Shown: one piece after another, positions 1 to 64,000 of the stretch | How the letters are laid out: each line of letters begins with the position of its first letter | How positions within the stretch are numbered: position 1 is the first letter of the stretch | Assembly (NCBI RefSeq): GCF_039539965.1 | Contig: NZ_BAABED010000001.1 | Coordinates: 3,472,001-3,536,000 of the forward strand | From: Arthrobacter methylotrophus | GTDB taxonomy: Bacteria; Actinomycetota; Actinomycetes; Actinomycetales; Micrococcaceae | Length of the DNA: 64,000 nt | Reading direction: 5' to 3' | Notes under the pieces: generated by a model | What the model was told of the DNA's origin: nothing | The model's database searches: none | The model's input: the letters and a program-made list of their open reading frames with translations, nothing else | Made by a program: the position numbers and the translations under genes

Positions 1-191
1 CCGTTGTCCCCCAGCACGCAGGTGACGCGTCCGTTGTCCACGGCCATCGTCACATCACGCAGGGCGATGATGTTCCCGTAGTGCTTGCCCACCCTGTCGA
101 GGGAGAGCAGGTGCACGGGGGTGTGGGTCAGCGGGTCCTTTTCATCCTTGAGCAGGGTCTGCTGGTCGATCTGTTTGGCATTCATGTTCAT
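1..191 (-). CDS. Sugar ABC transporter ATPase, N-terminal part only (cut by window edge)
   Basis: Only the first 63 codons are in the window. After a short polar N-terminus they read as the start of an ABC ATPase: a KHYGNIIALRDV-type A-loop region and then VLGDNG, the beginning of a Walker A motif of the GDNGAGKS type. Start ATG at 191 was chosen because AAGGGG lies just upstream; a second in-frame ATG is at 185. It follows the permease gene by about 12 bp, so it is the last gene of a binding protein - permease - ATPase operon read leftwards. By family this is a cytoplasmic energy subunit of a ribose/inositol-type importer. The substrate is inferred from the inositol genes nearby. Confidence 0.85.
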   Translation of the reverse strand, partial: MNMNAKQIDQQTLLKDEKDPLTHTPVHLLSLDRVGKHYGNIIALRDVTMAVDNGRVTCVLGDN

Positions 192-203
192 TTCCGGCCC
201 CTT

Positions 204-1271
204 CTACTTGAGCTCTGCGCGGCGTTTGACGATGAGGTTCACGATGGTGGCCAGCAGCAGCATCAGGCCCAGGAAGAACTTGAACCAGTCCGGGTTCCAC
301 TGCGCGTACACGATGCCCTTGTTCGCCATGCCGAAGATGAACGCACCGATCGCCCCGCCCACGGCCGAACCGTAGCCGCCCGTGAGCAGGCACCCGCCGA
401 TCACCGCGGCGATGATGTAGAGGAATTCATTGCCCACGCCTTCGCCGGACTGAACGGCGTCGAACGCGAAGAGGTTGTGCATGCCCAGGAACCAGCCGCA
501 GAACCCGACCGCCATGAACAAACCGATCTTGGTCTTGGTCACCGGGACACCCACGGCGCGGGCAGCGTTCGCGTCACCGCCGGAGGCGAAGATCCAGTTG
601 CCGACCTTGGTGCGCAACAAGATCCAAGAGGCGATGAGCACAAGGATCACCCAGTACAGGATCGGGATCTTAATGTCGACGCCTCCGACATTCAGATCGG
701 ATGCGAAGACGGCCCGGGCCGATGCGAAACCATCCATGTTCGCGATCGACGGCGACGACACACTGCCGCCGATCGCACGTGTGAGGGCGAGGTTGAGGCC
801 CGTCAGCATGAGGAACGTCGCCAGGGTGACGATGAAGCTCGGCAGTTTCGTCTTGACCAGGATGTAGCCGTTAACGAATCCGATCCCGAGTGAGACAACG
901 AGCGCAAGGGCCACCCCAACCCAAACGTTCATTGAGAAATACCAGCTGAACATCGAGGCAGTAAGGGCGGACGAGATCACGGCGACACCTGCGGAGAGGT
1001 CGAACTCGCCGCCGATCATCAGCAGCGACACCCCCACCGCCATGATCCCGATCGTCGAGGAACCATACAACACGGTCGCGAACGCATTCGGCTGCAGGAA
1101 CGTGCTGGAGACGAAGGAGAAGAAGATGAAGAGGACCACTGCTCCAACGAGGGCACCCACCTCGGGGCGGCCCAGGAGCTTCTGGAAGGGGCTGCGGCGC
1201 CCCATCCTCTCATCGCCACGTGGCCCGGGGGCTGAAGCCGGCGCCGGCGGCAGGGTAGTTGTGCTTGCCAT
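204..1271 (-). CDS. Sugar ABC transporter permease (ribose/inositol type)
   Basis: 355-residue polytopic membrane protein of the BPD_transp_2 (RbsC/XylH) family. It has about eight to ten hydrophobic segments and the family hallmark GGEFDLSAG after the third segment. The N-terminus is a Pro/Ala-rich cytoplasmic tail. I chose the ATG at 1271 because AAGGAG lies at a good distance upstream; the frame stays open to 1310 without a comparable ribosome site. It sits between the binding protein and the ATPase gene, so it should form the membrane channel of that importer. Transcription comes from the promoter before the binding protein, through a strong intercistronic hairpin at 1294-1324. Myo-inositol is the likely substrate from context, not from sequence. 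Confidence 0.9.
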   Translation of the reverse strand: MASTTTLPPAPASAPGPRGDERMGRRSPFQKLLGRPEVGALVGAVVLFIFFSFVSSTFLQPNAFATVLYGSSTIGIMAVGVSLLMIGGEFDLSAGVAVISSALTASMFSWYFSMNVWVGVALALVVSLGIGFVNGYILVKTKLPSFIVTLATFLMLTGLNLALTRAIGGSVSSPSIANMDGFASARAVFASDLNVGGVDIKIPILYWVILVLIASWILLRTKVGNWIFASGGDANAARAVGVPVTKTKIGLFMAVGFCGWFLGMHNLFAFDAVQSGEGVGNEFLYIIAAVIGGCLLTGGYGSAVGGAIGAFIFGMANKGIVYAQWNPDWFKFFLGLMLLLATIVNLIVKRRAELK

Positions 1272-1293
1272 GGGAATAACTCCTTGTTGGTCA

Positions 1294-1324
1294 GGCCGCG
1301 CGGCGGTCACCCCGCCGCGCGGCC
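1294..1324 (-). terminator. Strong intercistronic hairpin between binding protein and permease genes
   Basis: Perfect 13-bp GC stem (1294-1306 with 1312-1324) and a 5-nt loop, lying between the stop of the binding protein gene and the permease start. There is no long U-tract, so it is more likely a partial terminator or an mRNA-end stabiliser that keeps binding protein in excess over the membrane subunits. That role is common for such hairpins, but here it is inference. Confidence 0.6.
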
Positions 1325-1336
1325 AGGTTCCTGGAT

Positions 1337-2332
1337 CTAGCGGAGGCCCTGCTGGGCAAACTTGAGGACATCCTGTGCGTTGGACTTGTCAACGATGGCC
1401 GGCCCGGTGAGCACCGGCTGGCCGCCGCCAATCTTGAAGCCGCCGCGCTTGTTCTGCCAGATTGCGTCGATGGACATGTAGCCCTGGAGCCACGGCTGCT
1501 GGTCCACTGTGAAGAGAACCTTGCCGTCCACGATGTCCTGGGCCAGTTCGGCATTGAGGTCGAAGCTGGCAACCTTGGCCGAGCTGCTGGCGTCCGTGAC
1601 GGACTTGAGCAGGGTGATCGTTATGGGGGCGCCGAGCCCGATGATGACGTCAGCGTCCTTTGTAGCCTGAAGCTTCGCGGTCGCGGTTGACTGGACCGAG
1701 GTCATGTCCTGACCGTTGACGTACAAGATCTCAGTGCCGGGCACCTTTTGCTTGACACCGGCACACCGTGCCTCGAGTCCGACGTGGCCCTGCGCTTGGA
1801 TAACGCAGACCGGGTGCTTGAAGCCCTGGGCAGCGAGCTGGGTACCAACAGCGGCACCAGCGAGCGTCTCATTCGATCCGAAGTGCGTGAATGCTCCGAG
1901 CTTCGCGGAAACGTCCTCGCCGGCGTTGAGGCTCACCACCGGGATTCCAGCGTCCTCGGCTTTCTTGAGGACATCCTTGAGGGCGTCCGGGGTGGCGAGC
2001 GTGACAGCGATACCGTCAACCTTCTGGTCGATGGCCTGCTGGACGAGCTGGGACTGGCGGCCGGCGTCGGGATCGTTCAGGTACTGGAGGTCGACGTTGT
2101 CCTTCGCGGCCGCTTCCTCAGCGCCCTTGCGGACGATGTCCCAGAAAGTGTCACCGGACGGTGCGTGGGTGATGAGCGCCACCTTGATCCGCGGAGTGCT
2201 GACGGCTTGACCGCCGCCGGCGGCGTTAGCGCTGTCAGCCGGCTTTCCGCCTTGGCTGGAACAAGCGCTAAGAGCCATCATCGGAACGACGGCTGCCACG
2301 AGCGCCGCCTTCCGCCAGGAAAACTTCTTCAC
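1337..2332 (-). CDS. Sugar ABC transporter substrate-binding lipoprotein
   Basis: 331 residues. A lipoprotein signal peptide (MKKFSWRKAA..., lipobox LSAC with Cys24) is followed by a type-1 periplasmic binding domain (Peripla_BP_4, RbsB/IbpA-like) beginning IKVALITHAP and containing the GSNET and VIGLG strands of that fold. It should be anchored outside the membrane and deliver sugar or inositol to the permease encoded next. It is the first gene of the transporter operon. The promoter region (TTGACA at 2422-2427 on the minus strand) overlaps an inositol-regulon operator candidate at 2433-2442. The regulator gene lies directly upstream. The exact ligand cannot be read from sequence; myo-inositol is the best guess. 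Confidence 0.9.
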   Translation of the reverse strand: MKKFSWRKAALVAAVVPMMALSACSSQGGKPADSANAAGGGQAVSTPRIKVALITHAPSGDTFWDIVRKGAEEAAAKDNVDLQYLNDPDAGRQSQLVQQAIDQKVDGIAVTLATPDALKDVLKKAEDAGIPVVSLNAGEDVSAKLGAFTHFGSNETLAGAAVGTQLAAQGFKHPVCVIQAQGHVGLEARCAGVKQKVPGTEILYVNGQDMTSVQSTATAKLQATKDADVIIGLGAPITITLLKSVTDASSSAKVASFDLNAELAQDIVDGKVLFTVDQQPWLQGYMSIDAIWQNKRGGFKIGGGQPVLTGPAIVDKSNAQDVLKFAQQGLR

Positions 2333-2421
2333 GATTTATCTCCTTCGATAGGGGTTGCGGCCCTGCCGCTCTGCAGGAGCTCAAAGCCCTCTACACAGAT
2401 CATGGTGACTAGCCTCACAGA

Positions 2422-2442
2422 TGTCAATACTTTGTCCTGACA
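2422..2442 (-). promoter_or_regulatory. Promoter and putative operator of the sugar/inositol ABC operon
   Basis: The plus strand shows TGTCAA (2422-2427), five bases, then TGTCCTGACA (2433-2442). On the minus strand the first is a TTGACA -35 box with a weak CATGAT -10 about 17 bp later. The second is a near-palindrome repeated in the other promoter regions of this locus (3540-3549, 14426-14435 and 14442-14451, 14946-14955). Binding by the LacI protein encoded at 2482-3492 is inferred. Confidence 0.6.
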
Positions 2443-2481
2443 TTAGGATGTTTTTACGTGCGGAAGGTTCTTGATGACCGC

Positions 2482-3492
2482 TTAGCAAGCCGCTCGCGCC
2501 GTCGTAGATCGGACGACCAAGACAGGTTCGATGAGCGTGCGCTGAGGCTCAATAGCCGGGTTCTCGAACCTGGCGAGCAAACTGTTTGCCACGTCAATAC
2601 CAACCAGATCGCTGCGGTTGTCAACGGACGTGATGTCCAGATACTTCGATTTGGCCAAAGGCGAGTTGTCATAGCCAATGACGGAAATGTCGCTGGGAAC
2701 CTTCAGCCCGCGCGCCTTGAGGGCCGCAAAGGCACCCAGGGCCATCGTGTCGTTGGCCGCGAAGATCGCCGTGGTATCCGGGTGTTTTTCCAGAAGCCAG
2801 CAAGCAGAGGCGTAGCCGTCCTCCTCCGAGGTACCTTTGGACTCGGCAATCAAGAGTTCGACGCCCGCCTCCTCGATCCGCCGCCGAAACCCCTCGCGCC
2901 GGTGAGCCGACGCGCCGTCGGACCCTGAGAGATGGCCGATGCGGGTATGCCCCAGACCCAGCAAGTGCTCGGCCGCCATGCCGCCCCCGCCGTCGTCGTC
3001 GTTAGTGATGAGATCCGCACCGGCAGGCACCCCCTTGCGCCATCCGGCCACCACCGTAGGAACGCCAGATTCGGCCAGCATGGACTCGCTCGGCTCCGCG
3101 GCGATGACGAGCGCGTCGACATGCAAGGCCAGGAGGCCGTCCGCGGCATCCTTGACGCGGTTCGCGCCGGGCCGGGAGTCGGCCAGCATCACGTGGTAGC
3201 CGAGGTCCGAAAGGACAGCCTCCATGCCCCTCAGGAGGTCCACGAACCACGGGTTCCGGTAGTCGTCGATCAACAAACCGATACTCTTCGTCCGATTGCT
3301 CGCCAGCGTGGTCGCGGCGCGGCTGGGACGGTAGCCCAGCTCCGATATTGCCGCTTGGACGGCTTCGCGGCGTTTATCACTGACCCTCGCCGGTGACTGG
3401 AGAACCAAGGACACCAACGACGGCGAGACACCGGCAAGCTTGGCAACGTCATAGATGGTCGGGCGGCGGGTTTTGGGACGTGTCGCACTCAT
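2482..3492 (-). CDS. LacI-family transcriptional regulator, probable inositol regulator
   Basis: 336 residues. The N-terminal LacI helix-turn-helix (IYDVAKLAGVSPSLVSLVL, about residues 13-32) and hinge are followed by a periplasmic-binding-like ligand domain with the usual GLLIDD start and a C-terminal IGYDN motif. Full length for the family (330-345). It lies between the ABC transporter operon and the divergent dehydrogenase/isomerase operon. Promoter regions of these units and of the iol operon share a TGTCCTGACA motif, so it is the natural candidate to repress all of them until an inositol-derived inducer is present. The start ATG has an AAAGG sequence upstream. Target and inducer are inferred from position only. 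Confidence 0.88.
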   Translation of the reverse strand: MSATRPKTRRPTIYDVAKLAGVSPSLVSLVLQSPARVSDKRREAVQAAISELGYRPSRAATTLASNRTKSIGLLIDDYRNPWFVDLLRGMEAVLSDLGYHVMLADSRPGANRVKDAADGLLALHVDALVIAAEPSESMLAESGVPTVVAGWRKGVPAGADLITNDDDGGGGMAAEHLLGLGHTRIGHLSGSDGASAHRREGFRRRIEEAGVELLIAESKGTSEEDGYASACWLLEKHPDTTAIFAANDTMALGAFAALKARGLKVPSDISVIGYDNSPLAKSKYLDITSVDNRSDLVGIDVANSLLARFENPAIEPQRTLIEPVLVVRSTTARAAC

Positions 3493-3538
3493 GGTTCAGG
3501 AACCTTTCTTCTCTGCTGTCAAGGGTGTTCGCGATACA

Positions 3539-3567
3539 TTGACAGGACATACTCACATGATTAGGCT
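3539..3567 (+). promoter_or_regulatory. Promoter with overlapping operator for the Gfo/Idh-isomerase operon
   Basis: TTGACA at 3539-3544 and TAGGCT at 3562-3567 are separated by 17 bp. The -35 box is part of TTGACAGGACAT, whose exact copy (reverse orientation) lies at 14425-14436 in the iolC promoter region. The TGACAGGACA core (3540-3549) is the reverse complement of the shared operator. A second TGTCAA at 3517-3522 forms a spaced inverted repeat with it. Repressor binding here would block RNA polymerase. Confidence 0.6.
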
Positions 3568-3648
3568 TTGACTCCAGTGCTAAATTGTAGCGCTCCAAAA
3601 TGCCAACGGGATGTTCCGCACCCAGGCTGAATTTCGAAGGAGAAATCA

Positions 3649-4827
3649 ATGACTGAGAGCCTAGGGATCGCCGTTATCGGCGCAGGAATGGCCGGCAAGG
3701 CCCATGCGGCGGCCTACCGCACAGCGTCTACCCTTTACAGCCCCGTGCTTCCGCCGGTGCGCCTCGTATCGATCGGCGACGTGAACGCCGAGTTCGGTTC
3801 CCTCGCGGCCCGGCGATTTGGCTACGAACGCAATGACACCTCCTGGCAGGCGATCGCAGAGGCAGACGATATCGACGTCGTGAGCGTCGTCATCGCGAAT
3901 TCCCTCCACCGCGAGGTCGTCGAGGGTCTCCTCGCTGCAGGTAAGCACGTACTCTGCGAGAAGCCCCTGAGCGATTCCCTCGAGGACGCCCGCGCCATGG
4001 CCGAGGCCGCCCGCAACGCTTCAAGCATCGCGCGCATTGGCTTCACGTTCCGCCGCACGCCCGGCATCGCCTATATCCGCGACCTCATCCGCAACGGGGT
4101 GCTCGGCAACGTCCTGCACTTCAGCGGCCGCTACTGGACCGACTACGGCTTCAGCCCCTCGGCTCCGATGAGCTGGCGTTACAAGGGCGGCCCCGGTTCC
4201 GGCGCGCTGGCCGACGTCGGAAGCCACCTGGCCTACGTTTCCGAGTTTCTCTGCGGCGACATCAAGTCCATCACCGGTGGCCGTCTGAGCACCGTCATCG
4301 GCAAGCGCCCGTTGCCGCTCGGTGCCGTCATCGGACACGACCATGCAGCGGTGAGCGACACCTTCGAAGCTGTAGAGAACGACGACTACGCAGCCTTCAA
4401 CGCGGAGTTCGAAACCGGCGCCGGCAGCTTTGAAGTTTCCCGCGTTGCCGCCGGCCACGCCAACAGCCTCAACTTCGAAGTGTTCTGCGAGAACGGTGCA
4501 GCCAAGTTCGACCAGCGCCGCCCCTCAGAAATCCAGCTGTTCCTCAACGATGGTTCCGGCAGCGAGAACGGCTACCGCCAAGTCATCCTTGGCCCGGGCC
4601 ACCCCTACATCGCCGGCGGCCTGGCCATGGACGCCCCCGAGGTCGGCTTCGGCCAGAACGACGCCTTCGGCTACCAGGCCCGTGCGTTCCTCGAAGAGGT
4701 TGCCGGCCTTCCCGAGGCCGAGTCGCTGCCGCGCTGCGCCACCTTCGACGAGGGCGTGCGCAACATGGAGCTGCTCGGCGCCGTCACGGAATCCGCGCTC
4801 AACAACGGAAAGACCATCACGCTATGA
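3649..4827 (+). CDS. Gfo/Idh/MocA-family dehydrogenase
   Basis: 392 residues. An N-terminal Rossmann fold starts IAVIGAGMAGKAH (about residues 7-19), with the family's catalytic EKP lysine motif at 104-106 (CEKPLSDS). A C-terminal GFO_IDH_MocA_C domain follows, including a GPGSGALADVGSHL segment with the conserved Asp/His pair. The start ATG follows GAAGGAG. By family it is an NAD(P)-dependent sugar or cyclitol oxidoreductase. It overlaps the next gene by ATGA, so the two form a translationally coupled operon divergent from the LacI gene. It is distinct from IolG (6800-7813), being longer and of a different subgroup. It may handle a second inositol isomer or a glycosylated inositol; the substrate is unknown. 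Confidence 0.88.
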   Translation: MTESLGIAVIGAGMAGKAHAAAYRTASTLYSPVLPPVRLVSIGDVNAEFGSLAARRFGYERNDTSWQAIAEADDIDVVSVVIANSLHREVVEGLLAAGKHVLCEKPLSDSLEDARAMAEAARNASSIARIGFTFRRTPGIAYIRDLIRNGVLGNVLHFSGRYWTDYGFSPSAPMSWRYKGGPGSGALADVGSHLAYVSEFLCGDIKSITGGRLSTVIGKRPLPLGAVIGHDHAAVSDTFEAVENDDYAAFNAEFETGAGSFEVSRVAAGHANSLNFEVFCENGAAKFDQRRPSEIQLFLNDGSGSENGYRQVILGPGHPYIAGGLAMDAPEVGFGQNDAFGYQARAFLEEVAGLPEAESLPRCATFDEGVRNMELLGAVTESALNNGKTITL

Positions 4828-5843
4828 AACTCGGCGTCTACAACGCAATCCTGCATGACAGGCCGCTTCCCGAAGCCCTCAAGGTCATCGCGGACCTGGG
4901 TCTAACGGGTATCGAAATCAACACGGGCGGATTCCTGCCCGCCGTCCACGTCCCCACCATGGACCAGATCCTGGTCTCGGATGCCGCCCGGGATGACTAC
5001 CTCGGGATCTTCGAGGGCACCGGCGTCGCCATCGCAGGCCTGAACTGCAACGGCAACCCGCTGCACCCGAAGCGCGAGATCGGCGAAAAGCACACCGAAG
5101 ACATCCGCCGCTCCATCCGGCTCGCGGAACGTCTCGGCCAGAACCGGCTCGTGACCATGTCAGGCCTGCCCGGCGGCGAGCCCGGCTCGACCGTGACGAA
5201 CTGGATCGTGAACGCTTGGAATTCGGCGGCTTTGGACGTGCTGGATTACCAATGGGACGTCGCGGCGAAGTTCTGGCGCGGGACCGACCGCTTGGCCGCA
5301 GATCATGGCGTCAAGGTGGCCCTCGAACTTCACCCGCAGAACATCGTGTTCAACACCGCCGACGTCCACAAGTTCATCGAACTCACGGGCGCCACCCACG
5401 TGGGCGTCGAACTCGACGCTTCCCACCTGTTCTGGCAGCAGATGGATCCCGTCGCCGTGGTCCGGGAACTCGGTCCGCTGGTCTTCCAGGCAGCCGCGAA
5501 GGACGTCCGCGTCAACTCCGCGAACGCTGCCCTCTACGGTGTGCTTGACAACAGCTTCCGTAGGCTCTCGCCGGAGGAAAACCGCACCAACCTCGGCGGC
5601 GACGAATGGGCCAACGAGTGGCCCAAGAACTCCGCTTGGGACTTCGTGGCCCTCGGCCGCGGTCACGACACCGCCTACTGGACCGAATTCCTGCGTGCCC
5701 TGCATGAAGTGGATCCGAACATGCTGGTCAACATCGAACACGAAGATACCTCCCTCGGCCGCATCGAAGGTCTCGAGGTAGCTGCCAAGGTCCTGCGGGA
5801 TGCCGACGCAGCGCTCTCAGAGTCGCTGAATCTGACGGCCTAG
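4824..5843 (+). CDS. Sugar phosphate isomerase/epimerase (xylose-isomerase-like TIM barrel)
   Basis: 339 residues of the AP_endonuc_2/IolE-IolI-like TIM barrel family. It begins MKLGVYNAIL. Metal-site segments typical of the fold are visible: a Glu in KVALELHP (about residue 170), VGVELDASHLFW with Asp/His, and NIEHEDT near the C-terminus. The gene starts inside the stop of the upstream dehydrogenase (ATGA overlap) and ends at the strong shared terminator 5853-5900. The dehydrogenase plus isomerase pairing is usual in cyclitol and sugar pathways, where oxidation to a keto-sugar precedes isomerisation. The specific reaction is not known. Confidence 0.87.
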   Translation: MKLGVYNAILHDRPLPEALKVIADLGLTGIEINTGGFLPAVHVPTMDQILVSDAARDDYLGIFEGTGVAIAGLNCNGNPLHPKREIGEKHTEDIRRSIRLAERLGQNRLVTMSGLPGGEPGSTVTNWIVNAWNSAALDVLDYQWDVAAKFWRGTDRLAADHGVKVALELHPQNIVFNTADVHKFIELTGATHVGVELDASHLFWQQMDPVAVVRELGPLVFQAAAKDVRVNSANAALYGVLDNSFRRLSPEENRTNLGGDEWANEWPKNSAWDFVALGRGHDTAYWTEFLRALHEVDPNMLVNIEHEDTSLGRIEGLEVAAKVLRDADAALSESLNLTA

Positions 5844-5852
5844 CCGGTTCGC

Positions 5853-5900
5853 GGAACAACAAGGGAGGCGGCGAGAAATCGCCGCCTCCCTTGTTGTTCC
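5853..5900. terminator. Bidirectional intrinsic terminator between convergent operons
   Basis: Perfect 22-bp inverted repeat (5853-5874 and 5879-5900) with a GAAA tetraloop, placed between the plus-strand isomerase stop and the minus-strand iolH stop. It is symmetric and can end transcription from both sides. The stem is long even for a high-GC actinobacterial terminator. Confidence 0.88.
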
Positions 5901-5918
5901 GTCTTTACGGCACCTTGT

Positions 5919-6791
5919 TTACTGCACCTTGGCGATGTACTTGCCCATGGTCTCCAGCTGGTAGCGGGACACCTCGTTGGCGTTGTCGTCCTCTGCGAAG
6001 ACGCTGGACACCATAACGGTGTTGTCCTTGTCCAGGAAGCCGATTTCCTTGAGCCCGCCAAAGAACTCGTCCCAGTTCACGTCGCCGTCGCCGATCTTGA
6101 GGTGCTGGTGCACCCGCACGGCGTTGCCGGGCGGGTTGGTGATGTAACGCAGACCGTGGGAGGCGTGGTGGTCCATCGTGTCGGACACATGGACCAAGCG
6201 CAGCTTGTCCCCTGCCGCCCGCATGATGTCAAGTGGCTTGTTGCCCATGTGAAAGGTGTGCGAGGCAACGTAGACCATGCCGATGTTGGGTGAATTCACG
6301 CCGCGGATGACGCGCAGGGCCGCGAGCCCATCCTCCACGAAATCGTCCGGATGCGGGTCGATGAGAAGGTCCAGGCCCTCGCGCTCGATGATCGGAAGGA
6401 GCTCTTCCATGGAGCGGTAGAAGGCCCTTTCGGACTCCTCTGCCTTCTCCGGGCGCCCGCTGAATTCGGTGTTCATTGTCTGTACGCCAAGATCAACGGT
6501 GATCTGGATGGCGCGCTTCCAGTAGCGGACAGCGGCTTCGCGAGCGTCCTCATCCGGTCCGGACCACCGCAGCACGGGGAGCACCGAGGCGATTTCGACG
6601 TCGGCGTCCTTGCACGCCTTCTTCAGCTGGCCCACCAGTTCGTCGTCGGCCTTGGGGTGGTTGAAGAACGGGATGAAGTCCGCGTGCGGAGTCAGCTGCA
6701 GGTATTTGTAGCCGAGATCGGCGGCAAGCCGGGGAAATTCGAGCAAGCTGTGGCTGTGATGGAACGGGGTGGGATCGAGGGCGATTTTCAT
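5919..6791 (-). CDS. iolH: IolH-like sugar phosphate isomerase/epimerase
   Basis: 290-residue TIM-barrel protein starting MKIALDPTPFHHSHSL, the typical IolH opening. It has conserved acid/histidine metal ligands in LLIDPHPDDF, VHVSDTMDHH and near VHQHLKIGDGDVNW. The start at 6791 follows AGGAG; a GTG two codons upstream (6797) is less likely. It is the last gene of the iol operon, 8 bp after iolG, and ends at the shared terminator. IolH occurs in iol clusters of Bacillus and Corynebacterium; its exact step is not firmly established, so the name reflects family and position rather than a proven reaction. Confidence 0.85.
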   Translation of the reverse strand: MKIALDPTPFHHSHSLLEFPRLAADLGYKYLQLTPHADFIPFFNHPKADDELVGQLKKACKDADVEIASVLPVLRWSGPDEDAREAAVRYWKRAIQITVDLGVQTMNTEFSGRPEKAEESERAFYRSMEELLPIIEREGLDLLIDPHPDDFVEDGLAALRVIRGVNSPNIGMVYVASHTFHMGNKPLDIMRAAGDKLRLVHVSDTMDHHASHGLRYITNPPGNAVRVHQHLKIGDGDVNWDEFFGGLKEIGFLDKDNTVMVSSVFAEDDNANEVSRYQLETMGKYIAKVQ

Positions 6792-6799
6792 GATCACTC

Positions 6800-7813
6800 C
6801 TACTTGTACAGCTCGGGCTTTATGTTGAGCTGTACCGCGACTTTTTCGCCCGACTTCTGGGCCTCAACTCCTGCCTCGCAGCAGGCAGCGGTGGCGTAGC
6901 CGTCCCAGGCGGTGGGGCCGCCGATGTCGCCGCGGAGGGCGGCGTCCACCCAAGACTGGATCTCGACGTCGTACGCGGCACCGAAGCGCTCCTCGAAACC
7001 GGGGGCGACCTTGCCGCCCCAGCGGCCGGCGCTGCGGACGTAAGGACCGCCGTCGCCACCGATGCTCACAATGCCGTCCTCGAAGGATGCCTGGGTGGCA
7101 ACTTCGTAGCCGAACTTCGCGTTGACGTAGATCTCGACGTCGGCCAAGACACCGGACTCGGTCTCGATCAGGACGTGCTGCGGATCGTGCTGGCCGTTCG
7201 GGGCGTTGCGCGTGGCCTTGCCCAGACGAACCTGGACCGAGGTGATTTCTTCGCCGGTGAAGAAGCGGATGGCGTCGAATTCGTGGACCACGGAGTCGTT
7301 GATGAGCATCTCGTTGGTGAAGCCCTCGGGGGTGTTCGGGTTGCGGTGCTGGTGGTGCAGCATGAGCAGCTCGCCGAGTTCACGGTCGCGGATCATGGAA
7401 CCCAGGGCGGCGTATTCGGCGTCGAAGCGGCGCATGAAGCCCACCTGGATACTCTTACGGCCGGTTGCCGTTTCGGCTTGGACAACCTTCCATGCGCTCT
7501 CGGCATCCGGGGTAAGCGGCTTTTCGCAGAGGATGGGGAAGTCCTTCTCCAGTGCCTTGTAAAGGATGTCCTCGTGCAGAAATCCGGGAGTCGCAATGAG
7601 CACGGCGTTGACGTCGCCATTGTTGAGGGCCTCTTCGGCGCTCGCGAGGGCCACGGCGCCGTCGATCCCTTCGATGGCGGCCAGCGCGCGGGCGAGGTCG
7701 ACGTCGACGACGGCGGCCACTTCGGCGCCGTGGATGCGGGTACTGAGCCGCTTGACGTGGTCTGCGCCCATGCGGCCTGCGCCGATGACGGCCACGCGGA
7801 GAATGTCACTCAA
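6800..7813 (-). CDS. iolG: Myo-inositol 2-dehydrogenase
   Basis: 337 residues, Gfo/Idh/MocA family. NAD-binding motif VAVIGAGRMGADH is at residues 7-19, CEKP at 96-99 with catalytic Lys98, and NDSVVHEFD places Asp173 and His177 at the positions of the catalytic Asp/His pair of Bacillus IolG. It oxidises myo-inositol to scyllo-inosose with NAD+, the first step of the pathway. I chose the TTG at 7813 because AAGGAC lies upstream and the longer frame to 7855 runs into iolE. It lies 14 bp after iolE and 8 bp before iolH in the operon. Confidence 0.92.
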   Translation of the reverse strand: MSDILRVAVIGAGRMGADHVKRLSTRIHGAEVAAVVDVDLARALAAIEGIDGAVALASAEEALNNGDVNAVLIATPGFLHEDILYKALEKDFPILCEKPLTPDAESAWKVVQAETATGRKSIQVGFMRRFDAEYAALGSMIRDRELGELLMLHHQHRNPNTPEGFTNEMLINDSVVHEFDAIRFFTGEEITSVQVRLGKATRNAPNGQHDPQHVLIETESGVLADVEIYVNAKFGYEVATQASFEDGIVSIGGDGGPYVRSAGRWGGKVAPGFEERFGAAYDVEIQSWVDAALRGDIGGPTAWDGYATAACCEAGVEAQKSGEKVAVQLNIKPELYK

Positions 7814-7827
7814 TGTTCTGTCCTTAG

Positions 7828-8739
7828 TTAGTTGACGGCCGTGCGGGAGCCGCACGAGAGCAGGTAGTTTCGGGTGCGCTTGGCGATGGGCATGGGAACG
7901 TCGAAGGCCACGGGGTACATGTCCTGTTCCACAATGCCGAAGATCGGACGGTTGAGTCCTTCAACGGCTTCGATGACTGCACACAGGTCAGGGAGGCCGT
8001 TCGGCGGTTCGGTCATGACGCCGGCCAGGTTGGCTGCCGCCCAGGTCATGTTTTCCTCGTTGACCCGGGCCAGCACATCCGGGTTGATCTGCTTCAGGTG
8101 CAGGTAGCCGATGCGGTCCGGGTAGTTCTTGATCAGTTCCAGGCTGGACGCTCCGCAGTATTCCGCGTGTCCGGTGTCAAGGCACAGGTTCAGGTACTGA
8201 AGATCGGTTTCGGCGAGCAGGTGCTCGATATCCGCCTGGGCGCCCACGTGGGAATCTGCGTGGGGGTGGAATTGCTGCTTCAGGCCGAAGTCCTCCAGCA
8301 GCACCTTGCCCATACGGTTGTGGCCCGCGAACAGGTCGTTCCATTGTTCCTGCGACAATTCGCCGCTCTCTACGGCCTCGCCGGTGACGTCGTCGCGCCA
8401 CATGGCCGGAATGACCACGATGTGTTCGCCGCCCATGGCTGCGGTCAGTTCGGCGACCTTGCGTGCCGGCTCCCATGCTGTTTCCCACTGGTCCAAGCCG
8501 CGGTGAAAGGCCGTGAAGACCGTTCCCGCCGTGACCTTGAGGTCGCGCTGCTTGAGTTCCTCGACGAGGCGGGTGGGATCGTTCGGCAAGTAGCCATAGG
8601 GGCCAAGTTCGATCCATTTGTAGCCGGACTCGGCCACTTCATCCAGGAATCGGACCCAAGGGGTCTGCTGGGGATCGTCCGGAAACCAAACACCCCAGGA
8701 GTCCGGGGCTGTGCCGATGATGAGTTTGTTCTCTGTCAT
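7828..8739 (-). CDS. iolE: Inosose dehydratase
   Basis: 303-residue AP_endonuc_2-type TIM barrel opening with TAPDSWGVWFPDDP, the diagnostic IolE start. Candidate metal ligands sit in QFHPHADSHVG, LDTGHAEYCG and YLHLKQI. It removes water from scyllo-inosose to give 3D-trihydroxycyclohexane-1,2-dione, the step between IolG and IolD. Start ATG at 8739 follows AAGGA. Upstream, between this gene and mmsA, sits a 66-bp palindromic repeat (8773-8838) that could reduce read-through, so iolE-iolG-iolH may be expressed at a lower level than iolC-mmsA. Confidence 0.92.
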   Translation of the reverse strand: MTENKLIIGTAPDSWGVWFPDDPQQTPWVRFLDEVAESGYKWIELGPYGYLPNDPTRLVEELKQRDLKVTAGTVFTAFHRGLDQWETAWEPARKVAELTAAMGGEHIVVIPAMWRDDVTGEAVESGELSQEQWNDLFAGHNRMGKVLLEDFGLKQQFHPHADSHVGAQADIEHLLAETDLQYLNLCLDTGHAEYCGASSLELIKNYPDRIGYLHLKQINPDVLARVNEENMTWAAANLAGVMTEPPNGLPDLCAVIEAVEGLNRPIFGIVEQDMYPVAFDVPMPIAKRTRNYLLSCGSRTAVN

Positions 8740-8772
8740 TTCTCAATCCTTGTTCAAACCCCGCTCGGCCGG

Positions 8773-8838
8773 CCCAACTGGCTCGCATTTGTTGTCGTTT
8801 TGAGGGCTCATAACGACAACAAATGCGAGCTAGTTGGG
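8773..8838. repeat. Palindromic intergenic repeat, copy 1 (27-12-27)
   Basis: Two 27-nt arms (8773-8799 and 8812-8838) pair with one mismatch around a 12-nt loop. A relative with exactly the same 27-12-27 geometry and shared ends (CCCAACT...TGTCGTT) is at 40243-40308. It lies in the 109-bp gap between mmsA and iolE inside the iol operon. REP-like dispersed element; it could act as an mRNA stabiliser or attenuator. Confidence 0.85.
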
Positions 8839-8848
8839 TGGGTGGGGA

Positions 8849-10360
8849 CTAGTTGGAGGGGAAGTTGTAGGAGGCGCCGGAAGCGTGGGTCGGTTCGGGC
8901 CAGCGGGAGGTGACCACCTTGCCTCGGGTATAGAAGGAGACGCCCTCCGGACCATAGATGTGCTTGTCACCGAAGAGCGAGGCTTTCCAGCCCCCGAAGG
9001 AGTGGTAGGCCACCGGTACCGGCAGGGGCACGTTGATACCGACCATGCCCACCGTGACGGAGCGCTGGAACTTGCGCGCGTTCGCACCCGAGGAAGTGAA
9101 GATCGCGGTGCCGTTGCCGTAGGGATTGGCGTTGATGAGCTTGATGCCTTCGTCCAGTTCATCCACCCGCACCACGACCAGTACGGGTCCGAAGATTTCC
9201 TCGGTGTAGGCGGTCATTTCGGTCTTGACGTGGTCGATCACGGTGGGACCGACCCAGAAGCCATCCTCATGGCCTGGAACCACCAGGTCACGGCCGTCCA
9301 CCACCATCGCGGCACCGGCGGCTTCGGCTTCGGTGACGATCCGGACGATGCGTTCTTTGGAGGCCGGGGTGATGACCGGGCCCATCTCGGCGTCGGGCTC
9401 GGTGCCGTTCTTGACCTTCACGTCCAGGGCGCGTTCTTCGACCTTCTTGACCAGCAGATCGGCGGCGTCCCCGACGGCGACCGCAACCGAGATGGCCATG
9501 CAGCGTTCACCGGCGGAACCGAACGCGGCGGCGGCCAGGTGGTCGGCCGCGTTGTCGAGATCGGCGTCGGGCATGATGATCGCATGGTTCTTCGCGCCGC
9601 CCAGGGCCTGGACCCGCTTGCCGTGCTTGGTGGCGGTTTCGTGGACGTACTGGGCGATCGGGGTGGAGCCGACGAAGGAGATGCCGTCCACGTCCGGGTG
9701 GGTCAGGAGCCCGTCGACGGTTTCCTTGTCGCCGTGCAGGACCTGGAAGACGCCGTCGGGCAGTCCGGCCTGCTTCCACAGCTTCGCCAGCAGCATGGAC
9801 GCGGAGGGGTCGCGTTCGGAGGGCTTGAGGATGAACGCGTTGCCGGTGGCGATCGCCATCGGTGCCATCCACAAAGGCACCATGACGGGGAAGTTGAACG
9901 GGGTGATGCCGGCCACGACTCCGAGCGGCTCGCGGAAGGAGAACACATCGATCCCGGTGGAGACCTGGTCCGAGTAGTCGCCCTTGAGCAGGGTCGGAAT
10001 ACCGCACGCGAATTCGATGACTTCCAGGCCGCGGCCGATCTCGCCCTTCGCATCGGAGAGGACCTTGCCGTGCTCCGCCGTGATCAGTGCAGCGAGTTCG
10101 TCGATGTGCGAGGCGACGAGCTCACGGAACGTGAAGAGGACCGCGGTGCGCTTGGCCAGGGAGAAATCGCCCCATTTTTCGCTGGCGGCCTTCGCTGCGG
10201 CGACCGTGGCGTCCAGGTCGGCGCGGTTCGCGAGCCGCAGCTCGGCGGAGACTGCGCCGGTTGCCGGGTTGTAGACGGGCTGGCTGCGGTCGCCTTCGCC
10301 TGCGGTTTCAACACCGTTGATGAAATGCTTGATGGTGGTCAGGGTGGTCGTCGTCGACAT
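8849..10360 (-). CDS. mmsA: CoA-acylating methylmalonate-semialdehyde dehydrogenase
   Basis: 503 residues, aldehyde dehydrogenase superfamily, MmsA/IolA type. Features are PFNFP in the cofactor site (about 154-158), FVGSTPIA, and FGSAGERCMA with catalytic Cys287; the GERCMA form is typical of the CoA-dependent subgroup. It converts malonate semialdehyde (and methylmalonate semialdehyde) with CoA and NAD+ to acetyl-CoA (propionyl-CoA) and CO2, the last step of inositol breakdown. ATG at 10360 is preceded by AAGGAAG. It lies 42 bp downstream of iolD in the same operon. It may also serve valine degradation, but the position argues for the IolA role. Confidence 0.93.
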   Translation of the reverse strand: MSTTTTLTTIKHFINGVETAGEGDRSQPVYNPATGAVSAELRLANRADLDATVAAAKAASEKWGDFSLAKRTAVLFTFRELVASHIDELAALITAEHGKVLSDAKGEIGRGLEVIEFACGIPTLLKGDYSDQVSTGIDVFSFREPLGVVAGITPFNFPVMVPLWMAPMAIATGNAFILKPSERDPSASMLLAKLWKQAGLPDGVFQVLHGDKETVDGLLTHPDVDGISFVGSTPIAQYVHETATKHGKRVQALGGAKNHAIIMPDADLDNAADHLAAAAFGSAGERCMAISVAVAVGDAADLLVKKVEERALDVKVKNGTEPDAEMGPVITPASKERIVRIVTEAEAAGAAMVVDGRDLVVPGHEDGFWVGPTVIDHVKTEMTAYTEEIFGPVLVVVRVDELDEGIKLINANPYGNGTAIFTSSGANARKFQRSVTVGMVGINVPLPVPVAYHSFGGWKASLFGDKHIYGPEGVSFYTRGKVVTSRWPEPTHASGASYNFPSN

Positions 10361-10402
10361 GTACGGACTTCCTTGTCTGTCGCTTTGAAGGGAGTTGGGG
10401 GT

Positions 10403-12355
10403 CTAGCCGAGCAGCTTGCGCTGGCGGTTTTTGTGGTCTGTGTACGTCCGGTAGGCCTGCTGCGTGGACTCGAGTTCGGAGACCTCGGAGACGGGAACAT
10501 CCCACCAGGATTCGGAGCTTGGGGCGTCCAGCAGGGGGTCCGATTCGACGTGGATGACGATCGGCCCGCTGTCCTCCGGTGCCGTTTTCGCATCACGGAT
10601 GGCCTGTTCGAGTTCGGCGATGACCTTCTCTCCCGGTTCGATCCGGATCACCTTGGCGCCGAGGCTTTCGGCGTTGAGGGCAAGATCGATCGGCAGGTTC
10701 TGGCCGGCGTCGAAGGAATGCTGTTCCTTGTCCAGCACGCGGTACTGCGTACCGAAACGCTGCGAACCCAGGGACTCGGAGAGCGAGCCGATGGAGGCGT
10801 AGCCGTGGTTCTGGATCAGGACCACGATCAGCTTGATGCGTTCGGCGACGGCGGTGACCAGTTCGGTGTGCATCATCAGGTAGGAGCCGTCCCCCACCAT
10901 GACGACCACGTCCCGTACCATTGCATCCTCGCCGCCCGCTGCCGCCTCGGCCAGGGCCGCGCGCTTCACGCCCAAGCCACCGGGAATCTCGTAGCCCATG
11001 CAGGAGTAGGCATATTCCACGTGGTAGCCGAAGGGGTCGCGGACGCGCCACATCTTATGCAGATCACCGGGCAGGGAACCCGCGGCGCAGATGACGACGT
11101 CGGAGGCGTCCATGGCCCGGTTGGTAGCGCCGATGATCTCGTTCTGTGCCGGCAGGGGTGTGTGGCGGTTGTCGAAGGCTTCGTCCACGATGGCGTTCCA
11201 GCGCTCCTTCTCCGCCGCGATCTTCTGCTCGAGGTCCGCGCCGACACGGTAGCCGCCGAGCGACTGGTTCAGCTTGACGAGGGCCTTGCGGGCGTCGGCG
11301 ACGATCGGCAGCCTGGTGCCGTGCTTGTACGCGTCGATCGCGGCCACATTGATGTTCACGAACTTCACGTCGGGGTTCTGGAAAGCAGTGCGCGACGCCG
11401 TCGTGAAGTCCTCGTAACGGGTACCGATGCCGATGATCAAGTCAGCCTCGGCAGCGATGGCGTTCGCCGCCGTCGTGCCCGTGGAGCCGATGGCTCCGAG
11501 GGAGAACTTGTGGTCCCACGGAAGGACGCCGACGCCGGCCTGGGTGTTGCCCACCGGGATGCCGGTCAGTTCGGCGAACGTGGCGAGTTCTTCGTTGGCG
11601 AAGGCATAAAGGACACCGCCGCCTGCAATGATCAATGGCCGTTTCGCGGCACGGATGGCCTCGGCGGCGCGGCGGATGTCGTCGTCGTCGGCTTCGGGGC
11701 GGCGGATCCGCCATTCACGCTCGGTGAGGAACTCCTCCGGGACGTCCAAGGCCTCGGCCTGGACGTCCTGCGGCAGCGAAATGGTCACCGCGCCGGTCTC
11801 GGCCGGGTCCGTCAGGACACGCAGTCCGTGGTGGAACGCGGAGAACAGCTGCTCTGGCCGGGAGACCCGGTCGAAGAACTTCGAGAGGGGACGGAAAGCG
11901 TCGTTGACCGTGATGTCGTAGGCGTAGGGCAACTCGAGCTGCTGCAGCACGGGATCCGCCGCACGGGTGGCGAAGGTATCGGACGGCAGCAAGAGGACCG
12001 GCAGCCGGTTGGTGGTGGCCAGCGCCGCGCCCGTCAGCAAGTTCGAGGAGCCCGGACCGATCGAGGTGCTGATCGCGAACGTCTGGCGGCGACGCGTGTG
12101 CCTGGCATAGCCGACAGCTTGGTGCGACTGGGCCTGCTCGTTGCGGCCCTGGTAGTACGGCATGATGCTCGGGTCAAGCTGCTGGTACTGCTTGAGGGCC
12201 TGGCCCACTCCGGCGACATTGCCGTGCCCGAAGATCCCGAACGTGCCAGGGATCAGTCGTTCCCGGTACCCACTCCCGCCCACGGTGTCCACCGTGTACT
12301 GCTTGGAGAGGAACTCGACCACCGCCTGGGCGACTGTCATTCTGCGCGTTGACAT
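10403..12355 (-). CDS. iolD: 3D-(3,5/4)-trihydroxycyclohexane-1,2-dione hydrolase
   Basis: 650 residues, thiamine-diphosphate enzyme with the three usual domains: N-terminal pyrimidine-binding (VGGSGYRERLIPGTFGIFGHGN near the start), central, and C-terminal PP-binding with GDGSY followed by NHGYAS. It opens the ring of trihydroxycyclohexanedione to 5-deoxy-glucuronate. I chose the ATG at 12355 because CGGAG lies 8 nt upstream; the frame continues to 12520 but that part encodes basic low-complexity sequence overlapping the upstream gene. It lies 5 bp after the Cgl0159-like gene. No iolB follows it, although IolB would act on its product. Confidence 0.93.
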   Translation of the reverse strand: MSTRRMTVAQAVVEFLSKQYTVDTVGGSGYRERLIPGTFGIFGHGNVAGVGQALKQYQQLDPSIMPYYQGRNEQAQSHQAVGYARHTRRRQTFAISTSIGPGSSNLLTGAALATTNRLPVLLLPSDTFATRAADPVLQQLELPYAYDITVNDAFRPLSKFFDRVSRPEQLFSAFHHGLRVLTDPAETGAVTISLPQDVQAEALDVPEEFLTEREWRIRRPEADDDDIRRAAEAIRAAKRPLIIAGGGVLYAFANEELATFAELTGIPVGNTQAGVGVLPWDHKFSLGAIGSTGTTAANAIAAEADLIIGIGTRYEDFTTASRTAFQNPDVKFVNINVAAIDAYKHGTRLPIVADARKALVKLNQSLGGYRVGADLEQKIAAEKERWNAIVDEAFDNRHTPLPAQNEIIGATNRAMDASDVVICAAGSLPGDLHKMWRVRDPFGYHVEYAYSCMGYEIPGGLGVKRAALAEAAAGGEDAMVRDVVVMVGDGSYLMMHTELVTAVAERIKLIVVLIQNHGYASIGSLSESLGSQRFGTQYRVLDKEQHSFDAGQNLPIDLALNAESLGAKVIRIEPGEKVIAELEQAIRDAKTAPEDSGPIVIHVESDPLLDAPSSESWWDVPVSEVSELESTQQAYRTYTDHKNRQRKLLG

Positions 12356-12360
12356 TATTC

Positions 12361-13290
12361 TTACTCCGATACTTTCGCAGGTGTCTTCAGCAGTTCTGTC
12401 GTCTTCAAGAGCGAAGCGGCGGTGGCAACGGCCCCGGCCACGTCTCCGTCCTGCGGGTACAAAAGGGTCCGTCCCACAGTCAATCCCTGGACTCCCGGCA
12501 GGGCAAGCGCGGCCTGCCAACTGGCAAAGACCTCGTCCTGGCCCGCATCCGGATCTCCGCCCAACAGGACCGTGGGCAACGTGGTGGCCGCCATGACGCG
12601 ATCCATCTCAGCCACGACCGGGAGCTTCATCCAGGTGTAGGCGCTCGTGGAACCGAGGCCCTGCGCTATTGCAATCGACTTGATCACGGCGTCCGGGGAA
12701 AGATCGTTGCGTACCGTGCCGTTTGCCTGGCGGATGGACAGGAACGGTTCCACCATGGCGATGAGCTTGCGCGCGGCCAGGGAGTCCACGGCCTTGGCGG
12801 TGGCTTCCAAGATCGACGCCGTATCCGGGTCCCCGAGGCAAATCCGGGTGAGCATCTTGCCGCCGTCGGCGCCGAGAGCGTCCAGGGCGGCTGCGGTGTG
12901 GCCAGTGAAGCGATCGTCGATTTCGTTGACCAGGCCGGCGAGGCCGCCGCGGTTCATCGAACCGAAGACGAGCTTGCCCTCGAGCGCGCCGAGGAGCAAC
13001 AGGTCGTCCATGATGTCCGGGCTCGCGAGGACGCCGTCGACGGCGGGGTTCGCCAAGGCGATCTGCAAACGGTCCAAAAGTTCCCGGCGATCCGCCATGG
13101 CCACCGGGTCTGCACCGACGCTCAGTGCGCCGCGGGCCGGGTGGTCGGCGGCCACGATGAAGTTCTGGGTCCCGTACTTCAGCCCCGGGTGGCGGCGCCG
13201 TGCAGCGGCGGCGCGGGCAACGGCGTCGGGATCTTCGAGCCGGATGGCACTCAAGTGCTCATAACGGCGGGGGTCGTCATTGAAGCTCAA
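12361..13290 (-). CDS. Cgl0159-like (beta/alpha)8 aldolase-type protein of the iol cluster
   Basis: 309 residues resembling the Cgl0159-like family found beside iol genes in Corynebacterium and Arthrobacter. A TIM barrel of class I/DeoC-FbaB flavour is suggested by TWMKLPVV (candidate Schiff-base lysine), PTVLLGGD and GVQGLTVGRTLLYP. The probable role is cleavage of 2-deoxy-5-keto-gluconate 6-phosphate, replacing IolJ, which is absent; this is inference. The start is TTG at 13290 with GAAGGAG six bases upstream; it overlaps the iolC stop by 4 nt (TTGA), indicating translational coupling. The longer frame to 13413 lies inside iolC and is unlikely to be used. Confidence 0.85.
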   Translation of the reverse strand: MSFNDDPRRYEHLSAIRLEDPDAVARAAAARRRHPGLKYGTQNFIVAADHPARGALSVGADPVAMADRRELLDRLQIALANPAVDGVLASPDIMDDLLLLGALEGKLVFGSMNRGGLAGLVNEIDDRFTGHTAAALDALGADGGKMLTRICLGDPDTASILEATAKAVDSLAARKLIAMVEPFLSIRQANGTVRNDLSPDAVIKSIAIAQGLGSTSAYTWMKLPVVAEMDRVMAATTLPTVLLGGDPDAGQDEVFASWQAALALPGVQGLTVGRTLLYPQDGDVAGAVATAASLLKTTELLKTPAKVSE

Positions 13291-14312
13291 CGTGTTGCTC
13301 CTTCGGAGACTGCTGCGTGTGAAGTTGCTGTATCGGGGCCGGCAGGCGTCAGGGGCGCGCGTTCGGCGAGCAACGAAGTGACCTCCTCCGGCGTCGGCAT
13401 CGCGTCGGCGCACGAGAGACGGGAGGCGACGATCGCGCCTGCGGCGTTGGCATAATCCAGAACCTGTGCCAGCGGCCAGCGGGACAACAGTCCGTGGCAG
13501 AATGCCCCGCCAAAGGAGTCACCGGCGCCCAGGCCGTTGACGGTCTCCACGGGGACCGGCGCGGAGACAACGCGTTCAGTGCGGGTCTTGGCCATGACAC
13601 CTTCGGGGCCGAGCTTGACGACGGCGATCTCGACCCCCGCGGCCAGGAGCCGGTCTGCCTGCTCGTCCGGTGTGCCTTCACCAACTGCGACGGCACATTC
13701 CTTGTCGTTGCCGATTGCTACCGTGACATGCGGCAGGATTTTGGCGACCTCCGCGCGGGCTTCGTCCTCGGAAGCCCAGAACATCGGCCGGTAGTCCAGG
13801 TCCAGGATGGTGTACTGGCCCTCGCTCAGGCCGGTGCGGGGCCGGGCTTCGTGGGCCGCGAGGTGGGCGGAACGGCTGGGTTCCTGGCACAGGCCGGTGA
13901 CGGTGGACCAGAAGATGCCGGCGTTCCTGATGGCTTCGAGGTCCAATTCCTCGGCTTTGATCTGCAGGTCCGGCGCTGTCGGGAAGCGGCCGTAGAAGTA
14001 CAGCGGGAAGTCGTGCGGGGGCTGGATCGCGCAGAACGTGGCAGGGGTTTGAAGGCCCGGCACCGGGGTGACGAACGCGTCGTCGACCTTGAATTTGCGA
14101 AGCTCTCGGTGCAAGTAGATGCCGAAAGGGTCATCGCCCGTGCGAGTAATGACCCCGGAACGGCGGCCGTGGCGGGCGGCAGCTACGGCCACATTGGAGG
14201 GCGAGCCGCCAAGGTACTTGCCGAAAGAGCGCACATCCTCCAGTCCCACACCGATGTCGTTCGGGTAGATATCAACGCTGATGCGCCCGATTGTGAGTAG
14301 TTCGTGGGTCAC
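13287..14312 (-). CDS. iolC: 5-dehydro-2-deoxygluconokinase
   Basis: 341-residue PfkB/ribokinase-family kinase. N-terminal signature GGSPSNVAVAAARHG is at about 35-50 and the C-terminal PfkB motif is NGLGAGDSFGGAF with the catalytic Asp. It phosphorylates 5-dehydro-2-deoxygluconate with ATP, giving the substrate of the aldolase encoded next. I prefer GTG at 14312 with AAAGG upstream; the open frame to 14402 adds a basic stretch overlapping the promoter. It is the first gene of the iol operon; promoter and operator motifs lie about 110 bp upstream at 14425-14451. Confidence 0.9.
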   Translation of the reverse strand: MTHELLTIGRISVDIYPNDIGVGLEDVRSFGKYLGGSPSNVAVAAARHGRRSGVITRTGDDPFGIYLHRELRKFKVDDAFVTPVPGLQTPATFCAIQPPHDFPLYFYGRFPTAPDLQIKAEELDLEAIRNAGIFWSTVTGLCQEPSRSAHLAAHEARPRTGLSEGQYTILDLDYRPMFWASEDEARAEVAKILPHVTVAIGNDKECAVAVGEGTPDEQADRLLAAGVEIAVVKLGPEGVMAKTRTERVVSAPVPVETVNGLGAGDSFGGAFCHGLLSRWPLAQVLDYANAAGAIVASRLSCADAMPTPEEVTSLLAERAPLTPAGPDTATSHAAVSEGATR

Positions 14313-14424
14313 GGTGATCGCGGACCTTTCTGTAGTGAACTCTTCTTGCGGGACGGTGAGAGCTCCGGTGCTTTTGCCGGCCCGCAGCGAGCGGGGCCAC
14401 AAGCACTACTTTGCACCAGAATTC

Positions 14425-14451
14425 ATGTCCTGTCAAAGGTTTGTACTGACA
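14425..14451 (-). promoter_or_regulatory. Promoter and double operator candidate of the iol operon
   Basis: On the minus strand TTGACAGGACAT (14425-14436 as reverse complement) repeats the -35/operator block of the divergent promoter at 3539-3550. A second element TGTACTGACA is at 14442-14451. The pair TGTCA...TTTGT.CTGACAT (from 14432) aligns over 22 positions with the motif before the ABC operon at 2422-2443. The -10 box is weak (CAAAGT). Two copies suggest cooperative repression. Confidence 0.6.
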
Positions 14452-14521
14452 TATTTACAACGAAACGTAATGCCGTGAACTTCGGGTCCCGAAGCCTTGA
14501 AATCCGCGCTGAGAGCGGGTA

Positions 14522-14926
14522 TTACCGGGCGGGAACGGCAAGCTCGCCAGTGACATATTGGGCGCGACCAAAGCCGAAGGACCAGTCTTCGGCCGCGTTT
14601 TCCACGTACCCCAGGAAGACGTCCTCGCCGGCCACGCCAATGTCGGCGAGCCGGGCGGCGATGGCGGCGAACAAGGACTGCTTGGCTTCGCGACTGCGTC
14701 CACCCTGAGTGAATATCTGGATCATCACCACTCCGGACGTCCGCTCGAAACCAAGTCCGGCATCCTGGGCGATGATCTGACCGGCGGGATGCTCGGTGAT
14801 GAGGTGAAAGTAATCCCGCTCGGGGATGCCATACTCGGCAAGGATAGCGGCATGGATTCGCTGGCTGAGTTCGCCGAGCTGCCCGGGGGTGCGGCCTTCA
14901 TTGACATCAATGCGTACGAAGGGCAT
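14522..14926 (-). CDS. Tautomerase-family protein
   Basis: 134 residues. Starting at the ATG at 14926 (GGAG upstream) the protein begins MPFVRIDVNEG, so processing would leave an N-terminal proline, the catalytic residue of the 4-oxalocrotonate tautomerase/MIF superfamily. The length fits a fused two-subunit tautomerase (about 130 residues) rather than the 62-residue 4-OT form. It lies immediately upstream of the iolC promoter with its own TGTCCTGACA element at 14946-14955, so it is probably coregulated with inositol catabolism. The substrate is unknown; ketonisation of an enol intermediate is a guess. Confidence 0.83.
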   Translation of the reverse strand: MPFVRIDVNEGRTPGQLGELSQRIHAAILAEYGIPERDYFHLITEHPAGQIIAQDAGLGFERTSGVVMIQIFTQGGRSREAKQSLFAAIAARLADIGVAGEDVFLGYVENAAEDWSFGFGRAQYVTGELAVPAR

Positions 14927-14945
14927 TTGTTCTCCTGAGCTATAT

Positions 14946-14955
14946 TGTCCTGACA
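14946..14955 (-). promoter_or_regulatory. Operator candidate upstream of the tautomerase gene
   Basis: TGTCCTGACA, identical to the element at 2433-2442, lies 20 bp before the tautomerase start, between AT-rich stretches that could form its promoter (TATAGC on the minus strand at about 14939-14944). The same ten bases in two promoter regions of one locus and close variants in two others support a common regulator. Confidence 0.55.
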
Positions 14956-14994
14956 TACTAACAAACTATTTCGAAGAGTCGCAAGCCCCTTCGT

Positions 14995-15122
14995 CGCTCG
15001 CTCACTTATCCTGCCTTAAACCCGAACGCTCGTTCACGTTTGGCGCCCGAACGCCAAACGCCCGCTCACATATCCGGCCTTAACCCCCGACGCTCGCTCA
15101 CTAGACATGAGCGAGCGTCGGG
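14995..15122. repeat. Compound intergenic repeat: two 43-bp direct repeats plus hairpins
   Basis: This occupies most of the 346-bp gap between the tautomerase gene and sucD. A 43-bp unit (14995-15037) recurs at 15059-15101 with about seven changes; each begins and ends with CGCTCGCTCAC-like sequence. Between them GTTTGGCG (15038-15045) pairs with CGCCAAAC (15052-15059). The right end forms a perfect 15-bp hairpin (15086-15100 with 15108-15122). No coding potential is evident. Probably a dispersed repeat family; the hairpin might end transcription. Confidence 0.8.
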
Positions 15123-15189
15123 CCACAGGCCTTCAAAGGTCAGGGAGCGTCTTTCGTAACAGCGCGCCCGGCTATCCAACAGTTAAACA

Positions 15190-15236
15190 ACGACGGCGCC
15201 CGTCACCTTCACGTGGAAGGTGACGGGCGCCGTCGT
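15190..15236 (-). terminator. Terminator hairpin downstream of sucCD
   Basis: Perfect 21-bp inverted repeat (15190-15210 with 15216-15236) around a 5-nt loop, 37 bp after the sucD stop. On the minus strand it is followed by TGTTTAAC, a short U-containing tail. A GC-rich, long-stem terminator like this is usual in this group. Confidence 0.8.
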
Positions 15237-15272
15237 ACTTTCAGTCGCGCGGAGACCCTGCGCGGGGTCTTA

Positions 15273-16175
15273 CTAGAGGGTTGCGAAGACCTCGCGGAGC
15301 AGCTTGGCGGTCTCGGACGGCGTCTTGCCGACCTTCACGCCTGCAGCTTCGAGAGCTTCCTTCTTCGCCTGCGCAGTGCCGGCGGAGCCGGAGACAATGG
15401 CGCCTGCGTGGCCCATGGTCTTGCCCTCGGGAGCGGTGAAGCCTGCAACGTAGCCGACAACCGGCTTGGTGACGTTGGCCTTGATGAAGTCGGCTGCGCG
15501 CTCTTCAGCGTCGCCACCGATTTCGCCGATCATGACGATTGCCTTGGTCTCCGGGTCAGCCTCGAACGCAGCCAGGGCGTCGATGTGGGTGGTGCCGATG
15601 ACGGGGTCGCCACCGATGCCGATGGCGGTAGAGAAGCCGAGGTCCCGCAGTTCGTACATCATCTGGTAAGTCAAGGTGCCGGACTTGGAGACCAAGCCGA
15701 TAGGGCCCTTGCCCGTGATGTTTGCCGGGGTGATGCCAACCAGGGCTTCGCCCGGGGTGATGATGCCGGGGCAGTTCGGGCCGATGATGCGGGTGATCTG
15801 CTTGCCGTCGGCGTCCACCGTGGCCTGGGCGAGTGCCCAGAACTCAGCGGAATCCTGAACCGGCACGCCTTCGGTGATGACAACAACCAGGCCAATGCCT
15901 GCTTCGATGGCTTCAACGACGGCGGCCTTGGTGAACGCCGGCGGAACGAAGACGATCGAAACGTCGGCGCCAGTCTCCGCAATGGCTTCCTTGACGGTGC
16001 CGAAGACGGTGATTTCCTTGTCTCCGTGCAGCACCGTGGTGCCGGCCTTGCGGGCGTTGACGCCACCGACGATGTTGGTGCCGGCCTTGAGCATCAGGGA
16101 GGTGTGCTTGGTACCTTCGCCACCGGTGATGCCCTGGACGATGACCTTGGAGTCCTTGTTCAGATAAATAGACAT
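15273..16175 (-). CDS. sucD: Succinate-CoA ligase, alpha subunit
   Basis: 300 residues, full length. CoA-binding Rossmann domain ([15 protein letters not shown] at about 12-26), ligase domain with IGPNCPGII, and the active-site histidine in [13 protein letters not shown] (His256), which is transiently phosphorylated. With SucC it interconverts succinyl-CoA and succinate with nucleotide triphosphate formation in the TCA cycle. It starts 12 bp after sucC, in the usual sucCD order, and is followed by a strong terminator. Confidence 0.97.
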
Positions 16176-16187
16176 TGTGAGGTCCCT

Positions 16188-17357
16188 TTACTTCGCTGCG
16201 TTGGCGAGCTCGGCGGCCTTGTCGGCGCCCTCGTCCATGGTGGCTGCCAGGGTAACCAGCGGGTGGTTGGCCTCGGCCAGGATGCGGCGGCCTTCTTCGA
16301 CGTTGTTGCCATCGAGACGGACAACCAACGGCTTGTTGGCGTTGGAGCCAAGCTCGGCCAGTGCGCCGACGATGCCCTTTGCCACAGCGTCACACGCGGT
16401 GATGCCACCGAAGACGTTCACGAAAACGCTCTTGACCTGCTCGTCGCCAAGGATGACGTCCAAGCCAGCGGCCATGACCTCGGCGGAAGCTCCACCGCCG
16501 ATGTCCAGGAAGTTGGCCGGCTTGACGTTGCCATGGTTTTCGCCTGCGTAAGCGACCACGTCGAGGGTGGACATCACAAGACCGGCGCCGTTGCCGATGA
16601 TGCCAACCGAGCCGTCAAGCTTCACGTAGTTGAGGTCCTGCGCCTTGGCCTTCGCCTCAAGCGGGTCCGCTGCGTCCTTGTCCTCGAGCTCGCTGTGGTG
16701 AACATGGCGGAAGCCCGCGTTCTCGTCCAGCGTGACCTTGCCGTCAAGGGCAACGATGTCGCCAGCGCCGGTCTTGACCAAGGGGTTGACCTCAACAAGG
16801 GTTGCGTCTTCTTTCTTGAAGACATCCCAGAGCTTGAGGATGACGGAGGCGACCTTGCCGCGCAGTTCCTCGGAGAATCCGGCGGCGACGACGATTTCGT
16901 CGGCCTTGGCTTGGTCGATTCCGACGGCGGGATCGATAGCGACCTTGGCGAGTGCCTCGGGGCGCTCTACAGCAAGCTGCTCGATTTCCATGCCACCTTC
17001 AACCGAGCACATGGCCAGGTAGTTGCGGTTTGCTCGGTCCAACAGGACGGAGAAGTAGTATTCCTCAGCAATGTCGGCGCCCTGGGCGATCATGACCTTG
17101 TTGACGGTGTGGCCCTTGATGTCCATGCCGAGGATGTTGGTGGCGTACTCGAGCGCTTCGTCAGCGGACTTTGCGACCTTGACCCCGCCAGCCTTGCCGC
17201 GGCCACCGACCTTTACCTGCGCCTTGACGACAGTCACGCCGCCGATCTTCTCGGCAGCAGCCTTTGCTTCTTCAGGAGTATGCGCCACGATGCCGGCGAG
17301 CACGGGTACACCGTGCGCTTCGAACATATCGCGCGCCTGATATTCAAACAGGTCCAC
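16188..17357 (-). CDS. sucC: Succinate-CoA ligase, beta subunit
   Basis: 389 residues, standard length. N-terminal ATP-grasp domain beginning [19 protein letters not shown], with [16 protein letters not shown] in the nucleotide site, and a C-terminal CoA-ligase domain with [14 protein letters not shown]. It binds nucleotide and succinate and pairs with SucD. The start codon is GTG at 17357, with AGAAGGA upstream. First gene of the sucCD operon. The 282 bp upstream, before the pcrA stop at 17640, contain no gene I can support. Confidence 0.97.
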
Positions 17358-17639
17358 GGTTTAGTGTCCTTCTACGTCGAAGTAGTTTCTGTACAGCCGG
17401 AAACCACGGTGACCGCGAAAACCGGCTGCGGAGAGGTGCGCATCAAACGGCCGTCAGACAGCCGGTCACATTGCGCAAGTTCCTCTCGAACTTTAGCCCC
17501 CCGGGGAGGCTAGCCGGTTCTACAGTACCCGTTAAGTGAGTAACCACACACTTCTATCGACCGTAGAAAAGGGCTGAATGACGGGGTTTTCCCCAGCATC
17601 CGGCCAGCCACATGCTAGGCGAACGGGACCACATGGTTT

Positions 17640-20201
17640 TTAGGAGTCCAGTTTAGTCAGCGGCGCGTAACGCAGCAGCAGCCGCTTCTCCCCGACGTCG
17701 AACTTCACCTTCGCCACGGTCTTGTCACCCGCGCCTTCGACGCCGATCACGGTGCCGTTGCCGAAGCTCGTGTGGTTCACTTTGTCCCCCACAACAACGG
17801 CCACCACTTCCTTTTGCGGCTGGACACGGTTGCGTACGACGGCGGCCGGCACGTCGGCGTCGAACCCTGCCGTAGCGCTGGGAGCGGCCCCGCGCGAGGT
17901 GCCAGCCCCCCAGAAGGATCCGCCGTAACGGTTCGAACCAATGGGTGCATTGCCCCAGCCGCTGACCTGGCGGGAGGTGCCTTCGCGCCTCCATTCCACG
18001 AGATCGGTGGGGATCTCCTCGAGGAATTGGCTAGCGGGGTTGTATTGGCTCTGGCCCCACATGCTGCGGACTTCCGAACGGGTCACATAGAGGCGCTTCC
18101 GGGCGCGCGTGAGGCCCACATAGGCCAGTCGGCGCTCCTCTGCCAGTTCCTTGGGGTCCGTTGCGGAGCGCTGGTGCGGAAAGAGCCCGTGTTCCATGCC
18201 TGTCAGGAAGACCACCGGGAATTCCAGGCCCTTGGCAGTGTGGAGGGTCATGAGCGTGACCACGCCCATCCGCTTGGCCTCTGCGACGGCGGCGGCGGCA
18301 TCCTCGGAAGATCCCTCCGGAGCGTCGGGGATCTGGTCGGCGTCGGCCACGAGGGAGACCTGCTCCAGGAACTCGCCCAGCGAGCCTTCGGGGTTGTCGC
18401 GCTCGTATTCCCGGACAACTGCCACCAGCTCGGCGAGGTTTTCCACCCGGGATTCGTCTTGGGGATCATTGCTGGCGCGGAGTCCGGCAAGGTAACCGGT
18501 TTGTTCCAGGACGGCTTCCAAAGCGGCGGCGGCTCCGGAACCCGATGCCACCTCGGCCAGGTCATCCAGGAGCTTCACGAAGCCGAGGACCGCGTTCACG
18601 GAGCGGGTGGCCATGCCGGGAGCCTGGTCTGCCTTGCGGGCCGCAGCCATGAAGGAACTGCGCTCACGCTCTGCCAGCGCCGCCACGGCGCCCTCGGCAC
18701 GATCGCCGATTCCGCGCTTGGGTTCGTTGAGGACTCGGCGCAGATTGACGTCGTCGTCCGGATTCACGAGGACACGAAGGTACGCGAGGGCGTCCTTGAT
18801 TTCCTTGCGTTCGTAGAAGCGAGTGCCACCCACCACTTTGTACGGCAGGCCCACGCGGACCAGGACGTCTTCTATGGAGCGCGACTGCGCGTTGGTGCGG
18901 TAGAAGATGGCGACGTCGCCGGGACGCAGGCCGTCCTCATCTTGGAGGCGGTCGATCTCCTTGGCGATGAACTGGGCTTCGTCGTGCTCGTTCTCCCCCA
19001 CGTAGCCGATGATCTTCTCGCCGTCGCCCTCGGCCGTCCAGAGCTTTTTGTCCGGACGGTTCGGGTTGCGCGAAATGACGGAGTTGGCTGCGCTCAGGAT
19101 GTTCTGGGTGGAGCGGTAGTTTTGCTCCAACTTGATGGTGCGGGCTTCGGGGTAGTCCTTTTCGAATTCGACGATGTTGCGGATGTCCGCGCCGCGGAAG
19201 GCGTAGATGGACTGGTCAGAGTCGCCGACGACGGTCAGCTCGCTGGCGTGCGGCCCTTCGCCCACGATTTCGCGAACCAAGGCGTACTGGGCATGGTTGG
19301 TGTCCTGGTATTCGTCCACGAGGACGTGCCGGAAACGGCGGCGGTAAGACTCCGCGAGCGCAGGAAAGGCCCGAAACATGTAGACGGTCTGCGCGATGAG
19401 GTCGTCGAAGTCCATGGCATTGGCTTGGCGCAGCCGCTGCGTGTAGCCCTTGAAGACCTCGGCCACGGCCTGCTCGAAGGGTTCGTTGTAATTGGCGCTC
19501 GATGCAAACGCGTCGTCGTCGATGAGCTCGTTCTTGAGGGCCGAGATCTTGTGCTGGATGGCCTTGGGCGCGAACTTCTTGGGATCCAGGTCCAGGTTCT
19601 TCGCTACGAGGGTGATGAGCCGCAGGGAGTCCGCGGAGTCGTAGATGGAGAAGTTGGAGTTCAGCCCCACGTTGGTGGCTTCGCGCCGCAGGATGCGCAC
19701 GCAGGACGAGTGGAACGTGGAAATCCACATCGACTTGGCGCGGGCACCCACCAGGGCTTCGATGCGTTCCCGCATTTCCGCGGCCGCCTTGTTGGTGAAG
19801 GTGATGGCCAGGATCTCGCCGTGGTGGGCACGGCCCGTGGCGATCAGGTACGCAATGCGGTTGGACAGGACACGGGTCTTGCCTGAACCCGCGCCAGCGA
19901 CGATGAGCAATGGACTGCCGGCATGTTTGACGGCTTCCTCCTGCTGCGGATTCAAGCCCTGCAGCAAGGCTGCGGCGGACGGCAGCCCCGGGTAGGCCCT
20001 GGGCTGCCCGCTGCCGGACGAGCCGCTGCCCGGTGCATTGCCAGGTTCGGGAGCGCCCGGTTCGGCATTGTGCCGAAGGGGGCCGCCGACGTCGGGCAGG
20101 CCATTTCCGGCGCGCGAAAGCATCGCCGGAGCGCCCTTGGTGGCAGCTCTGCTGGCAGCTTTGAAAGGGCCATCCGCGTACGGGTCAAACAACATATCCA
20201 T
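17640..20201 (-). CDS. pcrA: UvrD/PcrA-type ATP-dependent DNA helicase
   Basis: 853 residues from ATG 20201 (MDMLFDPYADGPF); a GTG at 20234 in frame is possible. Superfamily 1 motifs are all visible: QEEAVKHAGSPLLIVAGAGSGKT (Q motif and Walker A), TFTNKAAAEMRER, DEYQDTN (Walker B), GDSDQSIYAFRGAD, TLHTAKGLEFPVVF and YVGLTRARKRLYV. The C-terminal tail with a VGDKVNHTSFGNGTV module matches the RNA polymerase-interacting Tudor-like end of PcrA. It acts in nucleotide excision repair, replication restart and removal of RecA or stalled polymerase. The N-terminal 80 residues are low-complexity. A 419-bp repeat-rich region precedes it. Confidence 0.95.
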   Translation of the reverse strand: MDMLFDPYADGPFKAASRAATKGAPAMLSRAGNGLPDVGGPLRHNAEPGAPEPGNAPGSGSSGSGQPRAYPGLPSAAALLQGLNPQQEEAVKHAGSPLLIVAGAGSGKTRVLSNRIAYLIATGRAHHGEILAITFTNKAAAEMRERIEALVGARAKSMWISTFHSSCVRILRREATNVGLNSNFSIYDSADSLRLITLVAKNLDLDPKKFAPKAIQHKISALKNELIDDDAFASSANYNEPFEQAVAEVFKGYTQRLRQANAMDFDDLIAQTVYMFRAFPALAESYRRRFRHVLVDEYQDTNHAQYALVREIVGEGPHASELTVVGDSDQSIYAFRGADIRNIVEFEKDYPEARTIKLEQNYRSTQNILSAANSVISRNPNRPDKKLWTAEGDGEKIIGYVGENEHDEAQFIAKEIDRLQDEDGLRPGDVAIFYRTNAQSRSIEDVLVRVGLPYKVVGGTRFYERKEIKDALAYLRVLVNPDDDVNLRRVLNEPKRGIGDRAEGAVAALAERERSSFMAAARKADQAPGMATRSVNAVLGFVKLLDDLAEVASGSGAAAALEAVLEQTGYLAGLRASNDPQDESRVENLAELVAVVREYERDNPEGSLGEFLEQVSLVADADQIPDAPEGSSEDAAAAVAEAKRMGVVTLMTLHTAKGLEFPVVFLTGMEHGLFPHQRSATDPKELAEERRLAYVGLTRARKRLYVTRSEVRSMWGQSQYNPASQFLEEIPTDLVEWRREGTSRQVSGWGNAPIGSNRYGGSFWGAGTSRGAAPSATAGFDADVPAAVVRNRVQPQKEVVAVVVGDKVNHTSFGNGTVIGVEGAGDKTVAKVKFDVGEKRLLLRYAPLTKLDS

Positions 20202-20290
20202 GGTGATTACCAGTCTAGGCGGTGGCTCCGACACTCAATGTCCGGATGACGCGCAGGATTGGTCCACATGAAGGATGCCGCGTCTCGTTC

Positions 20291-20602
20291 CACCGACCCC
20301 AAGGGACATGTCCACCCCTTGCCCCAAGCAGCGGACACAACAGCAATATGTCCACCCCTAGCACCAAGGAATGCGCATGCTCAGCGGAACCGCGGCAATA
20401 TGCCCACCCCTAGCCTCGGGAGGAGAGCATGCCCAAGCGAGAGCCCAGCACCGAAAACCCACACCAGCACGAACTCCCCACCGACCCCAAGGGACATGTC
20501 CACTCCTTGCCGCAAGCAGCGGACACAACAGCAATATGCCCACCCCTAGCACCAAGGAATGCGCATGCTCAGCGGAACCGCGGCAATATGTCCACCCCTA
20601 GC
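20291..20602. repeat. Direct-repeat block between pcrA and the IMPase gene
   Basis: The 419-bp stretch without a gene (20202-20620) is largely repeats. A 124-bp unit at 20291-20414 recurs at 20479-20602 with only a few base changes. Inside, a 17-bp core of the form ATATGTCCACCCCTAGC occurs six times, starting at 20306, 20346, 20398, 20494, 20534 and 20586, with spacing 40, 52, 96, 40, 52. A longer subunit continuing ACCAAGGAATGCGCATGC appears three times. No convincing ORF, transposase or hairpin-defined mobile element is present. Confidence 0.88.
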
Positions 20603-20620
20603 ACCAAGGAATGCGCATGC

Positions 20621-21463
20621 TCAGGCGAATTGCGGTACCGAGGTGAGCGCCGCGCGCAACTCGCGCACCGCCGTCGGGCCCCCGGCAATAAACCAATCCA
20701 GGCCATTGACGCGCACGACGGCGGTGTCCCCGCCTGCCGCGCGGACAATCGCCTTGCCGGGGAGCCAGTCCCACTCGGGGCAGCTATGTTGGAACCAGCA
20801 GCCCAGTTCACCATCGGCCACCCGGCCAAGATCGCAAGAGCCTGAACCAAACATGCGCAGCGAGGCGGCGGACACCGCGGCCGCGTGCCAGGGCATGGCA
20901 GCGCGGGGATCGGCAAGCCACGTGGGGTGGATATAGGTCGCGGCACCCAGCTCGCTGAGGGGCGCTCCCGAGGGTCCCCCTATCCTTTCGCCGTTGAGCG
21001 TGGCGGGGTGTCCTTCGCCGCCGGTCCAGAGCTTGTCCAGCTCCGGTTGGTAGATGGCACCGAGGATGACGTCGGGATCCGAGGCGACTCCATGAGCTGC
21101 CGGCAAGTCATGCCTCAAGGCGATCGCCGAGCACCAATACGTGGAGCCTTGCAGGAAATTGTACGTACCATCGACGGGATCGATCACCCAGGTACGCCCG
21201 CTGCTTCCGGCTACCGAGCTTCCTTCTTCGCCCAGAATGCCGTCCTCCGGGCGGCAGCGGCGCAATTGCTCCAGGACATATGCCTCGGCAGCATGGTCGG
21301 CGGCGGTTACAACGTCCGAGACAGATGTCTTGCGTTCTCCTTGGAGCCCGCCCATCCGCATCAGCAGGGCAAGCTGTCCGGCTTCCCGGACCAGCGCCGC
21401 AGCGAGTTCATAGTCGTCGAGCGAGGGATCGAGTTCTGTGGCGGAGTGCCTGCCAGTGGTCAT
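20621..21463 (-). CDS. Inositol monophosphatase-family phosphatase
   Basis: 280 residues, FIG superfamily, Mg-dependent. Motifs are LGEEGSS (metal Glu), WVIDPVDGTYNFLQG (DPxDGT metal site) and a C-terminal WDWLPGKAIVRAAGG matching the family's WDxAAG motif in altered form. It removes phosphate from inositol phosphates or from histidinol phosphate; the HisN-type phosphatases of actinobacteria belong to the same family and the two cannot be told apart here. It is monocistronic, divergent from the membrane protein at 21488, and its 3' end abuts the direct-repeat block. Confidence 0.88.
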   Translation of the reverse strand: MTTGRHSATELDPSLDDYELAAALVREAGQLALLMRMGGLQGERKTSVSDVVTAADHAAEAYVLEQLRRCRPEDGILGEEGSSVAGSSGRTWVIDPVDGTYNFLQGSTYWCSAIALRHDLPAAHGVASDPDVILGAIYQPELDKLWTGGEGHPATLNGERIGGPSGAPLSELGAATYIHPTWLADPRAAMPWHAAAVSAASLRMFGSGSCDLGRVADGELGCWFQHSCPEWDWLPGKAIVRAAGGDTAVVRVNGLDWFIAGGPTAVRELRAALTSVPQFA

Positions 21464-21487
21464 AGGTCCAGCTTATGTGGCGGGATA

Positions 21488-22123
21488 ATGGATGGCATGG
21501 CCAAGACCCCAGCGCAACGCATCAAGAAGCACGGCGCCAATGCCGCCGTCCCCCAGCACCATTTGCCGTCGGTGATGAATCCCACCACGCAGCGCTCCCC
21601 GGAGAAGGCCCAGAACAATGGGCGCCTCATCGTGATTGCCGGGGTCGTGGCGAGCCTTTTCCTGTTCTGGTACGTGCATCTTTTGACGCTAAACCAGATG
21701 ACCCAGTTGTCCGGTGGCATGGCCATGCCAGATTCCCTCGTTGGCGGATTTTCCACCGACTACGTTCATCAATTGCACGGCGCGATGACTGACGACGCCC
21801 GCGGGCAGCTCAGCTATATCCATAAGACCGCCGGAACCCTGTTTCCGCTGATTTTCGGCTTCACCTGGCTTTTGCTGATCGGCACCAATGTGGCCAGCAA
21901 GGCGTTGCGGTGGGTTCTATGGGCCGCTCCCCTGCTGTTCGCGGTGGTCCGTTTGTGGACCAACGTGGCGGTCGACGCCGCCTTGGGATCTGCCGCGCCC
22001 GACGCCGGCCAGGTGGCTTTGGCGTCAACGCTCACTGTGGCGGGGTGGGTGCTGTTCCTGTTGAGCCTTTTGGCCGGTGGCGCTGCAGTGTTCCTGGGCC
22101 GGCGGCGTTCAAAGAGCGCCTGA
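21488..22123 (+). CDS. Four-pass membrane protein of unknown function
   Basis: 211 residues. A basic cytoplasmic N-terminus of about 50 residues is followed by four hydrophobic segments (about 50-68, 118-136, 145-163 and 180-200) and a short RRRSK tail. No catalytic motif is recognisable. Alternative starts are ATG 21488 and ATG 21497; neither has a strong ribosome site, and the long open frame upstream (from 20885) is antisense to the phosphatase gene and not credible. It is divergent from the phosphatase and convergent with the TPR gene, with 24 bp between stops. Confidence 0.72.
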   Translation: MDGMAKTPAQRIKKHGANAAVPQHHLPSVMNPTTQRSPEKAQNNGRLIVIAGVVASLFLFWYVHLLTLNQMTQLSGGMAMPDSLVGGFSTDYVHQLHGAMTDDARGQLSYIHKTAGTLFPLIFGFTWLLLIGTNVASKALRWVLWAAPLLFAVVRLWTNVAVDAALGSAAPDAGQVALASTLTVAGWVLFLLSLLAGGAAVFLGRRRSKSA

Positions 22124-22128
22124 CCGAA

Positions 22129-22152
22129 GCTAGCCCCTCGCGGGGGCCTAGC
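22129..22152. terminator. Possible bidirectional hairpin between convergent genes
   Basis: GCTAGCCCC and a downstream GGGGGCCTAGC can pair with a one-base bulge around TCGC, in the 24-bp gap between the membrane protein and TPR gene stops. There is no clear U-tract. Confidence 0.4.
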
Positions 22153-23203
22153 CTTGCTGCGAATCGTCTTGCTGCGAATCAGGTCCCGGAGAGAGCATCT
22201 CGCGGGCTTGGCGGGCACGTTGGGGGGCGCCGGCTTTGTCGAAGCGATGGGCCGCTTCCACGAGGCTTTCCTTTGCTGCTTCCTGGCTGCCGGTCTCGGC
22301 TTGGGCACGTGCCATCAAGAGAAATATTTCGCCTGCGATCTGCGAAGGCAGCTGGTCGGCGTTGCCTTTGATGTCCTCCAGCAGCTCGAGTGCCGCTGCG
22401 GCGTCTCCCGCCAAATAATTCCAATGCGCGCGGTTGAGCCGGAGCAGGAGAATTTCCTCCTCGCTGCCTCCGACAACTTCCGTGGCAAGCTCCGCCCGTT
22501 CAATGCATCGCAGGGTGGCAGCGTCTGCCACTTCCGCCGCCAGTCTCATCGCGGCTGACGCCTTGTTGAACTTTGCCCAGACATCAAGGTTCCGGGAAGG
22601 GGAGAACGTTTCGGCGGCAAGCTCGTGGTAGTGGAGGCCCTCACCGACCTTGTCCCCCAGGAAAGCCACGTTGCCGATCACCCAGTAGGCTTTGCCGGCC
22701 AACTGGTCATCCATTTCATCGGAGATTCTTGCCGAGAGGGACAGGCATTCCTTCCATGCCTCGCCAAGTTTGCCGGATTCGCCAAACGCAGCGATCAGGG
22801 CTTGCCGGGCGTGTACGTCGATTTCCATGTCCGCATCGTCATCGACCAATCCAACTGCCGACGCCGCAGTCTCGATGGCTTGCTCCAGGAGACCCTCGCT
22901 TCGCAGGGAGTTCGCCAGCATTGTGAGGGCCCTGGCCCTGTGTTGCGGTGAAGCCGCAGCCAACGATGCCTCGGAAAGAGATTTCGCCAGAGCGGTGCAC
23001 TCAGCGAAATCACCGGCGTCGAGAAGATTTTCTGCTTGAAGGAACGTCATATTCCACCACCCTGTGGAATCACCCTCGTCTAGGGCAATATCGGCGGCCG
23101 AACGCGCACCATCGGCAGCCTTGGTGAACTCGTGGCTGGCCCGATGGCCCCTCGCCTCCAGCTCCACGGCAGCGTATGACGGCGCAACCTTCTTTTCTCG
23201 CAT
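22148..23203 (-). CDS. TPR-repeat protein divergent from the AIGWWPN peptide gene
   Basis: 351 residues, mostly helical, with TPR-like repeats: segments such as EAWKECLSLSARI, AYWVIGNVAFLGDKVGEGLHYHELAAETF, RLNRAHWNYLAGDAAAALELLEDI and AGEIFLLMARAQAETGSQEAAKESLVEA have the helix-turn-helix spacing of tetratricopeptide units. No DNA-binding helix-turn-helix, membrane segment or enzyme motif is visible, so it should be a cytoplasmic protein- or peptide-binding scaffold. Start ATG 23203 has GGAG very close; the frame stays open to 23251. It shares a 171-bp divergent promoter region with the secreted repeat peptide. This geometry recalls Rap-type (RRNPP) peptide-sensing TPR proteins of Firmicutes; that link is inference. 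Confidence 0.8.
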   Translation of the reverse strand: MREKKVAPSYAAVELEARGHRASHEFTKAADGARSAADIALDEGDSTGWWNMTFLQAENLLDAGDFAECTALAKSLSEASLAAASPQHRARALTMLANSLRSEGLLEQAIETAASAVGLVDDDADMEIDVHARQALIAAFGESGKLGEAWKECLSLSARISDEMDDQLAGKAYWVIGNVAFLGDKVGEGLHYHELAAETFSPSRNLDVWAKFNKASAAMRLAAEVADAATLRCIERAELATEVVGGSEEEILLLRLNRAHWNYLAGDAAAALELLEDIKGNADQLPSQIAGEIFLLMARAQAETGSQEAAKESLVEAAHRFDKAGAPQRARQAREMLSPGPDSQQDDSQQG

Positions 23204-23222
23204 AGCTCCATTATGTCTCCGA

Positions 23223-23315
23223 GACACTCTGTCACGGCTTCGGGTCGGCAATTAGCACGATTTTTTAGTTTGCAGACAAAGCGTTGATGACACGGCGTGT
23301 CGTTACTCTTATAAT
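23223..23315. promoter_or_regulatory. Divergent promoter region with two palindromes
   Basis: A consensus TATAAT (23310-23315) on the plus strand precedes the peptide gene by 60 bp, with a TTGATG -35 candidate at 23284-23289. The palindrome GACACGGCGTGTC (23289-23301) lies between the two boxes. A related element GACACTCTGTC (23223-23233) lies 20 bp from the TPR start. A shared operator for both divergent genes is plausible. Confidence 0.5.
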
Positions 23316-23374
23316 TAGCGTGCTTCACTTCGTTCACTCCAGTCGCATCAGTCACAAATCATCAGGAGCTTTCT

Positions 23375-23656
23375 ATGAAAAGAACTATTGCCGCCCTCCT
23401 CGCGGCCGCAGCAATCTTGCTCGCCGGAATCACCGGCTCGGCGGCCGTTTCCGCCAGCAGCCAGAGCCCCTCGCAGGATTCGTCCATAGCCATTGGCTGG
23501 TGGCCGAACTTCGCTACCCAGGCTCAGGCCATTGGCTGGTGGCCCAACGCCGCCACACAGGACTCGGCTCAGGCCATTGGCTGGTGGCCCAACGCCGCCA
23601 CCCAGGGCTCGCCTCAGGCCATCGGCTGGTGGCCCAACTCCACCCCGTCCAACTAG
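23375..23656 (+). CDS. Secreted peptide with four AIGWWPN repeats
   Basis: 93 residues. A Sec signal peptide (MKRTIAALLAAAAILLAG..., likely cut after AVSA, residue 27) is followed by four identical heptads AIGWWPN at residues 39-45, 52-58, 67-73 and 82-88, separated by variable Gln/Thr/Ser-rich linkers. The heptads differ only at synonymous sites, while the linkers change in length and residues. Start ATG 23375 has AGGAG eight bases upstream, with a consensus TATAAT further up and a terminator right after the stop, so it is a complete monocistronic unit. There is no anchor or catalytic domain. It may be a multi-copy peptide precursor (pheromone or antimicrobial) or a repetitive surface-active protein. 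I recognise no family. Confidence 0.85.
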   Translation: MKRTIAALLAAAAILLAGITGSAAVSASSQSPSQDSSIAIGWWPNFATQAQAIGWWPNAATQDSAQAIGWWPNAATQGSPQAIGWWPNSTPSN

Positions 23657-23665
23657 TTACACCTG

Positions 23666-23697
23666 AAAGGCACCGGACCAAGAGGTCCGGTGCCTTT
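23666..23697 (+). terminator. Intrinsic terminator of the repeat-peptide gene
   Basis: Perfect 14-bp stem (23666-23679 with 23684-23697) and an AAGA tetraloop, 10 bp after the stop. Its ends are AAA/TTT, so it may also serve the convergent GGDEF-EAL gene. Confidence 0.85.
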
Positions 23698-23728
23698 CTG
23701 CTGCCTCCGATTATCGGAGCAGCTGCCC

Positions 23729-25249
23729 TCAAGTGCCGCGCAGCAGTTCCGCGAATTGTTCCGGTGGCATGGGGCGGCCGAAGTGATATCCTTGACCGCT
23801 GGCGCAGCCCAGGCGGCCAAGCTCGGCTGCCTGCTCTGCCGTCTCAATGCCCTCGGCAACGGCCTGCATTCCACACGCATGGATGAGCTGGAGAACCGCC
23901 GCGACGAACTCCCGTTCCTTGTCGTCCGTACCCAGGCCCTGAATCAGGGAGCGGTCAATCTTGACCACGTTGACGGGCAGGCTGCGCAAGTAGCTGATGG
24001 ACGAATAGCCGGTACCAAAATCATCGATTTCCAGTCGGATGCCCAAGCGCCGAAGGCCGGTTAGAGAGTATCTGTCAATGTCGCTGCCATTTACCGCCAT
24101 GGACTCCGTCAGCTCGATGACCAACCTGGACGCCTCCACTCCGGTCTCGGCAAGCACCTCCCGCACATGCTCGATCAACTCCAGGCTTTGCAGTTCGGTT
24201 GTCGAAATATTGACCCGCATGCTGAAGTTTTCGTCCACGCCCGGGCCATCCTGCCATAAGCGCAATTGCCGCATTGCTTGACGAAGAACCCAATAGCCGA
24301 GATCGATGATGATGCCGGTTTCCTCGGCCAGTGGAATGAACGCATCCGGCATCAGCAATCCCCTGTCCGGGTGGTTCCACCGCACCAAGGCCTCCGCACC
24401 TTCAACCCGGCCGGATTTCAACTCGACAACAGGCTGGAAGTGAAGGACAAGCTGATCTGTCCGGATGGCTTCACGCAGCTCCGAGATCATGAGTCCCTGG
24501 AGTCGGCGCGCATACAGTAATGCCGGCTCGAAGACCTTGACGCTGCTCCGATGCTCCGCCTTTGCCGCGTACATGGCCGTATCGGCTTCCATCACGAGGT
24601 CGTCGACGGACTGACCCGGCTCGGCAACGCGGAGTCCGATACTGGTTCCACAGATGATCCGCACTTCTCCGATATCGATGCTCTCGCCTACGGCCCGGAG
24701 GATTCGCTTGGCTACCCCCCGAGCATAGGCCGCATTGGATTTGGGCAGCATGACGGCAAACTCATCCCCGCCGAGCCTGGCCACCATGTCGTTGTCGCGG
24801 ACGGCAGCGAGCAAGCGTCTGGCAGTGACCTTCAAAACGGTGTCTCCCGCGCCGTGCCCTAGGGTGTCGTTGATCCCTTTGAACGAGTTCAAGTCCATTA
24901 CGAGCAACGCAGGAGGGAGTTCGCCGCGCTCCGCTTCGACGAGTTCATGGCTCAGCGCCCTTTCGAGCGCCGTGCGGTTGGCCAACTGGGTCAGCGGATC
25001 AGTGAGCGCCATCCTTTCAAGTTCGATTTGGGCCTCGCGCAGCATGGCTGTTCGGCTTTGGACCCGTTCCTCGAGCTCTTGGTAGATGGCTTGGAGATCG
25101 TCCGCCATAAGGTTGATGCCGGTAATGACGGCAGCCACTTCGTCCCGCGGTCCGGTAACCGGGATTCGCGTGCTGAGGTCGCCGTCCGCAATCCGGACCA
25201 CCCCTTCAACGAGGGCAAGGAGTCGCGGATCCTGGGGCTCATGATTCAC
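23729..25249 (-). CDS. GGDEF-EAL bifunctional c-di-GMP enzyme
   Basis: 506 residues. An N-terminal HAMP-like helix pair (residues 15-75, ending in a coiled coil) without any membrane segment is followed by a GGDEF domain with intact GGDEF (160-164) and an RxxD inhibitory site (RDND, 151-154). A complete EAL domain follows (EAL at 286-288, DDFGTGYSS at 409-417, IKxD-type KIDRSL). Both synthesis and hydrolysis of c-di-GMP look possible. A free HAMP in a soluble protein suggests regulation by a partner; the STAS-like gene upstream overlaps it by 11 bp and is the obvious candidate. Its stop is 32 bp from the peptide terminator. Confidence 0.92.
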   Translation of the reverse strand: MNHEPQDPRLLALVEGVVRIADGDLSTRIPVTGPRDEVAAVITGINLMADDLQAIYQELEERVQSRTAMLREAQIELERMALTDPLTQLANRTALERALSHELVEAERGELPPALLVMDLNSFKGINDTLGHGAGDTVLKVTARRLLAAVRDNDMVARLGGDEFAVMLPKSNAAYARGVAKRILRAVGESIDIGEVRIICGTSIGLRVAEPGQSVDDLVMEADTAMYAAKAEHRSSVKVFEPALLYARRLQGLMISELREAIRTDQLVLHFQPVVELKSGRVEGAEALVRWNHPDRGLLMPDAFIPLAEETGIIIDLGYWVLRQAMRQLRLWQDGPGVDENFSMRVNISTTELQSLELIEHVREVLAETGVEASRLVIELTESMAVNGSDIDRYSLTGLRRLGIRLEIDDFGTGYSSISYLRSLPVNVVKIDRSLIQGLGTDDKEREFVAAVLQLIHACGMQAVAEGIETAEQAAELGRLGCASGQGYHFGRPMPPEQFAELLRGT

Positions 25250-25685
25250 GATGGTGCTTCCTCAACCAGTCGCGGGCTTCCGCCTCGGATGTGAAGAATT
25301 GCGCCGGAAGGGAACCGGGCTTCGCTCGCAGGAGAAAGTGGGCGATCACCCGGTCCACCGGGCTTTCCCCCAGCAAAGCACAGGCCGAAACAACCACCGA
25401 GTTCGTGTAGGTGACGCGCGCGTCGCTGGTGACGGACAGCACTCCGGTCACCGTCAGCAGAACCGGTATCCGCCCTCCACCCGCAAACCCACGAACAGCT
25501 GCGGCGGCTGCCCGGGCTTCCGGCAAGCCGACAACGGCATTCGGCGGCAAAGTGACTTCAACAATGCCGTCTTCTGCCAAGTCGACGGTGATCGGACCTG
25601 CAGGCGCGGAGTCCTCCCCCCTTGAGACACCAAGCGCATCATCTGGAAACCGGGAGTCGTGGACCGGAAGTGCCTGGGCGCTCAT
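25239..25685 (-). CDS. STAS/SpoIIAA-like small protein preceding the GGDEF-EAL gene
   Basis: 148 residues. After about 30 disordered residues the pattern GPITVDLAEDGIVEVTLPPNAVVGLPEARAAAAAVRGFAGGGRIPVLLTVTGVLSV fits the beta-beta-alpha-beta layout of small SpoIIAA-like/DUF7793-type domains. Its end ARDWLRKHHRES recalls AEEWLxxH tails of that group. No enzyme motif. It overlaps the GGDEF-EAL start by 11 bp, so the two are coupled and probably interact. The function is not known. The 277 bp upstream (25686-25962) hold no gene I can support. Confidence 0.7.
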   Translation of the reverse strand: MSAQALPVHDSRFPDDALGVSRGEDSAPAGPITVDLAEDGIVEVTLPPNAVVGLPEARAAAAAVRGFAGGGRIPVLLTVTGVLSVTSDARVTYTNSVVVSACALLGESPVDRVIAHFLLRAKPGSLPAQFFTSEAEARDWLRKHHRES

Positions 25686-25962
25686 CGATGTGTGACCTGC
25701 CGCCGCCGGGCGAAGGGCTCAGAAGAGTCCCGCAAGGCGCAATCCAGGAAACGGCATGTTGCCCTTGGGAGGGATACATTGCCGGCGTGTCCCGGACGAC
25801 GCAGAACAAGCTGATGAGTCATGGTTCCTATGTTCTGCTGTGTCGATAGATCTGGTCGGCGCCAAAACTGCGTGGAACCCTCAGTATGGTGCCATTCTGG
25901 TAAGTGCACTCATGATAAGGCAAACATTACCCGTCTGCTGACACGAGGCTACCTGCGAAAAC

Positions 25963-26728
25963 TCAGGGTCCCGCGAGCCGCGCCGCCGTGCGCCGTACTT
26001 CCCGGACCCGCTGCGCCACCACGAGCCCCGCGGCACATAGACCGATGGTGATCGGATAGCCCATCAGGCGTTCCAAGGTTCCGGGTTCGGGCACGGTCAT
26101 CCGCGTCAGGCCACCCACCACGAGAGCACCGAATGACACCGTTCCGCACCCCAGGACGAACCAACTCATGGCCGTATGGTGCAGCCAGAGCCGCCCGAGG
26201 ACCAACAGCGCCAGTGCTCCGCCAACGAAGAACATGAGGGCCCCAGCAAGGTGCCAAGGGGAGCCGAGGTCTTCCGGAACGAAACCCACAATGACAGTTC
26301 CCAGTCCGGAGATGCCGGTCAGGACCCGGACCGCGACGGCGGAGGTCCACGCCTTGCGGTAAGCGGCGCCGTACTTGATGCGCACGCCGGGACGGGCCGC
26401 GATGCACAAGAGCGCCGAGCTAAGGAGCAACGCCCCGAATAGCATTCCGAGGCCCTGCACCACGAAGGAGGCATCCATGAGCAGGTGCAGGGGTGAACAG
26501 ACGTCGCGGTGCTCGTAGCTCTCGCATTTAAGCGCCCCCAGATCGCTAATGAAGCCGGTCCGGCGATCATAGGGCGCACTCCCGCGCCAGGCTTCGATCA
26601 CCGCCGATTCGGCAACGAAATACTGCACTACGCTCAACTGGGCCCCAGCCGCCGATGTTCGAGCGGATGGAGCCCAGTTCCGGGAGGTAGTCGCCTGGGG
26701 CGGCTGGCACCGTTATCTGCTCTCTCAT
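25963..26728 (-). pseudogene. DUF998-family membrane protein, apparent frameshift near the 5' end
   Basis: The frame 25963-26637 gives 224 residues of a DUF998 protein: SVVQYFVAESAVIEAW, then the family hallmark RRTGFISDLG, and five to six membrane segments. It has no good start; the first usable codon is TTG 26637, inside the first helix. Another frame starting at ATG 26728 encodes MREQITVPAAPGDYLPELG and then SIRSNIGGW, and would run into the DUF998 frame if one base were removed from the CCCC run at 26643-26646. So the gene is either interrupted by a one-base insertion or the assembly has an error there. Function of the family is unknown. Confidence 0.65.
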
Positions 26729-26774
26729 CCGGGCCAGCCTAGCGCGCGTCGTTCAGCGGCGCGGCCCGCCGGTG

Positions 26775-26804
26775 TTCGAGGGCTGCCCCGGCAGCTTGTA
26801 TGCT
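26775..26804 (+). promoter_or_regulatory. Promoter candidate of tRNA-Arg
   Basis: TTCGAG (26775-26780) and TATGCT (26799-26804) with an 18-bp spacer, about 50 bp before the mature tRNA. Both boxes are moderate matches. Confidence 0.45.
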
Positions 26805-26854
26805 TGTTTGCGTGCCCGGCCAACGGCTCCCAGGAGCTTCGAGCGTGTGCACAG

Positions 26855-26927
26855 GCCCTCGTAGCTCAGTGGATAGAGCACGGCTCTCCTAAAGCCGGTG
26901 TCGTTGGTTCGATTCCAATCGAGGGCA
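26855..26927 (+). tRNA. tRNA-Arg (anticodon CCT)
   Basis: Complete cloverleaf: acceptor arms GCCCTCG (26855-26861) and CGAGGGC (26920-26926) pair fully, D-arm GCTC...GAGC, anticodon stem CGGCT/AGCCG with loop CTCCTAA (anticodon CCT, reading AGG), T-loop TTCGATT and discriminator A. No CCA is encoded. The next coding frame begins one base after the discriminator. Confidence 0.96.
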
Positions 26928-26928
26928 C

Positions 26929-27384
26929 TTGAAAGACCAGCTGCGCGATTCGTCCCCCATTCAAGACTTGCGGGCCTACCTGCATGGCAGCTGGACCGTG
27001 GAACGGTCCCTCTGGGACCGGGCGAGCGGAGCGCGCGGTACGTTCACCGGCGTCGTGCGCTATACAGAAGCCCCCGACGGCGGACTCCTCCTCCGCGAGG
27101 ACGGCACCATGACCTGGCCTACGCACACTGGCCCGGTCTTTCGTGAATACCTCCTGCGACCTTCGGACTCCCCCTCCGCCATGGACGTGTACTTCCCGGA
27201 TGGCAAACCATTCCACCGTATGAGCTTCAACGGCCATGCCAGCGAGGACAGCCACTGGTGCGATCCCGATGACTACAAAGTCAATTACCTCTGGGGAGGC
27301 CCGGATGCGTTCAGCTACGCGTGGGACGTCCAGGGACCTGCCAAGGATCTGCTGCTGGAATCCCGGCTCAGGAGAGAGCAATGA
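26929..27384 (+). CDS. DUF6314-family protein starting directly after the tRNA
   Basis: 151 residues resembling the actinobacterial DUF6314 family: LRAYLHGSWTVERSL at the start, ...GGLLLREDGTMTWP and AMDVYFPDGKPFHRM in the middle, HWCDPDDYKVNYLW near the end, a small lipocalin-like beta-barrel pattern. No function is known. The longest frame begins with TTG 26929, one base after the tRNA discriminator, without a ribosome site; TTG 26968, just before the conserved domain, is an alternative. The stop overlaps the NUDIX start by ATGA, so the pair is coupled and probably co-transcribed with the tRNA. Confidence 0.8.
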   Translation: MKDQLRDSSPIQDLRAYLHGSWTVERSLWDRASGARGTFTGVVRYTEAPDGGLLLREDGTMTWPTHTGPVFREYLLRPSDSPSAMDVYFPDGKPFHRMSFNGHASEDSHWCDPDDYKVNYLWGGPDAFSYAWDVQGPAKDLLLESRLRREQ

Positions 27385-27797
27385 CCCACAACAATCGAGC
27401 CAAGGACCTGATTGTCGTCAGCGCGGTCTGCGTCTACGACGGCGCGGGACGTCTGCTGACGGTGCGCAAGCGCGGCACCGACAAGTTCATGCACCCGGGC
27501 GGCAAGCCCGAACCGGGTGAGACTGCGGCTGAAGCGGCTTCCCGCGAGCTGGCCGAGGAAGTCGGAATCGACGTCGGCCCCGCCGATCTGGAACCCTTGG
27601 GAACCTGGCTGGCTGTCGCCGCCAACGAGGCCGCCACGGACATCGAAGCCACCGTGTTTACCGCACCGGGCACGTGGGAGGCCCAGCCCTGCGCCGAGAT
27701 CGCAGAGATCCGCTGGTTGGATCTCACGGCCGAGCTTCCGGACGACCTCGCCCCGCTCCTCACCGACCACGTCTTGCCCCTGCTCGGGAAAAAGTAA
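27381..27797 (+). CDS. NUDIX hydrolase
   Basis: 138 residues with a full NUDIX box: GGKPEPGETAAEAASREL plus the following AEEVGI (about residues 40-63), preceded by RKRGTDKFMHP. Such enzymes cleave nucleoside diphosphates linked to another group; MutT-like 8-oxo-dGTP or NADH-type activity cannot be distinguished here. Start ATG 27381 has GGAGAG upstream and overlaps the DUF6314 stop. About 140 bp separate it from the kinase gene. Confidence 0.9.
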   Translation: MTHNNRAKDLIVVSAVCVYDGAGRLLTVRKRGTDKFMHPGGKPEPGETAAEAASRELAEEVGIDVGPADLEPLGTWLAVAANEAATDIEATVFTAPGTWEAQPCAEIAEIRWLDLTAELPDDLAPLLTDHVLPLLGKK

Positions 27798-27938
27798 AGG
27801 AACCAAGGAGCAAGGAAAATCCGGTTCCAGCACAATTGTCAATTTTGCCGCGAAGTAGTGGAGCTTTGGCGCCTAGGGTGGCAAAGTTTGCTTTAACCTA
27901 ATTCAGGTTCGCATTGTCAGATCCAGCTGGGGGATCGC

Positions 27939-30900
27939 ATGCAGTCTCTTGACGAGCGCAGTAACGCCATGCCTGTCCGCATGGGCAGGTTTGGCGTTCC
28001 CCGGCCAGCCCTTGTTTGGACAACCCTTGCTCTCGGTACGGCCGTAGTGATCCTGTTGGTGCTCCTCGGAGCAAACCAACGGACGCCGGCGGCCCAGTCG
28101 GCGGGGGATTTCGCTATCCTGGCGTCCGCGCTGCTCGCCACAGTGAGTTGCGCCCGTGCCGCAATGCGGAAGGACGAAAGCTCCCGCGCGTGGTGGATCA
28201 TGGCGATTGCCACCCTCGTCTGGACCATTGGTCAATGTATCTGGACCTTCTTGGGGCTCACCCGAAACCACGACTATCCCTATCCTTCCATCGCGGATGC
28301 CGTTTTCATCGTTTACGCGATTCCGGCCGCGATGGCCCTCTACTTGTTCCCGCGTCCCCGCGTTTCGCGGGTTGCTTTCTTGCGCACCCTTTTGGATTCG
28401 GCAGTGATTGCCTCTGCGGTGCTGTTCATGAGCTGGGCCACTGTGCTCGGTGCCATGTACAAGGCCGAAGGGCAGGAGCCACTCGTCCATCTCGCCGGCC
28501 TCGCCTACCCGGTTGCCGACATCGTGATGGTTTCCATCGTCCTCATGCTCACCATGCGGAGGGCCCCGGGTGAGCGGCTCAGATGGGTGTGCCTGGGTGG
28601 CGGGCTCCTCGTCCTGGCCCTCACTGACAGTACCTACGTGAAACTGACCTTCGACGGCGTCACAGGGCTGACCGGGACACCGCTGGCGGCGGGCTGGATC
28701 ACGGCGTTCCTCCTGATCGCCCTCGCCCCGTTGATCCCCTACGGCCATAAGCGCCGCACGGACCGTCGACTCTATACCCTGGCCGTGGAGCTCCTCCCCT
28801 ACGTCCCCGTCTTCGGGGCAGTCATGGTGGCGCCCATACGTGTCGGCCGTCCCGGCGACCCTTTTCTCCAGGCTGTAGGCCTCACAGTGCTAGTCCTCAC
28901 CATCACGCGCCAGACCCTCATGATCCTGGAGAACATCAATCTGACCCGGGATCTCGAATCCAAGGTTGCCGAACGCACTGCGGAGCTCGAAGGCCTCGCC
29001 GCGATCGTCAACTCCTCCGCGGATGCCATCGTGGGCAAGACCGTGGACGGCGTCATCACCAGTTGGAATCCAGGGGCCGAACGGATCTACGGATACAGCG
29101 CCTCGGAGGCAATCGGCAGGCATGTCTCCTTCATCATTCCGGATGGACTCCGGGACGAAGAAGAAGACCTCCTGGCAGCCATCAGGGCCGGCGGGGAAAC
29201 GCACAGCTTCGAAACGGACCGGGTGCGCATCGACGGTTCCATCGTTCCCGTCTCGCTGACAATGTCCCCGATCCGCGGCAGCGAAGGCATCCACGGAGTC
29301 GCCACGATAGCCCAGGACATTACGGAACGCCGGATCGCGGAGGCAGAGTTGGTCACTGCCCGGGAAGCCGCCGAGGAATCCAGCCGCCTGAAGTCGGAGT
29401 TCCTGGCGACGATGAGCCATGAAATCCGTACCCCGATGAACGGCGTCATTGGATTGACCGGTCTGCTATTGGACACCCCCTTGGAGGATACCCAGCGCCA
29501 ATATGCCGAGGGGGTCAAGGGGGCCGGAGAAGCGCTGCTGACGCTGATCAATGACATTCTGGACTTCTCAAAACTCGAAGCCGGCAAAGTCGATCTGGAT
29601 CCGGCGCCGTTCAATCCACGCATCCTGGTGGAGGAACTCGCAGTCCTCCTTGCCGAAGCCGCCCAGGCCAAAGGCTTGGAGTTGATCGCGTACTGCCGGC
29701 CGGAAGTTCCGGCGATGCTGGTGGGTGACGCTGGCCGTATCAGGCAGATCCTGCTCAACTTGGCCTCGAATGCGGTGAAATTCACCCCGTCCGGGGAAGT
29801 CGTCATCAGCGTGAAGGTCGTGGAACAAGGCCCTGCGGATGTGCGGGTGCGCTTCGAAGTCCGTGACACCGGAATCGGAATCGACGCTGCAGACCATTAC
29901 CGGCTCTTCGAATCCTTTTCACAGGCCGATGCCTCCACCACCCGCCGGTACGGCGGAACCGGCCTTGGGCTGGCCATCTCGCGGAGGCTTACCGAGGTGA
30001 TGGGCGGCGAGATCGGGGTGGACAGTTCCCTGGGAAACGGCAGCACTTTCTGGGCCACCCTGCCGTTGGCTGCGACAGAACCGGCCGCAGCTCCGGCGTC
30101 GATCTCGCCCGAGCAACTGAGGGGACTGCGGGTCCTGGTGGTGGATGACAACGCGAGCAACCGGCTGGTGCTCAAGGCGCAATTGGCGGGCTGGCAGATG
30201 ATTCCGGAGGCAGTCGGCGATGCCCGACAGGGTTTGGAACGCTGCCGCGAGGCGGCCGCGGCCGGCCGTCCCTTCGACATTGCCGTGCTGGACATGGTCA
30301 TGCCCCACATGAACGGACTGGAGCTGGCCCACAAACTGAGCACCGACATCGCATTGGAGTCCCTACGGATCATGATGCTGACGTCCACCATGAATGTGGA
30401 CAAAGCCGAACTGGTGGCCGCCGGGGTCCAGGAATGGTTGACGAAGCCCGTGCGCAGCTCCGAATTCTACGATCGGCTCATGCGCCTTGTCGCCACCCGT
30501 CCGTCTGCGCCCGCTCCGGCTCCGGTCGTTTCTCCCATGGCTCCCGTGGCCATCAGCCAGCCTTCGCGCGGCCTGATTTTGGTCGTGGAGGACAACGAGG
30601 TCAACCAGCTCGTCGCCTGGAGCATGGTTGCGAAGCTCGGTTACAAGGCCGACGTGGTTGCCAACGGTAGTGAAGCCGTTGCCGCCACGGTGGCCACTGA
30701 GTATGCCGCGGTCCTGATGGACTGCCATATGCCCGTCATGGACGGATTCGAGGCCACCAAAGCCATCCGGGCACGGCAGGATGGACGCCGGAGGCTCCCT
30801 GTCATTGCCATGACCGCAGGCGCCATGGATGAGGACCGTGAGCGGTGCCTCGCCGCAGGCATGGACGATTACCTGACCAAACCGGTTGACATGGACAAAT

Positions 30901-31304
30901 TGGACGGGGTTCTCTCCCGGTGGGTGCCCGCGGCTTCGAAGGAAAGCGCGGTGCCCGTCCTGGATCCGGCGAGGCTGGAAACGTTGCGCAACTTGGGACC
31001 CGTGGACGGATTCGGCTTGCTGCCTGCTGCGGCCAATGCCTTCCGGGAGGACATCCAACCGAGCCTGGAAGCACTCCGCCACGCCCTGGACAACGGGGGC
31101 GGCGACGACTTCCGGCAGGTAGCCCATAAATTGAAGGGCGCCGCGGCCAATATTGGAGCCGCCCGCGCGTCCAGGATGTGCGCGGACATGGAACGCAGCT
31201 CGTCAAACGGAGTGCCCGTTGATCCCGCACTCCTCGCCAGGCTTGAGGCCGAACTTGCCCTTGTCGAGCAAGCGTTGGACCGTACCCTGTCGGTGGTCCC
31301 ATGA
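27939..31304 (+). CDS. Hybrid sensor histidine kinase (membrane - PAS - kinase - REC - REC - Hpt)
   Basis: 1121 residues. Eight to nine membrane segments (about 25-330) form an uncharacterised sensor. Then come a short coiled coil, a PAS domain (345-465, [13 protein letters not shown]...), HisKA with phospho-acceptor His494 in SHEIRTP, and HATPase_c (N613 box, DTGIGI, GGTGLGL). Two receiver domains follow with Asp785 and Asp928, then a C-terminal Hpt domain ([12 protein letters not shown], His1063). This is a complete internal phosphorelay. The start ATG follows GGGGGA. It overlaps the response-regulator gene by ATGA, so the Hpt most likely passes phosphate to that diguanylate cyclase. The signal is unknown. 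Confidence 0.95.
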
Positions 31305-32233
31305 AGGTGCTGGTAGCGGACGACGACTTCGGTTCGCGATTGGTAGCGCAGGCGGCAGTTGAGCACTACGGACACGAATGCATTGTGGCCGCGGACGGCA
31401 GTTCCGCGTGGGAGCTGTACAAGCAACACCGGCCGCAGGTCGTGGTGACCGACCTGATGATGCCTGGCCTCGACGGGCTCGAGCTCTGCCGTGCCATTCG
31501 CTCCGCGGAAGGCGACTCGTACACCTATCTCGTCCTAGTCACGTCGAAGGACTCCCATGAAGACGTCGTCGCGGGCATGCACGCCGGCGCGGATGACTAC
31601 GTGGCCAAACCGCTGGACCCCTTCGTCCTGCATACCCGCCTGCTGGTGGCGCAACGGGTGACGTCATTGCACACGGATCTTGCGCGCTACCGCGCCGCGC
31701 TCGCGGAGCAAGCCCGCACCGATCCCCTGACGAAGCTCCATAACCGGCTCAAGCTTTCAGAAGACCTGGAACAGCTGCACCGCAAGTGCGCACGCTACGG
31801 TACGGACTACAGCCTGGCCATTTGCGATGTGGACAATTTCAAGAGATACAACGACATCTACGGCCATCAGGCCGGTGACTCTGCGCTACAGGCAGTCGCA
31901 GCGTCCCTTACCGGTGAAAGCCGCCAAAGCGATGGAATCTACCGATTCGGCGGGGAGGAATTCCTCTTCCTGCTGCCAGGACAGTCGGCGGCCGGCGCAC
32001 AAACCAGGCTCGAACGCGCACTGGACGCCGTACAGGGCCTCGGCATTCCCCATTCCGGAAACCCTTCGGGCACCCTGACCCTGAGCGCCGGACTCTCAGC
32101 TTATGTTCCCGAGCACCGGGTCAGCAGCGAACGGCTCCTGAAAGAGGCCGACATAGCCTTATATGCAGCCAAGTCCGCCGGCCGAAACCGCATCGAGGTC
32201 GCACCGGAAGCCCGGCAGCCCACCCGAAACTGA
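31301..32233 (+). CDS. Response regulator with GGDEF domain (PleD-like diguanylate cyclase)
   Basis: 310 residues. Receiver domain 1-120 with the acidic pocket ADDD, phospho-acceptor Asp51 (VVTDLMMPG) and Lys in VAKPL, a linker helix, then a GGDEF domain with active motif GGEEF (217-221) and an RxxD product-inhibition site (RQSD, 208-211) five residues before it. It should make c-di-GMP when phosphorylated. Translation is coupled to the hybrid kinase by ATGA. With the GGDEF-EAL protein at 23729 the region holds two c-di-GMP enzymes. The 205 bp after it, up to the convergent exporter gene, contain no feature I can support. Confidence 0.95.
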   Translation: MKVLVADDDFGSRLVAQAAVEHYGHECIVAADGSSAWELYKQHRPQVVVTDLMMPGLDGLELCRAIRSAEGDSYTYLVLVTSKDSHEDVVAGMHAGADDYVAKPLDPFVLHTRLLVAQRVTSLHTDLARYRAALAEQARTDPLTKLHNRLKLSEDLEQLHRKCARYGTDYSLAICDVDNFKRYNDIYGHQAGDSALQAVAASLTGESRQSDGIYRFGGEEFLFLLPGQSAAGAQTRLERALDAVQGLGIPHSGNPSGTLTLSAGLSAYVPEHRVSSERLLKEADIALYAAKSAGRNRIEVAPEARQPTRN

Positions 32234-32438
32234 TTGGCGACGACACCATCAGCATCACATAGCGCAGGTTTTTGGCCGTGGCCGATTCCCGGTCCCCCGA
32301 ATTTCCAGGCTATACGCGACGCGAGGCGCTAAAAGGTTGCTCAGCGTGACACCGCCGAGGCTCGATCCACCGACTTTCCACACCGGAAGCTCGACGTCAC
32401 GCCTGGCAGAGGCGGAGCCTCGAAACCCGGGACCGCGT

Positions 32439-34352
32439 CTACAGCTCCGGAACAGCTTCCTGGGCCACGGCCGTGGCCTCCGCGAATTGCGTGTTATACA
32501 GCTCAGCGTAGCGGCCGTCCGCGGCGAGAAGCTCCGCGTGTGTTCCGCGCTCAACGATCGAGCCGTCCTCCACCACCAGGATGACATCGGCGGCCCGGAT
32601 GGTGGAGAGCCGGTGAGCGATCACGACGGCGGTGCGCCCTTCGAGCGCCTCGCCCAGGGCCGCCTGGACGGCGGCTTCGCTCGTGGAATCCAAAGCTGCC
32701 GTGGCTTCGTCCAGAATGACGACGCTTGGCTGGGCGATAAGGAGGCGGGCAATGGTAAGGCGCTGGCGTTCCCCTCCGGAAAGACGGTAGCCGCGCTCCC
32801 CCACCACGGTCTCCAAGCCATCCGGCAGCGAGCGGACCATCGTTTCGAGGCGGGCGCGCCGGAGGACTTCCCACATTTCCTCGTCCGTCGCTCCAGGCCG
32901 GGCCAGCCTCAAATTGGAGGCGATGCTTTCGTGGAACAGGTGTCCGTCCTGCGTGACCATGCCCAGGGTTGCCCGGAGGGAATCGAACGTGGCATCCCGG
33001 ATGTCCAGTCCGGTACCCGGCCCGTGCCCGCCGAGGCGCACGGCGCCGGAATCGACGTCGTACAGGCGGGACAGCAACTGGGCCACCGTGGACTTGCCCG
33101 CGCCGGAGGACCCCACCAGGGCCACGGTCTGGCCGGGTTCCACGCGGAAGGTGATGCCGTGAAGGACTTCTTCTCCTCCGCGGGTGTCCAGCGTGGCCAC
33201 TTCCTCAAGGGACGCGAGGGATACTTTGTCCGCGGACGGGTAGGCAAAACGGACGTCGTCGAACTCCACCGCAACCGGTCCTGAGGGCACAGCCACAGCG
33301 TCCGGCTTCTCCTGGATGAGCGGCTCAAGATCCAGGATCTCGAAGACCCGCTCGAAGCTGACCAGCGCGCTCATGACCTCCACGTGGGCGCTGGAGAGCG
33401 CCGTGAGCGGCGCATAGAGGCGGGTGAGCAGCAGCGCCAGCACGACGACGTCGCCCGCTGCCAGCTGCCCGCCGAGGGCCAGCCAACCGCCCAATCCATA
33501 AACGAGCGCGAGGGCGAGGGCCGAAACCAGCGTCAGAGCGGTGATGAACGTGAACTGCAACATGGCGGTGCGGACACCGATGTCCCGCACACGGCCCGCA
33601 CGCAGGGCGAACTCGGCGGACTCTTCGTCCGGACGGCCGAACAGTTTAACGAGCGTGGCGCCGGGTGCGGAGAAACGCTCCGTCATCTGGGTTCCCATAG
33701 CTGCGTTGTGGGACGCTGCTTCGCGCCGGAGATCGGCCAATTTCGAGCCCATGCGGCGCGCAGGAATGAGGAAGATCGGCAACAACACCATCGCCAGCAC
33801 GGTGACCAGCCACGAGGTGTTGAGCATGACCAAGAGGGTCAAGACCAACGACACGATGTTGCTGACCACTCCGGAGAGGGTGCCTGCGAAAGCCGACTGG
33901 GCGCCGATGACGTCGTTGTTGAGCCGGCTGACGAGGGCACCGGTACGGGTCCTGGTGAAGAACGCGATGGGCATGCGCTGCACATGGTCGAACACGCGCG
34001 TCCGCAGATCCACGATCACGCCTTCGCCGATCACCGAGGACAGCCAGCGGGTCAACAATCCCACCCCGGCATCAGCGACGGCCACGGCGGCGATGAGTCC
34101 GGCCAGCCCTATCACGACGTCCGCGCCTGAACGGGCGATGATCGCGTTTACCACCTTGCCGGCCAGCACCGGGGTGGCCACGGCAAGGAAAGCACCGGCA
34201 ATGGAGGCCATCACGAAGGCGATCAGCTTGTTGCGGTACGGTTTGGCGAACGCGAGCACGCGTTTGATGGTTTCCCGGGAGAACGGCTGGGAGCCGCTCT
34301 TGGCGCGGGTGATGTTGTAGAGCGAGCGCCAGGCGACGCCATCCATGCTCAT
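32439..34352 (-). CDS. ABC exporter, fused permease-ATPase
   Basis: 637 residues. Six-helix ABC_membrane domain (about 35-310) and a nucleotide-binding domain with GSSGAGKST (Walker A), signature LSGGERQRL, VVILDEATAALDS (Walker B) and the IAHRLST switch histidine. It works as a dimer and exports lipids or drugs. Its ATG (34352) overlaps the stop of the ABC-F gene, so both are translated together under one leader. Pairing with a ribosome-protection-type ABC-F suggests a role in antibiotic tolerance; the substrate is unknown. Confidence 0.93.
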   Translation of the reverse strand: MSMDGVAWRSLYNITRAKSGSQPFSRETIKRVLAFAKPYRNKLIAFVMASIAGAFLAVATPVLAGKVVNAIIARSGADVVIGLAGLIAAVAVADAGVGLLTRWLSSVIGEGVIVDLRTRVFDHVQRMPIAFFTRTRTGALVSRLNNDVIGAQSAFAGTLSGVVSNIVSLVLTLLVMLNTSWLVTVLAMVLLPIFLIPARRMGSKLADLRREAASHNAAMGTQMTERFSAPGATLVKLFGRPDEESAEFALRAGRVRDIGVRTAMLQFTFITALTLVSALALALVYGLGGWLALGGQLAAGDVVVLALLLTRLYAPLTALSSAHVEVMSALVSFERVFEILDLEPLIQEKPDAVAVPSGPVAVEFDDVRFAYPSADKVSLASLEEVATLDTRGGEEVLHGITFRVEPGQTVALVGSSGAGKSTVAQLLSRLYDVDSGAVRLGGHGPGTGLDIRDATFDSLRATLGMVTQDGHLFHESIASNLRLARPGATDEEMWEVLRRARLETMVRSLPDGLETVVGERGYRLSGGERQRLTIARLLIAQPSVVILDEATAALDSTSEAAVQAALGEALEGRTAVVIAHRLSTIRAADVILVVEDGSIVERGTHAELLAADGRYAELYNTQFAEATAVAQEAVPEL

Positions 34353-36019
34353 GGCTTGTGATTCCCCATTCCGGAAGTGTGGTGCAATTCGGTCACGGTG
34401 CCGTTGTCAAGGTGCCAGCGGGAATCGAGCCGGACGTTTTCAAGCAAACGGCGATCGTGCGTGACCAGCAAGAGCGCGCCGTCGTAACCGTCGAGCGCTT
34501 CCTCAAGCTGTTCGATAGCCGGCAAGTCAAGGTGATTGGTGGGTTCGTCCAGTACCAGCAGGTTCACACCGCGGGCCTGCAGCAGCGCGAGAGCCGCGCG
34601 GGTGCGTTCGCCGGGAGACAAGGAATCTACGGTACGGGACGTGTGGTCCGCCTTGAGGCCGAACTTTGCCAGAAGGGTGCGGACGTCTGCGGAATTCCAC
34701 TCGCTCAGGACGGCTTCGACGGCGTCTGCCAGGGTGAGATGCCCTGCCAGCAGTCCCCGGGCTTGGTCGATCTCGCCGATCGCCACCGACACGCCCATGG
34801 AGGCGTCTCCGGCGTCGGGCTGTTGGAGTCCCAGCAAGAGCCGCAGGAGGGTGGATTTTCCTGCGCCGTTGGGTCCCGTGATGCCAATGCGTTCGCCGGC
34901 GTTGAGCTGGAGATTGACGGGTCCAAGGGTGAAATCACCTTGATGTGCCACGACGTCCCGCAAGGTTGCCACGACCGAGCTGGAGCGCGGAGCCTGGCCG
35001 ATGCTGAACTGCAGTTGCCATTCCTTGCGGGGCTCTTCCACCTCGTCAAGCCGGGCGATGCGCGATTCCATCTGCCGGACCTTCTGGGCCTGCTTTTCCG
35101 AAGACTCGGCGCTGGCCGCCCGGCGGATTTTGTCATTGTCGGGGTTCTTCTTCATGGCGTTGCGGACACCCTGCGAGCTCCACTCGCGCTGGGTCCGGGC
35201 CCGGGACACAAGATCTGCCTTGGTGTTCGCGAATTCCTCGTAGCGTTCACGGGCGTGCCGCTTTGCCACCGCCCGCTCGTCGAGGAAGGAATCGTATCCG
35301 CCGTCGTAGACCGCCACGCTGTTCTGTGCCAAGTCCAGTTCCAGCACTTTGGTAACGCAACGGGCCAGGAACTCCCGGTCATGCGAGACCAGCACCGCGC
35401 CGCCCCGGAGGCCCTGGACGAATGATTCGAGCCGGGCGAGTCCATCAAGGTCAAGATCGTTGGTGGGTTCGTCGAGGAGCACCACATCGAAGCGGCTCAG
35501 CAGGAGCGCCGCCAGGGCAACGCGGGCGGCCTGCCCGCCGGACAGGTCCGTCATGAGGGCATCCGGACCCGCATCAAGCCCAAGTTCGGCCAAGACCGCG
35601 GGGATCCTGTCCTCAAGGTCCGCGGCTCCCGTTGCCATCCAGCGGTCAAAAGCCAGGGAATAGGCGTCATCGGCGGCGGGAGTTCCGGCGGCGAGGCCCT
35701 CGGCGCCGGCCTCCATCTCGGCCGTGGCCTGAGCACAACCAGTGCGGCGGCCAATGTAGGCGGCAACAGTTTCGCCGGGAGTCCGTTCGTGTTCCTGGGG
35801 CAGCCACCCCACAAAGGAATCGCTCGGAGCGAGGCTGACGGTGCCCTCTTGGGGGCGGTCGGCTCCGGCAAGGATGCGCAGGAGAGTAGATTTCCCGGCA
35901 CCGTTCGCGCCGACAACACCCACGACATCTCCGGGCGCCACTGTGAGGGAGAGCTTCGAGAACAGGGTGCGGTGACCGTGGCCGCCGGAGAGCTCTTTGG
36001 CGACAAGCGTTGCAGTCAT
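34349..36019 (-). CDS. ABC-F ATPase, probable antibiotic-resistance type
   Basis: 556 residues with two ABC cassettes and no membrane domain: Walker A GANGAGKST (about 37-45) and GPNGAGKST (second half), signatures LSGGQAARV and LSPGERTRA, and Walker B LLDEPTND / VLDEPTNH. Between the cassettes is a long charged linker (about 250-330) of the P-site tRNA-interacting type. ABC-F proteins bind the ribosomal E site; many protect against macrolides, lincosamides or pleuromutilins. The start ATG (36019) overlaps the stop of a 47-codon leader ORF that contains an attenuator hairpin, the arrangement used by drug-induced ABC-F genes. Confidence 0.92.
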   Translation of the reverse strand: MTATLVAKELSGGHGHRTLFSKLSLTVAPGDVVGVVGANGAGKSTLLRILAGADRPQEGTVSLAPSDSFVGWLPQEHERTPGETVAAYIGRRTGCAQATAEMEAGAEGLAAGTPAADDAYSLAFDRWMATGAADLEDRIPAVLAELGLDAGPDALMTDLSGGQAARVALAALLLSRFDVVLLDEPTNDLDLDGLARLESFVQGLRGGAVLVSHDREFLARCVTKVLELDLAQNSVAVYDGGYDSFLDERAVAKRHARERYEEFANTKADLVSRARTQREWSSQGVRNAMKKNPDNDKIRRAASAESSEKQAQKVRQMESRIARLDEVEEPRKEWQLQFSIGQAPRSSSVVATLRDVVAHQGDFTLGPVNLQLNAGERIGITGPNGAGKSTLLRLLLGLQQPDAGDASMGVSVAIGEIDQARGLLAGHLTLADAVEAVLSEWNSADVRTLLAKFGLKADHTSRTVDSLSPGERTRAALALLQARGVNLLVLDEPTNHLDLPAIEQLEEALDGYDGALLLVTHDRRLLENVRLDSRWHLDNGTVTELHHTSGMGNHKP

Positions 36020-36159
36020 TGCTCTATCCTCTCACTGCTCCGCGCCGGGGCGGAAAGGCCTGCCGCGACAGGCTTGTCGCGCGAAAGGCCGGGGCATGAA
36101 AGAACCCGCCGGTCCGTACTTGGGGGGTGTGCGGACCAGCGGGTTCGAGAATCAAGCAT
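36016..36159 (-). CDS. 47-residue leader peptide ORF of the ABC-F operon
   Basis: An open frame from ATG 36159 encodes MLDSRTRWSAHPPST and then a basic Pro/Ala/Arg-rich part. It ends in TGA overlapping the ABC-F start (ATGA at 36016-36019). Codons 6-21 run through the attenuator stem (36102-36146). The leader is too short to be a conventional gene; its role would be to let ribosome position sense a drug. No strong ribosome site is seen before ATG 36159; TACGAT about 15-20 bp upstream may be a -10 box, so the leader could be nearly leaderless. Expression is unproven. Confidence 0.55.
   Translation of the reverse strand: MLDSRTRWSAHPPSTDRRVLSCPGLSRDKPVAAGLSAPARSSERIEQ
36064..36146 (-). promoter_or_regulatory. 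Attenuator in the ABC-F leader
   Basis: Two RNA hairpins on the minus strand. The first (36132-36146 with 36102-36116) is a 15-bp stem with one mismatch, followed by TTTC like an intrinsic terminator. The second (CGCGACA/TGTCGCG, 36064-36081) lies closer to the ABC-F start. Both are inside the leader ORF, so a stalled ribosome could prevent the first from forming. Ribosome-mediated attenuation is known for other ABC-F resistance genes; here it is inferred. Confidence 0.6.
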
Positions 36160-36243
36160 AATTCAATGTGCCCGCATCGTAAAATCGAACTCACCGTCCT
36201 CTCGGAATCCGCCCGCCAGAAACGGCCCATCAGAAAGTGGTTC

Positions 36244-36969
36244 ATGCCCCTCCCCTCCAAGGCGTTCCAACGCTGGCTGCACGGGATTGCCCCGAACACC
36301 AGCACGGCCGATGTCTGCCGCTTTTCGGGAGTGAAACGCACTACGCTGGCCCAGCAATTGGTCCGCGGCAAGGTGGCTGAGAGCTCACTCGTGAGCATCA
36401 GCCGGGCCTTCGACATGAATCCCTTCGATGCCTTGGCCCAATTCGAGGCCTACGCCGCGCTTGGCGGATCTCCGGTTCCACCCACTGACGCGGAACTCGT
36501 CAGCCAGATCTCCACCATGGATCTGTTGCGGGCCGTCGTGCAGCGCTCCGAGCCCAGGGACGCCGTCCAGCCGCTCGTCCTGGCAGACACACCACATCTG
36601 AGTTCAGTCAGAAATTGGGTGGATGCGATCGACGACGGCGAGCTTCGCCACCGGGTCAGTGAAGCCACCGGGATCGCCCCGCAAAACTACTCCGCGCACC
36701 TGACTGCCAACCGGCTGCCACCGGAACTGGCCTTGGCAACATCACGCGCCGCCGGCGTCGGACCTGCCGGAGGCCTCGTGGCGAGCGGCCTCGTCACGGA
36801 GGCCGAAGCCGGCTGGCCCGAGGGCGCGCGGCAGGAGGCGTTGGAACGGATGACGGAAGGCGAGCTGGCGCTGCTGGCCGGCGAACGACTGCTGGCGCTT
36901 GGCAAGTCCTTGCGCCGCCACGAGCATGAGCTCGACCACGCCACCAGAATCTGGGAGAACCTGGGATGA
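36244..36969 (+). CDS. HTH (XRE-like) regulatory protein of unknown target
   Basis: 241 residues from ATG 36244; the frame is open upstream to 36127, with ATG 36166 as another choice, and no start has a strong ribosome site. Residues about 17-55 (TADVCRFSGVKRTTLAQQLVRGKVAESSLVSISRAF) look like an XRE-type helix-turn-helix. A second similar pattern (RVSEATGIAPQNYSAHLTANRLPPELALATSRAAG) may be another HTH-like unit. The C-terminus has a Glu/Arg-rich helix. It overlaps the following membrane-protein gene by ATGA, so they form a pair, and it is divergent from the ABC-F leader, which it might regulate. Confidence 0.72.
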   Translation: MPLPSKAFQRWLHGIAPNTSTADVCRFSGVKRTTLAQQLVRGKVAESSLVSISRAFDMNPFDALAQFEAYAALGGSPVPPTDAELVSQISTMDLLRAVVQRSEPRDAVQPLVLADTPHLSSVRNWVDAIDDGELRHRVSEATGIAPQNYSAHLTANRLPPELALATSRAAGVGPAGGLVASGLVTEAEAGWPEGARQEALERMTEGELALLAGERLLALGKSLRRHEHELDHATRIWENLG

Positions 36970-37685
36970 CCACCGTCTTGTCGTGGGCCACGCTGTGCGT
37001 TTGCCTCACCCTGACCGCTATTCGCATTCCCAGCGCCGTCCGGGGCGAGAACCGGCTGATGTTCCACCTGTTCGCACTCATTTCCGCCGACATCCTACTG
37101 AGCATCGAGGGCCCGTACCTGTTCGTCGACCAACTGCTGGGCGGCTTCAATCTATGCAACCTGCTGCTTCGGTTCATGCTCTACGGGACGTTCCTGCTTC
37201 TAGGGTTTAAGGTGGCCAAGGCCTTTGGCTCGCCCGGAGGGGAACGCGCCATTTGGGGGCCCCTGGGCTTTGCGGTCCTGGGGACCACCGCGGTCTTGAC
37301 AGCTTGCTTTTTCTTCTCGATGGACACCGCCGGCTCCACAGTGGGCCTGAATGACCTGGATCCGGGGATACCCCTGGCATTCTATGCAGCCTTGGGACGC
37401 TTCTATCCGGGATACGTTGCCGCATGCCTGGTACCGGGCATCTGGCGCTCGGTGCGGCTTCCCGGTCCGGCTGTGCTGCGGGCTGCCTCGGCGACGCTGC
37501 TCCTGAGCCTGGCATTGCTGCTCGTTTCGCAGCTCTTTCCACTGGTGCCGGAATCGAATACTTGGCTGCGGCCGCTCATCAATTATTCGGCTGCCTTGGC
37601 GAGTGCGTTTGCCTTGGCGGGCATCTGGCTGTCCAAAGCCATTGCGCGCCGGACCAGCCGCGCGGTAACGTCAACGAAACACTAA
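36966..37685 (+). CDS. Seven-pass membrane protein coupled to the HTH gene
   Basis: 239 residues with about seven hydrophobic segments starting at the N-terminus (VLSWATLCVCLTLTAI) and a final basic tail (KAIARRTSRAV). No catalytic motif is seen and I recognise no family. The start ATG lies inside the stop of the HTH protein gene, implying joint translation. A membrane sensor controlling or controlled by the HTH partner is one possibility, which is inference. About 140 bp downstream is a terminator-like hairpin at 37826-37868. Confidence 0.72.
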   Translation: MTTVLSWATLCVCLTLTAIRIPSAVRGENRLMFHLFALISADILLSIEGPYLFVDQLLGGFNLCNLLLRFMLYGTFLLLGFKVAKAFGSPGGERAIWGPLGFAVLGTTAVLTACFFFSMDTAGSTVGLNDLDPGIPLAFYAALGRFYPGYVAACLVPGIWRSVRLPGPAVLRAASATLLLSLALLLVSQLFPLVPESNTWLRPLINYSAALASAFALAGIWLSKAIARRTSRAVTSTKH

Positions 37686-37825
37686 AACATACCGCGTAAC
37701 CTCTTTCACATTTCCATTATATCGTGCCATAATTATGAATGTGTGAATGCGACGCAGCCTGACCTTTGAATCAATGAACGGGTTTCCAGGGTTCGTGGCG
37801 CGTGCAGGATCACATTTGGGGGGAT

Positions 37826-37868
37826 GAGTGGTGGCGGCCTGTTGGGGACCGCCCCCACTCAGCCTTTT
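37826..37868 (+). terminator. Terminator-like hairpin upstream of the binding-protein gene
   Basis: A 12-bp stem with one mismatch (37826-37837 with 37849-37860) around an 11-nt loop, followed by AGCCTTTT. It may end the HTH/membrane-protein transcript, or attenuate the ABC transporter operon whose first codon is about 50 bp further on. Confidence 0.55.
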
Positions 37869-37928
37869 AAGGGGCCTTCCGCCCACGGCGCGGGCGGCCG
37901 GAACGGAGCGGTGACTAAGATGGCTTTC

Positions 37929-38746
37929 ATGAAGAGCCTGCCACTCGCCGTACAGCACTGTCCGCAACCCTTGCCGCCGTCGCGCTGGCATTGACCGCTT
38001 GTGGCGGTGGGTCATCACCGTCTTCGACGTCCGGCGCAGACACCTCCCTGTCCGACATCAAATCCAAGGGCGAGATCGTCATTGCCACCGAGGGCACGTA
38101 CCGGCCCTTCAGCTTCCACGAAAACGGAGCGGGTCCGCTCACGGGCTTCGACGTCGAAACCGCACAGGCCGTGGCCGGCAAGCTCGGAGTGAAGGCGACG
38201 TTCCAGGAAACCCAGTTCGATGGCATCTTCGCCGGACTTGATGCCAAGCGCTTCGACACCATCGCAAACCAGATCTCCATCAATCCCGAGCGCACGGCCA
38301 AGTACGACTTCTCCGCGCCGTACACGGTGTCCAACGGCGTCGTGGTGACCAAGTCGGACAACACTTCCATCAACAGCTTCGCCGACCTCAAAGGCAAGAC
38401 CACTGCCCAGTCGCTGACCAGCAACTTCTACAAGATGGCAGTCGACGCCGGCGCCAACGTCCAGTCCGTCGAAGGCTGGGCTCAAGCCGCGACCCTGGTC
38501 CGTCAAGGCCGCGTCGACGCCACCGTCAACGACAAGCTGACCTACCTCGACTATGCAAAGACCACTCCGGATTCCGGCTTGAAGATCGCGGCGGAGACCA
38601 CAGACAAGACGCAGAGCGCCATGGTCTTCCGCAAAGGATCCACCGAGCTCAAGGCCGCCGTGGACAAAGCCCTGACGGATCTTCGTGCAGACGGCACCCT
38701 GGCCAAGATTTCCGAGAAGTATTTCGGCGCAGACGTCACCAAGTAG
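37929..38746 (+). pseudogene. Amino-acid ABC substrate-binding lipoprotein with frameshifted signal peptide
   Basis: The frame ending at 38746 encodes a complete bacterial extracellular solute-binding domain of family 3: GEIVIATEGTYRPFSFHENG, GFDVETAQAVAGKLG, FDTIANQISINPERTAKYDFSAPY. Upstream the same frame reads LSATLAAVALALTACGGGSS, a lipoprotein signal with lipobox LTAC, but has no ATG/GTG before a stop. The expected start MKS... is ATG 37929 in another frame; one extra base near 37938-37941 would join them as MKSxATRRTALSATL. So a one-base deletion, or a sequencing error, has cut the signal peptide. A TTG inside the lipobox (37991) would give only an unexported protein. Permease and ATPase genes follow. 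Confidence 0.75.
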
Positions 38747-38761
38747 TCGGCGGCCAAACAG

Positions 38762-39427
38762 ATGACCTTCAACTGGGATCTCGTCTGGAGTTCCTTCGGG
38801 CCCATCGTCGGCGGCGCCGTCACGGGTACCATCCCCCTGACCCTGGCCTCGTTCGCCCTGGGCTTGGCCTTGGCCCTGCTGGTTGCCCTGTTGCGCTTGA
38901 GCCCCAACCGGGTGCTTTCCGGCGTCGCACGTTTCTACGTCTCGGTGATCCGCGGGACTCCCCTGCTGGTGCAGTTGTTCGTGATCTTCTACGGCCTCCC
39001 AAGCCTCGGCGTGAAGCTGGAGCCGTGGCCCAGCGCCATCATCGCGTTTTCCCTCAACGTAGGCGGTTACGCTGCCGAGGTCATCCGTGCCGCGATCCTC
39101 TCCGTGCCCAAGGGCCAATGGGAAGCCGGGCACACCATCGGAATGTCCAGGCCGCAAACCCTCGTGCGGATCATCCTCCCGCAGGCGGCCAGAGTCTCCG
39201 TGCCCCCGCTGTCGAATACCTTCATTTCCCTCGTGAAGGACACCTCACTGGCTTCGCTCATCCTGGTCACCGAGCTCTTCCGCAACGCCCAGCAGATCGC
39301 TGCTTTCAGCCAGGAGTTCATGATCCTGTACCTCGAATCGGCTTTGGTCTACTGGGTCATTTGCCTTGTCCTCTCCACGGGCCAGTCCGCCCTGGAGCGC
39401 AGATTGGACCGATATGTCGCCCACTGA
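38762..39427 (+). CDS. Amino-acid (cystine-type) ABC transporter permease
   Basis: 221 residues of the HisM/TcyB family: five hydrophobic segments, N-terminal GTIPLTLASFALGLALALLVAL, and the inner-membrane EAA-type loop EAGHTIGMSRPQTLVRIILPQAARV. It begins 16 bp after the binding-protein stop and overlaps the ATPase gene by 14 bp. With those it forms a polar amino-acid importer; the pattern is closest to L-cystine (TcyABC) systems, but other polar amino acids are possible. A single permease gene implies a homodimeric channel. Confidence 0.92.
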   Translation: MTFNWDLVWSSFGPIVGGAVTGTIPLTLASFALGLALALLVALLRLSPNRVLSGVARFYVSVIRGTPLLVQLFVIFYGLPSLGVKLEPWPSAIIAFSLNVGGYAAEVIRAAILSVPKGQWEAGHTIGMSRPQTLVRIILPQAARVSVPPLSNTFISLVKDTSLASLILVTELFRNAQQIAAFSQEFMILYLESALVYWVICLVLSTGQSALERRLDRYVAH

Positions 39428-40241
39428 GCCCAGTAAAGCCTCGCCCGCAGGCACCGGGCTGGTTCTGTCCGCCCGGGACCTTGCCAAAGCCTTCGGCAGC
39501 AACGTCGTGCTGCGCGGGATCGACCTCGATGTCCGCCGCGGCCAAGTGGTTGCGCTGATTGGTCCTTCCGGTTCGGGGAAGACTACCGTCCTGCGATCGC
39601 TCAACGGACTCGAAGTGCCCGACGCCGGTACGGTCACCTTCGGGGACGCCGATGCCGGTACCGTCCGGGGGTCCGGCGCGGGACTGACCCTCGATTTCGC
39701 CGGCGCCGTGAGTAAGCGGGAGATCGCTGCCCTCCGTGACCGCAGTGCCATGGTGTTCCAGCATTACAACCTTTTCCCTCACATGACGGTGCTCAAGAAC
39801 GTCATCGAGGGACCACTCCAAGTCCAGAAGCGACCCCGCGCGGAAGTCGTGGCAGAGGCTGAGCGGCTCCTGGCCAGGGTAGGGCTCGCCGACAAGCGCG
39901 ATGCCTATCCCTTCGAGCTGTCCGGTGGACAGCAACAGCGGGTGGGAATTGTGCGCGCCCTCGCGCTCAAGCCCCAACTGTTGCTCTTCGATGAACCCAC
40001 CTCGGCCCTGGATCCGGAACTCGTGGGTGAAGTGCTTGGAGTCATCAAGGAACTTGCCGACGAAGGCTGGACCATGGTGATCGTGACCCATGAACTCGCT
40101 TTCGCACGCCAGGTGGCGGATGAAGTCATCTTCATGGACGGCGGAGTGGTGGTGGAACGCGGACCCGCTGCGGAGGTCCTGCGTGAGCCGCGGCAGGAAC
40201 GCACCAAGCAATTCGTCAAGCGGCTGCAGCACGAGGTCTAA
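39414..40241 (+). CDS. Amino-acid (cystine-type) ABC transporter ATPase
   Basis: 275 residues from ATG 39414, which overlaps the permease stop; the longer frame to 39366 is buried in the permease gene. ABC motifs are GPSGSGKTT (Walker A), LSGGQQQRVGIVRALA (signature), LLFDEPTSALDPELV (Walker B) and VTHELAFARQVAD (switch). GlnQ/TcyC family, cytoplasmic energy subunit. An insertion of about 20 residues (FGDADAGTVRGSGAGLTLD) lies between Walker A and the Q-loop and is longer than in GlnQ. Followed by the palindromic repeat at 40243-40308. Confidence 0.94.
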   Translation: MSPTEPSKASPAGTGLVLSARDLAKAFGSNVVLRGIDLDVRRGQVVALIGPSGSGKTTVLRSLNGLEVPDAGTVTFGDADAGTVRGSGAGLTLDFAGAVSKREIAALRDRSAMVFQHYNLFPHMTVLKNVIEGPLQVQKRPRAEVVAEAERLLARVGLADKRDAYPFELSGGQQQRVGIVRALALKPQLLLFDEPTSALDPELVGEVLGVIKELADEGWTMVIVTHELAFARQVADEVIFMDGGVVVERGPAAEVLREPRQERTKQFVKRLQHEV

Positions 40242-40242
40242 G

Positions 40243-40308
40243 CCCAACTAACTCGCATTTAATGTCGTTCTGGGGTCCCTAAACGACGTTAACTGCGAGT
40301 CAGTTGGG
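40243..40308. repeat. Palindromic intergenic repeat, copy 2 (27-12-27)
   Basis: Arms 40243-40269 and 40282-40308 pair with three mismatches or wobbles around a 12-nt loop; same geometry and terminal sequence (CCCAACT...TGTCGTT) as 8773-8838. It fills the gap between the convergent ABC ATPase and alpha-mannosidase genes, two bases from the former and four from the latter, where it could serve both as terminator. Confidence 0.85.
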
Positions 40309-40311
40309 TAG

Positions 40312-43300
40312 TCAGCGGCTGAATCGCAAGGTCACCAACTGGAATGGGCGCAGAGTCAGTTCTGCGGCACCCGCCCCGGGCACGACGCCGGAAACCTCCG
40401 CCGGGCGCTCCAAAAGGTCCACGGATTGCACCTTTCGGGAATCGAAGTCGGCCGTGATGATGCCGGTGGACCGTTCTCCCAATGATTCGTAAAGCCGCAC
40501 GATGACGTCTCCTGATCCGTCCTCCGCAAGTTTGACGGCTTCGATCACCAACGCCTGGTTGAACACCGTGAAGAGCGGTTCCACAGCCTTCGCGCCCGTC
40601 AGCAGCCTCGGCTTGAGGTTGGTGCGGTACCCTTCCTCGACGGCGTCGCCGATGCTGGCACCGGGCCGAATGCTCAACTCCAGGACATGCACACCGAGAT
40701 CGGCACGGGGGTCCGGAAACTTGGGCGCCCGGAGCAGGGACACCCGGACATTGGTGGTGGTGCCGCCGTCGTCGCGGATGGCCCGGGTGACGTCGTGACC
40801 GTAGCTCGAGGCATTCGAAATCGCCACGCCGTAGCCTGGTTCCGCTACGTGGATCCAGCGATGGGCGCAGAATTCGAACTTGGCCGCTTCCCAGGACGTA
40901 TTGGTGTGGGTTGGCCGGAAAACGTGCCCGAACTGGGTTTCCGAAGCGGAACGGTCCGCGCGGACGTCCAGCGGGAACCCGATCTTCAGCAATTTCTCGC
41001 GTTCCTGCCAATCCACGGTAGTGGATATTCCGAGGGACTCGGCTCCCGCTTCGAGGGAAATGCGCTGGGTGATGGTGGAGGAACCAACCGTCCGCTCCAC
41101 CACGACGACGGCGTCCCAGCCTGCGCTCTCGAGCGTCACCGAGCGTGCCTCGACCACCGAGACGACGTTCCGGCGATAGAACTCGTCGATGTCCCAGGCA
41201 TCCCACTCGTTGGGCGTATCCCGGTGAAGTTCCAGATGGTTGCCGAACTGCCCCGGCGCCATCGCTTCGCGGCCGGTTGCGTGGTCCGAGAGGGACGTCA
41301 GCAATCCGTTGGCATCCAGCACAGCGCGGATGATGCCGTTGTCCAAGACATAGCCGCCAGCCCGTGCTGTGACACTCACCGGGGTATCCGGGTGCACCGC
41401 TTCCGCAGCGGCGAGGGCAGGTACGCCGTTCCGCTCATGGGGGGCCGCGTTGAGGAGAAATATGGTGTCCCCCTCGCCGAGCAGGGCTGTGGCCGCACTC
41501 GAGATGATGGCTTCCAGTTCCCGGGCGATGGCAGCATAGTTCCGTTCCGCATCCTGGTGGACCCACGCGATGGCGCTGCCTGGCAGGATGTCGTGGAACT
41601 GCTGCAACAGCACAAGCCGCCACAAGCGCTTGAGGTCCGCGGCCGGATAGGTGAAGGAACCGGCAGTCCGTATTGCCGCCGTCGAGCACCACAGCTCGGC
41701 TTCGCGCAGGAGGTGCTCCGAGCGGCGGTTGCCCTTTTTGGTGTTGGCTTGGCTCGTGTAGGTGCCTCGGTGCAGCTCGAGGTACATCTCCCCCACCCAG
41801 ACAGGGAGGTTGCGGTATTCGGCCTCGGCCTGCGTGAAGAATTCCTTCGCGGTTCCGATGCGCACCTTCGGCGAGCCTTCCAGGTCCGCCGTTCTGCGGG
41901 CTGCGGCAACCATTTCGCGCGTGGGCCCGCCACCGCCGTCGCCATAGCCGAAGGGGACCAGCGAAATGGTGCCCCTGCCGTGCTCCCGATAGTTTCGCTG
42001 GGCGTGTGCGAGTTCGCGGCCGTGGAGCTCGGAGTTATAGGTGTCCACGGGCGGGAAGTGGGTGAAAAGCCGCGTACCGTCGATGCCCTCCCAATTGAAA
42101 GTGTGGTGCGGCATCTTGTTGACCTGGTTCCAGGAGATCTTCTGAGTCAGGAACCAGCGGCATCCGGCAGACCTGACGATCTGGGGCAGGGCCCCGGAAT
42201 AGCCAAAGGAATCGGGCAGCCAGGCTTCCTGGCAATCGACGCCGAACTCCTCCAGGAAGAAGCTTTTACCCTCGACGAACTGGCGGGCCATGGCCTCACC
42301 GCCGGGCATGTTGGTGTCCGATTCCACCCACATGCCGCCTACCGGCACGAATTGGCCGGCCTTGACCTTTTCCCGGATCCGGATGAACAGTTCCGGATAG
42401 AACTCCTTGATCCACGCCAATTGCTGGGCAGAGGAGCAGGAAAACACGAATTCCGGGTTCTCATCCATGAGGGCCACCACATTGGAGAAAGTGCGGGCGC
42501 ACTTTCGGATGGTTTCACGGACCGGCCAGAGCCAGGCCGAGTCAATGTGGGCGTGGCCCGTGGCCAACAGTTCGTGGGCCGAAGCGTAGGCCGGCCGGCT
42601 CAGGACCTCGGCCAAGGCCTCTCTGCCTGCCGCTGCGGTGCCAGCAACGTCGTCGGGGTCCATGACGTCCAGCATGCGCTCAAAGGCGCGGAGGATTTCA
42701 TGCCGCCGCGGCAGCTCGAAGGGCAGCTCGTGCATGAGCCCGCTGAGGGTCCAGATGTCCTGATGGAGCTCCCAGACCACCTCGTTAAGTTCGGCGATCG
42801 CGATGCGACCGAGCCGATAGCGGGGCTCGTCTCCGGACGTGGCCTTGTCCCCCAGGGGGGTTGCCGCGAAGCTCCATCCTTGGCTGAGGTCCGGATTGGC
42901 CGCCGCTTCGACGTAGAAGTCCACGGAGAGCCCGCCGCCCAGGAGCTTCAGCGGAACGTGCTGGTTGCGCGGAGAAATGGCCTTGATGATGGTCCCGTCC
43001 GCGCGCCAGGCGATGCCTTCGCATTGGAATCCGGGGGCGTCGTTGCTGAAGCCGAGATCGACGACGATCTCCACCGTGGTGCCCTCGGCAGCTCCCCAGC
43101 CTTCCGGGACCTCGCCCCTAAGCCGCAACCACTTGGTGCTCCAAGCCTTGCCCCAGGCGGCGCCGTGTTCCTGGGGTTCAAAGACCTGGTGGAGCGCCTC
43201 CGCGACCGGAACCGGTTCCCCCGGCACATCCCAACTGCTGAGGGTGAGAGGCAGCGCGCGGCCGTAGATGGCGGGGGCTATGCGCTCCCGGACAAAACGT

Positions 43301-43338
43301 TCGAGCCGCTTCTCAGTGATCAGGCGGTCGTCGTGCAC
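40312..43338 (-). CDS. Alpha-mannosidase, glycoside hydrolase family 38
   Basis: 1008 residues. GH38 N-terminal catalytic domain with the zinc motif GHAHIDSAWLWP (about 260) and the nucleophile Asp in LPDSFGYSGALPQI. A middle alpha-mannosidase domain is followed by a C-terminal beta-rich Glyco_hydro_38C domain ending RPFQLVTLRFSR. No signal peptide, so cytoplasmic; such enzymes trim imported mannosides or mannose glycans. It is monocistronic with about 190 bp upstream that contain no other gene. Its 3' end meets the palindromic repeat. No mannose-related transporter lies beside it. Confidence 0.93.
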   Translation of the reverse strand: MHDDRLITEKRLERFVRERIAPAIYGRALPLTLSSWDVPGEPVPVAEALHQVFEPQEHGAAWGKAWSTKWLRLRGEVPEGWGAAEGTTVEIVVDLGFSNDAPGFQCEGIAWRADGTIIKAISPRNQHVPLKLLGGGLSVDFYVEAAANPDLSQGWSFAATPLGDKATSGDEPRYRLGRIAIAELNEVVWELHQDIWTLSGLMHELPFELPRRHEILRAFERMLDVMDPDDVAGTAAAGREALAEVLSRPAYASAHELLATGHAHIDSAWLWPVRETIRKCARTFSNVVALMDENPEFVFSCSSAQQLAWIKEFYPELFIRIREKVKAGQFVPVGGMWVESDTNMPGGEAMARQFVEGKSFFLEEFGVDCQEAWLPDSFGYSGALPQIVRSAGCRWFLTQKISWNQVNKMPHHTFNWEGIDGTRLFTHFPPVDTYNSELHGRELAHAQRNYREHGRGTISLVPFGYGDGGGGPTREMVAAARRTADLEGSPKVRIGTAKEFFTQAEAEYRNLPVWVGEMYLELHRGTYTSQANTKKGNRRSEHLLREAELWCSTAAIRTAGSFTYPAADLKRLWRLVLLQQFHDILPGSAIAWVHQDAERNYAAIARELEAIISSAATALLGEGDTIFLLNAAPHERNGVPALAAAEAVHPDTPVSVTARAGGYVLDNGIIRAVLDANGLLTSLSDHATGREAMAPGQFGNHLELHRDTPNEWDAWDIDEFYRRNVVSVVEARSVTLESAGWDAVVVVERTVGSSTITQRISLEAGAESLGISTTVDWQEREKLLKIGFPLDVRADRSASETQFGHVFRPTHTNTSWEAAKFEFCAHRWIHVAEPGYGVAISNASSYGHDVTRAIRDDGGTTTNVRVSLLRAPKFPDPRADLGVHVLELSIRPGASIGDAVEEGYRTNLKPRLLTGAKAVEPLFTVFNQALVIEAVKLAEDGSGDVIVRLYESLGERSTGIITADFDSRKVQSVDLLERPAEVSGVVPGAGAAELTLRPFQLVTLRFSR

Positions 43339-43531
43339 TTGAAGTCCCCTTTAACGGTGGGCTACGTTGAGTTGCTTCCGTACCGTCAGGCAGCCTAGAT
43401 CGGCAAAGTCACGGTCCAGAGGAAACAAGGATTCCATTCGATGGATAAAATCTACGTTGTTCCGCAACAATTACCAAGTGATTGATCGCTGTCCCTGCAA
43501 ACCCCTAATCCCCACCGGCTCCCAGCCTTCG

Positions 43532-44434
43532 CTAGCTCAGGCCGGGGCCCTCGCCGGCGTGGGCCCGCGCCGGAACCCCCACCCGGTCACTTCCAGCGTA
43601 GACGTTCAGGCTGGTCCCCCGGCTGAATCCCACGAGCGTCAGGCCCGCCTCTTGGGCGAGTTCCGCGGCGAGGCTTGAGGGTGCGCTGACGGCGGCCAGA
43701 ACCGGGATTCCAGCGAGTGCCGCCTTTTGGACGAGCTCGAAAGACGCCCTTCCGGAAACCTGCAGGACGGTACCCTTCAGGGGCAACAGTCCTTCGCGAA
43801 GTGCCCAGCCCACCACCTTGTCCACGGCATTGTGCCTGCCCACGTCTTCGCGTAAGCACAAGAGTTCAGCGACACTGCCTTCGCCGTCGTCGTGGATCTT
43901 GAAGAGACCCGCTGCATGCACTCCTCCGGTCTTGTCAAAGACCGCCTGTGCGGCGCGGAGCCGGTCAGGCAGGGAGGCGAGAATTTCCACCGGCACCTTC
44001 AGCGGGTCGTCCGCCGGGCTGAAGTGGGAGGACTTGCGCACCGCCTCGATGGAGTCGGTGCCGCAGATCCCGCACGAACTGGACGTGTAGACGTTGCGGC
44101 CGGTCTCCGGAAGGACGACGTCGGGCCGCAGCTGGGCTTCCACCACATTGAACGTCTGAACGCCGTTCTCGTCCTCGCCGGCGCAGAAACGCAGCGAGAT
44201 GAGCTGGGCAGGATCCCAGATGACGCCCTCGGATACCAGGAAGCCCGCCACCAAGTCAAAGTCGTCGCCAGGAGTCCGCATGGTCACGGAGAAAGACATG
44301 TGGCCCAAGCGCACCTCCAACGGTTCCTCGACCGCCAGGAAGTCCTCGCGGTAGCGGACCGGGTGATCCAGGGCCTGGGCCGAGCCGTCCAGGACGAACT
44401 TGTGCACTTTGCGGCGCTGGGTCACCCGTCCCAT
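43532..44434 (-). CDS. fdhD: Formate dehydrogenase accessory sulfurtransferase
   Basis: 300 residues, FdhD family. The N-terminal region has EEPLEVRLGHMSFSVTMRTPGDDFDLVAGFLVSEGVI, the cysteine motif SSCGICGTDSIEAV carries the persulfide-transfer loop, and GRASFELVQKAALAGIPVLAAVSAPSS near the C-terminus binds the guanine nucleotide of the cofactor. FdhD transfers sulfur from a cysteine desulfurase to bis-MGD before insertion into formate dehydrogenase. It starts 2 bp after the stop of its client oxidoreductase gene, in one operon. Confidence 0.95.
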   Translation of the reverse strand: MGRVTQRRKVHKFVLDGSAQALDHPVRYREDFLAVEEPLEVRLGHMSFSVTMRTPGDDFDLVAGFLVSEGVIWDPAQLISLRFCAGEDENGVQTFNVVEAQLRPDVVLPETGRNVYTSSSCGICGTDSIEAVRKSSHFSPADDPLKVPVEILASLPDRLRAAQAVFDKTGGVHAAGLFKIHDDGEGSVAELLCLREDVGRHNAVDKVVGWALREGLLPLKGTVLQVSGRASFELVQKAALAGIPVLAAVSAPSSLAAELAQEAGLTLVGFSRGTSLNVYAGSDRVGVPARAHAGEGPGLS

Positions 44435-44435
44435 G

Positions 44436-46772
44436 TCAGATCCCTACCGTCTGGGCGGCTTCACCGTGTTCAGCGGCTTCCCCGTGCTTAACGAATCGCA
44501 CGGTCATGGCCTTGTAACCGGGCGTGTTGGATTCACGGGCAACCAGCTCTCGGTGAACCAGGGCGTTGGCCTCCGGGAAATACGCGGCCGCACAACCCTT
44601 CGCCGTGGGGTAGGCAACCAGCCGGAACTTGTCCGCCCGGCGTTCCGTGCCCCCGAACGTGGAGATGACGTCCACCAAGTCCCGGTCTTCGAAGCCGAGC
44701 CCCCTGATATCGTCCTCGTGGACCAGGATGACCCGGCGGCCATCGGAAATGCCGCGGTAGCGGTCATCGAGCCCGTAGAACGTGGTGTTGTACTGGTCGT
44801 GGCTACGAACCGTCTGCAGGATCAGGTGGCCGGCCGGGGCTTCGAGGTACTCCAGCGGGCTTACGGTGAAGCGTGCCTTGCCGATGTCCGTCGCGAACGT
44901 CCGGGTGTCGCGCGGCGGATTGGGCAGCACGAAACCATTCTTGGTCCGGACCCTCGCGTTGAAGTCCTGGAAGCCGGGGATCACCCTGGAGATGTGGTCG
45001 CGGATGACGTCGTAGTCTTCGGCCATGGCACGCCAATCCACCGGGTGGTTGTCCCCGAGGACCGCCTGAGCCATGCGTGCGACGATGACGGGTTCGCTGA
45101 GCAGGTGGTCCGAGACCGGAGTCAGCCGGCCCTGGGTGGAGTGGATCACGGACATGGAGTCTTCCACCGAGAGGATCTGACGGCCGCCTGGGTGCTTGTC
45201 GTCGCTGTCCGTTCTGCCCAGGGTAGGCAGGATCAGGGAGGTCTTGCCATGCACTACGTGGGCACGGTTGGGTTTGGTAGAGATGTGTACCGTCAGCCCG
45301 GCCCTCTTCAGCCCTTCCTCCAGCGCAACGGTGTCCGAGCCCGCCGCCGCGAAGTTACCGCCCATGGAGACGAACACATCCACGTCGCCCTTCTCCAAGG
45401 CGTGCTGGGTTTCCACGGAGTCGTAGCCGTGTGCCCGTGGCATCGTGAATCCGAATTCCTTGTCGAGAGCTGCGAGGAAGCCCTCCGAAGGCTTCTCCCA
45501 GATACCCATGGTGCGGTCGCCCTGCACGTTGGAGTGGCCGCGGACGGGGCAAGCTCCGGCGCCCCTCTTGCCGAAGTTGCCTTGGAGGAGCAGGAGGTTG
45601 ATGATTTCCCGCAAGGTATCTACGGAGTGCGGCTGCTGAGTCAGGCCGAGCGCCCAGCAAATGATGGTGCCCTTCGAAGCGGCCAGCATGCCCGCCACCT
45701 TGGTGATTTCGATGCGGCTCAGGCCCGTGGCGCGTTCCGTCTCCTCCCAGTCCAGGGTTGCCCGTGCGTCGGCGTAAGCCTCGAAGCCGTCGGTCTGCGC
45801 CTCGATGAAGGCGCTGTCCACCACGGTGCCCGGCTTCCGCTTCTCTTCTTCCAGCAGGAGGTGGCCCAGCGCTTGGAACAAAGCGAGGTCCCCACCTACC
45901 TTGATCTGCAGGAATTCGTCCGCGATGTCCGTCCCACCGCCCACCACGCCGTTGAGGGACTGGGGATCCTTGAAGTTCAGGAGCCCGGCTTCGGGCAACG
46001 GATTAACGGCGACAACCTTGCCGCCGTTGTTCTTGCAATCGCGCAGGGCGGAGAGCATGCGCGGGTGGTTGGTTCCCGGGTTTTGGCCTACCACGAGCAC
46101 CAGTTGCGCCTCGTGGATGTCTTCCAAGGAGACGGTACCTTTACCGATGCCGATGGTCGGGTTCAGGGCGCTGCCGGAGGACTCGTGGCACATGTTCGAG
46201 CAGTCGGGCAGGTTGTTGGTGCCCAGGCTCCGGGCGAAGAGCTGGTACATGAAGGCGGTCTCGTTGGCGGTCCGCCCCGAGGTGTAGAAGACACAGCGGT
46301 CCGGGGTGGTGGCGTTTACGTGCTCACCGATCAGGGCGAAAGCGTCCGCCCAGCTGATCGGCGAATAGTGTGTTTCGCCCGGGCGAATGACGACGGGCTC
46401 GGCGATGCGTCCTTGGCTGCCCAGCCAGTACTCGGTCTTGTCCTCAAGCTCGGCCAAAGAATGCCGGGCCCAAAACGCCGCGTCGACCACCCGCGTGGTG
46501 CTTTCTTCGGCAATGGCTTTGGCACCGTTTTCGCAGAACTCGGCGGGACTGCGTTTGCCCGTAATAGACTCCGGCCAAGCGCACCCGGGACAATCGAAAC
46601 CGTCCCGCTGGTTGACGCGGAGCATCGACTTGACGGTCCGGCTCACACCGGCTTGGGCCCAGCCCCGTTCCAATGCGACGGTGACTGCCTTGACACCGGC
46701 GGCGGAGCGCTTGGGCGGGTGGACTTGGAGATCATCTTCATTGATATCCTGCTCGGGAGCATGCCTGTTCAT
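44436..46772 (-). CDS. FdhF/YdeP-type molybdopterin oxidoreductase
   Basis: 778 residues from ATG 46772; the frame continues to 46952 but overlaps moeA and is not needed. N-terminal DGFDCPGCAWPE with two cysteines takes the place of a classical CxxCxxxC [4Fe-4S] site, as in the YdeP subgroup. Molybdopterin domain motifs follow (DRCVFYTSGRTANETAFMYQ, GKGTVSLEDI, VVGQNPGTNHPRML), with a C-terminal molydop_binding domain (TVRSHDQYNTTFYGLDDRYRG). No small or membrane subunit is encoded beside it, so electron acceptor and true substrate are uncertain; formate is only the family label. fdhD follows. Confidence 0.9.
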   Translation of the reverse strand: MNRHAPEQDINEDDLQVHPPKRSAAGVKAVTVALERGWAQAGVSRTVKSMLRVNQRDGFDCPGCAWPESITGKRSPAEFCENGAKAIAEESTTRVVDAAFWARHSLAELEDKTEYWLGSQGRIAEPVVIRPGETHYSPISWADAFALIGEHVNATTPDRCVFYTSGRTANETAFMYQLFARSLGTNNLPDCSNMCHESSGSALNPTIGIGKGTVSLEDIHEAQLVLVVGQNPGTNHPRMLSALRDCKNNGGKVVAVNPLPEAGLLNFKDPQSLNGVVGGGTDIADEFLQIKVGGDLALFQALGHLLLEEEKRKPGTVVDSAFIEAQTDGFEAYADARATLDWEETERATGLSRIEITKVAGMLAASKGTIICWALGLTQQPHSVDTLREIINLLLLQGNFGKRGAGACPVRGHSNVQGDRTMGIWEKPSEGFLAALDKEFGFTMPRAHGYDSVETQHALEKGDVDVFVSMGGNFAAAGSDTVALEEGLKRAGLTVHISTKPNRAHVVHGKTSLILPTLGRTDSDDKHPGGRQILSVEDSMSVIHSTQGRLTPVSDHLLSEPVIVARMAQAVLGDNHPVDWRAMAEDYDVIRDHISRVIPGFQDFNARVRTKNGFVLPNPPRDTRTFATDIGKARFTVSPLEYLEAPAGHLILQTVRSHDQYNTTFYGLDDRYRGISDGRRVILVHEDDIRGLGFEDRDLVDVISTFGGTERRADKFRLVAYPTAKGCAAAYFPEANALVHRELVARESNTPGYKAMTVRFVKHGEAAEHGEAAQTVGI

Positions 46773-46834
46773 GATCCCATCATTGCAAGGCCTGACTCCC
46801 GATTCCACCTGTGTCCATTCTTGGCCGGAAGATG

Positions 46835-48187
46835 TCAGCCGGTCAGGGCACTCCAGTCCACTGGACCTGATGAAACCTTGCGGCTGGGCCTGGCGGGAGT
46901 CTTCTTGGCTTGGCCCTCCGGAGGCTTCGCCGCGGGAAGCGGAGGCCCCCAAGGCAAGGGAAAAGCGGGCACGGCCTCGCCCAGCTGCGCGCCGTGGGGT
47001 GGCACCACCATGACTCCGTCCGCACTCGCGAGCCCCCGCATCATCCCCGGCCCCGCGTGCTGCGCCGGAGAGGCCAAACCGTACACGAACCTGAAGGGAA
47101 GCAAGCGGGTGCGTCCAGGATCGGCGTCGAGCATCGCTCCGCTTGGCACCTCTTCGATGTCGGACAGCGTTCCGTGCCCGAGTCCAGCGAGCAACGGCGC
47201 CCCGATCGTGAAGAGCGCCATCATGGCAGCGAGCGGGTTCCCGGGAAGCCCCACCACAAAGCGTCCGTCAGGCAGTTCGGCCAAGACGGCGGGATGTCCC
47301 GGCCGCATCGCAATGCCATCAATCAACAAGCGGCCCCCGAGCTCCGCAATGGCCCGCCGGAAGTGGTCCGTCCCCGAGCGGCCCGTACCCCCTGTGGTGA
47401 TAACGACGTCGGCGGGTGGCCTATCCGGCGACAATTCGCCTTCTTCCAGGCCCGAGAGCCATTCTTCATAGGAGTCGCCCACTTTGAGCTGCTCGCCGCG
47501 GATCCCGCCAAGGAGTTCGACGACGGCGCCAAGCTGGGGCCCGAAGGTATCCCGCACCCGGCCGGGGACCGGCACACCCGCGGTCACCACTTCTGAGCCG
47601 GTCATGAGCAGCTTCACGTGAGGTTTGCCCAGGACGTCGAGTTCGTCGCGACCTGTCAGGGCGGCCAGGGCGAGGTGGGCGGGGTTCAGGACCACCCCGG
47701 ATGCGATCAGCAGCTCGCCCGCCCCGGCTTCTTCTCCCGCGTTGCGGATATGTTGCCCATTGTGCGGTTCGCCGGGCTTGGCGTTCCCGCCGAGCGCGAG
47801 GACCGGCAAGCCATCTTCGTCAGTGGTCAGGACCCCGCTCTCGCTGCGGAGCACAGCCTTGGCCCCCGGCGGGATCAGACCGCCGGTAACAATAGGGCTC
47901 GCCTGGTGCGGAGCCAGCCGATGGCCTGGTTCGGCGAGGATCCACGGGCCGCTACCGTTGACAGCCCAGCCATCCATCGCCGAGGAAGCGTAGTGCGGCA
48001 CGTCCTGCAGTGCGCGGACATCCGCGGCCAAGATCCTGCCGAGGGCGTCCTTCAGGGCTACGGGTGCGGCCGGAATGGGCGTGGCACAGTCGAAGGCAAT
48101 TTGCCGGGCCTCCGCCCACAGGTGGTCGGCGTGCGGGACATGCTCGGCGTGCGGGTCCTCGGCGCTCTGGCCAGGGGCTTCCGTCAT
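46835..48187 (-). CDS. moeA: Molybdopterin molybdotransferase
   Basis: 450 residues: MoeA N-terminal linker (ALKDALGRILAADV, SAMDGWAV), central MoCF domain with TTGGTGRSGTDHF and the GxPxGxP-like GLPGNPLAAMM, and a C-terminal MoeA domain. It inserts molybdate into adenylylated molybdopterin. The last 50 residues are Pro/Ala/Lys-rich (PLPAAKPPEGQAKKTPARP) and look like a non-conserved extension. Its start overlaps the DUF6457 stop by 4 bp. It precedes the molybdoenzyme gene, so the operon supplies cofactor to that enzyme. Confidence 0.94.
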   Translation of the reverse strand: MTEAPGQSAEDPHAEHVPHADHLWAEARQIAFDCATPIPAAPVALKDALGRILAADVRALQDVPHYASSAMDGWAVNGSGPWILAEPGHRLAPHQASPIVTGGLIPPGAKAVLRSESGVLTTDEDGLPVLALGGNAKPGEPHNGQHIRNAGEEAGAGELLIASGVVLNPAHLALAALTGRDELDVLGKPHVKLLMTGSEVVTAGVPVPGRVRDTFGPQLGAVVELLGGIRGEQLKVGDSYEEWLSGLEEGELSPDRPPADVVITTGGTGRSGTDHFRRAIAELGGRLLIDGIAMRPGHPAVLAELPDGRFVVGLPGNPLAAMMALFTIGAPLLAGLGHGTLSDIEEVPSGAMLDADPGRTRLLPFRFVYGLASPAQHAGPGMMRGLASADGVMVVPPHGAQLGEAVPAFPLPWGPPLPAAKPPEGQAKKTPARPSRKVSSGPVDWSALTG

Positions 48188-48471
48188 CCGGCGTCGATTC
48201 CGGGGTTCGTATAGTCCTTGGCGAGCGTGCGTGCCAGGCCCAGCGCGGCATCCATCGACGCGGTTTCAGTCGCCTGGCCCGAACCTGCGGCACGTCCGGC
48301 GGCGAAACCGGCAATGAAGGTGGTCAAAGGAGCTGCCGGACGGACGACTGAATGCGCGGCTACGCCTGCCAAAGACAGGATCTCGTTGATGTCGATCTCG
48401 ACGTCTTCGAGCTGGAATGCCTGCATCAGGCTCCTGCACCATTCCTCAAGCGTTTCTTCTTGGCTCTTCAC
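48184..48471 (-). CDS. DUF6457-family small protein of the molybdenum cofactor operon
   Basis: 95 residues, helical, with EEWCRSLMQAFQLEDVEIDINEILSLAGVAAHSVVRPAAPLTTFIAGFAAGRAAG, matching the actinobacterial DUF6457 family that is regularly placed among Moco genes. No catalytic motif. It lies between mobA and moeA, 31 bp from the former and overlapping the latter by 4 bp. A role in cofactor assembly is inferred from position. Confidence 0.85.
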   Translation of the reverse strand: MKSQEETLEEWCRSLMQAFQLEDVEIDINEILSLAGVAAHSVVRPAAPLTTFIAGFAAGRAAGSGQATETASMDAALGLARTLAKDYTNPGIDAG

Positions 48472-48502
48472 GATCGGCCTCCACAGTCCGGTACAGCTTT
48501 TG

Positions 48503-49138
48503 TCACGGCTGGTCGCCGTCTACGCCGAGCGCCGCGGCATCACCCCAGGTATCCACGTCATCGGTGGAACCAGCGGGGACTGGTACGGCTAGCAGATCAA
48601 GCCTAGCAAGCAGCCGGAAGACTGCGGCATTGGCCAGGCCACCCTGTTCTGCTGCCGCCAGCACTTCCCGTTGCAAAGCGGAGAACCGGTAGACCCCGAG
48701 CAATGGCTGTCTTCGGCCATCGGCTGATACGGATATGGCCCCCTCCGCGTCCGGGTGCTCGGCAAGCTCGCTGAGCAGGACTGGAACCGCGGTACCAGCG
48801 AACGGCATATCGCAGGCCATGACGAGTACCCACCGCGCGTGTGTCCCGCTTGGCAATCGACCGTGCCCGGCCCGGGTTACATCGTCTTGTTCAAGGGCAG
48901 CGAGCCCGGCTTCGATCGCGGCCGCCGGTCCGGCGAATGGGGGGTCCTCGCGGGCGGTCAGGGTCCCGTCCGGCAATGTACCGGGATCCGGCCCGACGAC
49001 GACGACGGTGCCGGCACCATGCGCTGCCTCCAGGGCGCGCTGGAGGAGCGTGGCGCCGCCAAATTTGAGCTCGGCTTTGGGCACGCCACCTAGGCGGGAG
49101 GACTTCCCACCCGCCAAGATCACCGCATCAAAGTCCAC
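48503..49138 (-). CDS. mobA: Molybdenum cofactor guanylyltransferase
   Basis: 211 residues, MobA-like NTP transferase: LAGGKSSRLGGVPKAEL (nucleotide-binding loop with RxGxxK pattern) at residues 8-24, VVVVGPDP, EDPPFAGPAAAIEAGL and ACDMPFAG with the metal-binding Asp. It attaches GMP to molybdopterin to make the dinucleotide used by formate-dehydrogenase-type enzymes, fitting the oxidoreductase and fdhD downstream. First gene of the operon mobA - DUF6457 - moeA - oxidoreductase - fdhD. Confidence 0.9.
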   Translation of the reverse strand: MDFDAVILAGGKSSRLGGVPKAELKFGGATLLQRALEAAHGAGTVVVVGPDPGTLPDGTLTAREDPPFAGPAAAIEAGLAALEQDDVTRAGHGRLPSGTHARWVLVMACDMPFAGTAVPVLLSELAEHPDAEGAISVSADGRRQPLLGVYRFSALQREVLAAAEQGGLANAAVFRLLARLDLLAVPVPAGSTDDVDTWGDAAALGVDGDQP

Positions 49139-49175
49139 CCGCCCAGATTACCCGGGAAGCAGGCTCAATTCCGGT

Positions 49176-49676
49176 TCAGGCCGCCGATTCGGGCAAGAGG
49201 AAGGGATCCCATGCGGGCGCAGGTTTCTCAAGCTCCTTGATTTGCCAGATAGTCCCGGTAGGCGCCGCCGGAGTGAACCTCAGTTTCCAGCCCATCTCGG
49301 CCGGTGTGTGGTCACTCTTGGCGTTGTTGCAGCGTAGGCACGCCGCCACCAGGTTTTCCCAGGAATCCGCGCCGCCCCTGGATTTGGGGTGGACGTGGTC
49401 AATGGTGTGAGCTGCTTTCCCGCAATAGGCGCAACGGTGACCGTCGCGGCGCAAGACGCCGCGGCGTGTGACCGCTGTGATCGTGTTGTACCTTGGCCGG
49501 ATGTAGCGATTGAGGAGGATCACGGACGGACGTCCGAGAATCTCCTGTGGCCCGACGACAGGCTCGTCGCCTTCAGCCACTACGCTCGCTTTTCCGGTGA
49601 GCACAAGGACCAGCGCCCGGCGGAAGGTTACTACCGCCAGCGGTTCATATCCAGCATTCAGAACGAGTGTGCGCAT
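49176..49676 (-). CDS. HNH endonuclease-family protein
   Basis: 166 residues. N-terminal MRTLVLNAGYEPLAVVTFRRAL module, then an HNH domain with two zinc CxxC pairs: CAYCGKAAHTIDHVHPKSRGG (catalytic His-Asp-His region) and CLRCNNAKSDHTP. This standalone HNH type is widespread and conserved in actinobacterial chromosomes, not a phage or restriction enzyme; its role is unknown. AGAGG precedes the start. It stands alone between mobA and the NlpC/P60 gene. Confidence 0.9.
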   Translation of the reverse strand: MRTLVLNAGYEPLAVVTFRRALVLVLTGKASVVAEGDEPVVGPQEILGRPSVILLNRYIRPRYNTITAVTRRGVLRRDGHRCAYCGKAAHTIDHVHPKSRGGADSWENLVAACLRCNNAKSDHTPAEMGWKLRFTPAAPTGTIWQIKELEKPAPAWDPFLLPESAA

Positions 49677-49933
49677 GCACGTACCTCTTCACGGCCGCAC
49701 CCGTCAGGGGCGCGAGGGCCGGCTGCCCTCTGCATGTACGGGCTGTGGATCGACACCACAAGAGTAAACACGCGGAGGCCAGATCAACGAATCCGCGAGT
49801 GGGTTCCGGGACTGTGTCGGGCAAAATTCATGTCCCGGACACGTCGCGGGAACCTCCGAATCGTCCGAAGAGCGGGTCTGGAATTGGGTCCCAAGGTTCC
49901 CAAGGCAGTGATTTAGCGCATGCCGGTTAAAAC
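49677..49933. other. Intergenic stretch without a gene
   Basis: Between the HNH gene start and the NlpC/P60 terminator I find no credible coding frame. It holds an imperfect inverted repeat around 49812-49860 (GTGTCGGG...TCCCGGACAC type) and short direct repeats (GGGTCCCAAGG/GTTCCCAAGG at about 49889-49910). Promoter signals for the HNH gene are probably at its left end but are not distinct. Confidence 0.5.
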
Positions 49934-49969
49934 GAAACATCCCCGCAAGCACTCCAGCGGGGATGTTTC
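49934..49969 (-). terminator. Terminator of the NlpC/P60 gene
   Basis: 13-bp perfect stem (49934-49946 with 49957-49969) and a 10-nt loop; on the minus strand it is followed by GTTTTAACC. It lies 10 bp after the gene's stop. Confidence 0.85.
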
Positions 49970-49979
49970 AAGAAGCTAT

Positions 49980-50744
49980 TTAGCCACCAACGCGGATGAA
50001 AACCGGGCCGGAGCCGACGTTGACGCTGTACAGGGCGGTGGTGCCACCGTTCCAGCCACCGTGGACCGCCATGCCGTTGCCGACGTAAACGGCGATGTGG
50101 GCCATGCCCATGCCACCGTTCTGGTAGTAAACAAGGTCACCCGGCTGTGCTTCAGCGGCGCTGACGGTGCGGCCCAGGGAAAGGTAGTCTGCCGGCCAGC
50201 CGTGGAAGTTGATTCCCACGGCAGCCAGGGAGTTCGACGCCAGGGCGGTGCAGTCCTGGGCAACGCCGAGCTGAGCGTAGGCTGCAGCGGCAATTGCTGC
50301 ACCCCTGCCGCTGGCAAGCTTGGTAGCAGGTGAAGCGGGGGTGGAGACAGAGAGCGTTGCGGTGGCCGTAGCGGCACCGGCCGTGGCGGCGGGGGCGGCA
50401 ACGGCTTCCTGGACGGCAACAGGAGCAGCAACAACTGGAGCGGCTTCGGTCGAAACAGCCGGACGCTCGTACTTGATCGCGACCGAGGAGTCGGCCGCAA
50501 TGCTGGCTTGGGCGATGGACTGGACTTCCAAAGTGGAGGTCCCAGTGGACTCGCGGGGGACGTTGGTTTCGGCAGCGTTCGCTGCGATACCGCTAGTGAG
50601 GACCAGTCCGGACGCAGCGGCGATAACTGCTGCCTGACGGCCTACGCCACCGGCGTTGCTGCCGACTGATTTAGCGATAACGGCAAGCGAGTTGGTCTTG
50701 GTGACCGCGGCACGGTGGCGCGCAAGAGTAGAGCGTGAAGACAC
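49980..50744 (-). CDS. NlpC/P60 cell-wall endopeptidase
   Basis: 254 residues. Positively charged N-terminus and hydrophobic segment (AAVIAAASGLVLTSGIAANA) as signal peptide, a 100-residue Ala/Pro-rich spacer, and a C-terminal NlpC/P60 domain with catalytic Cys in VAQDCTALASNSL, LGRTVSAAEAQPGDLVYY and His in MAHIAVYVGNG. It cleaves peptides in peptidoglycan outside the cell. The start is GTG 50744 with GGGAGAGG upstream. A c-di-AMP riboswitch ends about 16 bp before the start, so synthesis should fall when c-di-AMP is high. Confidence 0.93.
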   Translation of the reverse strand: MSSRSTLARHRAAVTKTNSLAVIAKSVGSNAGGVGRQAAVIAAASGLVLTSGIAANAAETNVPRESTGTSTLEVQSIAQASIAADSSVAIKYERPAVSTEAAPVVAAPVAVQEAVAAPAATAGAATATATLSVSTPASPATKLASGRGAAIAAAAYAQLGVAQDCTALASNSLAAVGINFHGWPADYLSLGRTVSAAEAQPGDLVYYQNGGMGMAHIAVYVGNGMAVHGGWNGGTTALYSVNVGSGPVFIRVGG

Positions 50745-50759
50745 GTAAGAGGCCTCTCC

Positions 50760-50897
50760 CTATGCCCGCGAGGTAAGCTGTCGGATTCGGATGGGAGTCA
50801 TCCGGCCGCGCCACTCCCCTTCGGAAGCTGCGCGACTTAACCCCAAGGCCATCGGTGAAGATGGCCAAAAGTTGGGTCCCCCGCCTCTGCCAGACGA
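50760..50897 (-). ncRNA. c-di-AMP riboswitch (ydaO-yuaA type), copy 1
   Basis: The minus strand carries conserved ydaO elements in order: GGGGGACCC (about 50882), GGCCTTGGGGTTAAGTCG (50841-50850 plus flank) and CCGAATCCGACAGCT (50776-50790). The last two also occur in the second copy before the M23 gene. The 3' edge is next to the NlpC/P60 ribosome-binding site. The class senses c-di-AMP and is known before cell-wall hydrolase genes in actinobacteria. Exact ends are approximate. Confidence 0.88.
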
Positions 50898-51061
50898 TGT
50901 TTTGCGAACGGAACCTCGGGCAGTGGCAGAGCTAGGCAATCCACCCGAGTGCATCAACTCTCTAAAAGTTGATGCGTGTTAGACGGTACATGAGTTTTGG
51001 CTGAATGTCACATTCAGGTCACGGCGCGTGACAAGCATGCGATAGGCGGCCATCGGATTGG

Positions 51062-51883
51062 CTACAGCCAGCCCAAGGGGTCGACAACGTTGCCGTTGAC
51101 CATGACTTCAAAATGGAGGTGGCAGCCGGTAGAGGCGCCCGTAGTGCCGCTCAGGGCGAGCACATCGCCACGGCTGACCATTTGGCCCACCTGGACGTTG
51201 AACGAGGACAAGTGGTTGTACGTGGTTTCCAGGCCATTGCCGTGGTCCACCACAATGCGGTTTCCGCCGCCGTAAGGGTGCCAGCCAGCGAAGGTGACTT
51301 TGCCGGCGGCGGCCGCGTGGACCGGGGTGCCGCATTGGGCCACGAAGTCCTGGCCCCGGTGGAATTCTCCCAAACCGCCCGTGATCGGGTTCACGCGGTA
51401 GCCGAAGGGCGAGGCCGTGGTCAGGGTGTCCAGCGGCGCCCCGAGTGTTCCCTTGGAGGAAGACGTGGTGATGCTACCGACGGACTGAGCGCTCAAGAGT
51501 TGTTTGAGCTTGCTGTCCGGATCTGCCGTAGTGGACACTGCGGCGCGGCTGAAGTCGATCGTGGCACTTGCTGCCGCAGGAATCTCGGGCTGGTTTCCCG
51601 CGGAAGGGGTGGACTGGCTTGACTCGGACGCAGCCGTCATGGCGCCGGTGCCGGGCATTGCGACGGTCAGGAGGAGGCCTGTGGTGGCCAGGGCGACGCC
51701 TGCCTTCTGTCCAGCACCGCTCGCGGCCGCGAAATCGGCCATTTGCCGCAAGGGTCCTTTGCGTCGGCGGAATTCGCGATGCGGATCGCGGGGCCGTGGT
51801 TCGTGCGCAGCGACGCCGGCGGTCCGCAGCTCGGCAGTAGAACCGGACGCGCGTCTACGGCCCCTGGTGTTCTGCGTGGTCAA
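51062..51883 (-). CDS. M23-family metallopeptidase (LytM domain)
   Basis: 273 residues from TTG 51883, preceded by GAGAGGAAG; the frame continues upstream to 52027 but that part overlaps the riboswitch. A basic N-terminus and one hydrophobic segment (GVALATTGLLLTVAMPG) act as signal/anchor, followed by a Ser/Thr-rich spacer. The C-terminal peptidase domain has HRGQDF and GCHLHFEVMVNG zinc-ligand motifs (HxxxD and HxH). It hydrolyses peptidoglycan cross-links or activates other hydrolases. It has its own c-di-AMP riboswitch, like the NlpC/P60 gene downstream. Confidence 0.92.
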   Translation of the reverse strand: MTTQNTRGRRRASGSTAELRTAGVAAHEPRPRDPHREFRRRKGPLRQMADFAAASGAGQKAGVALATTGLLLTVAMPGTGAMTAASESSQSTPSAGNQPEIPAAASATIDFSRAAVSTTADPDSKLKQLLSAQSVGSITTSSSKGTLGAPLDTLTTASPFGYRVNPITGGLGEFHRGQDFVAQCGTPVHAAAAGKVTFAGWHPYGGGNRIVVDHGNGLETTYNHLSSFNVQVGQMVSRGDVLALSGTTGASTGCHLHFEVMVNGNVVDPLGWL

Positions 51884-51896
51884 AGTCTTCCTCTCT

Positions 51897-52078
51897 GGCA
51901 AGCCTGCGAAGTTAGCTGTCGGATTCGGATCAGAGAGTGCATGGACCCGGTCCGCGCGAAGCACTCGAAGCACAGTGGAGTCCCTGAAAGGGTCCTGCGC
52001 TTTGTGCACTTCCGCTGCGGACTTCACCCCAAGGCCGCCTTTCGGCGACCGCTGATGGTTCCCCCGCTTCTGCCGATG
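51897..52078 (-). ncRNA. c-di-AMP riboswitch (ydaO-yuaA type), copy 2
   Basis: Minus-strand elements: GCGGGGGAACC (about 52057-52067), GGCCTTGGGGTGAAGTCC (ending at 52036 and below) and ATCCGAATCCGACAGCT (51914-51930), matching copy 1 and the family consensus. The middle arm is longer than in copy 1. It ends about 14 bp before the TTG start of the M23 peptidase. Limits are approximate. Confidence 0.88.
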
Positions 52079-52222
52079 AATGGACTAATCCACCTGACCC
52101 GCCGGCAGAACTGGGCTTCGAATCAGGTAACGCTTTGGTATCGGCGCCAGTAGCCAACTATAGGGGATTAACCCCGACGGTAATAATTTCGTTATCTTTG
52201 CCGGGCGCGCTGCTGAAGAAGG

Positions 52223-52918
52223 CTAAGCGACGGTCACAAACACGTGCGAAGCGACCTCCGGGGGAAGCTCCAGCGCACCATCTATATTGGGTACGCGAAC
52301 GGAGATGTACTCCCCCACACGCTCCAAGGAAACCCTGGCGCCCGGGCGGATTCCACCCTCGTCGAACTGCACCAACAGCTCCGGCTCAACCTGAATCGGT
52401 TCGGCCAGGCGACTGACAGTGACTCGGTTCTCCGGCGAGTATTCGTTCATCGCTTCAAGAAGGTTGACCACGCCATCCGTAAAGGCATGGGACGCTACTC
52501 CGCCCAATGCTTCGAGTCCTGGGATGGGATTGCCATACGGAGATTCCGTGGGGTGGTCCAGAAGTTCGTAGAGGCGCCGTTCCACCCGTTCGCTCATGAC
52601 GTGCTCCCAGCGGCACGCTTCGTCGTGAACGTAGGCCCAGTCCAGTCCGATGACATCGGCCAGCAGACGCTCGGCGAGCCGGTGCTTACGCATCACCTCG
52701 GTGGCGCGTTTCCGTCCGGTTTCGGTCAACTCGAGGTGCCGGTCGTTTGAAACAATCACCAAGCCGTCGCGCTCCATCCGGCCGATCGTCTGCGAAACGG
52801 TCGGACCGGAGTGCCGCAAGCGCTCGGCGATGCGGGCGCGAAGAGCCACGATGTTCTCTTCTTCAAGCTCCAAAATGGTCCGAAGATACATCTCAGTGGT
52901 ATCAATCAGATCCGTCAT
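52223..52918 (-). CDS. DtxR/IdeR-family metal-dependent regulator
   Basis: 231 residues starting at ATG 52918 (MTDLIDTTEMYLRTILEL). DNA-binding winged helix (ARIAERLRHSGPTVSQTIGRMERDGLV), dimerisation domain with metal ligands in HRLAERLLADVIGLDWAYVHDEACRWEHVMS, and a C-terminal SH3-like domain, the three-domain layout of DtxR/IdeR rather than the shorter MntR. It should repress iron-acquisition genes when loaded with Fe2+. The frame extends far upstream (to 53194) but that part lies in the divergent promoter region. Divergent from serC. Confidence 0.9.
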   Translation of the reverse strand: MTDLIDTTEMYLRTILELEEENIVALRARIAERLRHSGPTVSQTIGRMERDGLVIVSNDRHLELTETGRKRATEVMRKHRLAERLLADVIGLDWAYVHDEACRWEHVMSERVERRLYELLDHPTESPYGNPIPGLEALGGVASHAFTDGVVNLLEAMNEYSPENRVTVSRLAEPIQVEPELLVQFDEGGIRPGARVSLERVGEYISVRVPNIDGALELPPEVASHVFVTVA

Positions 52919-54363
<1,445 letters not shown>

Positions 54364-54383
54364 CGTCTGCCGCATTCCAGCGG

Positions 54384-55745
54384 TCAGGAGCGGTCGGCGT
54401 CGTCCGGGTATGGATCCCGGGCGGCGTCAGCTTCTTTAACGGCGTCAGCCCTTTTAACAGCGCCGTCTCCTTCGGCACCACGGGAGCCTTGGGATTCGAT
54501 GCGGAAGAACCGCAAGCCACCGGCGCTGCGATCGAAGCGGAGCCGCAGCTGACGTGCGCGGATAATCCAGATGATGCCGACGACGGCGGTGCTTGCGCCG
54601 GCAGCCGCTGCCACCCCGACGGCCCAGCGGGGGCCTGCCACATTGGCCACCCAGCCAACGAAGGGAGCCCCAATGGGGGTTCCACCCATGAATATGGCCA
54701 TGTACAGTGCCATGACCCTCCCGCGCATGACCGGTTCAGTGGTGGACTGCACATAGCCGTTGGCGCTCGTAATCATGGTCAGTGCAAACAGGCCGCAAGG
54801 AATCAGGGCCAAGGCAAACAAGGTGTAATTCGGCGCCAGGGCAGCCAGACCGCTCGCAATGCCGAAACCGCCCGAGGCGGCGAAAATGAGCCGCATCCGG
54901 GGGCGCCCGCGCCGGGCGGACAGCAACGCTCCGGCGACGGAACCGATCGCCATGACCGAGTTGAGCAGTCCGAATGCGCCCGCGTCCATGCCGAACTCCG
55001 TACCGACCATGGCCGCAATGAAGAGCACGAAGTTCAGGCCGAACGTGCCCATGATGAAGATCGCGACGAGGACAACCACAATGTCCGGGCGATTGCGGAC
55101 ATAGCGAAGCCCCTCACGGATACGGCCTTTGCCCGCGGCCGCCCGGGGCTGGACGCGCAATGAGGAGACAGGAATTGCCCGGATCGCGGCAAGCATTGCC
55201 ACAAAGGTCAGCGTATTGATCATGAACACCCAGCCCGGGCCCACCGCCACCGTCAAGATGCCGGCCACGGCAGGACCGATCATGCGGGCAACGTTGAAGG
55301 AAGCACTGTTCAGCGCCACAGCGTTGGAGAGGTAGTCGTCCTTGACCAGCTCCGACACGAACGTCTGACGAACAGGGGCGTCAAGTGCCGAGACAACGCC
55401 AAGCAAGAGCGCGAACACGTAGACGTGCCACAACTGGGCTGCGCCGCTCAGCACCAGGAGTCCCAAGCCAGCACTCAGGATAGCCATAGCCGATTGCGTC
55501 ATGACCAGGAGCCTGCGCCGGCTGTAACGGTCGGCAAGGAGGCCAGCCCACGGGGCGAGAAAAAGCTGCGGGCCCAGCTGCAGGGCCAGGGTCACGCCCA
55601 TGGCACCGGCATCATGGTTGCTCAGGTGCGCAAAGACCAGCCAGTCCTGGGCAGTGCGTTGCATCCACGTGCCGATATTGGAGATCAGCGCACCGATAAA
55701 CCAAATGCGGTAGTTAAGGACACCCAGCGATTTGAAGGTGGACAT
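54384..55745 (-). CDS. MFS transporter, EntS/MFS_3-like
   Basis: 453 residues with about twelve membrane segments. N-terminal FKSLGVLNYRIWFIGALISNIGTWMQRTAQDWLVF and the MFS loop GLLADRYSRRRLLVMTQ are typical of the MFS_3 (enterobactin exporter-like) group; the C-terminal 60 residues are charged and disordered. It probably exports a small molecule by proton antiport; the substrate is unknown. Monocistronic; ATG 55745 is preceded by AAGGGGGAAG. Confidence 0.9.
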   Translation of the reverse strand: MSTFKSLGVLNYRIWFIGALISNIGTWMQRTAQDWLVFAHLSNHDAGAMGVTLALQLGPQLFLAPWAGLLADRYSRRRLLVMTQSAMAILSAGLGLLVLSGAAQLWHVYVFALLLGVVSALDAPVRQTFVSELVKDDYLSNAVALNSASFNVARMIGPAVAGILTVAVGPGWVFMINTLTFVAMLAAIRAIPVSSLRVQPRAAAGKGRIREGLRYVRNRPDIVVVLVAIFIMGTFGLNFVLFIAAMVGTEFGMDAGAFGLLNSVMAIGSVAGALLSARRGRPRMRLIFAASGGFGIASGLAALAPNYTLFALALIPCGLFALTMITSANGYVQSTTEPVMRGRVMALYMAIFMGGTPIGAPFVGWVANVAGPRWAVGVAAAAGASTAVVGIIWIIRARQLRLRFDRSAGGLRFFRIESQGSRGAEGDGAVKRADAVKEADAARDPYPDDADRS

Positions 55746-55789
55746 TAGCTTCCCCCTTCAAGGAATTCGATCGCCGGGTCCGCCAAGGG

Positions 55790-56374
55790 TTAGTCGGCCT
55801 CGATGTCGTCGGCTTCGTCGCTCTCTTGTTCGTCACCGGAGGCGGTGACGTCCTCACCGGAGGGGCCGCCGTCGTCCTCCGCGTCAACGGGGACGCCAGC
55901 CTCCTCCGCCAATTCCTCGGCTGCAGTAGCCTCGTCCTCCGGACGGACGCGCTTTGCCCACGGCACCCATTCAGGGGCGAGGATGGAGTCCTCGGACGGC
56001 AGGAGCCCCAGCTCGCTGACCGTGACCACTTTGGAGCGCGAATTGCGGGTCACGACGGCGTACCACTGCCAGCCGCCATAGCCGGCCAGCCGCGATTCGA
56101 ACAGGTGCGTGACGACGCGTTCGCCTTCGGAGCGCGCCGCAATATGCGGTCCGATCTCACCGGGCTTGGCGATGGTCCCTACCGCATTTCGGGCAACGTC
56201 GACGGCGGCGGCAAGGAAGGCGTCCGGCTTGCCGACGCGCCACACTGGAATGCCGGCGCGGCGCTTCGCCGTGGCCGGCTTCCGCTCAGCCCCGGGACCG
56301 GCCGTTCCAGCCGTTACAGCAGCGGCATCAATTCCGGCCATTTCAGGACTGGCTTCAGCGGATTCCGATGTCAT
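55790..56374 (-). CDS. DUF3027-family protein
   Basis: 194 residues. The central block KPDAFLAAAVDVARNAVGTIAKPGEIGPHIAARSEGERVVTHLFESRLAGYGGWQWYAVVTRNSRSKVVTVSELGLLP matches actinobacterial DUF3027. A flanking Ala-rich N-terminus and a strongly acidic C-terminal tail (about 60 residues) follow. No function is known. The family is habitually next to the cold-shock-domain gene, as here, where 6 bp separate the upstream gene's stop from this start; the two form an operon. Confidence 0.88.
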   Translation of the reverse strand: MTSESAEASPEMAGIDAAAVTAGTAGPGAERKPATAKRRAGIPVWRVGKPDAFLAAAVDVARNAVGTIAKPGEIGPHIAARSEGERVVTHLFESRLAGYGGWQWYAVVTRNSRSKVVTVSELGLLPSEDSILAPEWVPWAKRVRPEDEATAAEELAEEAGVPVDAEDDGGPSGEDVTASGDEQESDEADDIEAD

Positions 56375-56380
56375 CGGGGT

Positions 56381-56764
56381 TTAGGCTTCCAGCTCGTCGG
56401 CAACCTTGCGCAGAGCTGCCGCAATTGCTTTGCCTTTGGCGCCTTCAGGGTACTTACCGGCCGACAACGTCCCCGAAAGGTTGTCCAGAACGGACACAAG
56501 GTCCTGGACAACGGGCGCGAGTTCGCGGGCATTCATGCGCTTGGCCTTCGCGATGGACGGCAACTTGTCCAGCACGCGCAGGCCCAGCGCCTGGGCGCCT
56601 CGGCGACCGTCGGCGACGCCGAACTCAACCCGGGTGCCTGCCTTGAGATCCGTTACGCCCTCGGGCAGTGCGGATTTGGGCAGAAACACTTCCTGGCCGT
56701 CCTCTGCTGCGAGGAATCCGAAGCCTTTGTCCTTGTCATACCACTTGACCTTGCCGGTGGGCAC
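56381..56764 (-). CDS. Cold-shock-domain protein with C-terminal extension
   Basis: 127 residues from GTG 56764 (AAGAAGG upstream). Cold-shock domain of residues 1-66 beginning VPTGKVKWYDKDKGFGFLAAEDG, with RNP1 KGFGFL intact but RNP2 reading EVFLPKSAL where the usual form is VFVHxSAI, so the RNA-stacking histidine is replaced. An added helical C-terminus of about 60 residues (LAPVVQDLVSVLDNL...) is absent from classical 67-residue Csps. Probably an RNA-binding protein. It lies upstream of DUF3027 in the same operon. Confidence 0.9.
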   Translation of the reverse strand: MPTGKVKWYDKDKGFGFLAAEDGQEVFLPKSALPEGVTDLKAGTRVEFGVADGRRGAQALGLRVLDKLPSIAKAKRMNARELAPVVQDLVSVLDNLSGTLSAGKYPEGAKGKAIAAALRKVADELEA

Positions 56765-57008
56765 GTAATCAACCTTCTTCGTTCTTGCTTTGAGACACAG
56801 CCGGCACGTCACCGCATCCGCAGGATACTGCGGGAACAGGGGTAACTGCCTGGTCCGTGTTGGTCTATTACTTCAAGGTTATCCTGCCCAGCCACGGATT
56901 CGCGCTTTGAGACCCCGGCAGGGCAGGTTCCGCCGCCTTTTGTCCGCAAGCAGACTGCACCCGGGCTTGGAACGGTGAATGAGGTCCGGGACTGTTAGCG
57001 TTACATCC

Positions 57009-57224
57009 ATGATTCCCCACGGCTACCGCCGCCCGCTCTTGATAGTTGCCGCCGTCGTCGCAGTCCTGTCCCTGGCGGCCGTAGGCACTGTCATGGCAAT
57101 CGCTTTTGCCAACGGCGTGGCACCGGTCTGGATCACTTTCACCGCCCTCTACGGCCTGCCGCTCGCCTTTATCTTGATGGCAGCATTGGTGGTTGACTCC
57201 GTGTGGGCACGACGCCGCCAATGA
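57009..57224 (+). CDS. Small two-pass membrane protein
   Basis: 71 residues from ATG 57009; two hydrophobic helices (LLIVAAVVAVLSLAAVGTVMAIAF and FTALYGLPLAFILMAALVVDSVW) and a basic end. No ribosome site is evident, so it may be translated from a nearly leaderless mRNA. It precedes the helicase-associated gene by 49 bp. Unknown function. Confidence 0.7.
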   Translation: MIPHGYRRPLLIVAAVVAVLSLAAVGTVMAIAFANGVAPVWITFTALYGLPLAFILMAALVVDSVWARRRQ

Positions 57225-57273
57225 GCGTCCGGAAAGCCCGACGGTGGGTCCGGCTGGCGGTAACGTTGAACTG

Positions 57274-59736
57274 ATGTCCCTTATTCGTGCGCTCAGCAAG
57301 GAACTGGCAGCGCGCAGCGATGATTCGCTGCGGGCCCTGTTTGCTGCGCGGCCGGACCTCATTTCTCCAGTCGTTCCGGACTTCGCGGCACTCGCGGCGC
57401 GGGCAAGCGCCAGGGTCAGCGTGCAGCGCGCGCTCGAGCAGCTCAACAAACCGGAAATGCAGGTACTGGAGACCCTCCACCTCTGCACCAACGCAGACAC
57501 CGGCCACAGTGTCTCTGCGGCCGGACTGAAGAAATGCATCAACGGAGCTACGCTTGCGGCGCTCGAGCCGATCTTGAACAAGCTCCAGGACCTGGCGCTC
57601 ATCCACCGGGCCGATCCGCCGGCCACGGTGCACAATCCTGGCCGGCAGCGCTTCTACTTGCCGGTGGGCAGCCTCAAGGATGTCATCGGCATCTACCCGG
57701 CCGGCTTAGGCCGCAGCTACACCGAGTTGGTACGGCTGCAACCAGCCTTCGCCCAGCGCGTGGTGCAGCTCGTTGCCGAACTCCACCAGAGCGGCGCAAC
57801 GATCCTTCCTGCCACCACTCCCATGGACGCTGCGCTGGCGCTGCAGCGTTGGACTTCGACGCCGGAGAACCTCCAGCACATCCTGTTCGAGGCCCCCGTC
57901 CGGACGCGTACTCTTTTGAACAAGTTCGGCAACTGGGCCATGGGCGCCGTACCGCAGGCGCAGCGCAAGGCTTCCGTGCTCCATGAAGGCCGCGACGTCG
58001 GTCCGGTCGATTGGCTGTTGGCCCGCGGATTGCTCGTCCCCCTCGACGCCGGTCACGTCGAGCTGCCGCACAGCGTCGGCTTGTCGCTGCGCGGAGGCGC
58101 GATCGTGGACCACTTCACGTTGAAGCCTCCCGTCCCGGAGCTTGGCCAGACCAGCGCCTCGTTGCGCCGAAATGCCGCTTTGGGTGCCATCGCCGAAGCC
58201 CTCCGCTTAGTAGGCGAACTCCTCCATGCGGTCCAGGAGCAGCCGGTGGTGACACTGCGCAGCGGCGGGGTCGGCGTGCGGGAGCTCAGGCGTCTCGCGG
58301 ACAGCCTCCGCTTGGACATGCCGGAGACGGCCCTGCTCCTTGAGTTCGGTGCCCTGTCAGGGTTGCTGCGCCTGGATGTGGACAGTTCCACCTGGGTGCA
58401 GCCGCCCTCGGTGGAGTGGCTCACGCTCCCGCGCCAAGAACAGTGGCTCTGGCTGGTCAACGCCTGGCTCGCCAGCGAGCGCGCGCCCTCACTCGTCGGG
58501 CAGACATTCCTTGGGCCTGCCACCACCGCTTCGCGATCCGGCTCATCGGCACCTTCCATCAACGCTTTGTCCGCCGAGGCTCAACGCCCTGACGCGCCCC
58601 TTGTGCGCAAGCGGATTCTGGAGATCCTCGACGAACTCACTCGCGAGGCCGAAGCGCCGGACGGCAAGGTTCCGGTGCTCAACGCCGAAGCCATCATGGA
58701 ACGCGCCGAATGGAGCCAGCCCCGCATGTCCCGGCGCTTCAGCTCCCTCGTGCGCGGCATCCTGCACGAGGCGGAATTCCTGGGGCTTATGGGTTCCGGC
58801 GCCCTGACCCAGCTGGGCTCCGCGATCGCGGCCGAACACCCCGAGCTAGCCCTCAGCATCCTCGGCGAGCACTTGCCCGCCGCCGTCAATCACGTCCTGC
58901 TCCAAGCAGACCTGACCGCCGTCGCGCCCGGGTACCTGGCACCTGAACTGAGCGAAAAACTCCTCATGATCGCGGAGGCCGAGGGCCAAGGTCCGGCCAC
59001 GATCTTCCGATTCTCGGGCGACTCGATCCGCCGGGCGCTCGACGCCGGCCAAGACGCCGAGACCATCCTCGGGTTCCTGCGTTCCCACTCGGCAACCGAT
59101 GTTCCACAACCCCTCCAATACCTCATCAAGGACATCGCCTCGCGGCACGGACGGCTCCGCGTCGCCAGCAGTCCCAGTTTGATCCAAAGCGATGACGAGG
59201 CCGCCATCGCCGATCTCGCTCGCGAACCCGGGGCCGCAAGCCTGGGGCTCGTCCGGATCGCCCCCACAGTGCTGACCTCCGCGGCGAGCCCCCGGGAAAC
59301 CGCGAGGGTGCTGCGCGAGCTGGGACTCTCGCCTGCCGTGCAGGAGGCGGAGACCGCCGTCGTACGCTTTAGGAGGACGACGGCGGTGGCCAGCAGTGCA
59401 CGCCCCGTTTACACGGCGCCCCGTACGGCCCCGGCGGACGACGACATCGACGCCCAACTTGCCGTGCTGAGGCAGCATCGTGCCGTCCACGGCGAGGCGA
59501 CAAGCGAAACGGCAACGCAACTGGGACTCGAAACCCTGCAACGGGCGATCCGCCTGAAGCAAGCCGTCACCATGAACGTGGTTGACGGCTTGGGGAATTC
59601 CAACACCGAGACCGTTGTTCCCGTATCGGTGTCCGGCGGGCGTGTCCGGGTGTTCGACGCCGCCAGGGACACCGAAAGAGTCTTGTCCATTCACCGCATT
59701 ATCGATGTGGAACCCGCGGGCGATCCGCACAAGTGA
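57274..59736 (+). CDS. Helicase-associated protein paired with XPB
   Basis: 820 residues from ATG 57274. No helicase ATPase motifs; instead an N-terminal helical region (LIRALSKELAARSDDSLRALFAARPDLI) with winged-helix-like segments, and a C-terminal XPB/Ssl2-like helicase-C_3 domain (SSPSLIQSDDEAAIADLAREPGAASLGLVRIAPTVLTSAASPRETARVLRELGL). A terminal WYL-like piece (IRLKQAVTMNVVDGLGNSNTETVVPVSVSGGRVRVFDA) is visible. In actinobacteria this gene regularly precedes the XPB helicase, 10 bp away here, so the proteins probably act together in DNA repair. The mechanism is unknown. Confidence 0.88.
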   Translation: MSLIRALSKELAARSDDSLRALFAARPDLISPVVPDFAALAARASARVSVQRALEQLNKPEMQVLETLHLCTNADTGHSVSAAGLKKCINGATLAALEPILNKLQDLALIHRADPPATVHNPGRQRFYLPVGSLKDVIGIYPAGLGRSYTELVRLQPAFAQRVVQLVAELHQSGATILPATTPMDAALALQRWTSTPENLQHILFEAPVRTRTLLNKFGNWAMGAVPQAQRKASVLHEGRDVGPVDWLLARGLLVPLDAGHVELPHSVGLSLRGGAIVDHFTLKPPVPELGQTSASLRRNAALGAIAEALRLVGELLHAVQEQPVVTLRSGGVGVRELRRLADSLRLDMPETALLLEFGALSGLLRLDVDSSTWVQPPSVEWLTLPRQEQWLWLVNAWLASERAPSLVGQTFLGPATTASRSGSSAPSINALSAEAQRPDAPLVRKRILEILDELTREAEAPDGKVPVLNAEAIMERAEWSQPRMSRRFSSLVRGILHEAEFLGLMGSGALTQLGSAIAAEHPELALSILGEHLPAAVNHVLLQADLTAVAPGYLAPELSEKLLMIAEAEGQGPATIFRFSGDSIRRALDAGQDAETILGFLRSHSATDVPQPLQYLIKDIASRHGRLRVASSPSLIQSDDEAAIADLAREPGAASLGLVRIAPTVLTSAASPRETARVLRELGLSPAVQEAETAVVRFRRTTAVASSARPVYTAPRTAPADDDIDAQLAVLRQHRAVHGEATSETATQLGLETLQRAIRLKQAVTMNVVDGLGNSNTETVVPVSVSGGRVRVFDAARDTERVLSIHRIIDVEPAGDPHK

Positions 59737-59746
59737 GGAAGCAAAA

Positions 59747-61390
59747 GTGAGCGACGGTCCGCTGATCGTGCAGAGCGACAAAACCATCCTGCTGGAAGTC
59801 GACCATGAGCTCGCCACCGAGGCACGGCATGCGATTGCGGCATTCGCCGAGCTGGAGCGCGCTCCGGAACATGTCCATAGCTACCGGCTCACCCCTTTGG
59901 GCCTATGGAATGCGCGCGCCGCCGGACTGGACGCCGAAAAAGTCCTCGATACGCTCCTGCGCTATTCCCGGTTTCCGGTGCCGCACTCGTTGCTGATCGA
60001 CATTGAAGAGACAATGTCGCGCTATGGCCGGCTGCGATTGGAGAAAGACCCGCAACACGGATTGGTCATGCGCACCGACGACTACCCTGTGCTCGAGGAG
60101 GTCATCCGGGCCAAGAAGATCGCACCGTTGCTGGGTCCCAGGATCGATGGCGAAACCGTGGTGGTGCATTCCTCCCAGCGGGGCCAGCTCAAGCAATTGC
60201 TGCTCAAGATCGGGTGGCCGGCCGAGGACCTCGCCGGCTACGTGGACGGCACTCCGCATTTGATTGCCTTGAACGAGGAGGGCTGGCATCTGCGGCCCTA
60301 CCAAAAGCTTGCCACGGAGAACTTCTGGGCCGGCGGAAGCGGTGTCGTCGTCCTGCCCTGTGGTGCGGGGAAGACGCTGGTGGGGGCGGCCGCCATGGCT
60401 ATCAGCTCCACGACTACGCTGATCCTGGTGACCAACACGGTCGCCGCCCGGCAGTGGAAGGACGAACTCCTCAAGCGGACGTCCTTGACGGAGCAGGAGA
60501 TCGGCGAGTATTCGGGGGCGGTCAAGGAAGTCCGGCCCGTCACGATCGCCACATACCAGGTCCTGACTACCAAGCGCGGAGGCCTCTACCCGCATCTGGA
60601 GCTCGTGGACGGGCACGACTGGGGACTCATCATCTACGACGAAGTCCACCTGCTGCCCGCCCCGATCTTCCGGATGACCGCGGACTTGCAGGCGCGCCGG
60701 CGCCTTGGGCTCACGGCAACGCTGGTGCGTGAGGACGGACGCGAAGGCGAGGTCTTCAGCCTGATTGGTCCCAAGCGCTACGACGCACCGTGGAAGGACA
60801 TCGAAGCCCAGGGCTATATTGCGCCGGCGGACTGCGTGGAGGTCCGGGTGGACCTCCCCCGAGACGAGCGCGTGGCCTACGCCATGGCCGAAGATGCGGA
60901 CAAGTACCGTTTGTGCGCGACGTCGGAGACCAAGACCCACTTGGTGGAGCAGCTCGTGACTCTCCACCAGGGCGAGCAGCTGCTGGTGATCGGCCAGTAC
61001 ATCGACCAGTTGGATGAGATCGGCGAGCGCTTGGACGCTCCCGTGATCAAAGGCGACACCACGGTGAAAGTGCGGCAGAAGCTCTTTGATGCCTTCCGTG
61101 CCGGGGACATCAAGACCCTCGTGGTGTCCAAAGTGGCCAACTTCTCGATCGACCTTCCCGAAGCCTCCGTGGCGATCCAGGTATCGGGGTCCTTCGGTTC
61201 CCGCCAAGAAGAAGCCCAGAGGTTGGGGCGCTTGCTTCGCCCGAAGCAGGACGGCCGGGCCGCACGCTTCTACTCCTTGGTCGCCAGGGACACCCTCGAC
61301 CAGGACTTCGCCGCCAAGCGGCAACGTTTCCTCGCCGAACAGGGCTACGCGTACCGGATCATGGATGCCAAGGACGTTCCAACTGCTTAG
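59747..61390 (+). CDS. XPB/Ssl2-type DNA repair helicase
   Basis: 547 residues from GTG 59747, GAGGAAG upstream. N-terminal damage-recognition-like domain (1-170), then superfamily 2 motifs: LRPYQKLATENFW (Q-like), LPCGAGKTLVG (Walker A), TNTVAARQWKDELL (Ia), YDEVHLLPAP (DEVH), GLTATLVREDGR (III), VISKVANFSIDLPEA-like V, and QEEAQRLGRLLRPK (VI). It is a 3'-5' DNA translocase related to the archaeal/eukaryal XPB. Bacterial XPB occurs mainly in actinobacteria. Confidence 0.95.
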   Translation: MSDGPLIVQSDKTILLEVDHELATEARHAIAAFAELERAPEHVHSYRLTPLGLWNARAAGLDAEKVLDTLLRYSRFPVPHSLLIDIEETMSRYGRLRLEKDPQHGLVMRTDDYPVLEEVIRAKKIAPLLGPRIDGETVVVHSSQRGQLKQLLLKIGWPAEDLAGYVDGTPHLIALNEEGWHLRPYQKLATENFWAGGSGVVVLPCGAGKTLVGAAAMAISSTTTLILVTNTVAARQWKDELLKRTSLTEQEIGEYSGAVKEVRPVTIATYQVLTTKRGGLYPHLELVDGHDWGLIIYDEVHLLPAPIFRMTADLQARRRLGLTATLVREDGREGEVFSLIGPKRYDAPWKDIEAQGYIAPADCVEVRVDLPRDERVAYAMAEDADKYRLCATSETKTHLVEQLVTLHQGEQLLVIGQYIDQLDEIGERLDAPVIKGDTTVKVRQKLFDAFRAGDIKTLVVSKVANFSIDLPEASVAIQVSGSFGSRQEEAQRLGRLLRPKQDGRAARFYSLVARDTLDQDFAAKRQRFLAEQGYAYRIMDAKDVPTA

Positions 61391-61415
61391 GCGTTAAGCA
61401 AGCCGGCGCTAAGCG

Positions 61416-61670
61416 CTAGGCAACCAGCTGTTGTGCGTGTTCGTGCTGCTGTTGCGCTGCCGGCAGCACGACGACGTCGACAACCGCCCATGCTTCAGCT
61501 TCTTTCAGCTGCGCATTCGCGAAGCGCTCAGCGGCGGAGCGATCGCCGAATTCCTCGTGCTCGATGCGTCCGGAAAGTGTGTTCAGGTAGCTGACATGGA
61601 ATTCGAGCTGCTGGGCTTCCGGTGTTTGCGAGTTCGGTGTTTGCGAGTTCGGTGTTTGTGAATTCTCCAT
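61416..61670 (-). CDS. Small hypothetical protein with tandem SQTPN repeats at the N-terminus
   Basis: 84 residues. The first 17 residues are three SQTPN-like units encoded by a 15-bp tandem repeat (61621-61665). The rest (EFHVSYLNTLSGRIEHEEFGDRSAAERFANAQLKEAEAWAVVDVVVLPA) looks like a small alpha/beta domain; a His/Gln-rich tail follows. I recognise no family. It is convergent with the XPB gene and upstream-adjacent to lysG on the same strand. Confidence 0.65.
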   Translation of the reverse strand: MENSQTPNSQTPNSQTPEAQQLEFHVSYLNTLSGRIEHEEFGDRSAAERFANAQLKEAEAWAVVDVVVLPAAQQQHEHAQQLVA

Positions 61671-61740
61671 GGCTCCAGTGTGAAACGAGGCTACGACAAT
61701 TCATGACCGTGCTCGCAGCGTGTTGGCATTTGGCTGGCTG

Positions 61741-62649
61741 TCAGGCTCTGCGCAGCACGTCCGCGGCGGTGCTGCGGACCGCCTCGGTCACGGCGTCCAG
61801 TATCCGCGATGGAGTCCGCCATCGTTGCCAGTAGAGGGGAATGTCCAGCGGCCGCCCGGGCGCGAGTTCCACCAAGCGCCCATCGGCTATCTCCCGTTCA
61901 CATTGCGTCTCAGGCAAGAGCCCCCACCCCAGCCCCAAACGGATGGTCTCGGCAAACTCCTGGCTCGACGGAACGTAATGGCGCGGACCTGCCGGTTCCA
62001 TTCCACGCCGCGCGCCGCCCATGAGCTCCAGGAACCGATGCTGGTACTCATCCTTGCGGTCAAAGTCCACGGCAGGAGCCGCGCGCAGGGAGGCGACGTT
62101 CACGCCGTCGGGAAGCCACCGGGTCCTGAAACCCGGGGTGGTGACGGCGCGGTAGCGCATGCTTCCCAGCGGCTCCACGCGGCAGCCCTGTACAGGCTCC
62201 GGAGTCGCCGTTACCGCGGCCATCACCATTCCGGCGCGCAGCATGGACGTGGAATGCTGTTCATCGTCACGGTGGAGGTCGAACACGGCATTCAACTCGG
62301 CGGGGACCCGGGTGAGTGCATTGAGGAACCACACAGCAAGCGAATCCGCGTTGACCACGATCGGAACCGAGACCATCGGGGACTCGCCTGGCAGGCCCAG
62401 CTCACGTTCCGCGTCGGCTTCCAGCTGGGCAAATTGCCTCGCGAGCCTGAGCACCACCTGTCCCGACTCGGTGGCCTGGACGGGGTTGCTGCGCTGGAGC
62501 AACACCCTTCCGGATGCCTGTTCCAACGCCTTGAGCCGCTGGGAGACCGCCGACGGCGTGATGTTCAGTGACCGCGCGGCCGCCTCGAGCGTACCTTCCG
62601 TGAGCACGGCGGCGAAGGTGTGCAGCTGTTCCGAAGAGAATCTGACCAT
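61741..62649 (-). CDS. lysG: LysR-family regulator of lysine/arginine export (LysG/ArgP)
   Basis: 302 residues. N-terminal LysR winged helix (LHTFAAVLTEGTLEAAARSLNITPSAVSQRLKALE) and a co-inducer domain. The ITPSAVSQRLKALE helix and the divergent lysE partner identify the ArgP/LysG branch, which activates the exporter when basic amino acids accumulate. The start ATG (62649) lies inside a perfect palindrome (62647-62663). ArgP-type proteins use lysine or arginine as ligands. Confidence 0.92.
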   Translation of the reverse strand: MVRFSSEQLHTFAAVLTEGTLEAAARSLNITPSAVSQRLKALEQASGRVLLQRSNPVQATESGQVVLRLARQFAQLEADAERELGLPGESPMVSVPIVVNADSLAVWFLNALTRVPAELNAVFDLHRDDEQHSTSMLRAGMVMAAVTATPEPVQGCRVEPLGSMRYRAVTTPGFRTRWLPDGVNVASLRAAPAVDFDRKDEYQHRFLELMGGARRGMEPAGPRHYVPSSQEFAETIRLGLGWGLLPETQCEREIADGRLVELAPGRPLDIPLYWQRWRTPSRILDAVTEAVRSTAADVLRRA

Positions 62650-62663
62650 AAGATGATCTTATG
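62647..62663. promoter_or_regulatory. Perfect palindrome over the lysG start (candidate LysG operator)
   Basis: CATAAGATGATCTTATG, an 8-1-8 perfect palindrome. Its left CAT is the lysG start codon, and it lies 55 bp before lysE. AT-rich sequence towards lysE (TGTATAGCTGTACTAATGC) may hold the exporter promoter. Binding would block lysG and could recruit polymerase to lysE. Confidence 0.6.
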
Positions 62664-62718
62664 ATGCCTAAGAATGTATAGCTGTACTAATGCTGCGTGC
62701 TGAACCTAGCCTCGAAGA

Positions 62719-63354
62719 ATGATCTCTCCCGACGCGTTTCATGCCGCTTGCCTTGGCCTCGGCGCAGGCCTGGCCCTCATCGTTGCCATCGGCGCACAGA
62801 ACGCCTTCGTCCTCCGGCAAGGAATCCGCGGCGAACACATCGGGCCCATCGTCGCGGTGTGCGCCATCTCGGACGCCATCCTCATCGCGGCCGGGGTACT
62901 CGGCACCGGTGCCCTGCTCACCGCGGCCCCTGCCGCCGTCGTCGGCCTCCGTTACGTTGGTGCCGCTTTCCTCATCACGTATGGGGTGATGGCGGCGCGG
63001 CGGATCCTCACGCCGAAAGCACTGGAGTCCGCCGATCCAGAATCTTCGGGCAGCAGTCGAAGCGGACGGGCGGCTACCCTCGCAACCGTCCTGGCCCTGA
63101 CCTGGCTCAATCCGCATGTCTACCTGGACACCGTCTTGCTGCTGGGATCTCTGGCGAACACCCAGGGGCCCGGGCTGCAGTGGTGGTTTGGCGCCGGAGC
63201 CATGCTGGGCAGCATTGCATGGTTCAGTTCGCTGGGGTTCGGCGCAAGACTGCTGCGCGGATTCTTTGCGCGCCCGGCGTCCTGGCGAATCCTGGACGGC
63301 GGGATTGCCGTCACTATGGTGGGACTCGGCGTCGGATTGGCCCTGGGCACCTGA
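62719..63354 (+). CDS. lysE: LysE/ArgO-family basic amino-acid exporter
   Basis: 211 residues, six hydrophobic segments; the family start LGLGAGLALIVAIGAQNAFVLRQGIRGEH and the ALTWLNPHVYLDT motif are diagnostic for LysE/ArgO. It exports L-lysine and L-arginine to prevent toxic accumulation, e.g. during growth on peptides. Divergent from lysG, its activator. ATG 62719; GAAGA is a weak ribosome site. Confidence 0.95.
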   Translation: MISPDAFHAACLGLGAGLALIVAIGAQNAFVLRQGIRGEHIGPIVAVCAISDAILIAAGVLGTGALLTAAPAAVVGLRYVGAAFLITYGVMAARRILTPKALESADPESSGSSRSGRAATLATVLALTWLNPHVYLDTVLLLGSLANTQGPGLQWWFGAGAMLGSIAWFSSLGFGARLLRGFFARPASWRILDGGIAVTMVGLGVGLALGT

Positions 63355-63406
63355 CGGCCACGCAACCACGACACCTGGATAATTCTCACAACAAGCATCC
63401 AGTCAA

Positions 63407-63423
63407 CTCCCAGAAACTGGGAG
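63407..63423 (+). promoter_or_regulatory. Hairpin covering the ribosome-binding site of the response regulator
   Basis: CTCCCAGaaaCTGGGAG: a 7-bp stem with a 3-nt loop whose right arm contains the GGGAG ribosome-binding sequence, five bases before ATG 63428. In mRNA the site would be hidden, so translation may depend on unfolding. Confidence 0.55.
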
Positions 63424-63427
63424 CATC

Positions 63428-64000
63428 ATGAATGGTATGAAAAAGAACGGCCCCGAAGCCAAGCTGCTCGTCGTCGACGACGAACCCAACATCCGTGAGC
63501 TGCTCTCCACCTCGCTGCGCTTTGCTGGCTTTGAGGTCGTTGCGGCGTCGAACGGCCGCGAAGCACTCGCAGCCGCGGATCTCCACGCCCCGGACCTCGC
63601 GGTCCTGGACGTCATGCTCCCGGACATGGACGGGTTCACCGTCACTCGCCGCCTCCGGGCTGCCGGGAAGCACTTCCCCGTCCTGTTCCTGACCGCCAAG
63701 GACGACACCGAGGACAAGGTCACCGGCCTGACTGTGGGCGGGGACGACTACGTCACCAAGCCCTTCAGCCTGGATGAAGTGGTGGCGCGGATCCGCGCCG
63801 TGTTGCGCCGCACGCAGCCCATGGAAGACGACGACGCCGTCATCCGCGTCGATGACCTGGAACTCGACGACGACGCGCACGAGGTACGCCGAGGCGGCAC
63901 CATCATCGAGCTCTCACCCACCGAGTTCAAACTGCTGCGCTACCTCATGCTGAACCCCAACCGGGTGCTCTCCAAGGCGCAGATCCTGGACCACGTCTGG
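63428..64000 (+). CDS. OmpR/PhoB-type response regulator (3' end outside window)
   Basis: 191 codons visible. Receiver domain with the acidic pair in LLVVDDEPNIRELL, phospho-acceptor Asp in LAVLDVMLPDMDGF (about residue 59), the Thr/Lys switch residues in FLTAKDD and YVTKPFSLDE. It is followed by the start of a winged-helix Trans_reg_C domain (ELSPTEFKLLRYLMLNPNRVLSKAQILDHVW). A typical two-component regulator; a histidine kinase gene is expected just downstream. Its targets cannot be inferred here. The start is ATG 63428, with the ribosome site inside a hairpin. Confidence 0.93.
   Translation, partial: MNGMKKNGPEAKLLVVDDEPNIRELLSTSLRFAGFEVVAASNGREALAAADLHAPDLAVLDVMLPDMDGFTVTRRLRAAGKHFPVLFLTAKDDTEDKVTGLTVGGDDYVTKPFSLDEVVARIRAVLRRTQPMEDDDAVIRVDDLELDDDAHEVRRGGTIIELSPTEFKLLRYLMLNPNRVLSKAQILDHVW

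Follow-up and report, generated by a model that had tools for sequence, protein, structure and literature searches.

A conserved peptide and TPR protein gene pair in Arthrobacter, a putative signalling module linked to a GGDEF-EAL gene

On a 64,000-nucleotide stretch of the Arthrobacter methylotrophus genome (contig NZ_BAABED010000001.1; hereafter the window), a small gene for a repetitive peptide precursor lies divergent from a gene for a soluble TPR protein. Comparison with related genomes indicates that the two form a real module. We consider it probable, at about 0.68, that this is a peptide-TPR signalling module in which the peptide serves as a pheromone.

The peptide gene (23375..23656, + strand, ATG start) encodes 93 residues and has homologues in the genus and in other genera. 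The N-terminus of its product is basic and is followed by a hydrophobic stretch (15-residue mean hydropathy of 2.73 at residue 5). By inspection this signal-like region ends in an AxA-type motif, ..SAAVSA-SS, and we regard it as a putative signal peptide for Sec export. Four AIGWWPN cores start at residues 39, 52, 67 and 82, with a spacing of 13, 15 and 15, and five residues trail the last core. The heptads have the same protein sequence and vary in DNA solely by ATT/ATC and CCG/CCC, which gives six synonymous and no nonsynonymous differences over all pairs of copies. The original prediction, made from this DNA alone, had described the product in these terms, from the signal-like start to the synonymous changes, and was accurate throughout. 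No Pfam match was found for the peptide at E values up to 1, and no family reached its cut-off in Pfam or NCBIfam; the hit to another well-known family that had been named beforehand as evidence against a signalling system thus did not appear.

The divergent gene (22148..23203, - strand) encodes an HTH-less TPR protein of 351 residues, a putative intracellular peptide receptor. The ATG at 23203 (MREKK...) was preferred as its start over the TTG at 23251. Pfam gave TPR-type matches that were all under cut-off (best, TPR_MalT, 1.8e-5), further matches to SNAP (0.044) and NRF (0.19), and no HTH at E values up to 1, in agreement with the soluble protein without a DNA-binding domain that had been predicted. 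An AlphaFold2 model built on 64 sequences (pLDDT 92.3) contains 17 helices that form a continuous helical repeat over residues 8-335, with no HTH or three-helix bundle before residue 8. By prediction, then, the protein adopts a TPR fold.

We searched for TPR homologues in 99 genomes and found them in 62 overall and in 61/61 genomes of the genus set, composed of the window's assembly and 60 others flagged as the same genus. All 61 carry a paralogue that combines an XRE-type HTH with the TPR domain, usually of about 420-430 residues; that of the window's genome (L002) matches HTH_31 (1.6e-11) and HTH_3 (7.5e-11) in Pfam, and the reading frame is split in G053. The HTH-less form is present in 33 of the 61 genomes, the window's included, always in addition to the XRE paralogue. 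Upstream DNA was read for all 61 XRE and 33 HTH-less genes. Beside every one of these 94 receptor genes (61/61 XRE, 33/33 HTH-less) lies a divergent small ORF whose product combines a signal-like start with a W-P core; its first codon is 108-248 nt away from the TPR match. The proposed check of whether TPR genes and ORFs with WP cores always go together was thus borne out, within the genus, from the receptor side. In Arthrobacter sp. Hiyo8 (L012:2802-3832), the TPR match falls into two overlapping pieces, indicating a broken gene or a sequencing error.

The peptides linked to the XRE form have one to four cores, with GNWPDP in 58/61 and GNWPYPV, GIWPDPM and GNWPNPM in the remaining three. Those linked to the HTH-less form have one to six, of the types GWWPN, GWWPD, NWWPN, EYWPN and DYWPN, with GWWPH, GWWPK and GSWPN occurring singly. 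The cores of the two receptor types thus mostly differ, being WWPN-like beside HTH-less genes and NWPDP beside XRE genes. Precursor length ranges from 44 to 121 residues over the 94 loci (five exceed 100), and at 14 of the 33 HTH-less loci a 44-52-residue precursor contains just one core. Since 75 of the 94 precursors end right after the core (..WPx or ..WPxPx), the active peptide unit most likely ends there as well.

We then compared the repeats inside each gene. With W and P left out, pN/pS over the 94 genus genes was 0.17 in the cores versus 0.62 in the spacers, and with W and P included, over 112 genes, it was 0.10 versus 0.57; these counts pool related genes and repeat pairs that are not independent, and therefore no p-value is claimed. 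The values show that the cores are constrained and the spacers much less so, in keeping with the earlier proposal that selection acts on the heptad. The W-P is kept while the cores vary by lineage (GWWPN, NWWPN, EYWPN, GIWPD, GNWPD, GDWPH, GLWPY), and copy number spans one to eight over the genus and other genera, as would be expected of a pheromone.

An exported peptide that is short and rich in Trp and Pro, with lineage-specific core variation, could also be an antimicrobial or interbacterial toxin, the TPR protein then providing immunity or control of expression. Residues 1-37 of the window peptide indeed resemble a bacteriocin-type NCBIfam family weakly (E 0.078, 13.3 bits, cut-off 40), but the match covers mainly the signal region. 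Moreover, the XRE pair shows no patchiness, being found in 61/61 genomes, the partner in this paralogous pair is a regulator of the DNA-binding type, and short constrained cores amid freer spacers suit multi-copy processing, all of which makes a toxin improbable. We give hardly any weight to the idea of a RiPP or metal-binding precursor with the TPR protein as its chaperone, for which the resemblance of an XRE-linked peptide to HvfA in NCBIfam (E 0.43, 11.2 bits) might speak, but this match is far under the cut-off of 95.

The pairing extends to other genera. With the XRE-TPR protein as the query, 144 of 295 family genomes matched, in 17 of 32 genera (E up to 1e-12), and 40 loci from other genera, picked among the matches listed, were read. 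They contain 12 HTH-less genes, one of them at a contig end, and a WP peptide was present beside all 11 with readable upstream DNA (cores KVGNWPD, KVGNWPG, KIGDWPN, GIWPY, GLWPY, AGWWPN, NWWPN, MGNWPH, DDWPH, DNWPN). A WP peptide also lies beside 13 of the 31 XRE genes (cores GNWPDPM, FVGNWPDAV x5, PGIWPD, VWIWPD, VGDWPH x8 in an ORF starting with TTG, VGEWPH and further types; L191 has a TTG start). Together with the 61/61 and 33/33 of the genus, these counts lend strong support to what the original prediction had put forward as a novelty, an actinobacterial TPR receptor that goes with a multi-copy precursor. In one other genus, L208, L209 and L210 have tandem HTH-less TPR genes, and wherever the upstream DNA was readable, a separate divergent WP peptide accompanies each of them.

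No peptide was recognisable alongside the other 18 of the 31 XRE genes; one of them, L201, has a short ORF that ends in AVGNWPD and has no signal. In a phylogeny of 84 TPR domains, built by a quick method and with no bootstrap, the HTH-less proteins form a single clade (SH-aLRT 98), and the peptide-less receptors are scattered, many with long branches. This is most simply read as an ancient peptide that was lost beside some XRE receptors, which might listen to peptides made elsewhere. Extra XRE-TPR genes with long branches and no recognisable peptide were seen in L185, L189, L193, L198, L199 and L205, possibly eavesdropping or decaying receptors. Groove residues such as W174, N178, W209, N213, R220, R258 and W261 are conserved in the peptide-linked receptors and nearly as highly in the 18 without a peptide, so that groove conservation does not discriminate, and we dropped it as a test. 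At the level of the order, 18 of 297 genomes matched at 1e-15, 15 of them within the family. Homologues outside the family were weak and came from three genomes of one other family; the only one read (L140) has no WP peptide.

A new finding of this analysis is the linkage of the HTH-less TPR gene to a GGDEF-EAL gene. In the window, the gene convergent with that of the peptide (23729..25249, - strand) encodes a HAMP-GGDEF-EAL protein of 506 residues, the putative output (Pfam: EAL 4.7e-76, GGDEF 1.1e-40, HAMP 1.4e-8). Its catalytic GGDEF and EAL motifs are intact (GGDEF at 160, EALVRW, ELTES, DDFGTG, EGIE), and a membrane segment is not evident, with a highest 19-residue hydropathy of 1.41. The start of the gene is overlapped by one for a DUF7793/SpoIIAA-like protein of 148 residues (25239..25685, - strand; PF25056, 2.3e-18). 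Many of these genomes encode several proteins of this DUF7793/SpoIIAA-like type. Beyond the TPR gene, two 151-nt direct repeats, 90% identical (20290-20440 and 20478-20628), sit in the gap between uvrD-like and inositol-monophosphatase-like genes.

Genes neighbouring the pair in the window and in one XRE locus were compared across genera. In 33/33 genomes, 39-1151 bp separate the HTH-less TPR match from the best GGDEF-EAL match (partial in G053), and the 22 longer HTH-less stretches contain a GGDEF-EAL gene in 22/22 and a SpoIIAA-like gene in 20/22. Three gene orders were found, two of which have TPR and GGDEF-EAL on one strand. At the window's site, the SpoIIAA-like and GGDEF-EAL genes lie beyond the peptide; in G033 and G023, TPR is followed by GGDEF-EAL on the same strand; in G020 and G028, and in G248, G135 and G129 from other genera, TPR is followed by SpoIIAA-like and GGDEF-EAL, again on the same strand. 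The linkage spans two chromosomal sites and several genera; in L217-L220, from one other genus, TPR and GGDEF-EAL are 4-5 kb apart in three loci and adjacent in one. From such proximity in 33/33 genomes and in three orders, the output of the HTH-less TPR protein may be c-di-GMP, through the HAMP-GGDEF-EAL enzyme, and not transcription.

GGDEF-EAL-type enzymes are often tied to biofilm, and this neighbour, together with the signal-like start and the repeats of variable copy number, would also suit a structural or surface-active protein of an envelope or biofilm coat, with TPR genes that merely regulate it or sense its export. However, the 14 HTH-less loci with one core in 44-52 residues would yield a small product for a coat, and constraint is concentrated on the core. 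We therefore find a coat protein hard to credit and retain the signalling module as the preferred reading.

The window's genome has a second WP-peptide gene (L004:1450-1635, + strand; G000:C1:386234-386416), which terminates in ASIGWWPN-stop and lacks a TPR neighbour. Five of its flanking frames, all of them mechanical frames of which some may be antisense, match the HTH-less TPR/GGDEF-EAL/peptide loci of G033, G041 and G028 at 71-96%, and a sixth, over a kinase, matches at 37-43%. Given these matches to the relatives' loci, the gene is most likely a leftover of an older site. A search of 47 genomes showed that this second precursor is kept in 7/7 genomes of the window's subclade (L271-L277), with a GWWPN end each time and, in all seven, a response regulator of the OmpR type on one side and a histidine kinase on the other; three further genomes gave weak matches of 31% without a WP peptide. 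Repeat genes routinely found without a TPR neighbour had been foreseen as an argument against the proposal. They are not routine, but these seven genomes do each have one extra TPR-less peptide gene. The residue before GWWPN agrees between the unlinked and linked precursors in G000, G012 and G045 (I) and in G051 (T), agrees partly in G022 (unlinked V; linked T and one V) and disagrees in G043 and G054 (unlinked I; linked T, or T and V); as the match is only partial, we dropped it as support.

The GGDEF-EAL gene is also present in 27 of the 28 genus genomes that lack the HTH-less TPR gene (two are partial matches). In 10/10 of the TPR-less loci read, it lies right behind a REC-HisKA-HATPase-type kinase (Pfam on two), so the enzyme can do without the TPR protein. 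Of 12 HTH-less loci situated elsewhere than the window's site, 7 have next to the peptide a kinase of the family that flanks the second precursor (43-59% identical); at the window's site the count is 0/4. From the arrangement of kinase and GGDEF-EAL genes across loci, the peptide-TPR pair looks like a cassette that can have a kinase on one side and a c-di-GMP enzyme on the other.

The enzyme's presence without the TPR protein leaves room for a variant in which signalling is real but the HTH-less protein binds the XRE-TPR paralogue or soaks up peptide, the GGDEF-EAL linkage then reflecting only the shared history of the locus. The XRE paralogue accompanies the HTH-less form in 33/33 genomes, which speaks for this variant. 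The persistence of the linkage over three orders, two sites and several genera argues against it, as do cores that mostly differ by receptor type (WWPN-like versus NWPDP). We think it rather unlikely, though as a form of the signalling reading its odds overlap those of our main explanation.

The start codons of the two divergent genes in the window are 171 nt apart. Reading by eye, we recovered the promoter, ribosome-binding site and terminator that had been ascribed to the peptide gene: a TATAAT -10-like hexamer at 23310..23315 (+ strand), present in 7/7 of the closest HTH-less loci, an AGGAG sequence at 23364..23368 (+ strand) and a terminator-like hairpin at 23666..23697, between the convergent peptide and GGDEF-EAL genes. 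A perfect, operator-like palindrome, GACACGGCGTGTC, lies upstream of the -10 hexamer (23289..23301). A motif count across loci found it in 7 of the 33 HTH-less loci, solely the seven closest, and it is lineage-specific. The XRE loci share another, palindromic promoter element in the intergenic DNA, around CTTGACAGnCnCTGTGGAAAACATTTTACAATGTATGTCAACAAGG, with ACAG-N3-CTGT in 58/61 of them (shuffled mean, 0.1) and in 0/33 HTH-less loci. A single operator for all classes was thus discarded. The 21-nt core of the XRE element, with up to three mismatches, has a single occurrence in the window's genome, in the gap that separates the XRE gene from its peptide gene; a sole genomic copy suits autoregulation better than a large regulon. 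In six of the seven XRE loci that were read over a longer stretch (L042, L046, L232, L233, L234, L236; not L235), the pair has two ABC transporter genes nearby, which possibly encode an exporter. The window's genome has ten SBP_bac_5 matches, two of which abut and may be one gene, making peptide import possible.

We propose that the precursor is exported via Sec and would be cut extracellularly into short peptide copies that end at or just after ..GWWPN. The short peptide would re-enter through an oligopeptide permease and bind the TPR protein, in the cytoplasm, within its groove. The XRE-HTH paralogue with its own GNWPDP peptide, present in every genus genome searched, would be the transcription-regulating form. 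The HTH-less form would act through the neighbouring HAMP-GGDEF-EAL enzyme, perhaps aided by the SpoIIAA-like protein, and the peptide would tune c-di-GMP according to population density. More tentative, and in our estimate somewhat short of an even chance, is the wider view of a W-P-core pheromone/TPR family across one actinobacterial family, in which the HTH receptor governs transcription and its HTH-less descendant would have exchanged DNA binding for direct control, gated by the peptide, over a c-di-GMP enzyme.

Tandem identical bioactive units whose spacers are cut away are known from yeast alpha-factor-like and neuropeptide-like precursors; these are eukaryotic with GPCR receptors, and the likeness is an analogy only. 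Closer are the RRNPP/RRNPPA systems of Bacillota (Rap-Phr, NprR-NprX, PlcR-PapR, AimR-AimP), which likewise have adjacent genes for an exported propeptide and a cytoplasmic TPR receptor, and receptor forms with and without an HTH; the existence of an XRE-HTH paralogue is what RRNPP logic would suggest. The receptors described here have 340-430 residues, and an N-terminal HTH, a feature of RRNPP members other than Rap, is present in the XRE paralogue only. RRNPP propeptides are expected to have 10-100 residues and to leave the cell through Sec; that of the window has 93, and those of the genus loci 44 to 121, with signal-like starts by inspection. In contrast to RRNPP systems, which surveys describe for Bacillota and viruses, the pair described here belongs to Actinomycetota, has a conserved W-P core in up to eight copies, and includes an HTH-less form that lacks the three-helix bundle and is linked to GGDEF-EAL. 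Multi-copy propeptides occur in RRNPP systems too, according to the available text of two papers (PMC11343458, PMC9765709).

Searches did not tie the receptors to RRNPP proteins. In a fold search LGN was top-scoring for both models, above Rap and NprR, and other TPR proteins were intermixed with these two; the TPR fold being common to many unrelated proteins, we dropped this search as a pointer to RRNPP. A sequence search of the PDB returned mainly designer PPR and TPR chains, probably on account of repeat composition. In profile searches, RapF appeared only at E 0.94-0.95 with an XRE-led profile and was not among the matches listed with the window-led one, and no specific sequence similarity to RRNPP proteins was found by PDB sequence or profile searches. 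The N-terminal three-helix bundle of Rap is shared with NprR, as described in the available part of PMC9765709. As the predicted TPR helices start at residue 8, the window protein has no room for this bundle and is not classed as Rap. The earlier comparison with Rap is thus not supported in detail, the conserved neighbours being GGDEF-EAL and SpoIIAA-like as well. As no specific homology was found, the protein is not classed in a known RRNPP subfamily either. By analogy, the module would work like RRNPP quorum sensing and fits no described family.

A partial parallel for the proposed output is Vibrio RcbA/RcbB, in which a TPR protein encoded beside a TPR-GGDEF diguanylate cyclase controls it; there the cyclase itself has a TPR domain, the organism is distant, and the available text mentions no peptide (PMC12282931). 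Surveys, in their available portions, discuss quorum sensing by peptides perceived inside the cell as something that belongs to Bacillota and the mobile elements of these bacteria (PMC10075063, PMC9765709, PMC12700828). The accessible sections of a 2016 review of Actinobacteria give only AAA, LuxR-like and REC domains as evidence for Arthrobacter, list TPR among the domains of some other genera, e.g., Streptomyces and Rhodococcus, and describe actinobacterial signals generally as cyclic or modified peptides and butyrolactones (PMC4748050). No TPR-peptide system in Actinomycetota was among the matches listed from a literature mostly without subscription papers and without bioRxiv preprints.

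If our reading is true, the RRNPP-type principle would extend to another phylum. If the HTH-less receptor does control the c-di-GMP enzyme, this would be, to our knowledge, the first case of a peptide pheromone perceived inside the cell with a direct line to a second messenger. Common soil bacteria would then have a testable, genus-wide peptide language with an apparent route to c-di-GMP, and would offer a simple experimental system.
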